This document shows, one piece after another, positions 1 to 38,803 of a DNA stretch of 38,803 bases. This stretch comes from Microcaldota archaeon (GTDB lineage Archaea; Micrarchaeota; Micrarchaeia; Micrarchaeales; CABMGC01): contig JAKASF010000008.1 of the NCBI GenBank assembly GCA_021828295.1, positions 1 through 38,803 on the forward strand. Direction: 5' to 3'. A program made the position numbers and the translations under genes. A model generated the notes under the pieces. The model did not search any database and had not been told where the DNA came from. It was given only the letters and a program-made list of their open reading frames with translations. The number at the start of each line of letters is the position of its first letter. Position 1 is the stretch's first letter.

Positions 1-18
1 AGGAAGGTAGGCTCGTAA

Positions 19-1188
19 TCACTTCGCCGCGCTGACTATCTTTATCACGTCGCCGTCCTTTAGCGCGTAGTCTTTCGCAACCCTCAGTTTCTTCTTCGCA
101 TCCACGGCGTAGAGCATCCCCTTCGCGAGGTCCGTGTGTATCGCTCCGGCTAGCTCGACTGCCTTGGCCCCGTCCCTGACGAGCAAGGCATCTGGCAGCG
201 TGCTTCCGAAGTGGTCCGTGTACTTGTTCTCGTCCTCCACTGGGTAAACGACTATGTCGCCTAGCACGTCGAACACCACCTTGTTTATTATCTTCTGCAC
301 TCCCGTACCCTTATTCTTGCTTATGAAGCCCGCCATGTAGTCGAGCGCCCTCCTCTGCTCCCCGCTCACCTCCTTCTTTATCCTGAAGCTCTCGGCACCA
401 GGAACGTAGTCTATCACTCCGCTCGCCGCCGCCTTCCTTAGTGCGAGCTCGATGGCGCCGGAGCAGCCTATCACCGTATAAGTAGGAAGTTTCTTCTGCA
501 GCCTGTCAAGAGCACCCGCCCCGGCCAGATCAAGCTTGTTCGCAGCGATCACCGTTGGCTTGCTCAGAGCCAGCAGCCTCTCTGCAAATGCCAGCGTCTC
601 CTCCCCCCTCCACGATATCTGCGAGGTGCTCAGGCTGCTCTCCTCCGCAGCCTTCTTCACGTCCTCCTGCCTGAGGTTGAACCCCGAGAGCAGCTCGACA
701 AGCGCAACGTCTCCGTCGCTCCTCCTCGAGAGCGATGCCGAGTGCTTCGCTATTATTCCGGAGAGCCAGAGTGCCACCTCCTTCCTTATCGACTCCACCT
801 CCTCCGCCGGGTCGCTGCCCTCGCTGCTGTTTCCGTGCATGTCCGTCTTCCCGCTGAGGTCTACTACCTGTATGAAAGCGCTCGCGCCTGCAAGGTCGCT
901 CAGGAACTGGTTGCCCATCCCCTTCCCGAGGTGGGCGTCCGGCACCAGGCCAGCGACGTCGGTGATGTTTATCGGTATCTCGCGCACGCCGTCGACGCAG
1001 AGCCCGTTCCTGGGCTTGCACCTAACGCCCAGCTCCTTCTCGACGCAGGGCTTCGTGGCGTAGGCCACGCCGTAGTTGGGCTTGATTGTGGTGAACGGGT
1101 AATCGGCTATGTCGGCGCTTGCCATAGTCAGCGCCGAGAATATCGTGCTCTTGCCCTTGTTCGGCGCGCCTATTATACCTACAAGCAT
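19..1188 (-). CDS. ychF: YchF/Obg-related GTPase with C-terminal TGS-like domain
   Basis: N-terminal P-loop GIIGAPNKGKSTIFSALT, DVAGLVPDAHLGKGMGNQFL, NKLD motif, and TGS-like C-terminus (AKDYALKDGDVIKIVSAAK). Confidence 0.88.
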   Translation of the reverse strand: MLVGIIGAPNKGKSTIFSALTMASADIADYPFTTIKPNYGVAYATKPCVEKELGVRCKPRNGLCVDGVREIPINITDVAGLVPDAHLGKGMGNQFLSDLAGASAFIQVVDLSGKTDMHGNSSEGSDPAEEVESIRKEVALWLSGIIAKHSASLSRRSDGDVALVELLSGFNLRQEDVKKAAEESSLSTSQISWRGEETLAFAERLLALSKPTVIAANKLDLAGAGALDRLQKKLPTYTVIGCSGAIELALRKAAASGVIDYVPGAESFRIKKEVSGEQRRALDYMAGFISKNKGTGVQKIINKVVFDVLGDIVVYPVEDENKYTDHFGSTLPDALLVRDGAKAVELAGAIHTDLAKGMLYAVDAKKKLRVAKDYALKDGDVIKIVSAAK

Positions 1189-1198
1189 GCGCTCCCCA

Positions 1199-2515
1199 TC
1201 AATCGAACAGCTTTATCCTTATGACCTTCTTCCTCCTTATCTCCCTGAGCGTGTAGTAGATGCCGATCAGCGAGATTATCATCACCACGCCTATTATCAG
1301 CGCCTCCTGCGGCATGCCGGTGAAGAGGATGAAGAGCAGCACTACGCTGGCCATGGGCAGGTACGGGTACAGTGGCGTGCGGAACGGAGCCTTCACGCCG
1401 CGCATGCGGTAGTGAACCACGTCGAAGTTTATCAGCATGTAGTCGAACATGAGGCCGAAGTTGCTTATCGCAGCTATGACGTAGATGTTGCCGGCGAAGA
1501 GTATGAGCACGCCTATCGCAGCGGAGATGATTATCCCGTTGACTGCTGCGTCGGTGCGCTTGTTGTACCTTCTGAGGAACTTTGGCAGCAGCCTGTCCTC
1601 GCTCATCTGGTAGAGGGAGCGCGAGGCCGTGAGTATCATCGCTATCGTCGCCGATGCGGTCGCCACCATGGCGCCTAGGTCGACGATGGTGAAGAGCCAA
1701 GACGGCGCACCGGCGTGCCTGAGCGCGAACGAGAGAGGGTCAGCGGTGATGCCGTACTGAGAAGCAGGGAGCAGGGTCATCATAGCGAACACGACGAGCA
1801 CGTAGAGCGTTATGCTGATCAGCACCGCGGCCAGTATCGCCTTTACGTAGCCCTTCGCGCCGCCCTTTATCCTGTCGGTTATCGTTGATATCGACTGGAA
1901 CCCGGAGTAGGCGAAGAAGACGGCAACGCTTGCAGCGAAGATACCGCTCCAGACCCCGGTGGGCACGTTGAACGAGACGTTCGCGAACGCTATGTTCGGG
2001 TTCGTGATCGCCTCGTAGAACGCGAAGCCTATGAACGCGAGCAGTACGGCTATCTTCACAACAACAAGCACGAAATCGGTCTCGGCCGCCTTCCTGACCC
2101 CGAACATGTTGACTATCGAGAGGACGAATATGAGGGCTATCGCGGACGGGATGGCGTACGTGGCCAGCGTCAGGCCCAGAAAGCTCGAGAGGTAGGAGCC
2201 GAAGCCGAGGGCTATCGCTCCGATCGATGTCGCGAGCGCCATGTATCGCAGCATGCCCGTTATGAAGCCGAGCTCGCTGCCCAGCGCCTTGTACGTATAA
2301 GAGTAAGATGCGCCCTTGACGAACGGGAGCAGCGAACCGAGCTCGCCCAGCTCGAGCGCGATTATCAGCGCTAGCGCGCCGACGATCACGAACGCGACAA
2401 GTGCATAAGCGCCTGCGAGAGCGATCGCCGTTCCGCTCAGCACGAAGATGCCCGCCCCGATTATCGCGCCGAGGCCGACCGCCGAGGCTACGGCCACGCC
2501 TATCTTCTTCTGCAT
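1199..2515 (-). CDS. APC-family amino acid permease
   Basis: 438 aa, about 12 hydrophobic segments, N-terminal GLGAIIGAGIFVLSGTAIALAGAYALVAF motif typical of APC transporters. Confidence 0.9.
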   Translation of the reverse strand: MQKKIGVAVASAVGLGAIIGAGIFVLSGTAIALAGAYALVAFVIVGALALIIALELGELGSLLPFVKGASYSYTYKALGSELGFITGMLRYMALATSIGAIALGFGSYLSSFLGLTLATYAIPSAIALIFVLSIVNMFGVRKAAETDFVLVVVKIAVLLAFIGFAFYEAITNPNIAFANVSFNVPTGVWSGIFAASVAVFFAYSGFQSISTITDRIKGGAKGYVKAILAAVLISITLYVLVVFAMMTLLPASQYGITADPLSFALRHAGAPSWLFTIVDLGAMVATASATIAMILTASRSLYQMSEDRLLPKFLRRYNKRTDAAVNGIIISAAIGVLILFAGNIYVIAAISNFGLMFDYMLINFDVVHYRMRGVKAPFRTPLYPYLPMASVVLLFILFTGMPQEALIIGVVMIISLIGIYYTLREIRRKKVIRIKLFD

Positions 2516-2594
2516 ACGATTCTGCTACTGCATGAAAGAATAAAAACACATCAAGACAAAGATACTAAAAGCTGCAATTGCAAGATAGCATCGC

Positions 2595-2680
2595 GCGGGG
2601 GTGGCAGAGCTTGGTCAAATGCGACAGGTTCAGGGCCTGTTACCCTAGTGGTTGCAAGGGTTCAAATCCCTTCCCCCGCA
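2595..2680 (+). tRNA. tRNA-Leu(CAG), type II with long variable arm
   Basis: Acceptor GCGGGGG/CCCCCGC, anticodon stem ACAGG/CCTGT with loop TTCAGGG (anticodon CAG), T-arm GGTTCAAATCC. Confidence 0.95.
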
Positions 2681-2732
2681 TCTTCTGCATATTCCTTTAA
2701 GCCTTTCCGTAGTAATATGAGCGGGTGTTGAG

Positions 2733-2984
2733 ATGGCGAAAGACGCGTTCGACCGCATGCTCGCATACCAGGCGAGACACTCGGGCTGGATAATCTTCAG
2801 GTCCGTGTACTGGGCGATATACCTGCTGCTGCTTGGCATAGTGCTCATCTTCTACAGCGCGGCCAGCATAACCATCTCGCTGCAGGTCTTCCTGGGCTGG
2901 GCGTTCACGCTCGCTGGAATAATGATAATCATCTACGGAGCCACAGAGACGCTGCACCACAAGCTGATGCGAAAGTACGGCTAG
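2733..2984 (+). CDS. Small membrane protein of unknown function
   Basis: 83 aa, two hydrophobic helices; weak promoter-like CTTTAA upstream; no larger competing ORF. Confidence 0.65.
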   Translation: MAKDAFDRMLAYQARHSGWIIFRSVYWAIYLLLLGIVLIFYSAASITISLQVFLGWAFTLAGIMIIIYGATETLHHKLMRKYG

Positions 2985-3055
2985 CAAGCCTTATTATTTC
3001 TTAAGCTTCTTTCTGTTATGCCAATGCCCTATGCTTAGTGCTGGAACTGATTGTC

Positions 3056-4201
3056 ATGAAGCTGCCAAACATATACGCGCACAGGAACCTAAAGTTTCTC
3101 ATCGCAGTGCCGATAGTGCTAATGCTCATAGGCCTGGCCCTGTCTACGCAGATAGTCCTCGACAGCTCGCTGCGCGGGGGAGTGAGCATAATCCTGCAGA
3201 CCAACTCAACCGTCAGCGCCGGTGCGCTGGCCGGCCAGGTGAGCGCGGCGCTGCACGTGCAGGCTCCGGAGATAGCCTCCAGCCCCGGAGGCGTGCAGGT
3301 AACGCTGCCTATAAACCAGAGCCTGGCCAACGCCGACAGCTATCTCATAGAGTTCTACGCCTACAAGGCCAACTACACCGCCTATCTGGTCAACGCGACA
3401 TCGCTCGGCATAGCGTACCAGCAGAACATGACGCCCGCGCTGCTGCAGCAGCTGCAGCAGGCAAACGCCAACATAAACGCATCGCTGCAGGGCATGCGCA
3501 CCGCGCTGCAGCATGAACTCGCGGCGCTGCAGCCGTTCGGCATAAGCAACAGCACATCCTCTAACGATGCAGATGTTCTGCAGCAGGCTGCAGAGTCGGC
3601 CTACAGCTCGGCCAGCTCCCAGTACCAGAACCAGACGATAGCGGCGCTGCATACGATACTGCCCTTCACCTCCTACTCCTACCAGCAGGTGACCCCGACG
3701 CTCGGCCAGTTCTTCCTGGGCGAGCTCACGAACACGATAGTCATAGCCTTCGTCCTCATCTTCTTCGTCGTCCTTCTGATCTTCCGCTCCCCGGTGCCGT
3801 CGCTCGCCGTCGTCTTCGGCGCCGCTAACGACATAATCATAGCGCTCGGCGCGATGGGCCTCTTCAAGATACCGCTCGGCGTCGCAAGCGTAGCCGGCCT
3901 GCTGATGCTCATCGGCTACTCGATAGACACCGATGTGCTAACCGCAATAAGGATACTCAGGAGAGGGGAGGGAACGCCCGAGGACCGCGCGTACTCTGCC
4001 ATGCGCACCGGAGTGACGATGACCGCAACAGCCATCGTCTCGTTCGGCGTTCTCTTCGTGGTCTCCGTGGTGGCGTACGTGCCCACATACTACGAGATAG
4101 CAGGCGTGGTGCTCTTCGGCCTCATAGGCGACGTCTTCACCACGTGGCTCGGCAACGCGTCGATGATACTCCTGTACAAGAAGAGGAAGGGGGGGCTCTG
4201 A
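3056..4201 (+). CDS. secF: Protein-export membrane protein SecF (archaeal type)
   Basis: SLRGGVSI motif, LMLIGYSIDTDVLTAIRILRRGEGT motif of archaeal SecF, stop overlaps secD start (TGATG). Start assigned to internal ATG 3056; ORF opens at 3038. Confidence 0.9.
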   Translation: MKLPNIYAHRNLKFLIAVPIVLMLIGLALSTQIVLDSSLRGGVSIILQTNSTVSAGALAGQVSAALHVQAPEIASSPGGVQVTLPINQSLANADSYLIEFYAYKANYTAYLVNATSLGIAYQQNMTPALLQQLQQANANINASLQGMRTALQHELAALQPFGISNSTSSNDADVLQQAAESAYSSASSQYQNQTIAALHTILPFTSYSYQQVTPTLGQFFLGELTNTIVIAFVLIFFVVLLIFRSPVPSLAVVFGAANDIIIALGAMGLFKIPLGVASVAGLLMLIGYSIDTDVLTAIRILRRGEGTPEDRAYSAMRTGVTMTATAIVSFGVLFVVSVVAYVPTYYEIAGVVLFGLIGDVFTTWLGNASMILLYKKRKGGL

Positions 4202-5808
4202 TGGTTCTCGAATACTTGAAGGACTTCAGGATATCAATCCTGCTCGTGCTGATAGCGCTGCTCATTGTCCTCGACCTGCTCTTCGGCGGGCCCAACGGCC
4301 TGCATCTAGGTGTCGAGTTCATAGGGGGCACGCAGATACCGGTGCAGCTGGAGCACGCAGTGGATCCGGCTACGATGAGCAACCTGCTCACGATACTCCA
4401 GGAGCGGCTCTCCACCTTCGGGCTCAAGCAGATAACCGTGGAGGGGGTGGGAAGCTCTGAGGTATACGTGACCATACCGTCGGTCTCGCAGAGTGAGGTC
4501 CAGAGCACAATATCGGTCATAGAGAGCCAGGGTGTGTTCCAGGGCATAGTCAACGGCAGGGAGGCGCTCAACGGCTCCAGCCTGCTTAGCGGAAGCATCG
4601 GCGCTTCGCAACCGGTTGTCGCTGGCAGCAACGTCTCCTGGGCGGTGAGCTTCTTCGTAACCCAGCAGGCGGCGGTAAAGTTCTCCAAGGTGGTCTTCGG
4701 CCAGGGCAACCAGCCGCTGTACATGTTCCTGGACAGGCCCACGAATTCTGTAATCCTGTTCAACGCCTCGCTCTTCTCGGGCGTATCTGCGCTGGGCGCG
4801 AACCAGACAGCGGAGCTGCAGGCGATGCATGGCGCCGCCTCATTCGGCAACCAGACGCTGCCCATAGAGATATACAATCCAGACCTCAGCAACCTGGCTT
4901 CTGTTTCAGCGTTCTTCTCAGCGAACAGGGGCAGGTACCAGCACGTCATACTCCCAAGGAATGCGCCGCAGGCGCTGGTCTCGAACCTCACGGCGCAGAA
5001 CTACTCTCTAGCGTACGCCACGCCGCAAAACCTCACCCCAGTCATAACTACAGGCTCTAACGGCACGGCGCAGAGCCTGATAGTGAACTCATGGTCTGCC
5101 ATCGGCCTGCTCTCGGCCCCGATACTCAGCCCCGCTATAACCAACGGCTCAGTGAGCCAGAGCTACCAGATAAGCGGCTTCGCTCCGCAGACAATTGCGG
5201 CGTCGGCGAGGCTCGCGTACGCCACGAACCAGTCGACGCAGATAGCAAGCATACTCCGCGGGGGGGCGCTGCCCGTTCATGTGATAGTCGGCGTGCCCAC
5301 CACGATACCGCCCACGCTGGGCTCGCACTTCGAGGTGATAAGCGCGCTGGCGCTGATGCTCGCCATACTCGCGGTCTCGGCTACGGTGGCGATAAGGTAC
5401 AAGAGGCTCTTCCTCGTTGTGCCGATCGTCTTCACCACGCTGGCCGAGCTCTTCATAATTCTCTCCATAATAGGGCTCATAGGCACCATAGACCTGGCGG
5501 CGGTTGCGGGAATGATAGCGGTTATAGGAACGGGAGTAGATGCGCAGATAATCATAACCGACGAGGTGCTGATCACAGGCGCAGAGCACACGCTCAAGCT
5601 CAAGCTCAGCAACGCGTTCTTCATAATCTGGGCCGACGCTGGCCTGCTAGTCGTCGCGATGCTGCCGCTGCTCTTCTCCACCACGCTCATCACCATAATA
5701 GGCTTCGCCGAGTCGACGATACTTGGGGTGCTCTTCGGCGCTTTCATAACCAGGCCCGCATACGGGGCGATAATAGGCAAGCACTACTCCAGGCAGAGCA
5801 CGAACTAG
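4201..5808 (+). CDS. secD: Protein-export membrane protein SecD
   Basis: LGVEFIGGTQIPVQLE and AVIGTGVDAQIIITDEVL motifs, C-terminal TM bundle, immediately follows secF. Confidence 0.92.
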   Translation: MVLEYLKDFRISILLVLIALLIVLDLLFGGPNGLHLGVEFIGGTQIPVQLEHAVDPATMSNLLTILQERLSTFGLKQITVEGVGSSEVYVTIPSVSQSEVQSTISVIESQGVFQGIVNGREALNGSSLLSGSIGASQPVVAGSNVSWAVSFFVTQQAAVKFSKVVFGQGNQPLYMFLDRPTNSVILFNASLFSGVSALGANQTAELQAMHGAASFGNQTLPIEIYNPDLSNLASVSAFFSANRGRYQHVILPRNAPQALVSNLTAQNYSLAYATPQNLTPVITTGSNGTAQSLIVNSWSAIGLLSAPILSPAITNGSVSQSYQISGFAPQTIAASARLAYATNQSTQIASILRGGALPVHVIVGVPTTIPPTLGSHFEVISALALMLAILAVSATVAIRYKRLFLVVPIVFTTLAELFIILSIIGLIGTIDLAAVAGMIAVIGTGVDAQIIITDEVLITGAEHTLKLKLSNAFFIIWADAGLLVVAMLPLLFSTTLITIIGFAESTILGVLFGAFITRPAYGAIIGKHYSRQSTN

Positions 5809-5811
5809 GCG

Positions 5812-5849
5812 TTTGTATACAAATGTTTATATATGTTTACAGATAAACA
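5812..5849 (+). promoter_or_regulatory. vapBC promoter with palindromic operator candidates
   Basis: Perfect palindrome TTTGTATACAAA (5812-5823), TATA-like TTTATATAT (5827-5834) and inverted repeat TGTTTA-CAGA-TAAACA (5834-5849) ending 6 nt before the vapB ATG. Confidence 0.6.
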
Positions 5850-5855
5850 ATAAGC

Positions 5856-6086
5856 ATGGAAAGCGAGGTGATAAGCGTGAGGGTGGCCAAGGAGGCCAAG
5901 GAGGCCCTGGAGAGGGAGGGCATCGACGTCTCTCACGAGTTTAAGGACTACATCAAACGCAGGCTTGCGCTAATCGGGCTTAGGAAGACGGTAAGAAGGC
6001 TTGAGCCGATCATAAGGAGCATGAAACCCTCCAAGAAGGGGTTCGCCGCGCGAAGCGTGAGGGAGGATAGAGATGCTGGTCATTGA
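5856..6086 (+). CDS. vapB: VapB-like antitoxin
   Basis: 76 aa, N-terminal EVISVRVAKEAKEALEREGIDVS (ribbon-helix-helix-like), overlaps downstream PIN-domain gene. Confidence 0.8.
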   Translation: MESEVISVRVAKEAKEALEREGIDVSHEFKDYIKRRLALIGLRKTVRRLEPIIRSMKPSKKGFAARSVREDRDAGH

Positions 6087-6459
6087 CTCGTCTGCCCTGG
6101 TCAAGTTCTTTTCAGGAGAGGAGGGCTGGGAATCGCTGTCGCAGTATGTGACCGAAGCACTCACCCTGCGGTTCGCCCTGTCAGAACTGGGGAATGCGCT
6201 GCTCAAGAAGATCCGCAGCGATGCCGCGGATGCCAAAAAAGCCGAAGAGGCGTTCGCGCAATACTCCATAAGCGCGGTCCTCCTGCACGACGAAGAGTAT
6301 ACAAAAAGCGCCTTCCGGATCGGACACGCTAACGGGCTTGCCATGTACGATAGCATGTTCATAGCCGCATGCACAGACGAAGGGCTCGAGCTGGTGACCT
6401 GCGATTCTAAGCAAGCCCAGGTCGCGCGAAAATTAGGAGTAAAGGTTACGGAGTGCTAG
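6073..6459 (+). CDS. vapC: PIN-domain toxin VapC
   Basis: MLVIDSSALVKFF start, central acidic residues, LAMYDSMFIAAC and LVTCDSKQ motifs of PIN nucleases. Confidence 0.9.
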   Translation: MLVIDSSALVKFFSGEEGWESLSQYVTEALTLRFALSELGNALLKKIRSDAADAKKAEEAFAQYSISAVLLHDEEYTKSAFRIGHANGLAMYDSMFIAACTDEGLELVTCDSKQAQVARKLGVKVTEC

Positions 6460-6478
6460 TCGCATTTGATTGGTAGCA

Positions 6479-7108
6479 ATGAAACACTGTCCCATATGCA
6501 ACAGGTCCAGCGAGGAAGCCAGGTTCTACGGCGAGTTCTGCGAGTTCTGCGCGGGGAAGAAGCTCAAGGCGGGCCTGCACGCCGAGGTAAAGGTGGAGCA
6601 GTGCAGGGACTGCATGAGGATAAAGGTCGCAGGCGTGTTCGTGCCAGAGAGCAAGGGGGCCCTCGAGGCGCTCCTATCCAGGGAGTACAGGCCATACCGG
6701 ATAAGGCTGATACACAGCGGAAACGGCATAGCCAGGATGCTCGTGACCGACGAGGAGCGCGGCGGCCTGAGCGTGGAGCAGAACGTGCACCTGAAGGTGG
6801 ACAGGATGCTCTGCGACGATGACATGAAGAAGCGGGCCGGCTACTACGAAGCGATAGTGCAGTTCCGCGGGGACGAGGGCAAGGTGGGCAGGGCCGTGGC
6901 CTCGCTGGAAAGATACCTGGAGAAGAACGGCACCTTCGTCACAAAGACGGAGCAGAAGGAGCACGGCGTAGACGTGTACGCGAGCAGCAAGAAGTCGGCG
7001 CTGGCCTTCATAAGCGCAAGGCACATGAAGTACAAGGGCTCGTTCGAGCTCCACGGGGAGAAGCGCGGCAAGAGGCTCTACAGGAACACGTACTTCATAA
7101 CCCTCTAG
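6479..7108 (+). CDS. NMD3-family ribosome-associated protein (archaeal)
   Basis: N-terminal CPIC...CEFC and CRDC zinc-binding pairs followed by an NMD3-like alpha/beta domain. Confidence 0.75.
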   Translation: MKHCPICNRSSEEARFYGEFCEFCAGKKLKAGLHAEVKVEQCRDCMRIKVAGVFVPESKGALEALLSREYRPYRIRLIHSGNGIARMLVTDEERGGLSVEQNVHLKVDRMLCDDDMKKRAGYYEAIVQFRGDEGKVGRAVASLERYLEKNGTFVTKTEQKEHGVDVYASSKKSALAFISARHMKYKGSFELHGEKRGKRLYRNTYFITL

Positions 7109-7165
7109 CAGATGCCCTGCTGAGCGCATCCCCGTCCTACTGCGTGCGTCGTAGACCGCTTTGAC

Positions 7166-7181
7166 ATATATTTAAATATAT
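7166..7181 (+). promoter_or_regulatory. TATA-region palindrome upstream of the Hint-containing surface protein
   Basis: Perfect 16-bp palindrome ATATATTTAAATATAT, 43 nt before the ATG at 7225. Confidence 0.55.
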
Positions 7182-7224
7182 TGAACCTACTGTTATACTC
7201 AAGCAGCTGGCGTAGTGCATATTA

Positions 7225-9588
7225 ATGCCTAATAATAGGGGTGCGCGTAGGGCGGGAAGAGCAAGGGGTAGCAGCAAAAAGGCGCAATCCGCGCTCGAGT
7301 ACCTGCTTACGTACAGCTGGGCGATACTCCTCGTTGCGATTGTAGTTGCAGTCCTCTACCTCTTCGTCTTCGCTCCTTCTAACATCACTCCTACCACATG
7401 CGTCTTCACCGGAGGCACCTACTGCCAGGACATAGTCTTCGGCTCCAACACGGCGCAGACCAGCATGGCGATGTTCCTCACCAACACCCAATCATATGCG
7501 ATCGCGTACCCGCAGGTAACGCTCAACTACAGCGGCACAAGCACAACGGCCTCGTGCTCGCCTAACCTTGTTCTCGAGGGCGGGGCGATAATCTGCAACG
7601 TCAACGTGCCCATAGCCGCCATTGCCCTGGGCTCTCTCGTATCGGGCAAGCTGGTGCTCAGCGCCATACCCTGCCCAGGCGCAGACCTCAGCACATGCTC
7701 CTCGTCATCGAGGCAGTCGTACACAGGAACGTTCAACACGCACGTCTCACCTCTCCTCTCGTCTACGCCTTCCTCTATAGCGGTCACGGTCGGCAACGCA
7801 ACCCAGGCCGCTAACGGGGACCTCGACCCGGTCAACGCCACCGTGCTCCTGCTCGGCAACCCCGCCCAGGGCGCTACCGTTTCGTTCACCCAGTCGAACA
7901 GCTTCGCCACACTCGGGCCCAGCCCCACCAGCACCGACAGCGCCGGAGTGGCGCACGCGCACATCTCAAGCACGCAGACAGGCTACACGCTCATAACAGC
8001 AAACTTCATAGACGACTCCAACACAGTCCTCGTCCAGTTCTACACACCTGCATCGGCCTCGGTCAGCATCTCCCCAAGCATGAAAAGCACCGTCTGCTCA
8101 GGCAACGGCGGCACGCAGGTGCTTACCATAGACGGCTCGAGCTACACATGCTCGCAGCTCCCGGTGAACCTCAACTACAACCAGAACACGCAGCACAGCT
8201 ACACGTGCATCAGCCCCGTCTACGGAGGAACCGGCACGCAGTACGCAGCTACAGGAGCCAGCGGCTGCGGCGCGTCAGGCGGGGCCAGCGGCACCTTCAC
8301 CGTAGGAGCCTCGGGAACGAGCTGCAACCTGTACTGCAGCTACCAGACCCAGTACTATCTCACCAACCAGGCGAGCCCCAGCGCGGGCGGCAGCGTATCG
8401 CCTTCGAGCCAGTGGTACAACTCAGGCACCCAGGTCTCGATCAGCGAGACGCCCAATGCCGGTTACACGTTCACGGGCTGGACAGGCAGCGGCTCCGGCA
8501 GCTACACCGGCTCGTCTTCAAGCAACACGGTAACGATGAACGGCCCGATAACGCAGACGGCAGACTACCAGTCGCTGATTAGCTCTTCCACAACGCTTCT
8601 CTCCACGACCACGCAGTCTTCTTCTTCCACCACCCAGTCCACCTCCATCAGCTCCACCACCACCTACCAGTCCTCCACCACGACGCCCACCACCTACCAG
8701 TCCTCCACCACCGTCAGCCCCACCACCACTATATTTACACCATCCTGCAATACGTGCTACGCAACCACCAATCCCGGCTGCCCTGGCGGTTGCCCATATC
8801 CTTACTACTTCAGCGACGCCTCCTGCGGTGCGCTCTGCCCCGGAAACGTTTGCAGCGGCGGCTATTCCAGCTTCGAGTGCGGCACAACTCCGTACGGCTC
8901 CACCTCCATCAGCTCCACCACCACCATTACGCAAACCTGCAATGGCTCGTACTGCTGCTCAACCGGCACTACAGCGTGCGGCAACACATACTCCTGTCCC
9001 GCCGGCTGGTCGTGCACCGGAGCATGCCAGTGGAAGATCTATGTCGACCCGCTCTCTGGAATATGTGCGGTCGAAGCCTGCGGCGGCGTCTCGAACGGGG
9101 CTACTTATCTGTGCCAACCCGAGAGCAGCACCACCACCTACCAGTCCTCCACCACCGTCGGGTCCACCACCACCGTCTGCGATTCCTCGTTTGCGGGGGC
9201 AACGCCGGTATTGATGGCTGACGGTCAGTACAAAAACATAGAATCGATAAAGCCCGGGGACGCTGTGATGTCTTACGACTTTAAAAGCGGCACGCTTGTG
9301 CCAAACATAGTGGTGCAGGTAGTGAACTTCACCGGAAAGCACGTGTACCTGATAAACGGGGCACTGCAGACGGATGCCGGAGAGCTCTTCTACGTTCGAG
9401 GACAAGGCTGGGTGTCTGCAGCCAACCTTACCGTCGGGGACGGCATCACCGATCCGGTCTCAGGCGGCTACATCCTCGTATCTTCAATCAAAATGAGCGA
9501 CTCAAACACGACCTTCTATGATGCGCTCGGGACCATAAGCAACAACTTCGTTGCCGCAGGCTACCTGAGCGACTTTTGCACTTCGTGA
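7225..9588 (+). CDS. Multidomain surface protein: class III signal peptide, Ig-like and InlB-like modules, Cys-rich modules, Ser/Thr linkers, C-terminal Hint-like domain
   Basis: KKAQSALEYLLTYSWAILLVAIVVAVLYLF class III signal; Big-1-like VNATVLLLGNPAQGATVSF...STDSAGVAHAHISS; InlB-like SAGGSVSPSSQWYNSGTQVSISETPNAGYTFTGWTGSG; C-terminal SFAGATPVLMADGQYKNIESIKPGDAVMSYD Hint block. Confidence 0.85.
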   Translation: MPNNRGARRAGRARGSSKKAQSALEYLLTYSWAILLVAIVVAVLYLFVFAPSNITPTTCVFTGGTYCQDIVFGSNTAQTSMAMFLTNTQSYAIAYPQVTLNYSGTSTTASCSPNLVLEGGAIICNVNVPIAAIALGSLVSGKLVLSAIPCPGADLSTCSSSSRQSYTGTFNTHVSPLLSSTPSSIAVTVGNATQAANGDLDPVNATVLLLGNPAQGATVSFTQSNSFATLGPSPTSTDSAGVAHAHISSTQTGYTLITANFIDDSNTVLVQFYTPASASVSISPSMKSTVCSGNGGTQVLTIDGSSYTCSQLPVNLNYNQNTQHSYTCISPVYGGTGTQYAATGASGCGASGGASGTFTVGASGTSCNLYCSYQTQYYLTNQASPSAGGSVSPSSQWYNSGTQVSISETPNAGYTFTGWTGSGSGSYTGSSSSNTVTMNGPITQTADYQSLISSSTTLLSTTTQSSSSTTQSTSISSTTTYQSSTTTPTTYQSSTTVSPTTTIFTPSCNTCYATTNPGCPGGCPYPYYFSDASCGALCPGNVCSGGYSSFECGTTPYGSTSISSTTTITQTCNGSYCCSTGTTACGNTYSCPAGWSCTGACQWKIYVDPLSGICAVEACGGVSNGATYLCQPESSTTTYQSSTTVGSTTTVCDSSFAGATPVLMADGQYKNIESIKPGDAVMSYDFKSGTLVPNIVVQVVNFTGKHVYLINGALQTDAGELFYVRGQGWVSAANLTVGDGITDPVSGGYILVSSIKMSDSNTTFYDALGTISNNFVAAGYLSDFCTS
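8638..8711 (+). repeat. Ser/Thr linker-coding repeats, first cluster
   Basis: 24-nt unit CACCACCTACCAGTCCTCCACCAC at 8658-8681 and 8688-8711, with a third exact copy at 9132-9155; 27-nt unit TCCACCTCCATCAGCTCCACCACCACC at 8638-8664 with an exact copy at 8899-8925. Confidence 0.9.
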
Positions 9589-9594
9589 TTCCAG

Positions 9595-10413
9595 ATGGAT
9601 TCCGAGTCATCAACGCCAACACAGCCAACGGCTGAAAATGTAGAGACTCCGAGCTTCGGAACAGGTCCGCAGGAAGTCTCTACCGGCAACTCAGCTACTA
9701 GGAGAAAGGTAGCGATGATCTTCATAGTCATGATTGCGATTGCAGCGGTAGCATACTATCTTCTTGCATATAGCGGCCGTGGGGTCCCTGTCTCTACCAC
9801 CTCTTCCGCCAGCACTTCCGCCACCACGTCAATCCAGGTCAGACTTCTTTCACAAAACGCGGTCAATAACTCGCTGCTCGGTTTCTCGCAGCTCGGCCTT
9901 CCAAACGCCTATGGCAGTTACTCCAGCACCCAAGCATCAAATGCGACCACATGCGGGTCTACAATCTCTGCAGTCTACCGCCTGTACGCCCTGCCGGCCA
10001 CCCTGAACGCCACAAACTATTCCATGCTCAACCAATCGCTGCCCTTCGTGGTTTACGAGAATGCGCTCACTTTCGCTTACGCTTTCCCTGCGGCGAAGGC
10101 GCCACAGTCCTGCACCAATATCGAAGGCGTCAGCGGCTTCGCGCAGAGCAACTCGACGCTTAACGTAAGCAACGCGGTCGGCACCGCGGCCTCGCTCATA
10201 GAGCTGGACAACTTCAGCGCGGCGGGGCTGAACGCGACCCATACGCTATACACAGGCCCCATGCCCCATCTCAGCTGGTACGAGGTGGATTTCGCATATC
10301 GAAACGTGCTCGTCTACATCGGCATTTGGGGTTTCACCGGCCACATGGACACAGGCAAACTACTGAATTACTCTAAGGCAGTATACTCAAACCTGCTGGC
10401 TTCATCTTCGTGA
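9595..10413 (+). CDS. Signal-anchored extracellular protein, paralog A
   Basis: Cytoplasmic N-terminus, one TM (VAMIFIVMIAIAAVAYYLLAY), Thr/Ser stalk, about 10 N-x-S/T sequons; homologous to the product of 11118-11840. Confidence 0.8.
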   Translation: MDSESSTPTQPTAENVETPSFGTGPQEVSTGNSATRRKVAMIFIVMIAIAAVAYYLLAYSGRGVPVSTTSSASTSATTSIQVRLLSQNAVNNSLLGFSQLGLPNAYGSYSSTQASNATTCGSTISAVYRLYALPATLNATNYSMLNQSLPFVVYENALTFAYAFPAAKAPQSCTNIEGVSGFAQSNSTLNVSNAVGTAASLIELDNFSAAGLNATHTLYTGPMPHLSWYEVDFAYRNVLVYIGIWGFTGHMDTGKLLNYSKAVYSNLLASSS

Positions 10414-10453
10414 TTTCCTGCGCGCCCACAAATCGTTTATAAAACGTTACTCT

Positions 10454-11014
10454 TTGCTGTTTGTCGGTATTGCGACCCTTGCCATAGCCACGGCCATGTT
10501 GGTCAGCATCCACCTCCCGCCCGCTTCTCTTTACTTCAATCGGGCACTTGTGAACAGCACCTTCGGCGGCGCTTATTCCATAGAGAGCTACAACTGCACT
10601 TCCTCCAGGTACCTGTCCGAGACAGGCATCAGCAAGCTCTGTACAGAGTCGCTAAAAGCCACAAACGCTTCCAACTTATCAGAGCCGGTTTCTTTCATAA
10701 TCGCCTTGTACCTTTTCAACAGTTCGCAGTCGGCAGCCGGGTTTGTCCAGAGGATACCGTTTAACCTAAACTCCACCCCCTGGCCTTCCGCTGTCAAAAT
10801 AGAAAGCGGGAACCTGAGCTCAGAAGGCGCAAGCGTATTCTACTCCAGGGAGCTGCTGCGCTCGGCGCAAGACTACGTAATCACCACCGTATTCATAGAA
10901 AACAGAAGCGTTCTTTTCAGTGTGACAGCCGAAGGTCTAGCAACAACGGTCAGCAACTCAACGCTTGAAAACTATACAATCAGGCTTTCAGACGCGCTAA
11001 TGAGCTCAGGATGA
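10454..11014 (+). CDS. Signal-anchored, sequon-rich secreted protein of unknown function
   Basis: 186 aa from TTG; N-terminal TM (LFVGIATLAIATAMLVSI), about 10 sequons; TTTATAA-like element just upstream. Start codon uncertain. Confidence 0.6.
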   Translation: MLFVGIATLAIATAMLVSIHLPPASLYFNRALVNSTFGGAYSIESYNCTSSRYLSETGISKLCTESLKATNASNLSEPVSFIIALYLFNSSQSAAGFVQRIPFNLNSTPWPSAVKIESGNLSSEGASVFYSRELLRSAQDYVITTVFIENRSVLFSVTAEGLATTVSNSTLENYTIRLSDALMSSG

Positions 11015-11117
11015 GCCACAGGTGACCTTTCTGGCCGATGCGCTTCGGCAAGGCACGCATGCGTAAGCTCTATAAACTTTAAGAGTGCGAATCTGAAGGT
11101 ATGCGATCGTAGATTGA

Positions 11118-11840
11118 ATGAAAAGAAAAACGAAAGGAAAAGCAGACGCATCAGTCATCATAGCCGTTTTAGCCATTCTGGTAGCGGTAGCGGCATATGG
11201 CATTTACTCGCACGGCATTGCGGTTCCCGTATACGCGTCTACCAGTTCGACGCCCCCCGCGCAATCCGGGCTGCTTTCGCAGAGTTTCACCAACACTTCG
11301 CTGCTCAGCTCTCCCATGCAGTTCGGTCTTCCAAGCACGTTCTACGTCCGCTCCGGCCCGAACACCACGTATGTCTCGCCGTGTGGCCAAATATCGCTGG
11401 AGGTATATCACCAGTATCAACTGCCAGCTACTCTAAACGCCACAAACTACTCGAAGCTCAACGAATCAACTCCTATTTTCTTCTACGATCTGGAATTCAC
11501 TTTCAACAAGGTATTCGACAGCACGACCCCTCCAGAATCCTGCACTTACATCGAGGACGTCGGAAACTATGCGCAGAGGAGCTCAACGACCGACGTAAGC
11601 GGTCAGATCGGCACGAGGGCCTCGCTCATAGAGCTGGACAACTTCAGCGCGGCGGGGCTGAACGCGACCCACGTCCCGTACACCGGCCCGACCCCGCACC
11701 TGAGCTGGTACGAGGTAGAATTTACATACAGGAACGTTTTGGTAGTTTGCGGCGAATGGAGCTTCACGGGACAGATGAACCCAGCTGTGCTGGTAAACTG
11801 CTCTAGAAGGATATATGCCAACCTGCTTGCAGCCCCGTGA
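11118..11840 (+). CDS. Signal-anchored extracellular protein, paralog B
   Basis: Shares LPATLNATNYS, ASLIELDNFSAAGLNATH and PHLSWYEV-F-YRNVLV with paralog A. Confidence 0.8.
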   Translation: MKRKTKGKADASVIIAVLAILVAVAAYGIYSHGIAVPVYASTSSTPPAQSGLLSQSFTNTSLLSSPMQFGLPSTFYVRSGPNTTYVSPCGQISLEVYHQYQLPATLNATNYSKLNESTPIFFYDLEFTFNKVFDSTTPPESCTYIEDVGNYAQRSSTTDVSGQIGTRASLIELDNFSAAGLNATHVPYTGPTPHLSWYEVEFTYRNVLVVCGEWSFTGQMNPAVLVNCSRRIYANLLAAP

Positions 11841-11878
11841 GTTCCTGCGCGCAGCAAAAATCAACCGGGCCTCTGGAA

Positions 11879-12934
11879 CTAGTACAGGGCTGTCATCTCC
11901 CTGTGCCTGAAGCGCTTTGGCCTCCTGCCCAACATGAATACCCTGTGGCCGCAGTTCGCGCACCGCATATCTTCTGTGAGGCTCCACTGCTCTATGTCGA
12001 AACCAAACCTGTCGATTACGACTCTGCCGCACCCAGAGCAGTAGGTGTCCTCGTAAGGGTTGCCCGGCGCGTTGCCCACATAGACATAATTCAAGCCGTT
12101 TTTCTTAGCTGTGTCGTAGTGCGCCTTCAGCGTTTCATAGGGGGTTTCGGGAAAGTCGAGCATCTTGTAGTCAGGATGGAAGCGGGTGAACTGTATTGGC
12201 GTGTCTGGCCCAAGATTAGCGGCGACCCACCCGGTCAGATCGTCGCAAGCTTCGAGCGAATCGCCAGCCCTTGGTACGATCAGATCTGTAAGCTCAAGGT
12301 GGATGCCCGCTTTCCTTATTTGGAGCATCGCCTCCTTTATCGGCTCGTCAGACACCACAGCCTCGTATTTGTTTGCAAACTTCATCTCCCCGCTGCCCTT
12401 GTAATTGACCACCGCCGCGTCTATCAGCCCCTTCATCGCCCTGACCGTCTCGCTCGTCATGTAGCCGTTGGTCACCCAGAGGTTCTTCAGTCCCTTCTTG
12501 TGCGCCAGCCTTGCTATATCGAGCGCGTACTCTGCGAATATGGTGGGCTCGTTGTACGTATAGGCTATGCTCTGCGTGTTGTACGCAATAGCCATGTCGA
12601 CCACATCCTCAGGGCCCATCTCCTTGCCCTTTATCTCCCTCTCCTTGCTTATGTTGTGGTTCTGGCAGAAGAGGCAGCCCCAGTTGCACGAGCTCGTGCC
12701 TATGCCGAAGGCGTACGTGCCCGGCATGAAGTGGTTGAACGGCTTCTTCTCTATTGGGTCCACTTGCAGCGCCTCGACCAGGCCGTAGTTGGCGAGGTAG
12801 AGCCTGCCGCCCCTGTTCTGCCTTACGAAGCAGAAGCCGCGAGATCCGTCTGGTATCTTGCAGAGCCTGGCGCACGCCGTGCACTCGACCCTGTTGTCCC
12901 TCAGCTTCCTGTATAGCAGCGCCTCCTTCTCCAT
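11879..12934 (-). CDS. amrS: AmmeMemoRadiSam system radical SAM enzyme
   Basis: GTSSCNWGCLFCQN radical SAM CxxxCxxC motif, N-terminal CTACARLC, C-terminal CSGCG/CANCG zinc motifs characteristic of this family. Confidence 0.88.
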   Translation of the reverse strand: MEKEALLYRKLRDNRVECTACARLCKIPDGSRGFCFVRQNRGGRLYLANYGLVEALQVDPIEKKPFNHFMPGTYAFGIGTSSCNWGCLFCQNHNISKEREIKGKEMGPEDVVDMAIAYNTQSIAYTYNEPTIFAEYALDIARLAHKKGLKNLWVTNGYMTSETVRAMKGLIDAAVVNYKGSGEMKFANKYEAVVSDEPIKEAMLQIRKAGIHLELTDLIVPRAGDSLEACDDLTGWVAANLGPDTPIQFTRFHPDYKMLDFPETPYETLKAHYDTAKKNGLNYVYVGNAPGNPYEDTYCSGCGRVVIDRFGFDIEQWSLTEDMRCANCGHRVFMLGRRPKRFRHREMTALY

Positions 12935-13030
12935 GATAACTCAATGCCTTCCGAAGTATTTAACGCTATCTGCGGGCCGTGTGCGCCTTCGCGAAGAGTG
13001 TTTTTATAAGTTTGATTATTAGGTAGCTGC

Positions 13031-14746
13031 ATGATTGGAAGCGGAAATAGGGGCAAGGGAGCTCCGGCATCTACTGAAGGACGCATGCGCACGCTGCCTT
13101 ACCTTCTGCTCGCTCTCCTTCTGGTCTTCGATTTTGCCTATGCTGTTTTCTTTGCCAGCGGCCCGACGAACCTGAGCGAGGATGATGCATATGCGGACCT
13201 GGCGCTGATGACGGTGCACGGTCAGCTCAACCCAGTCTCCCTTGACTCCGTGCGTGTGCTAGAGTATGTGCCCATCGCCGCGTTTTTCAGCGTCTTTGGC
13301 ACAAATACGCTGGCAGGCAATGCATGGAACATAGTCCTATTCGTGGGAAGCGTGCTTGTCGCATTCCTTATCGGCAGGGAGCTTTACGGGGAGAGGTGCG
13401 GCCTATTATCTGCCCTGTTTCTGAGTTTTTTTGTCCCCGCTGTCAACGGCGCCATAAGGCTCGAGATAAACGAGTCTGTGATGTTCTTCACCGCGCTTGC
13501 AGTTCTCGCCCTCCTGTATGGCCACAACAGGAAGTCGAGAAGATGGATGTTTGCCTCCGGATTCCTGCTCGTCGCGTCGTCGCTCACCATACCCATCGTT
13601 CTCGGCGTGATCCTGTTTGCTGCTGTATACGCTCTCGTCGAGCTCGCCAGGAGGAAGTCAACTCTGGAACTGACAGCGTATCTGGCTGCAGGGGCCCTGT
13701 CCGCGTCCGTGGCTGTGCTCGCGCTTAGCGCTGCGGCTTTTGGAGACCCGCTTGCGCTGGCGCACCTGAATGGTGCATATTACTCAAACCTCACCATGGC
13801 ATCTACCGAATTCGGGGTCATAGGAGCGCCGTTCGCATACACGAACGGCTCTACCAGCAACCTCGTCTACTATATGTCATTCTACCCCGAACAGCTGTTT
13901 GGCTACGGCACCCTGACGAACCTTGCAAGCTACGTGAGCACGGGCCAGAACAACCTCTCCGCACTGGCGCAGATACTTGCGAACACGGGCCTTCCTGCAG
14001 GATATTACTTCTACGCCGCGGTTGCCGGTCTTGCATGCCTGCTTGTCAAGCGTGAACGGCGCATCTATTTCCCGGCCCTATGGCTCATCGTAGGCCTCGC
14101 CTTCCTTCAGTTCGCGCCGCAGGGGCTCTCAATTTCTCCATTCAGATGGATACTGATATTCAGGGACGTAAGGTACCTGTCGCTCGTGGCGGTGCCCGTC
14201 TGCGTGCTAATAGCCATGGCGCTCTCGAGGTTTTCGGGCATCGAGAAACGCAGCGCAAGAGATGGCGCGCCAAAAGAACGTATTGTTTCTTCGGATCGGC
14301 TGCCCAGAGCAGCAATCACGGTCTTGGCTCTTCTCTTCCTCCTGCTCACCTCGCTTTCGATAAACCTGCAGTGGTCCAGCCTGATAAACGCCGAGTACTA
14401 TAGCCTGCATTCCATAGCCGCAGGGTTTGCTGGCACGAACGTCAGCACAAACGTGTATTACCCTTCTGGCGATTACCCGCGCATGATTCTCTATACCGGA
14501 GGCAACAGGTTTCTCAACCTGCAGATGTTCGACGGAATAAGCAACTGCAGCAAGTTCGCCTCAGGCAGTTACCTCATAATCCCAAACGTCTCTGCGGGTT
14601 TCTCCCCTCCGTGGCCCTACGTGGCAAACACCACCGAGTACTGCCCCGGAGCCGTCCTGCTATCGGCCCCCTACGACTCCTCCGCTCCTCCGCAGTTCCA
14701 GCATCAGGTAGCCGAGTACGCCCAACGCCTGTACTTCATCCCCTAA
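13031..14746 (+). CDS. GT-C-type membrane glycosyltransferase-like protein
   Basis: 571 aa polytopic protein, early acidic loop NLSEDDAYADLAL, ArnT/PMT-like topology, soluble C-terminus. Confidence 0.7.
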   Translation: MIGSGNRGKGAPASTEGRMRTLPYLLLALLLVFDFAYAVFFASGPTNLSEDDAYADLALMTVHGQLNPVSLDSVRVLEYVPIAAFFSVFGTNTLAGNAWNIVLFVGSVLVAFLIGRELYGERCGLLSALFLSFFVPAVNGAIRLEINESVMFFTALAVLALLYGHNRKSRRWMFASGFLLVASSLTIPIVLGVILFAAVYALVELARRKSTLELTAYLAAGALSASVAVLALSAAAFGDPLALAHLNGAYYSNLTMASTEFGVIGAPFAYTNGSTSNLVYYMSFYPEQLFGYGTLTNLASYVSTGQNNLSALAQILANTGLPAGYYFYAAVAGLACLLVKRERRIYFPALWLIVGLAFLQFAPQGLSISPFRWILIFRDVRYLSLVAVPVCVLIAMALSRFSGIEKRSARDGAPKERIVSSDRLPRAAITVLALLFLLLTSLSINLQWSSLINAEYYSLHSIAAGFAGTNVSTNVYYPSGDYPRMILYTGGNRFLNLQMFDGISNCSKFASGSYLIIPNVSAGFSPPWPYVANTTEYCPGAVLLSAPYDSSAPPQFQHQVAEYAQRLYFIP

Positions 14747-14799
14747 AACCCATACCTGGAGCAGACATTTAAATACAAGCTAAGAGCATGTGCTAGCGT

Positions 14800-15714
14800 A
14801 TGGAGGGCGCAAACGTAGCGGTAACTGGAGGCGCTGGTTTCATAGGATCCCACCTTGCGGAGAAGCTCTCTAAGAACAACAAGGTCATCGTGCTAGATGA
14901 TTTCTCCAGCGGATCTCTTAATAACATTTCCGCGATCTCGAGCAAGATATCTCTGGCAAAGCGAAATATTGCCAACCTGAAAAGCATAAGGCATGTGTTT
15001 AAAGACTGCGATTCTGTCTTTCATCTCGCTGCAAATCCCGATGTCAGCCTCGGGGGTGTTGATAACTATCTTCAACTTAGAAGAGATGTTATAGGCACGT
15101 ACAATGTTCTTGAAAGTGCAAGGCTGTGCGACGTCGAAACTGTCGTCTTCGCATCATCGTCTACCGTCTATGGGGAAGCGAATAGGATGCCTATCATTGA
15201 GGACTATTCTCCTATGCTCCCAATCTCGTTCTACGGCGCGTCCAAGCTCGCCGGGGAAGCGTACATGTCTGTGTTCTCTAATAACTATGGAATAAACGTT
15301 GTAATACTCAGGTTAGCAAATGTAATAGGCCCCAGATCCAATCACGGTGTAGTTTACCAGTTTGTGAAGCAGCTTGAAAAAGACGGAACAATGACAATAT
15401 TATCCGGAGGCAACCAGAAAAAATCATACTTATATGTAGACGACTGCGTGGACGGCTTCATTACCGCAGCGAAAGCGAATAGGAAAGGCTGCCACACGTA
15501 TAACCTAGGGTCTGCGGACAGCATAACTGTCAAAGAGATCGCAAAGGCCATTTCGGAGGAAGTGGGAATTAAACCGCGTTTCCTGCATAAGCGCGTCTGG
15601 GTTGGGGACGTCCCGTATTTCGAGCTGAGTATAGACCGAATTAAAAAAACCGGTTGGGCACCTAAGCACAGTTCCCTCGAAGCCGTGAAACTCACGGCCA
15701 GATATCTCCACTGA
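14800..15714 (+). CDS. NAD-dependent nucleotide-sugar epimerase/dehydratase (GalE-like)
   Basis: VTGGAGFIGSHLAEKL Rossmann motif, ASSSTVYGEA, SFYGASKLAGE catalytic YxxxK. Confidence 0.92.
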   Translation: MEGANVAVTGGAGFIGSHLAEKLSKNNKVIVLDDFSSGSLNNISAISSKISLAKRNIANLKSIRHVFKDCDSVFHLAANPDVSLGGVDNYLQLRRDVIGTYNVLESARLCDVETVVFASSSTVYGEANRMPIIEDYSPMLPISFYGASKLAGEAYMSVFSNNYGINVVILRLANVIGPRSNHGVVYQFVKQLEKDGTMTILSGGNQKKSYLYVDDCVDGFITAAKANRKGCHTYNLGSADSITVKEIAKAISEEVGIKPRFLHKRVWVGDVPYFELSIDRIKKTGWAPKHSSLEAVKLTARYLH

Positions 15715-15747
15715 ACTGGACCTGCCTACCTGAATTCGGCATAGCGC

Positions 15748-16458
15748 CTATACCCGTCCTTTTCTTGCAACGTAAGCGAACATAATCTTCAGATAGTATA
15801 CGACATCTGATTTCTTTACTGTCGTGCTTCTCTGTTCGGTCCACGATACAGGAAGCATGTAAATCCTCTTTCCCATCCTTTGCGCGTCGAGCAGGGTTTC
15901 GGTATCGAAGAACCAATGGCTGTCCGAGGCAACCCTGGCTTCCCTCTTTATGAACTCTTTTTTCCAGAATTTGAAACCGCACTGGTGGTCGTTAAGCCTG
16001 GAGCCGGTAACCAGATCGATGAGCAGGTTGTACGCCTTGCTGGCGATAAGCCTGTCCAGGTTCCTCTTCAGCCTGGCGCCTCCGTAGCGAGTCCCTGCAA
16101 CTACGTCGTTTCCCTCCTCGATCTTCCTGACCGCGGGAGCGAGGTACTTAATCGGAACAGCCAGGTCAACATCCATGTAGCCTATTATGTCCCCGTCTGC
16201 AATCGCAACGGCTCTCTTGACAGCGCCTCCCCTGCCCCCTATCGGGCTCAAGATCATCCTCACGCGGCTTAATCGCGATAAACGGCGCGCCACATCCACA
16301 GTGTCGTCTTTTGATGCATTCTCTGATATTATTATCTCAAAGTTTCCCAACTTCGAAGCAGCTTTGTATATCTTTTTGAAGTTGCGCCTGAGATTTCCCG
16401 AGTCGTTATACGCTGGCAGTATTATGCTGATCTTCAGTTTTCTCTCGTGTTTTCGCAT
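15748..16458 (-). CDS. GT2 family glycosyltransferase (dolichyl-phosphate glucosyltransferase-like)
   Basis: ISIILPAYNDSGNLRRNFKKI, GRGGAVKRAV, YMDVDLAVP, NDHQCGFKFWK motifs. Confidence 0.88.
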   Translation of the reverse strand: MRKHERKLKISIILPAYNDSGNLRRNFKKIYKAASKLGNFEIIISENASKDDTVDVARRLSRLSRVRMILSPIGGRGGAVKRAVAIADGDIIGYMDVDLAVPIKYLAPAVRKIEEGNDVVAGTRYGGARLKRNLDRLIASKAYNLLIDLVTGSRLNDHQCGFKFWKKEFIKREARVASDSHWFFDTETLLDAQRMGKRIYMLPVSWTEQRSTTVKKSDVVYYLKIMFAYVARKGRV

Positions 16459-16468
16459 GCCACTCCGC

Positions 16469-17536
16469 TTATAGTTTCAGCCTGCTCTGCTGGCCCAGCA
16501 CGAGCTCTACTCTCTTACGCTTGCCTTTGCTACTGCCGCGCATCTCGGCCATGTCTCCTACAATGCTGTTTGTCAGTAACAATCTGCCTCCTATAACTAC
16601 ATTCCGCATTACGATCGAAGAGGACACATCAGCACCGAGAATCTTCGTGCCATCTCCTATGGAAGCAAAGCTTCCAACTACCGCATCGTTGCCTATTTCA
16701 CACCCGTTGCCAATTATAGTAAATGCCTTAACCTCCGCCCCTCTTCTTATAATCGACCCTTTCCCGATCACTACCGGACGCCCCACTTTCGCTCCCCGCT
16801 CCACCTTGCCGTCTATTCGATTCTTGATAGTTTCCAAGATAAGCCTGTTCGTATCGAGCATATCCTCCTTCGAACCCGCGTCTCTCCACCAGCCATCGAA
16901 GCTAACAGCCTTTACTTTCAATCCCTTGTCGGCAATGCCCCTGATCGCATCAACGAGCTCAAGTTCGCCTCTTGCGGAAGGCCGAAGCCGTTTAATCACA
17001 TCAAACACATCAGGTTTGAAGAGAAGTATCCCGGTAAGCACCATGTTGCTTTTAGGTCTGGCCGGTTTTTCTTCTATATCTGTTACAGTGTCTCCATGCA
17101 GCGTTACGACCCCGAACCTAGATGGGTCTGGGGATTTACTCACTCCTACGACGCAGCCTACGCCTTCTGCGCTGCCGGCGGCAACTATCGGTGCTATCCC
17201 TTCGCTCAATATATTGTCTCCCAGGTAGACGACGAAAGGGGACCTGCCTATAAATTTTTCCGCCATTCCTATGGCTTCGGCTATGCCCCTTGGGTTGGGC
17301 TGTTTTATGTAAGTGATTCTTACTGAGTGAGAAGCGCCATCGCCTAGAAGCCGCTCTATTCCCTCGCCGAATGGTCCTATCACCACTCCAATATCTTCTA
17401 TACCAGCGTGCTTCAGCGCTTCTAGTCCGTACAGGACCATGGGTTTATTCGCGATTGGCAGCAGGTGCTTGTTGCCGCTCGCTGTAAGCGGCGCTAATCT
17501 CGTGCCGTATCCGCTAGCCAGGATAAGTCCCTTCAT
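16469..17536 (-). CDS. Glucose-1-phosphate thymidylyltransferase-like sugar nucleotidyltransferase with C-terminal left-handed beta-helix
   Basis: MKGLILASGYGTRLAPLT...NKPMVLYGLEAL, YLGDNI, VSFDGWWRDAGSKEDML; hexapeptide-like C-terminus. Confidence 0.88.
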   Translation of the reverse strand: MKGLILASGYGTRLAPLTASGNKHLLPIANKPMVLYGLEALKHAGIEDIGVVIGPFGEGIERLLGDGASHSVRITYIKQPNPRGIAEAIGMAEKFIGRSPFVVYLGDNILSEGIAPIVAAGSAEGVGCVVGVSKSPDPSRFGVVTLHGDTVTDIEEKPARPKSNMVLTGILLFKPDVFDVIKRLRPSARGELELVDAIRGIADKGLKVKAVSFDGWWRDAGSKEDMLDTNRLILETIKNRIDGKVERGAKVGRPVVIGKGSIIRRGAEVKAFTIIGNGCEIGNDAVVGSFASIGDGTKILGADVSSSIVMRNVVIGGRLLLTNSIVGDMAEMRGSSKGKRKRVELVLGQQSRLKL

Positions 17537-17669
17537 TAAGCCATCCCCTCTCAAGGATTTCGAATCGCAAGTGATTTATCAAGTATGCACTAAAACCGTC
17601 TTAAATGCACTTATAGGTTGCGTTTCTTCAAGTTTATAATCTTAACAGTGGGAGATATCTGAGGATACC

Positions 17670-19682
17670 ATGCTTCTGCTCATCGGGCTGCTCTTCTACG
17701 TTTCAAGCATCATCGCCGGCGTAACGATATCCAATTACTTCCTTCGCAAGCTGACCGACGAGCATCTAGTCATGTACGCCTTCGCCTTTCCTATAGGCTT
17801 CGTTGTAGCATCGTATCTGACCCTCGCCATGGACGCCCTCTCCGGCGCGTTCAGCAGCTATCTCATGCTAATCACCTCGATTTTGCTGCTCATCCTCTCC
17901 TACTTCCTCTATACAAGGGCCAAGAACAGGGACATGTTCAGCATCGGGCTCATCGGGAAGCAGTACAGGGCGAACAGGCAGTACTACATACTCGTATTCA
18001 CAGTCGTCTTCCTCCTTCTGGTCCTGCAGATAAAGGGCGTAAACCAGGGCGCTGGCGGCATCTTCGGCGGCGACAACTACGGCACCGATTTCCTCTTCCA
18101 TATGTCTGTAGGGAACTCGGTGGTGTACACGCCGTTCCCTCCAACGCTGCTCTACACGCCCAACGTGACCAACGTCTTCCCCTTCATAACAGACTTCTTC
18201 ACCTCCATGCTCTCGTATACAGGCATAGGGCCTGTGAACAGCCTTTATATGACGAACATACCGCTCTACTACTCCCTGGTAATGCTGTCCATCTACCTGA
18301 TCTACGTGTTCACCAGGCGCAGGTACGCCGCAGTGGGCGGCTTTGTCCTCTTCCTCTTCTGCAGCCTCTGGTTCAATGCCGTCGTACTGTACGTTACGGG
18401 CATCAGCCTTCCCTTCTTCTCCAACGCCATAGTGCAGAACGCGGCGCAGTGTGGCTGGAGGTGCCTCTTCGAGCTGCCCATATTCAATTTCTCAGATCCC
18501 CTGATCAGCAACTTCGCGCCCCAGCACGACTACGTGCTCGGCTTCCCGTACACGCTGATACTGCTCCTCTTCATCTACATTGCATTCTTCAAGAAGCGCG
18601 ATGCGCGCGGGAGCGAACCTGCAGCCAAGCTCTCGGTTAGCGAGTTCGCTTTCGCTGGGTTGTTGGTAGGCCTTATGCCGCTGGTGCACCCGTTCTCGAT
18701 GATATTCGTCTTCCTCTTCGCCCTTGTCGGCTTCTTCTACTCCCTGTACAGGAGCGGGCGCGGCTTTGTCCGCGTCTTCACGGGGCGCTGGCTGCCGCTT
18801 GGCGTCGTTGCTGTCGCGGTCGCGTCTCCGCTGCTGCTTTACATACATGGCGGCAGCCTGTCATCGACATTCTTCATGTCCGAACTGGCAGACCCTCTCT
18901 GGTACTCGCAGGGTGCCAGCATACCTTCGCTGCTGCTCGTCCACATAGAGTTCTGGTTTGCAACGATGGGAGCGATCCTCGCCCTTGGCCTGATCGGCCT
19001 GTACTTCTTCAGGAAGGATCTTGTGCTCTTCGCGCCAGCGTTCCTCGCCCTCATCTTCATCAACATAATGCGCGTACAGCCGAGTTTCGGCGATTCGAAC
19101 AAGATAGCCCTCTACTTCCTGTTCTTCATGGCGGTGAGTGCGACAGAATTGCTTGCCAGGATGGCGAAACGCGGCAGGGCGTTCCAGGCCGCTGTCGTGA
19201 TCCTCTTCTTCATAGTCACGCTAAGCGGCTTTCTGCCCGAGCAGGACATGCTCTTCTCGTCGGGCTATCCGCTGGCGCCGAGCATCGAGCTCAACGCCAC
19301 CGCATGGATACTCAACAACACGCCGCAGAACGCCGTGTTTGTCAACAACTGCTACGGTACAGTGTTCGGCGGGATCTCGGCGCTGGCCCACAGGCATGCA
19401 GTCCTGGAAGACGTGGATTACGTCTCGCTCGTGGGCATATACCAGCAGAATCCGTACGTCACGGCACAACGCGAGAGCGCCTTCCTATCCAGTCCCAACT
19501 GCTCATTCGTAGAGAGCTACAATGTAAGCTACCTGCTGCTGATGAACCTATCGGAGTTCGCTCCGCAGTGGTGCGCCCAGCCGAACTACTCCGCATTTGG
19601 CGCTTCCCCTGACTTCGTTGATGTGCAGAACTTCTCGTCCTCGTACGACCACGCGTATATATTCAAGGCCGAATGCGGCTAG
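17670..19682 (+). CDS. Large polytopic membrane protein, GT-C-like
   Basis: 670 aa, more than 10 hydrophobic segments, GTDFLFHMSVGNSVV loop, soluble C-terminal domain (ATAWILNNTPQNAVFVNNCYG). Confidence 0.6.
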   Translation: MLLLIGLLFYVSSIIAGVTISNYFLRKLTDEHLVMYAFAFPIGFVVASYLTLAMDALSGAFSSYLMLITSILLLILSYFLYTRAKNRDMFSIGLIGKQYRANRQYYILVFTVVFLLLVLQIKGVNQGAGGIFGGDNYGTDFLFHMSVGNSVVYTPFPPTLLYTPNVTNVFPFITDFFTSMLSYTGIGPVNSLYMTNIPLYYSLVMLSIYLIYVFTRRRYAAVGGFVLFLFCSLWFNAVVLYVTGISLPFFSNAIVQNAAQCGWRCLFELPIFNFSDPLISNFAPQHDYVLGFPYTLILLLFIYIAFFKKRDARGSEPAAKLSVSEFAFAGLLVGLMPLVHPFSMIFVFLFALVGFFYSLYRSGRGFVRVFTGRWLPLGVVAVAVASPLLLYIHGGSLSSTFFMSELADPLWYSQGASIPSLLLVHIEFWFATMGAILALGLIGLYFFRKDLVLFAPAFLALIFINIMRVQPSFGDSNKIALYFLFFMAVSATELLARMAKRGRAFQAAVVILFFIVTLSGFLPEQDMLFSSGYPLAPSIELNATAWILNNTPQNAVFVNNCYGTVFGGISALAHRHAVLEDVDYVSLVGIYQQNPYVTAQRESAFLSSPNCSFVESYNVSYLLLMNLSEFAPQWCAQPNYSAFGASPDFVDVQNFSSSYDHAYIFKAECG

Positions 19683-19685
19683 CGG

Positions 19686-19958
19686 CTACTTGTGCTTCCC
19701 GTACTTCATGGCAATGAACAGCACTATCGCAGCTACGACGCTCCATATCACTATGTCTGCTATAAGTCCGACAGCGTCCAAAGCCCAGGGGCTGTACTGC
19801 GGGCCCACCACCAGATACCTTATCCAGGTCAGCGGGAAGCCGTACCATACCGCGCCCACGAGCCCGGATGGCGTGCCGTTGTAGAAGTAGGAGATGAGCG
19901 TTATTACAATCCCCGCTCCCACAGATTCCGCAATGAATTTCTTGTCCGTCATGCTCAA
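19686..19958 (-). CDS. Small membrane protein
   Basis: 90 aa with hydrophobic helices; ends 4 nt from the convergent GT-C-like gene. Confidence 0.6.
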   Translation of the reverse strand: MSMTDKKFIAESVGAGIVITLISYFYNGTPSGLVGAVWYGFPLTWIRYLVVGPQYSPWALDAVGLIADIVIWSVVAAIVLFIAMKYGKHK

Positions 19959-20004
19959 GAGTACTAGACGCTAATTTAAAAAGGTTGCTCGGAGTTAGCT
20001 AGGC

Positions 20005-20772
20005 ATGGGCTCTGAAGCTGAGAAAACGCAGGTAGTCATAGCTGTAGGCGGCGAGGCGAAACGCATGGGGCTCAGCATCCCCAAGGCACTTGTCAAGGTA
20101 GGCGGATCCACTCTGCTCGACAGGTGCATAGGCATGTTCATGGGCTGCGGATTCAAGGAGTTCGTAGTGCTGCTCGGCTACAAGGATACGCAGATAACAG
20201 AGCACATGGACCATTCGGATCTCAAAGGCGCGAGGATAACCAAAGCTTACGACTACGCACAGGGGATAGCGAAGGGCAAGGCTGTGAAGCACGCATTACT
20301 GGAGGGCAAGATAGACAAGAATATGAGATCGATAATGGCGTGGCCCGACGACCTGTTCTTCGACAGTAGGCTGCCAAGCGCAGTTGTCGAGAAACATGTT
20401 GCTGCCTCGAAAAAACTGGGTACGCTCTCCAGCATAGTGGTGACAGAGGCGTATAGGTCCCCGTTCGGCATAGTGCACATAGACAGCAACGGAATCGTGA
20501 CCAGATTCGAGGAGAAGCCCCTCGTTCCAATGCGAACATCTACAGGCATGCAGGTGTTCGATCCAGGCTCGTACGACTACTTCGACAGGCTCATCGACAT
20601 GGACAAGCCCGGACCGGTGGAGTTCGAGAACGTGGTGCTGCCCGAGATGGCCGCGCAGCACAAGATCTACTCAATCTCCATACCCCCGGATTCGTGGCTC
20701 GCTGTCAACACGCAGAAGGAGCTGGAGCAGGCGCAAAAGCTGGTGGCTGAGGGAAAGCTGCCCGCCAGCTGA
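20005..20772 (+). CDS. Sugar nucleotidyltransferase (NTP_transferase family)
   Basis: VVIAVGGEAKRMGLSIPKALVKVGGSTLLDRCI, MAWPDDLFFDS, ITRFEEKPLVP-type motifs. Confidence 0.88.
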   Translation: MGSEAEKTQVVIAVGGEAKRMGLSIPKALVKVGGSTLLDRCIGMFMGCGFKEFVVLLGYKDTQITEHMDHSDLKGARITKAYDYAQGIAKGKAVKHALLEGKIDKNMRSIMAWPDDLFFDSRLPSAVVEKHVAASKKLGTLSSIVVTEAYRSPFGIVHIDSNGIVTRFEEKPLVPMRTSTGMQVFDPGSYDYFDRLIDMDKPGPVEFENVVLPEMAAQHKIYSISIPPDSWLAVNTQKELEQAQKLVAEGKLPAS

Positions 20773-20829
20773 GCGCACTCCCAACGCGTCCTATGCATGC
20801 CTTTTAAGCCTTGCAGGCAATATCTTATC

Positions 20830-21447
20830 ATGGAAGACAGTCTTTTTGCGCTTTCTACCAGGCTCCGCAAGTTTTCAGAGACCGAGCTAGCCCAGAAGGA
20901 CGCATTCCTGAAGAGGACGATAAAGACCTCCAATCCCCAAAAGTTTTTCAAGAATCTTGTCAGCGATGTAGCCAAGCTGGGGTATCTGATCGACACCGAA
21001 GCCCAGGAGAAGGTTGCCAGAGGCATGGCGAGCAGGAACGTTCGCATGGTTTCGCCGTTGATGGGCATGAGAAAGCGCATCAGGAAGCCTTCCAGATACA
21101 ACCGGACCCTCCTTATCGGAATAGGCCTGGTGGCAGCGGGCCTGTTTCTCGCTATCTTTTCGCTTTATGCCCTGCTCCTGTCGGGACTTGGCGAGCTCGT
21201 TATACTGCTCTGGTTCTCGAACAGGAGGGCAAAGAAGGTCCCCGATGCGGTAGAGATGACGAGCAAGATATGGCTGTTCGTCGAGAGCCTGCCAGAAGCC
21301 GCGGCGAATAAGCTCGCTCCTGCGGAAACCCAGCACCTTGTTCCTTCCGAGTTCGCCGTGTATGCCGCGTGGGATTCGGATGACGAGAAGGAACAGGTTC
21401 AGAAGGAGTGCGAGCAGCTCGCCACGAGGCTCGATTCGTTCATATAG
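20830..21447 (+). CDS. Membrane protein of unknown function
   Basis: 206 aa from ATG 20830, Lys/Arg-rich N-terminal half, central two-helix membrane segment, acidic C-terminus. Confidence 0.6.
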   Translation: MEDSLFALSTRLRKFSETELAQKDAFLKRTIKTSNPQKFFKNLVSDVAKLGYLIDTEAQEKVARGMASRNVRMVSPLMGMRKRIRKPSRYNRTLLIGIGLVAAGLFLAIFSLYALLLSGLGELVILLWFSNRRAKKVPDAVEMTSKIWLFVESLPEAAANKLAPAETQHLVPSEFAVYAAWDSDDEKEQVQKECEQLATRLDSFI

Positions 21448-21469
21448 CCTGCTGGTCGCCAAGCAAGTG

Positions 21470-21540
21470 TGGAGGCACAGGGAATCGAACCCAGACCTTC
21501 AGCGTGTAAAGCTGACGTCCTACCACTAGACTATGCCTCC
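21470..21540 (-). tRNA. tRNA-Val(TAC)
   Basis: Reverse complement GGAGGCATAGTCTAGTGGTAGGACGTCAGCTTTACACGCTGAAGGTCTGGGTTCGATTCCCTGTGCCTCCA; anticodon loop TTTACAC. Confidence 0.95.
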
Positions 21541-21543
21541 GCG

Positions 21544-22758
21544 CTATCTCTTTCTCCTGCAGAACTCATTAAGCTTTGTTATCGCTTCTCCGAGCGTTTC
21601 TTTGGGCGGCAGGGAGACAATTCTGATGTGGCCCGGCGTGCCGAATCCCGAGCCGCGTGTGATCTGCACGTACCGGCTCTTGAGCAGCGAATCCACGAAC
21701 TCCTTGTCGCTCTTGAAGTGCAAGCCCTTCAGGTCAATCTTCGGGAAGATGTAGTACGCGCCTCTGGGTCTTACAGTGCTCAGGCTCGTGTTCTCGTTCA
21801 GCAGCTTAACCGCGAAGTTCACCCTGTCTTCTATCTCGCCGACCATGTAGCGTATGGCCCTGTTGTGCTCGACAACGTTGTTCAACCCTTCCGCTAGCGC
21901 ATACTGCGCTGGAGCGTTGGCCGATACCCTCACCGATGCGAAGTCAGCTAGCTTTGCCTTCAGCTCCTTAGAGAGCGCATCCCTACCAGGCACCACCGCG
22001 AAGCCTATCCTGAATCCCGTGGCGTCGAAGTTCTTCGAGGCACCGTTGAGTATCACGTACGGCACTCCCTTCGCCACCTGCGCTATGCTTGTGAACCTGG
22101 CGCCGTTGTATACTATCTCATCATAGATCTCGTCGCTGATCAGCAACAGCTTGTGCTCGTTCGCCAGATCGACTATGCCTTCAAGCGTCTTCCTGCTCAG
22201 CACAGTGCCAGTGGGATTGTTCGGGTTCGTGAGGAGCACATACTTCACCCTCGCTTTGTGCTTCAGCCTCCTAACGTGCCTGTCGAGCTCGTCTATGTCT
22301 ATGCCCCAACCCTCGTTCTCCTTGTAGTCGAGCAGGTACTCCCTGCCCCCGGCAAGCCCGATGTACGGAATGTACTGCGTGTAGTAGGGCTTGAACACGA
22401 TTGCGCGGTCATTCCTGTCGATCAGCGCAGAGTTAAGCATGTAGAGGGCCTCCGACACGCCAGCCGTCACCACTACGTCATCCTCGTTCAGGTCCAGGCC
22501 GTACAAGCGCCTGTAGCGGCCCATCACAGCATCCACGAGCTCTTTCGCCCCGCGCGTCTCGGTGTAGTGCGTCTTGCTCTCCCTTATCGCCTCGATGTAG
22601 GCCTCCTTTATGTACTGCGGCGTAGGAAAGTAGACCGCGGGGTCGCCCCTGTTGAGCTTTATTATCTCCTTTCCCTTCCTCTCCAGGGCTTCGGCTATGG
22701 CGTCATCTTCCTCCAGCGGATTTATTGCGAATCTGCTCCTCTCAGACAGGAATCCCAT
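21544..22758 (-). CDS. PLP-dependent aminotransferase (aspartate/alanine aminotransferase-like)
   Basis: TNPNNPTGTVLSRK, ISDEIYDEIVYNG and LNGASKNFDATGFRIGF motifs. Start assigned to internal Met; ORF opens at 22800. Confidence 0.9.
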   Translation of the reverse strand: MGFLSERSRFAINPLEEDDAIAEALERKGKEIIKLNRGDPAVYFPTPQYIKEAYIEAIRESKTHYTETRGAKELVDAVMGRYRRLYGLDLNEDDVVVTAGVSEALYMLNSALIDRNDRAIVFKPYYTQYIPYIGLAGGREYLLDYKENEGWGIDIDELDRHVRRLKHKARVKYVLLTNPNNPTGTVLSRKTLEGIVDLANEHKLLLISDEIYDEIVYNGARFTSIAQVAKGVPYVILNGASKNFDATGFRIGFAVVPGRDALSKELKAKLADFASVRVSANAPAQYALAEGLNNVVEHNRAIRYMVGEIEDRVNFAVKLLNENTSLSTVRPRGAYYIFPKIDLKGLHFKSDKEFVDSLLKSRYVQITRGSGFGTPGHIRIVSLPPKETLGEAITKLNEFCRRKR

Positions 22759-22786
22759 CGAACCTACTTCTTTTGCAAGGCTTAAA

Positions 22787-23455
22787 TTACTTAGCGGCAA
22801 GCCTTGCGCTCTCTATCACGAACATCCCATTCTCCCCGTTCCTCTCCACGCGCGCCTTCTCCACCTCTATCCTCCTCTTAAAGAGCGGAGCATCGAGCAC
22901 AAAGGTCTCGGCCTCGCCGCCCTCGAACACGAGGTTTACGCCATGCTTTCTGTTCGCCTCCTTTAACCGCTCTATCATTTCCTTGTCTATTCTCTTGCCC
23001 AGCAGCGACGTGCTCAGCCCCTCGGCAGAGACAGATGTGAGTATCGCGTTGTATCTGTTCGCGATCTCCTCAAGCTCTTCCAGCGGGTCTATGTGCCAGA
23101 GCGGCGCGACGTGCTCTATGCCCATCTCCTTGCATATGCCGTTTATCCTGTCGGCCTGGTACTTGCTGAAAGTGGCGCCGGTCACGAGCAGTTTCACATC
23201 GTTCTTCTCGAAAGCGTTTCGCAGGTCCTGCAGCTCCTCCTCCTTCCTGCCCTCGGTCTCCTCAAAAACGTGCCTCATGCCAAGCGCCTCTGCCTGCAGG
23301 CGCGTGAGCTCTATGTTAGGGTAGTGGAACATGTAGCTCTCCCTGTTCGCGCTCCTCATCGTTATAAGCAGGTCTATCTTCGCGCCCAGCTCCATGGCCT
23401 TGTGGAGAGCGAGCGTCGAGTCCTTGCCCCCGCTAAACAGGCAGGCATTGGTCAT
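22787..23455 (-). CDS. dph6: Diphthine--ammonia ligase (Dph6-like)
   Basis: LFSGGKDSTLALHKAMELG PP-loop, TGATFSKYQADRINGICKEMGI, NLVFEGGEAETFVLDAPLFKRRI. Confidence 0.9.
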   Translation of the reverse strand: MTNACLFSGGKDSTLALHKAMELGAKIDLLITMRSANRESYMFHYPNIELTRLQAEALGMRHVFEETEGRKEEELQDLRNAFEKNDVKLLVTGATFSKYQADRINGICKEMGIEHVAPLWHIDPLEELEEIANRYNAILTSVSAEGLSTSLLGKRIDKEMIERLKEANRKHGVNLVFEGGEAETFVLDAPLFKRRIEVEKARVERNGENGMFVIESARLAAK

Positions 23456-24069
23456 GCATTCTGCCTTTCAAGCTTCTTCTTCACGTGCTTCAGCGCCGAG
23501 AACATGTCTCGCTCCATCTCCTCGAGCCTGAATGAGATGTACGCGCCCTCTTTCTTCAGTTTCGGCAGCAGTATGTACTCGAGGGCATTGACCCTCCTCT
23601 TAACTCGGTCTATCTCGAGGATGAGCCTCCTCAGGCTCTGCTCCCTCTTGGCCGTGTCTATGATCGTCTCCTTAACTCCCGCGAATGCATCGCTAACGTC
23701 GCTTACGGCTGTGCTGGTCTGGAAGAATGCCTGCGGTTTCTGCTGCTTCTCCACGTCTTGTATCTCAGGTATCTTGACGCCCATGACGTTCTTCACCCCT
23801 ATCTTCACCTCTGACGTGTCTGTGACGTACAGGCTGGCCTGCTCGAGCTCGAAGTCCCCAGCGAACGTAGACGCCAGCACGGTGGTCTTGTACGCTGCCT
23901 GGAGCATCTGGTATAGTCTCTCCCTGTCGCTGCTCGACTCCTTGAGCATGGAGAAGAACTCGAGCACCAGCGCCTCTCGCTTCCTCTTGAGAAGGTCGTG
24001 CCCCTTCGCCGCGAGCTTGGCGCTCTTCCTGACGTTTATCAGGTTCATCCTCGTTGGGTTTACCGCCAT
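23452..24069 (-). CDS. atpD: A-type ATP synthase subunit D
   Basis: NPTRMNLINVRKSAKLAAKGHDLLKRKREAL signature; follows subunit B. Confidence 0.95.
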   Translation of the reverse strand: MAVNPTRMNLINVRKSAKLAAKGHDLLKRKREALVLEFFSMLKESSSDRERLYQMLQAAYKTTVLASTFAGDFELEQASLYVTDTSEVKIGVKNVMGVKIPEIQDVEKQQKPQAFFQTSTAVSDVSDAFAGVKETIIDTAKREQSLRRLILEIDRVKRRVNALEYILLPKLKKEGAYISFRLEEMERDMFSALKHVKKKLERQNA

Positions 24070-25553
24070 TACTTACCCTTCTTTGCGTGTCTTGCCTGCT
24101 TCTTTTTCTTGCCTTTCGCTTCTGCTTTTTTCTCCCCTTGCATCTCCTCCGCTTCCTTTCCTCCCTTCTCTTCCTTGTGCTTAGCGTGGTACTTGCCTAT
24201 GTGCTCCCTCTTTATCCTCGTCAGCTCGCTCTCAGGAAGTTCCGAAAGCAGCTCCCATCCTACGTTGAGCGTCTTCTCTATCGTCCTGTCCTCGTATTCG
24301 TCCTGCGCGAGGAACTTCTTCTCGAACTCGTCGCCGAACTTCAGATACGTCTTGTCCACTTCGCTCAGCGCCTCCACTCCTATTATCGCGCTCAGGTTCC
24401 TCGACTCCTGGGCCCTGGCGTATGCCCCGTAGAGCTGGTCCGCTACCCCTCTGTGATCCTCTCGCGTCTTGCCCTCGCCTATGCCGTTGTTCATCAACCT
24501 CGATAGGGAACCCAGCGGGTTCACAGGCGGGTAGAGCCCCTTGTTGTTCAGCTCCCTGCTCAGGAAGATCTGACCCTCGGTTATGTAGCCAGTGAGGTCG
24601 GGAATGGGATGCGTTATATCGTCGCCCGGCATGGTGACTATATTCAACTGGGTTATGCTGCCTTTCTTGCCCTCAGCGATTCCCGCGCGCTCGTATATGC
24701 TTGCGAGGTCTGTGTACATGTAGCCGGGATATCCTCGCCTTCCAGGCACCTCCTCCCTGGCGCTCGCCATCTCCCTGAGAGCCTCGCAATAATTAGTCAT
24801 GTCTGTGAGTATGACCAGCACGTGCATGCCCTTCTCATAGGCAAGGAATTCGGCCGTAGTGAGCGCAAGCCTAGGCGTGAGTATTCGCTCTATGCTAGGA
24901 TCGTCGGCCAGGTTCATGAACGCTACAGTCCTCTTGAGCGCGCCCGTCTTCCTGAAGTTATCTATGAAGAACGCCGCATCGTCGTAGGTTATGCCTATGC
25001 CCGCGAACACAACAGCGAAGCTCTCGTTCCTGCCGACGACCTTCGCCTGCCTCGCTATCTGCGCGGCTAGCCTGTTGTGCGGCAGCCCCGCTCCAGAGAA
25101 TATGGGCAGCTTCTGCCCCCTCACAAGCGTCATGAGCCCGTCTATGGAAGACACGCCTGTCTGTATGAAATCGCTTGGCATGCGTCTTGCCGTGGGGTTC
25201 ATGGGCTCGCCGTTTATGTCCAGTTCCTTCTCGACTGCGAACGCTGCCTTGGTGTCCTTGGGCCTGCCCTGGCCGTCGAATACCCTGCCGAGCATCTCCT
25301 CCCCCACTCCGAGTTTGAAGGTCTCCCCAGTGAAGCTAACGCTCGTCGACTTTACGTTTATGCCGCTCGTGGGTCCGAAGACCTGGACCACTGCATAGGT
25401 GTCCGCGCTCTCTATGACCTGCCCAAGCCTCTCCTCTCCGTTCTCAAGCTTTATTCTGGTTATCTCCCCGTAGCCTGCGTTCTTCACGGCCTTTACCACA
25501 AGCAGCGGCCCAGATACTTTGCCTATGGTTCTATACTCGGTCTCGAACCTCAT
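24069..25553 (-). CDS. atpB: A-type ATP synthase subunit B
   Basis: [39 protein letters not shown] and [12 protein letters not shown] motifs. Confidence 0.97.
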
Positions 25554-27328
25554 GCCTTCACCCTCTCCTCCATACCGTGCTCCGCTACCAGCTTCTTGAA
25601 CTGCGAGTCTATCTGGTCGTTTATCTTCTTGCTCTCCTCTTCTATCTTCTCCTCCGGTATCTCCTTCATCCTCGAGATGCTCTTGACCACTTCTAGGTTC
25701 ATGGAGTTCTCCGCGCTGACCCCCTTTGCTGCAGCTTCCTCGGCCTCATCTCCGAAGTGAAGCATTGCGCCGAGCATCAGGTTCTGCTTCTTCAGGCTCG
25801 TGAACGCGTCCACTGGGTCGAACGCCGATTGCCTAAGGAAGCCTTCCCTCAGCATCCTTCCTACCGCGAGTAGCACGCGCTCGTTGTCAGGCAGCGCATC
25901 CTCCCCGACGAGCTGCACTATGTCCTTGAGCTCCGCCTCCTTCTGCAGGAGCGCCTGTGCCTTGTTCCTGTTCACGGTGAAGCTTTCGCCTATGTTCTCC
26001 TCGTACCATTTCTGCAGCGCCCCCGTGTACAGGGAGTAGCTGGTGAGCCAGTTTATGGCCGGGAAGTGCCTCGAGCTCGCTAGCGCTGCGTCGAGCGCCC
26101 AGAACGTCTTGATCACCCTGAGCGTTCCCTGCGATACCGGCTCGGAGAGGTCGCCGCCCGGGGGCGATACCGCTCCCACGACTGTCACCGAGCCCACGTC
26201 TCCGCCCAGGGTCTTGACCCTTCCGGCCCTTTCGTAGAACTCTGCGAGCCTCTTCGGCAGATACGCTGGGTAGCCCTCCTCGCCGGGCATCTCCTCCAGT
26301 CTCGTCGATATCTCTCGCATAGCTTCGGCCCATCTCGATGTCGAGTCGGCCATGAGCGCCACGCTGTATCCCATGTCCCTGAAGTACTCTGCAATCGTTA
26401 TGCCGGTGTAGATGCTGGCCTCTCTGGCTGCTACTGGCATGTTGCTGGTGTTCGCGATAAGAACGGTGCGCTCCATGAGCGGCCTGCCTGTGGCCGGATC
26501 CTTGAGCTCTGGGAACTCGGTCAGCACGTCTGTCATCTCGTTGCCCCTCTCTCCACAGCCCACGTATACTACTATGTTTGCATCAGAATACTTCGCAAGA
26601 TTTTGCTGTTCCACGGTTTTCCCCGATCCAAACGGCCCCGGTATGCCTGCCGTGCCGCCCTTTGCAACCGGGAAAAGCGTGTCTATAGCTCTCTGGCCTG
26701 TGATCAGAGGAATCTCAGCGGCTATCTTTTCTGCATATCGGGCTGCCTGTCTCACCGGCCTCTTCTGGAGCATGCTTATCTTCGCCAATCCCTTTCCTGT
26801 CTTCACCACCGCTATCGTCTCTTCGACGCTGAATCGTCCTGATTTTATGCTCTGTATCCTGCCCGTTACCCCCTGCGGGACCATTATGTAGTGCTTTATG
26901 AGCGGCGTCTCCTCCACGTACCCGAGTACTGCGCCCTCGCTCACTCGTGTTCCTTTTGCGGCTTTCTTGTCGGCGTAGAACTGCCACTTCTTCCTCCTGT
27001 CCACCGAGTTTACCTCGCTTCCCCTCTTGATGAACGTGCCTGACTTGGCCTTTATCAGCGCGAGCGGGCGCTGGACGCCGTCGAACACCTGCGAGAGTAT
27101 GCCTGGGCCCAGCTCAACAGAGAGCTGCTGCTCCGTCGACACAACCTTCTCGCCGGGCCTGACCCCGCTGGTGTCCTCGTATACCTGTATTATCGCCTTC
27201 TCCCCGTCAAGCTTGATTATCTCGCCTATGAGCTTGGCTTTGCCTACCCTCACCACATCATACATGCTCGCCCCGAACATGTCCTTAGCGACCACGAGCG
27301 GCCCAGATATTCTCTCTATGCTTCCCAA
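25550..27328 (-). CDS. atpA: A-type ATP synthase catalytic subunit A
   Basis: [21 protein letters not shown]-loop, [30 protein letters not shown]. Confidence 0.97.
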
Positions 27329-27336
27329 AAAATCAC

Positions 27337-27693
27337 TTATGACTTGGCAGCGCCATTTGGCACTATGTCTATTCCCACGGCCCTCATTATGAGCCGCCTG
27401 AGCGTATCCTCCGATGCCATCTTCTCATTGTACCCCGCAACTGATATGACCAGCGGGTCGAGCGAGTTCTCCATCCTGTAGCGTATCCTCCTGTCGGCTA
27501 TCGACCTGGCTATCCCCTCGGTGACCACTATTATGCCGACGTCTTCCCTGTCAAGCAGATCGAGCATCTTCCTCTCGGCCTCTCCGCCTGCCTCTACGGT
27601 GTAGCTTTCCTTTACTCCAGCGAGCTTCATGCCAAGCGGCAGTACCTCTCCGCCAAGCACCACTATCTTCTTCTGCGGCATCACTTGAGCCAT
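27337..27693 (-). CDS. atpF: A-type ATP synthase subunit F
   Basis: 118 aa with [18 protein letters not shown]; canonical position between C and A. Confidence 0.9.
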
Positions 27694-28745
27694 GATATCA
27701 TGCCTTTTATCTCAGCATCGCTGAGTCCGTAGCTTCTTCCCTTGATCAGTATCCTTATCGTGAACACCTCCACCTCCTTGAGGTAGAGAAACGCGACCAG
27801 CGCCCCGAAAGAGAGCACGCTGTGCCTCACTCCGCGCAGCGCCTTCCTGAATATCTCGTTCAGCATCGAGATCTCGAAGACCATCAGCGGTTTCGTCTTT
27901 CCCGCTCCGTATTCCGCCGCGGCTCCCTTCAGGTCGAAGACCTTCGCCGACTCGGCCAGGCCCTCCACGTTCTTCGAATCCTTGAAGAGTTTCTCCATTG
28001 CGTGCATCTGCATCGTCCCGTTGGGCAGGAGCCTCGCCGATGCGTTCGCATAGTCTGTGCCGTGCTTCTTGGCCTCGAGGAGCACCAGCATGTTCCTCAT
28101 GTCTATCCTGCTCCTTATCAGGGCTGCGGCCTCCTTGTCTATTATCGATAGCTTCTGTATCGTGCCGCCGAGCCTGATGTAGTACTCGCGCTCGAGGGCC
28201 TCTCCTGCATCCAGCGCGCTGTGCGAGCGCCTGTAGGCTTCCTGGGCGCTGGCAAGCATGGCCGAGTAGGGCGTGTGGCCAGACATCCACGATATCGCCT
28301 CGTCGACCCCCTTCAGCGCCATCACCTCCTTAGATATCGCCAGCCCGGTGTACTTGGTGTCTATCACGTACCTGGATATGTCATCGTAGGACTTCTTCGA
28401 GGCTATCGCCTCGAGCAGTATCTTGATGTTGCTTATGTCCCACTCGCCAGCTATCGCGATCATTATGGCCCGCTGGTCCTTCGGGGCTATGGAGATGAGC
28501 TTGCTCGTCTCCCTGCCCAGATTCCTGCTGAGCGCGAAGTCTATGAGCGTGCCCATGGCCTTTACGCCCCCGAGCTTCTCCACCTCTGACTTGTACTCTG
28601 TCTGGAGCAGCATCGCGGCTATGCTCTCCTGCTCCTTCGCGGCGAGCATGCGTTCGAGCGTCTCTTTCTTCACCAGCTTCGACTCCATCGCCTTGACTCT
28701 CGTATTCGAGTATGCGTACTTCATAGCTGCCTTGAGCCCTGGCAT
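27681..28745 (-). CDS. atpC: A-type ATP synthase subunit C
   Basis: YAYSNTRVKAMESKLVKKETLERMLAAK; canonical position. Start assigned to internal Met 28745. Confidence 0.9.
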   Translation of the reverse strand: MPGLKAAMKYAYSNTRVKAMESKLVKKETLERMLAAKEQESIAAMLLQTEYKSEVEKLGGVKAMGTLIDFALSRNLGRETSKLISIAPKDQRAIMIAIAGEWDISNIKILLEAIASKKSYDDISRYVIDTKYTGLAISKEVMALKGVDEAISWMSGHTPYSAMLASAQEAYRRSHSALDAGEALEREYYIRLGGTIQKLSIIDKEAAALIRSRIDMRNMLVLLEAKKHGTDYANASARLLPNGTMQMHAMEKLFKDSKNVEGLAESAKVFDLKGAAAEYGAGKTKPLMVFEISMLNEIFRKALRGVRHSVLSFGALVAFLYLKEVEVFTIRILIKGRSYGLSDAEIKGMISWLK

Positions 28746-28746
28746 A

Positions 28747-29343
28747 TCATCTACCCCTCTTGCCGCCCGCGCGGCGTCTGCGCTTCGGGAACGCCTCACG
28801 GAGTAGCATTGTCTCAATCTCCTGCCTGTTCTCCTCGAACAGGCCGTCTATCGTGGCTGTGATGCGCACGCTGCCGTTCTGGTTACGCAGCTCCACTCCA
28901 TTGCCCACGCTCCCGTACTTTATCCTGCCGCCAAAGCCCTTTGCGAACCGGGCCTCGTTCCTGCCTATCACGAGGGTCAGCTCCTCCTCAGGCGCTATCG
29001 CGCTGGCCTCTCCGATCGCGCGCTCCACCAGTCTCTTGTAGCCCTCCTTCTTCACCCGCTTCACCACCAGCTTCCTCAGCCTGGCCAGCGCAACCTCCAT
29101 CGCCTTGTCCCTGGCGTCCAGAAGAGCGCCGCGTTCCTGCAGCTCCATGCCCTCCTCTTGCTCGGCCTCGATCCTCCTTATCTCCTCCTTTGCCGATCTC
29201 TCCGATGCGGAGCCCTTCTCCCTGGCCTGCGCGCGCGCAGTAGCCAGTATCCTCGCCGCCTCCCTCTTGGCCTCGTCTTCTATGGCATCGGCTCTGCTCC
29301 ACGCGTCCTCGAGTATGCGCTTCTCCAACCTGTCCAGCGGCAT
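28747..29343 (-). CDS. atpE: A-type ATP synthase subunit E
   Basis: Long charged helix followed by E-like C-terminal domain; canonical position. Confidence 0.88.
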   Translation of the reverse strand: MPLDRLEKRILEDAWSRADAIEDEAKREAARILATARAQAREKGSASERSAKEEIRRIEAEQEEGMELQERGALLDARDKAMEVALARLRKLVVKRVKKEGYKRLVERAIGEASAIAPEEELTLVIGRNEARFAKGFGGRIKYGSVGNGVELRNQNGSVRITATIDGLFEENRQEIETMLLREAFPKRRRRAGGKRGR

Positions 29344-29350
29344 GCGTCAC

Positions 29351-29587
29351 CTAAATGATGCCAGCGGCGAGCATTATCAGGATGGCCACTACGAATCCAA
29401 AGATCAGTATGGTCTCTGGCAGCACGAGGAAAAGAAGTGCCTTGCCCAGCTCCTCGGGCTTCTCTGCTATCAGCCCAAGCCCAGCGCCACCGATCGCAGA
29501 CTGCGCTATTCCCGTTCCTATCGCACCGCCCAGTATCGCGATGCCAGCTCCTACGGCCGCAACAGCGGCCTCTATTCCTATCGCCAT
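29351..29587 (-). CDS. atpK: A-type ATP synthase rotor subunit K/c
   Basis: 78-aa hairpin with GIAQSAIGGAGLGLIAEKPEELGKALLFLVLPETILIFGFVVA. Confidence 0.95.
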   Translation of the reverse strand: MAIGIEAAVAAVGAGIAILGGAIGTGIAQSAIGGAGLGLIAEKPEELGKALLFLVLPETILIFGFVVAILIMLAAGII

Positions 29588-29589
29588 GA

Positions 29590-31461
29590 TTAAGCCTCTT
29601 TAGTATAACGCCTTCTGTAAAAGAAGGGCTTGAACTTTATTCCACCTCCGGTGTAGAACTTGGAGAAGAACTCAACGAAGTTGAGCCTAGCACCCTGAAC
29701 TATTCCCTCGAAGACTCCCAGGATCATGTTAACGAAATGCAGCAATATAAAGATTACCGAGAACAGCAGGAAGGGGAGTATGCCCGCGGAGAGCGACGGC
29801 GTGAAGGTCTTGTCTATCAGCAGCGCGAGTATGACGCTTGCAAGCCCGAAACCCATGATCCTCGCATAGCTCAGCGGGTGCGAGACAAGGCTCATCATCT
29901 CCGCGGCCTCTATGCCGCTGAGCGCCACGGTTGCCACCAGCGCGGCTATGCTTATGCCTGCTGCAGCCTCAGTGACCGTGGCGCCGAAGAGCCCGAAGAA
30001 GGCCCCGCTTACAGCTATCGTGCCCGCCGCGATCACAACCATCGACGTCAGCCTTGCCACCGCGAGCTTCATGTGCCCGTGCGCTTTGCTGTTGAAGAAC
30101 CCGAACAGCAGGCCTATCATCACCTGCACTATCCCGAAGACTATCGTGATGGCGAGCACCGCAGGCGTGTTCTTGAGCCAGTCGAAGCCCACGAAGCCGG
30201 GGATGAGGTACTGGTTAAGCTGGAACCCGAAGTACTGGTTGGACAGCAACCCGAAGAAGATTATGGCAAGCGCGCATATCTCCCACACCCTGGCCACGCT
30301 GTTCATCAGGCTGTCAGGCTCCGTGCGCTTGTCTATGAGCCACGCGAGAGCCAGGGAAGCGATGCCGTAGCCGACGTCGGAGACCATGAGCCCGTAGAAC
30401 ACAGGGAAGAAGAGTATGAAGATCCACGTCGGGTCTATCTCGTCGCTTCTGGGCAGCGAGAAGAACTCCATCAGGTTGTCGAAAGGCTTGAGGAAAGAGG
30501 GTCTTGCTACCAGCGTTGGCGCTAGCTCGTCCGCCTCCATCTCCTCGATCGAGAACGCGCCGTGCGTGACCCTGTCGAGGCCCAGCTCTAGCTGCCCGAA
30601 TCTCCGCTTCTGGACCCATCCCTCAAGCACAAAAGCAGATTCCGTCCTCTTGAAGCTGATGCTCGCGCTCGCTCTCTCGGCCTCTACGGAGAGCAGTTCG
30701 AGCACGCTCTCTACGTGCATGTAGTCCTCGCGCGCCAGCTTCTCCAGCCTTGCCACCGTGTCCTTCCTCTCCTTCTCCAGCCTGGCCTTCGATGCCGTTA
30801 ACTTCCTTAAGACGCCCTCTGCGTCGGAATCGAATTCTGCCGCTGATACGTCTATCTTCCTTACCCCGTTCGTATGCTCCAGCGCATCCGTTGCCTTCGC
30901 ATCCTCATTGTCGTATGCGATAAGCACCGCGAGACCCTGTTTTGTCTCCTTCCTTATTATCTCGCAGTTCTCCGAGAGCCTGTCAAGCTCTCTGCCAGCG
31001 TCCTTGCGTGCCTTCCTGCCTATCGTATATGCCGAGAACGCCATCACGTCGCTGTGCAGCTTGGAGAAGTCGACCCCCGAACCTAGGAAAAGGGCCGCGG
31101 TCTCCGCCTCTGCCTCTACCCTTGCTATCTCGTTCTCTATCTCCGTCTTCCTCTCATCTAGAGAGAGCGTTTCGTTTACCGCCACTACCTTCTTTGCCAG
31201 CGCGAGGAGCGCCGCGGTCTTTGGCTGCGCGATCCTCTCCCTGCGCCCCTCAGCTTTCGGCTTCTTCCTGTAGTCCGCCAGCACGCTGAGCGCAGAAGTA
31301 TAGCGGACAACAAGCTCTGATATGGATGGCAGCACCTCTTCCGGGGAGTCATCCGGAATCTCGAGCTTGCTCTTCCTTATCTCTATTACCCCGAGCCTGT
31401 GAAGCTCCTTCACTACCCTTGGTCTCTGGCTCTCGAGTCCCAGTACCCTCACTTTCTGCAT
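29590..31461 (-). CDS. atpI: A-type ATP synthase subunit I/a
   Basis: MQKVRVLGLESQRPRVVKELHRLGVIEI start, C-terminal multi-TM domain (PVFYGLMVSDVGYGI). ORF opens at 31527. Confidence 0.95.
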   Translation of the reverse strand: MQKVRVLGLESQRPRVVKELHRLGVIEIRKSKLEIPDDSPEEVLPSISELVVRYTSALSVLADYRKKPKAEGRRERIAQPKTAALLALAKKVVAVNETLSLDERKTEIENEIARVEAEAETAALFLGSGVDFSKLHSDVMAFSAYTIGRKARKDAGRELDRLSENCEIIRKETKQGLAVLIAYDNEDAKATDALEHTNGVRKIDVSAAEFDSDAEGVLRKLTASKARLEKERKDTVARLEKLAREDYMHVESVLELLSVEAERASASISFKRTESAFVLEGWVQKRRFGQLELGLDRVTHGAFSIEEMEADELAPTLVARPSFLKPFDNLMEFFSLPRSDEIDPTWIFILFFPVFYGLMVSDVGYGIASLALAWLIDKRTEPDSLMNSVARVWEICALAIIFFGLLSNQYFGFQLNQYLIPGFVGFDWLKNTPAVLAITIVFGIVQVMIGLLFGFFNSKAHGHMKLAVARLTSMVVIAAGTIAVSGAFFGLFGATVTEAAAGISIAALVATVALSGIEAAEMMSLVSHPLSYARIMGFGLASVILALLIDKTFTPSLSAGILPFLLFSVIFILLHFVNMILGVFEGIVQGARLNFVEFFSKFYTGGGIKFKPFFYRRRYTKEA

Positions 31462-31480
31462 TCTTTCAGTGCGGAACACT

Positions 31481-31807
31481 CTAGGCACCAAGTATAAGTT
31501 CTGCAGCCCTCTTCGCGACGCTCTCAAGTGTGCGCATGCCTATCTTCGTCTTCGCAAGCGCGCCAGCCTCAGCATCGGTCTCCTTCTGCCTCTTAGCCAT
31601 CTCCTTTTCCATCCTTGCCGCAGCATCGCCGAGCATCGTCTTCCTTCTCTCCTCTGCAGCCCTCTCTGCGTCCTGCATGATTTCAGCAGATTTAGCGTTC
31701 GCCTCTTCGATAAACCGCTTAGCGTTCGCCTCGGCTTTGGCCACTATCTCCTTTGCCTGCGCCTCGGCTCCCTGCACCCTGCCTATCGCCTCCATCCCCT
31801 CGTTCAT
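31481..31807 (-). CDS. atpH: A-type ATP synthase subunit H
   Basis: 108-aa coiled-coil Ala/Glu-rich protein at the head of the operon. Confidence 0.85.
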   Translation of the reverse strand: MNEGMEAIGRVQGAEAQAKEIVAKAEANAKRFIEEANAKSAEIMQDAERAAEERRKTMLGDAAARMEKEMAKRQKETDAEAGALAKTKIGMRTLESVAKRAAELILGA

Positions 31808-31853
31808 TCTGCTACCGCTGATTATTTTTGATTTTATGAGAACCCGATACTTA

Positions 31854-32468
31854 TTAGGCTTTGCCTCCTCCTCCGCCTGCGTGCGTGATCTCGGAAAGGA
31901 GCTGGTAGGTTCGGAGCGCGTCCTCCCTGCGCACAGCGATTATGGTCTCGGTGTAGCAGGAGATGAACTCCACTATGTTTATCTCGTTCTCGGCCAGCAC
32001 CGATGTGAGGAAAGCCACGACTCCTGGCACGTTCTCGAGCTTTTCTCCCGAAGAGATGATTATCGCAGAGCAGTTCTCGTTCACCTTCACTATTCCCCCT
32101 TCCCATTCAGCGTGAGCGGATTCCAGCGGCTTGCGGGTGAGATACACGAAGTAGGGTCCCGCCTTGACCTCCGCATCGTTCTCTATCTCAAGCTTCATCT
32201 TGGATACAATGACGCTTATCCCGTCCAGCAGCGTGATCCTGTTGTCCTTTAGCACCGGCAGCGCTCGCAGCTCTATGCTCGCTCTCCTCTCCCTTAGCTC
32301 GCCTGCGTATCTCCTTATCGCCGCCTTTACAGCGGCGTGGCTTCCTGTACCGAGCTTGCGCTGGACCACGCGAGCCACAGAGCTGACGTTAGCTATCCCT
32401 GTCTCCAGCGCCTCTATCATATACGGTCTGTTCTTCAGGTAGAGCCTTACCGCATTTGAAACCGTCAT
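31854..32468 (-). CDS. ACT-domain regulatory protein with HTH-like N-terminus
   Basis: N-terminal NVSSVARVVQRKLGTGSHAAVKAAIRRY; C-terminal GVVAFLTSVLAENEINIVEFISCYTETIIAVRREDALRTYQLL ACT pattern. Confidence 0.7.
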   Translation of the reverse strand: MTVSNAVRLYLKNRPYMIEALETGIANVSSVARVVQRKLGTGSHAAVKAAIRRYAGELRERRASIELRALPVLKDNRITLLDGISVIVSKMKLEIENDAEVKAGPYFVYLTRKPLESAHAEWEGGIVKVNENCSAIIISSGEKLENVPGVVAFLTSVLAENEINIVEFISCYTETIIAVRREDALRTYQLLSEITHAGGGGGKA

Positions 32469-32505
32469 ATTGTTCTATTTGATACAAAATTATATAAATT
32501 CGTAC

Positions 32506-32522
32506 ATTTTGAGGCTCAAAAT
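32506..32522. promoter_or_regulatory. Perfect inverted repeat (candidate operator) between divergent ACT-regulator and GNAT genes
   Basis: ATTTTGAG-G-CTCAAAAT, 8-bp perfect arms; TATA-like AATTATATAAATT lies alongside at about 32489-32501. Confidence 0.55.
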
Positions 32523-32551
32523 TAATATGTTCGGAAATTCATAGCATCCCC

Positions 32552-33091
32552 ATGGAGAACGTGAAAAATCTGAAAGGAGCCAACGAGAAGGAGGCGGCAG
32601 CAGTCGTAGCACGCTCCACAGGCTATGACATCCCGAAAATACTAGAGCTTGTCGACGCCGAAGCGAAAGGTAGCGGAGCCGTTCTAGAGATAAACGCAAA
32701 CGAGCTCACCAAGTGGATAGGCAAAGGCAACTCCTTCGTAGCGAGCGTAAACGATCAGATAATCGGCCATAGCGCCATAGACATCTGGCCGGAAAGCGGA
32801 TGGGCAGAGCTCAGGGCCAGCGTTGTGAAGAGCGAATTCAGAGGCCACGGGGTGTACACCAAGCTCACCAAGGTAAGAATACAGAAGCTGCTTGTCGAAA
32901 ACCCCGATGTGACTATTGTGGTGCTGAAAAACAAGGAAAGTTCAGGCTCTGGCATACTCGATTCGCTCGGTTTCAAAACAATACCAAAACCCGAGGCACC
33001 AAAAGAGCTTTTCTCGATAGGAGGGGACCAAGAATGGAAGATCTTTGTTGCCGCTAAGAAGGATATAAACGAGAAGCTGCTTAGAAGCTGA
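32552..33091 (+). CDS. GNAT-family N-acetyltransferase
   Basis: SWAELRASVVKSEFRGHGVYTKLTKVRIQKLL acetyl-CoA-binding pattern. Confidence 0.7.
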   Translation: MENVKNLKGANEKEAAAVVARSTGYDIPKILELVDAEAKGSGAVLEINANELTKWIGKGNSFVASVNDQIIGHSAIDIWPESGWAELRASVVKSEFRGHGVYTKLTKVRIQKLLVENPDVTIVVLKNKESSGSGILDSLGFKTIPKPEAPKELFSIGGDQEWKIFVAAKKDINEKLLRS

Positions 33092-33138
33092 GGCGTGGCT
33101 GTTATTAAGTATTTCCAGCCAGATATCTGGGCGAGACG

Positions 33139-34242
33139 ATGGACAAAGAACTTGTCGAGCTGTTCTGCAAGCTTGTCTCTATTCCTTCGCCAAGCGGCAA
33201 AGAACGCGAAGTGCTGAACTACGTCAAGAGCCGCCTGAGCAAGCTGGGTATAGCATCGCATTTCGATGATGCGGGAAGCAAGGTGGGCAGCGACAGCGGC
33301 AACCTTATAGCAAAGCTGGGCAGTGGAAAGCCCTCATTGTTGTTCATGGCCCACGTAGACACTGTAGAAGACGGAAAAAGACGCATAAAGCCGGTGATCA
33401 AGGGGAACGTCATAAGGAGCGACGGCGAGACAATACTTGGCTCCGACGACAAGGCCGGCGTTGCGGCGCTGCTAGGCGCGATTAAGGCGATTAGATCATT
33501 GGACAAGCTGCCAAGCATTACCTGCGCTTTCTCGGTGAGGGAGGAGGCGGGGATCATGGGCGCCAATTATCTTGGCGTTACCGAGAATGTTGACTATGCA
33601 TTCGACGTTGACGGCTCAAATCCTCCCGGCCTGTTCATCAACAAAGCGCTTGGAAACCTCGCGTTCGAGCTAGAGATAAAAGGAAAGGAATCTCACGCTG
33701 CCGCTGATCCTGAAGGCGGGCGCAACGCAATAAAAGCAGCAGCAATAATGGTGGCGCAACTTAAGCTGGGCAGGGGAGCGTCGGGGAGCACGTTGAACAT
33801 AGGCAAGATATCAGGCGGCAAGGCGAACAACATAATCCCCGGCAAAGCTGTCCTTACCGGGGAGTTGCGTGCTTACAAAAAGACCGATATGGAAAAAGAC
33901 TTTAAAGCCCTGGAGAAGGCAGCGCAGCATGCCTGCATGATTACCGGCTGCACTTACAAGCTAAGGAGAGAGTCATACGACGCTCCGCTCAACGTGCCTG
34001 AAAAAGGAAGGATAGTCTCGCTGTCGAAGGCCGCCGCGGCCTCAGCTGGACTTCGGTTCACCCTGAAAACGATACGCGGCACTATACAGGCAAGTGCGCT
34101 TGCGGCAAGAGGCTACGATGTGCTTGGTCTCTCCAAAGGAGGCAAGCATGCACACTCTACCGATGAGTGCATAGGAGTAAAGGAACTGGCCGATACGAGG
34201 AACCTCATCGTGGAACTTGTAAAGCAGTCGAAGAAGTTCTAG
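33139..34242 (+). CDS. M20-family metallopeptidase (peptidase T-like)
   Basis: LFMAHVDTVEDGK, ILGSDDKAGVAALLGAI, SVREEAGIMGANYL metal-site motifs. Confidence 0.88.
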   Translation: MDKELVELFCKLVSIPSPSGKEREVLNYVKSRLSKLGIASHFDDAGSKVGSDSGNLIAKLGSGKPSLLFMAHVDTVEDGKRRIKPVIKGNVIRSDGETILGSDDKAGVAALLGAIKAIRSLDKLPSITCAFSVREEAGIMGANYLGVTENVDYAFDVDGSNPPGLFINKALGNLAFELEIKGKESHAAADPEGGRNAIKAAAIMVAQLKLGRGASGSTLNIGKISGGKANNIIPGKAVLTGELRAYKKTDMEKDFKALEKAAQHACMITGCTYKLRRESYDAPLNVPEKGRIVSLSKAAAASAGLRFTLKTIRGTIQASALAARGYDVLGLSKGGKHAHSTDECIGVKELADTRNLIVELVKQSKKF

Positions 34243-34889
34243 TTCGTGTTCTGTCGCACATCGCTGCTCGGGCAGATGTCCTTGAGGACGCAGCGGTAGC
34301 ACTCCTTCTTGCGCGCCTTGCATGTGTCTCTGCCCAACTCTATGAACGTGTTCGAGACCCTGCCCCAGTCCTTCTGCGGGTACGTCTTGAGCAACGCCAT
34401 CTCGATCTTGTGAGGGTCCTTGCTCCTAGCGAAGCCCATGCGCCGCGCGACCCTGCCGGCGTGCGTGTCTATAGCTATGCCCTCGTCTATCCCGTAGCCC
34501 TCGTTCAGCACCACGTTCGCCACCTTCCTGCCGACTCCGGGCAGCTCCATCATCTCTGCAAGGGTCCTGGGAACAGTGCCGTGGAACCTCTCGATCATCA
34601 TCTTGGACGACTCCCTGAGGTGCTTCGCCTTGGTCTTGTAGTAGTTCATGCCCTTCAGGTAGCGCCTGAGCGTCTTGGGGTCTGCGTCTGCGTAGTCCCT
34701 GAAAGTCCTGAACCTCCTGAAGAGCTTCTCCGTTGTCCTGTTGGTCTGAACGTCGGTGGACTGCGGGGACAGGAGCACGGCCACGAAGAGGTGGGTCATG
34801 TTCCTGTGCGCCAGCTGCGTGTGTATGTTGTATCCGTACCGTTTGGACAGCCGCCTGAGGACGAGCTGCGCGTATCTCGCGTCTTGCAT
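34239..34889 (-). CDS. nth: Endonuclease III
   Basis: ELPGVGRKVANVVLNEGYG HhH, AIDTHAGRVARRMG, C-x6-C-x2-C-x5-C [4Fe-4S] motif CKARKKECYRCVLKDIC. Confidence 0.95.
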   Translation of the reverse strand: MQDARYAQLVLRRLSKRYGYNIHTQLAHRNMTHLFVAVLLSPQSTDVQTNRTTEKLFRRFRTFRDYADADPKTLRRYLKGMNYYKTKAKHLRESSKMMIERFHGTVPRTLAEMMELPGVGRKVANVVLNEGYGIDEGIAIDTHAGRVARRMGFARSKDPHKIEMALLKTYPQKDWGRVSNTFIELGRDTCKARKKECYRCVLKDICPSSDVRQNTN

Positions 34890-34932
34890 AGTATGTAAAA
34901 AATACTCTATTCCAAGTAATAAAAGGATTTCA

Positions 34933-35754
34933 GTGGCAAGGAAGCCTGCAGTTACTGGCACTTTCTATCCCGCAGATTCGAGGGAGCTAGAGGCGCTGAT
35001 AGACAAGCAGCTGCGGAAGGCAGAGGTCGGCGCGATGTCCGAGTGCAAGGCGTTCGTAGCCCCGCACGCAGCCTATGCCTACTCCGGAGGCATCGCCGCC
35101 TATACCTACGCCGCGCTGCAGCAGGCGCATGCGAAGAAGAAGTTCGACACGATCGTGATAATTGGGCCCAACCACACGGGCTACGGAAGGCCGATAGCCA
35201 TCTCACAGGAGGATTGGCAGACGCCGCTGGGCATAGTGAAGAACGACAAGGAGCTATCGCAGCTCATAGCCGAGATGCCGGACATGTATGCGGACGAGAT
35301 AGCGCATGCGTTCGAGCACTCGGTGGAGGTGCAGCTCCCATTCCTGCAGAAGGCGATAGGCGAGATAAACTGCGTATTCATCTGCATGGGTGACCAGTCG
35401 TACGAGGCCAGCGTTGCCCTCAGCCAGGCCATAATGGCCGCTGCGAAGAAAAAGAAGAGAAACATAGCCGTGATAGCCAGCTCCGACTTCAACCACTACG
35501 AGTCTGCAGTGGTGGCGAAGAAGAAGGACGCCCCGGCGATCGACGCTGCTCTCAAGCTGGATCCAGAGGGCTTCCACGAGCTGATAAAGAAGAACAACGA
35601 CACCGCCTGCGGCTACGGGCCCATAACAGTTGCCGCGATAATCGCAAGGCGCATGGGCGCGAAATCTGGCATGCTCCTCAAGTACGCGACATCCGGAGAC
35701 ACCACCAACGACTATGATTCCGTGGTAGCATATGCGAGCATCGTCTTCGCATAG
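34933..35754 (+). CDS. amrB: MEMO1-family protein (AmmeMemoRadiSam system protein B)
   Basis: KPAVTGTFYPADSRELEALI, FVAPHAAYAYSGGIAAYTYA, IGPNHTGYG, ASSDFNHYES motifs; GTG start. Confidence 0.93.
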   Translation: MARKPAVTGTFYPADSRELEALIDKQLRKAEVGAMSECKAFVAPHAAYAYSGGIAAYTYAALQQAHAKKKFDTIVIIGPNHTGYGRPIAISQEDWQTPLGIVKNDKELSQLIAEMPDMYADEIAHAFEHSVEVQLPFLQKAIGEINCVFICMGDQSYEASVALSQAIMAAAKKKKRNIAVIASSDFNHYESAVVAKKKDAPAIDAALKLDPEGFHELIKKNNDTACGYGPITVAAIIARRMGAKSGMLLKYATSGDTTNDYDSVVAYASIVFA

Positions 35755-35795
35755 AGAACGCTTAAAAACGAACGAGTCCATTTATCGATGGAAAC

Positions 35796-37004
35796 ATGAG
35801 CGGAAGTCCTAACATAACGATAATCGTCATGGACACGATGAGGCTCGACGCCTTCTCGAGGCTAGCGCGCTCCAGAGGCAAGGCGCTGGCGCAACTTGGC
35901 GACTTCGTGTCGCTCGGTAGATGCGTCGCTCCATCGCCGTGGACGCTGCCGTCACACGCATCGCTGTTCACTGGCATGTATCCCAGCGAGCATGGAGCCC
36001 ACGAGACCAAGAGGATAAAGGCGCTGGACATACAGCAGATAAAGCTGAGGCACAAGACCTTCGTGAGCGACCTCAAGGAACAGGGCTACAAGACCTACGC
36101 CATCTCTGCAAACCCCTACGTTCATCCTATATACGGTTTCGACGAGTTCGACTCATTCACAGAAGAGTCCTATTTCACTGACATGTGGGGCAGCGTCGTA
36201 GAAGTGGCAGGCAGTCTCAAGCCGCTCATAGCAAAGTACAGGAACGAGTACGGGAATGACCTGCTGAAGATATCGTCGGCGATGCTGAAAGAGGATCCAA
36301 ACCTCTTCTTCGAGACGGCCGCGAGCGGGCTGGCGCTGACCCCGATGGCGGCGCTGAAGAAGCTCAAGGCGAAGTTGCTCTACAGCTGGCCGATAGAGAA
36401 AGGCGGGAAGAACATAGTAAAGAGCGTGAAGAGCATGAAGCCGAAGAGGCCGTCCTTCCTGTTCGTCAACCTGATGGAGGCCCACGATCCCTACACCGAG
36501 TCGAAGAGGAACGCGATGAGCTGGGTCACGCCATTCCTGAAGAGGCAGCCCAGCGGCTCGACGATAAGCCTCTGGAAGAGGCTCTACGCCAAGGCATCCG
36601 CCAAGTCGTATGATTACGCATACCAGATAGTCAAAGAGCTCGTAGAGAGATACGGCGGGGATCAGCTCATAATTCTTACTAGCGACCACGGCCAGGAGTT
36701 TGGAGAGCACGAATTCATCGGGCACGGGGCCGTTCTGCACGACGAGGTTGTCAAGGTTCCTATGGCGGTTATGCTTCCGCACGGGTTCGACTCGTCAAAA
36801 GTCAGCGGCTACGCCTCGCTTGTCAATGTAAGAAGGTTCATATCTGCGGTGCTGGAGGAGGACAGGTACGCATTTGGGCAGCTCTTCAGCAGACAGGTCA
36901 TGGCTGAGAGCTTCGGCGTGCCGGCGCAGATATCGCAGATCCCGGGAATAGACAAGAAGAGGCTTGCGTCGTACGAGAAGACTACAAAGAGGCGCTTCGG
37001 CTAG
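35796..37004 (+). CDS. Sulfatase/alkaline-phosphatase-superfamily protein
   Basis: IIVMDTMRLDAFSRL, CVAPSPWTLPSHASLFTGMYPSEHGAH, LTSDHGQEFGEHEFIGHG metal-binding motifs. Confidence 0.85.
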   Translation: MSGSPNITIIVMDTMRLDAFSRLARSRGKALAQLGDFVSLGRCVAPSPWTLPSHASLFTGMYPSEHGAHETKRIKALDIQQIKLRHKTFVSDLKEQGYKTYAISANPYVHPIYGFDEFDSFTEESYFTDMWGSVVEVAGSLKPLIAKYRNEYGNDLLKISSAMLKEDPNLFFETAASGLALTPMAALKKLKAKLLYSWPIEKGGKNIVKSVKSMKPKRPSFLFVNLMEAHDPYTESKRNAMSWVTPFLKRQPSGSTISLWKRLYAKASAKSYDYAYQIVKELVERYGGDQLIILTSDHGQEFGEHEFIGHGAVLHDEVVKVPMAVMLPHGFDSSKVSGYASLVNVRRFISAVLEEDRYAFGQLFSRQVMAESFGVPAQISQIPGIDKKRLASYEKTTKRRFG

Positions 37005-38221
37005 CTAACTGTGCCTATCCCCGCAAACTTGCCATCGCTGTAAAGCACGAACCTCCCGAGCTCTCTGGTGACATCGTAGTTCTCCACAGGCACCTTCCTC
37101 GCAAGCTTCACATCCGCTTCTACAGCTCCGAGTAATTTAGCCTTCTTCGATGCACTACTTTCACCTGTGGTCACATCTATGTCGCGCCTGACGTTCACGC
37201 TTTTGCATGGGACATCTATGCCATTGAACTTTGCGAATGTTTTCTTTCCGAACCTGCCGGTAACGAATATCCTGAGCTGCACCTCATCTGTCACCTTTGG
37301 TTTATGCGCGGGATCTGTTATGACAGTGCCCCTCATCTCGTATCCCAGATTTCGGTCAAGCCGGAGCGCAACATTCTCGCCCACCTTCGCGCTCTTTACC
37401 CTCTTCCCCTTTACCACTATTCCCCTTACTTTTGCCACTACTCCCTGCGGCAGCACACTGACACGTTCGCCTGTTTTCAGGCTTCCGCTCACTATCCTAC
37501 CAACCACGTGCTCCCCGGCATCCCCCGGTATCGTCCCTTGAGTTATTATCCTAAGGCCTTTCTCCTGCTTTCTGCCTTCGCTCTTCGCTGCATGATATAT
37601 ACTGTCTATCAGCGGCGTGCCCTTGTACCATTTCATCTTCGGGCTCTTCTTTACTAGGTTGTCACCCTTGTATGCAGATACCGGCACAAAGCTGACATTT
37701 GCCTTGTTAAATCCAATTTTGAATATGAACTTGCTGAGCTCGCGTTTTACTAGTTCGAATGTTTCCTCGTCGTAGCCCGCTGTGTCCATCTTGTTCACAG
37801 CAACAATCAGCCTGTCTATTCCTAGCATTCTGGAGATAAAGAGGTGTCTCTTCGTCTGGTCCCGTATGCCTTCGTCTTTCTTCACAGATACGAGAAGAAG
37901 CGCTACTTCTCCGTAGCTCGCGCCGCTGATCATGTTCTTTATCAGCTCTTCATGGCCGGGTACATCGATGAATGCGAAGGCGAGGTCCCTGTACTTTATT
38001 TCGGCTCTTGTAGTGTCTATGGTCATCTCGTTGAGTCTTTCTTCCGCGAAACTATCAAGGATGAATGCGGGCTCAAAGTCTTTATGCAGTCTCTTGCTGT
38101 ACGCCTCAGCCTCCTTTATCCTTACCTTTGTCGCTGCCCCAGTAAGCATAAGCATGTTTCCGATTAGTGTTGATTTCCCATGGTCTTTGTGGCCAAGAAG
38201 AGCTATGTTCTTTACTATCAT
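37001..38221 (-). CDS. Divergent EF1A-like translational GTPase paralog
   Basis: GHKDHGKST, DVPGHEELIKNMISGAS, NKMD, VSAYKGDNLVKKSPKMKWYKGTPL (EF1A-like) but non-canonical switch I RLNEMTIDT. Confidence 0.85.
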   Translation of the reverse strand: MIVKNIALLGHKDHGKSTLIGNMLMLTGAATKVRIKEAEAYSKRLHKDFEPAFILDSFAEERLNEMTIDTTRAEIKYRDLAFAFIDVPGHEELIKNMISGASYGEVALLLVSVKKDEGIRDQTKRHLFISRMLGIDRLIVAVNKMDTAGYDEETFELVKRELSKFIFKIGFNKANVSFVPVSAYKGDNLVKKSPKMKWYKGTPLIDSIYHAAKSEGRKQEKGLRIITQGTIPGDAGEHVVGRIVSGSLKTGERVSVLPQGVVAKVRGIVVKGKRVKSAKVGENVALRLDRNLGYEMRGTVITDPAHKPKVTDEVQLRIFVTGRFGKKTFAKFNGIDVPCKSVNVRRDIDVTTGESSASKKAKLLGAVEADVKLARKVPVENYDVTRELGRFVLYSDGKFAGIGTVS

Positions 38222-38222
38222 T

Positions 38223-38803
38223 CTAATACACTGTACTGACGGCTATAACGCCATCGTTGCGCCTGGCACTAGAAACGTTGCAGTTCATGCACAAAACTCT
38301 AAATCCTAACGGGTAACCGCTTTTCGCAAGAAATCTGTAGTACTCAGTTCCTTTCATGCCTACTCTTTGTTGTTCTCGATGCCCGCCACCGTTAATGTGA
38401 TCTATGGTTAGGACTTCCATCCGGTTCTCGCCGCAGATTGCGCACGAAATCTCACCATTTCTCTTAGCATAGTGCGATAGCAGATCGACTTTGATGTTTC
38501 TACTGTACCTTGATCGAACGGTATCAGAACTATTATACCTTCTAATCCAGTTACAGTTGTAACAAAGCACTTGATACCCTGCTGGGAAAGAATTCTTCTT
38601 GAGCCAGATGTAAAACTCAATCCCTCCTTTCCTCTTCAGTTTCCGTCGTTCGGAAGCTCCATCATTGTGGATATGGTCTAAAGTTAGCAGCGAAATTCTT
38701 GTCTCTCCGCAACCAGCACAACGAGGAGCTGAGCCTTCGGAGTAGTATCTGAAAACCTCTTCGCGCAACCTGCTTTTATACTCCTTGCGTTGCGGAGCAA
38801 TTA
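38223..38803 (-). CDS. Tandem-duplicated HNH-like zinc-binding protein (5' end beyond window)
   Basis: Two modules CAGCGETRISLLTLDHIHNDG...YQVLCYNCN and CAICGENRMEVLTIDHINGGG...FRVLCMNCN; frame stays open upstream to the window edge (IAPQRKEYKSRLREEVF). Confidence 0.8.
   Translation of the reverse strand, partial: IAPQRKEYKSRLREEVFRYYSEGSAPRCAGCGETRISLLTLDHIHNDGASERRKLKRKGGIEFYIWLKKNSFPAGYQVLCYNCNWIRRYNSSDTVRSRYSRNIKVDLLSHYAKRNGEISCAICGENRMEVLTIDHINGGGHREQQRVGMKGTEYYRFLAKSGYPLGFRVLCMNCNVSSARRNDGVIAVSTVY

Follow-up and report, generated by a model that had tools for sequence, protein, structure and literature searches.

A probable pilin-type surface protein of Micrarchaeota that ends in a Hint-fold domain with a replaced active site and is followed by a membrane protein gene

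Introduction

What does a Hint-fold domain do at the extreme C-terminus of a protein that begins like a pilin, if the residues of its active site have been replaced? The question is raised by a gene of a Micrarchaeota archaeon (assembly GCA_021828295.1, 0.77 Mb), for which we analyzed a stretch of 38,803 nucleotides (contig JAKASF010000008.1, positions 1 to 38,803 of the forward strand; hereafter, the whole of this stretch is called the window). A life in attachment to other archaea is assumed for Micrarchaeota, and host-recognition modules are often swapped between close relatives. An earlier note on this DNA, made from the letters alone, had described a class III signal peptide joined to a terminal Hint-like domain and considered the product a filament tip or surface appendage protein carrying an autoprocessing or Hint-derived cap. 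A search of the open literature found no paper on the Hint domain and Micrarchaeota or on the Hint domain and archaeal type IV pili, and the sole paper found on the Hint domain and DPANN concerns inteins.

Results

The reading frame at 7225-9588 of the forward strand runs from ATG to TGA and its translation has 787 aa, as described earlier; the features are listed in Table 1. The Ig-like and InlB-like modules of the earlier description both passed the Pfam cut-off, the former as Big_1 (residues 186-272, E = 1e-8) and the latter as a divergent InlB repeat (residues 382-449, E = 1.5e-12), and the two Cys-rich modules were recovered as Cys clusters at residues 508-552 and 572-630, carried on Ser/Thr linkers. 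Many relatives (L042, L043, L051 and others) have long (TNAA)n or (TNGA)n repeat stalks in place of the Ser/Thr linker, and in G037 one repeat stalk before the Hint domain is masked with N.

Table 1. Features of the Hint gene and of the genes that follow it in the window
Feature	Position	Strand	Remark
Possible archaeal TATA-like element (TTTAAATAT)	7171..7179	+	About 46 nt 5′ of the ATG; putative function, from sequence
Class III leader peptide, residues 1-20	7225..7284	+	Predicted prepilin-peptidase cut after A20
Pilin moiety: hydrophobic helix Q21-A50 and head to about residue 175	7285..7749	+	Homology to stand-alone pilin
Ig-like domain Big_1, residues 186-272	7780..8040	+	Pfam
Divergent InlB B-repeat (Flg_new_2), residues 382-449	8368..8571	+	Pfam; also TIGR02543
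Ser/Thr-rich linker, residues about 452-505	8578..8739	+	Sequence
Cys-rich module 1, residues 508-552, 8 Cys	8746..8880	+	Cys positions
Cys-rich module 2, residues 572-630, 10 Cys	8938..9114	+	Cys positions
Hint-fold domain, residues 655-783	9187..9573	+	Profile, alignment, AF2, Foldseek
Hint key positions			Ser655 = Cys1; Asp717/Glu720 = TxxH; Asp783 = terminal Asn
Partner gene, 272 aa, single N-terminal TM helix and ectodomain	9595..10413	+	6 nt after the Hint stop
Small divergent partner relative, 186 aa	10454..11014	+	Similar gene kept in Hint-less congener G016
Partner paralog, 240 aa, ectodomain 54% identical	11118..11840	+	Sequence comparison

The N-terminus, KKA followed after the predicted cut by QSALEYLLTYSWAILLVAIVVAVLYLF, has the class III layout of a basic leader, Ala at -1, Gln at +1, Glu at +5 and a hydrophobic core. 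The Pfam model of the class III signal peptide reported no match on the 787-aa protein; the assignment is borne out by this layout, by paralogous N-termini (12 in the source genome and 7-34 in seven congeners, according to a paralog search) and by a prepilin peptidase (A24) gene in the source genome, which also encodes three T2SSE ATPases and one T2SSF protein. Moreover, the source genome has a stand-alone pilin ORF of 209 aa to which residues 3-156 align (36% identity, E = 5e-13). Since short stand-alone pilins match the first approximately 150 residues, homology, beyond the motif, identifies the N-terminal part as a pilin moiety. The gene and its genome thus combine the marks of a type IV pilin, namely signal peptide, Glu+5, helix, pilin-homologous head, peptidase and ATPase, and Big_1, the InlB-like module and Hint are grafted onto the pilin moiety as in a modular pilin. 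The surface or filament role proposed earlier is well supported by these results, and assembly into a filament is its conjectural part.

On contig 17 of G022 (L136), genes for a pilin of 159 aa, a T2SSE and a class III signal peptide protein of 1057 aa lie close together, which connects the large proteins of this class with a pilus locus. Among the class III signal peptide proteins of the source genome, several with lengths of 300-387 aa (L143, L144, L145 and L146) appear LamG-like by eye.

The C-terminal domain was at the border of detection in the full protein, where the PT-HINT model matched residues 664-765 with E = 5e-6 and 27.2 bits, just under the cut-off of 27.7, and it passed the Pfam cut-off when searched as an isolated domain (E = 5.7e-7). 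An AlphaFold2 (AF2) model computed for residues 652-787 from six sequences had a mean pLDDT of 82.7. When the model was compared with the PDB by Foldseek, 57 matches below 1e-3 were obtained, the best 50 of the 57 being all inteins, BIL or Hedgehog domains, and the top matches were the BIL domains 6y75 and 2lwy, with TM of 0.80-0.86 over the query. The structure prediction, which had been set beforehand as a check of the terminal Hint domain, thus confirmed the Hint fold as a predicted all-beta horseshoe.

To define the family, the domain profile was searched against 301 Micrarchaeota genomes, the relatives being metagenome assemblies, some of them fragmentary. Matches were found in 39 genomes. 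According to the loci read individually, approximately 31 of the 301 genomes have a C-terminal Hint on surface-type proteins, and in the rest of the 39 the match is an internal intein or a canonical Hint standing alone. A class III signal peptide is present in 25 of the 28 complete ORFs of the C-terminal Hint group, the exceptions being an ORF beside a masked stretch (L045), a broken frame (L104) and one with no recognizable motif (L103). This recurrence indicates that the architecture is not due to chance. In the complete ORFs the Hint domain lies at the extreme C-terminus with a tail of 0-6 aa. Each protein has one or two copies, with two in tandem in many proteins, and the tree indicates that tandem Hint1 and Hint2 descend from an old duplication that has been retained. 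The Hint ORF of L104 (5690-6838, minus strand) is separated from its stalk by an apparent frame break: it has no early start codon, and N-terminal similarity lies upstream of it. A viral origin gained no backing, as profile patterns, a search of low sensitivity, found no relative in viral contigs.

Active-site positions were determined from two independent alignments, one of the profile to 2lwy and the other to the Hint of L033, an RHS-associated domain, with FYVRGQGWV as the anchor and a gap-free match of QTTAEHPFYVRGQGWV to QTDAGELFYVRGQGWV. Both place Ser655 at Cys1, and Asp717 and Glu720 at T and H of the block-B TxxH motif. Counting copies with letters at the position concerned, position 1 is Ser in 50 of 52, and TxxH has become DxxE, with T replaced by Asp and H by Glu in 51 of 53 each. 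The exceptions other than fragments are the second copies of G233 and G235, where all three residues are lost together. A sister subclade (L053, L054, L055, L102, L103 and L104) keeps Cys1 and has TxxD in 7 of 7 copies; this is the best place to seek residual autoprocessing. Of 59 copies, 57 have Ser or Cys, and with it a nucleophile, at position 1. In the inteins and canonical Hint domains recovered by the same search as controls, Cys and His are each found in 9 of 9; the block-B motif of the controls is TxxH, and the true inteins likewise retain the penultimate His and the terminal Asn.

The C-terminal end of the domain is also altered. In place of the penultimate His stands I, A, V, G or S, so that the block G His-Asn of C-terminal cleavage in class 1 inteins and BIL is absent. 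Where the chain continues, Asp occupies the position of the terminal Asn in 39 of 40 copies, whereas 14 second copies that end at this position have Thr, Ser or Gly; because this contrast tracks the paralog lines, it does not represent 14 independent events. The residue preceding Ser655 is unconstrained (G, S, C, T, N, V or I). Compared with an autoprocessing Hint, the nucleophile is present, in S-type copies as Ser and not the Cys of BIL and Hog, and TxxH is DxxE or, in the sister subclade with its Cys1, TxxD. No block F Cys, which the WCT motif of class 3 inteins includes, was found in the alignment. A canonical intein, BIL, Hog and class 3 intein were ruled out on these residues, and toxin release of the PT-HINT kind was ruled out because nothing follows the Hint domain. 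Isopeptide crosslinking is disfavored, as the conserved columns have no invariant Lys. With Cys1, the block-B His, the penultimate His and the terminal Asn replaced by conserved residues family-wide, the autoprocessing proposed earlier is unsupported in its canonical form, and the Hint-derived cap proposed beside it is the better half of that suggestion.

Selection on the Hint domain was determined by the method of Nei and Gojobori. In the 16 pairs with unsaturated dS, dN/dS was 0.03-0.20, whereas dS was saturated in three further pairs. This strong purifying selection indicates that the domain is in use and maintained, and is not decaying.

A second gene, absent from the earlier note as is the family itself, accompanies the Hint gene. 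Directly downstream of most Hint genes, usually at -17 to +90 nt and often within 30 nt, lies an ORF with one N-terminal hydrophobic helix and an ectodomain of approximately 170-250 aa, which we call the partner. Leave-one-out ectodomain profiles recovered 26 of 30 members below 1e-10 and two at approximately 1e-3; the small members of the type starting at 10454 were not recovered by these profiles. No recurrent Pfam family was found in the partner, one isolated weak match being to a yeast protein model, nor was a PDB match found, and the AF2 model of its ectodomain (pLDDT 45) was too low to use. At 9595-11840 the window has three tandem members of this uncharacterized single-pass membrane protein family; in two families of the order, members of it are again found next to class III signal peptide proteins.

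Tallied by hand over the 301 genomes, Hint and partner occur together in 26, Hint only in 5, partner only in 5 and neither in 265, a co-occurrence for which the Fisher test ignores the relatedness among genomes. Within genera g1, g15, g17 and g24, setting inteins aside, the two are found in the same genomes. Six Hint loci have no recognized adjoining partner (L035, L046, L050, L054, L089 and L091). G202 and G253 have class III signal peptide proteins with Cys-rich ends and a partner-family gene, and no Hint; some class III signal peptide proteins that lack a Hint are thus also followed by partner-like genes, and the partner occurs outside Hint loci too.

The type of head and the type of partner segregate together. 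The partner tree has two sides, each with 99/99 support, one formed by the partners of window-type and Cys-type Hints and the other by those of T-type Hints, and both taxonomic families are present on both sides. In the window's genus the locus is syntenic, with SecF-like and NMD3-like genes, then the pilin-type gene, and a radical SAM gene on one or both sides. At this locus, head and partner are of the window type in G000 and G021 and of the tandem T-type in G017 and G020, and G016 has neither Hint nor main partner while the stalk persists. The N-terminus of G000 is closest to those of G017 (84%) and G020 (80%), as against 65% and 63%. Because it is nearest to G017 and G020 despite the other head type, this result indicates that head and partner were swapped or lost together and that the stalk stayed.

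Discussion

Taken together, these results make it probable that the gene encodes a modular surface protein of the pilus type, whose Hint head has been re-tooled and no longer splices and which has a membrane partner of its own. The class III signal peptide would be cut by the prepilin peptidase of the source genome, and the hydrophobic helix would then be built into a filament of the type IV pilus family or retained in the membrane. The stalk would consist of the Ig, InlB, Cys-rich and Ser/Thr segments, with the Hint-fold domain exposed as the head. In this head, which would perform no canonical splicing or cleavage, the old active site may have become a conserved Ser-Asp-Glu site with a new purpose, most likely recognition, whether of a neighboring cell, of a ligand on a surface or of the complex of the filament itself. 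The downstream membrane protein may be devoted to this head and contact it physically, acting for instance as chaperone, anchor or display partner.

The early steps of this scheme would differ if the protein never polymerized and its class III helix were an anchor only, the stalk and Hint acting at the cell wall from a membrane or S-layer attachment. The protein is very large for a pilin, many class III signal peptide genes are scattered in the source genome, and no pilus assembly gene was seen adjoining the Hint gene in the window; nevertheless, the N-terminal 150 residues are homologous to short stand-alone pilins and pilus machinery is encoded in the genome, and we regard an anchor-only role as improbable. 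Loss of the canonical catalytic residues is also what a degenerating intein or BIL would show, left without function at the end of a surface protein after intein invasion. A relic of this kind is largely refuted by the dN/dS values, and it fits poorly with replacement residues that are invariant over two taxonomic families, with the retention of the ancient Hint1/Hint2 duplication and with a head type that co-segregates with a partner gene, so that we give it hardly any weight.

The likeliest of the alternatives is a Hint domain still active through an altered site, although we think it unlikely. Ser655 would undergo an N-to-O acyl shift aided by Asp717 and Glu720 in place of Thr and His, and the ester would be hydrolyzed or transferred, which would release the head or link the stalk to a lipid, glycan or partner protein, in a linkage resembling that of Hedgehog to cholesterol. 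Class 1 inteins keep only Ser or Cys at position 1 and a terminal Asn, Gln or Asp, and they tolerate loss of the block-B His and the penultimate His (PMC7664689). The family keeps both of these omnipresent features, the nucleophile failing only in the one pair of second copies that also lacks D and E and the terminal Asp being kept where the chain continues, and chemistry could therefore still take place. In accordance with that, carboxylates would be a better fit than His for an acidic outside, and the ectodomain of the pilin-Hint protein has 5% charged residues compared with 25-32% in cytosolic neighbors, a composition typical of acid-facing proteins, so that it may face acid. On the other hand, every S-type copy lacks the two histidines that serve as general acid/base, and the terminal Asn as well, the residue ahead of Ser655 is free to vary, and there is no C-terminal partner sequence for splicing. 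More doubtful still is a new Hint chemistry, in which an extracellular Ser-Asp-Glu Hint, possibly acid-adapted, forms an ester or releases the head on meeting its co-inherited membrane partner or a host surface; if true, it would be a Hedgehog-like attachment reaction on an archaeal appendage.

Under the favored reading of a non-splicing recognition head, the locus offers a concrete, family-wide candidate pair of head and partner for surface-fiber recognition in Micrarchaeota, exchanged among close relatives. The family also shows clearly how selection can preserve a Hint domain after one alternative set of residues has taken the place of the catalytic set, and roles of the Hint fold besides splicing become directly testable.

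Among known systems, Hedgehog is likewise a secreted protein whose C-terminal end is a Hint domain. The Hog domain depends on Cys1, TxxH and Asp46-type chemistry together with a sterol-recognition region, whereas Cys1 and TxxH are absent from the window's Hint. BIL and PT-HINT domains (6y75, 2lwy; PF07591) share the fold and significant sequence similarity and are likewise the C-terminal part of long secreted proteins, but they keep Cys1, TxxH and HN and typically precede a toxin or tail, while in the Micrarchaeota S-type all of these are replaced and nothing follows the domain.

On the side of the filament, archaeal type IV pili are predicted to include large class III signal peptide proteins as adhesins or minor pilins (PMC4858521), and in Mancarchaeum Mia14 type IV pilus genes and surface genes, some of them near pilus loci, are proposed as the host interface (PMC5498576). 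Both describe large variable surface proteins linked to type IV pili, as here, and in the portions of these two sources that were covered no Hint head or Hint-tracking partner was found described. The protein is best described as a modular pilin, like PilB and PilC of the type IV pili of Streptococcus sanguinis (PMC9934059), which also have a class III signal peptide and a pilin moiety with modules grafted C-terminally. In PilC an Ig-like module precedes the binding head, comparable to the Ig module and head of the Micrarchaeota protein, and PilC is stabilized by a second protein, PilA, as a companion. The heads of this bacterium are lectin and von Willebrand A domains, in contrast to a Hint head in an archaeon, and its companion PilA is a pilin, whereas the Micrarchaeota partner is a single-pass membrane protein with no class III signal. 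What is new here is a Hint head with a replaced active site together with a co-inherited membrane partner gene.
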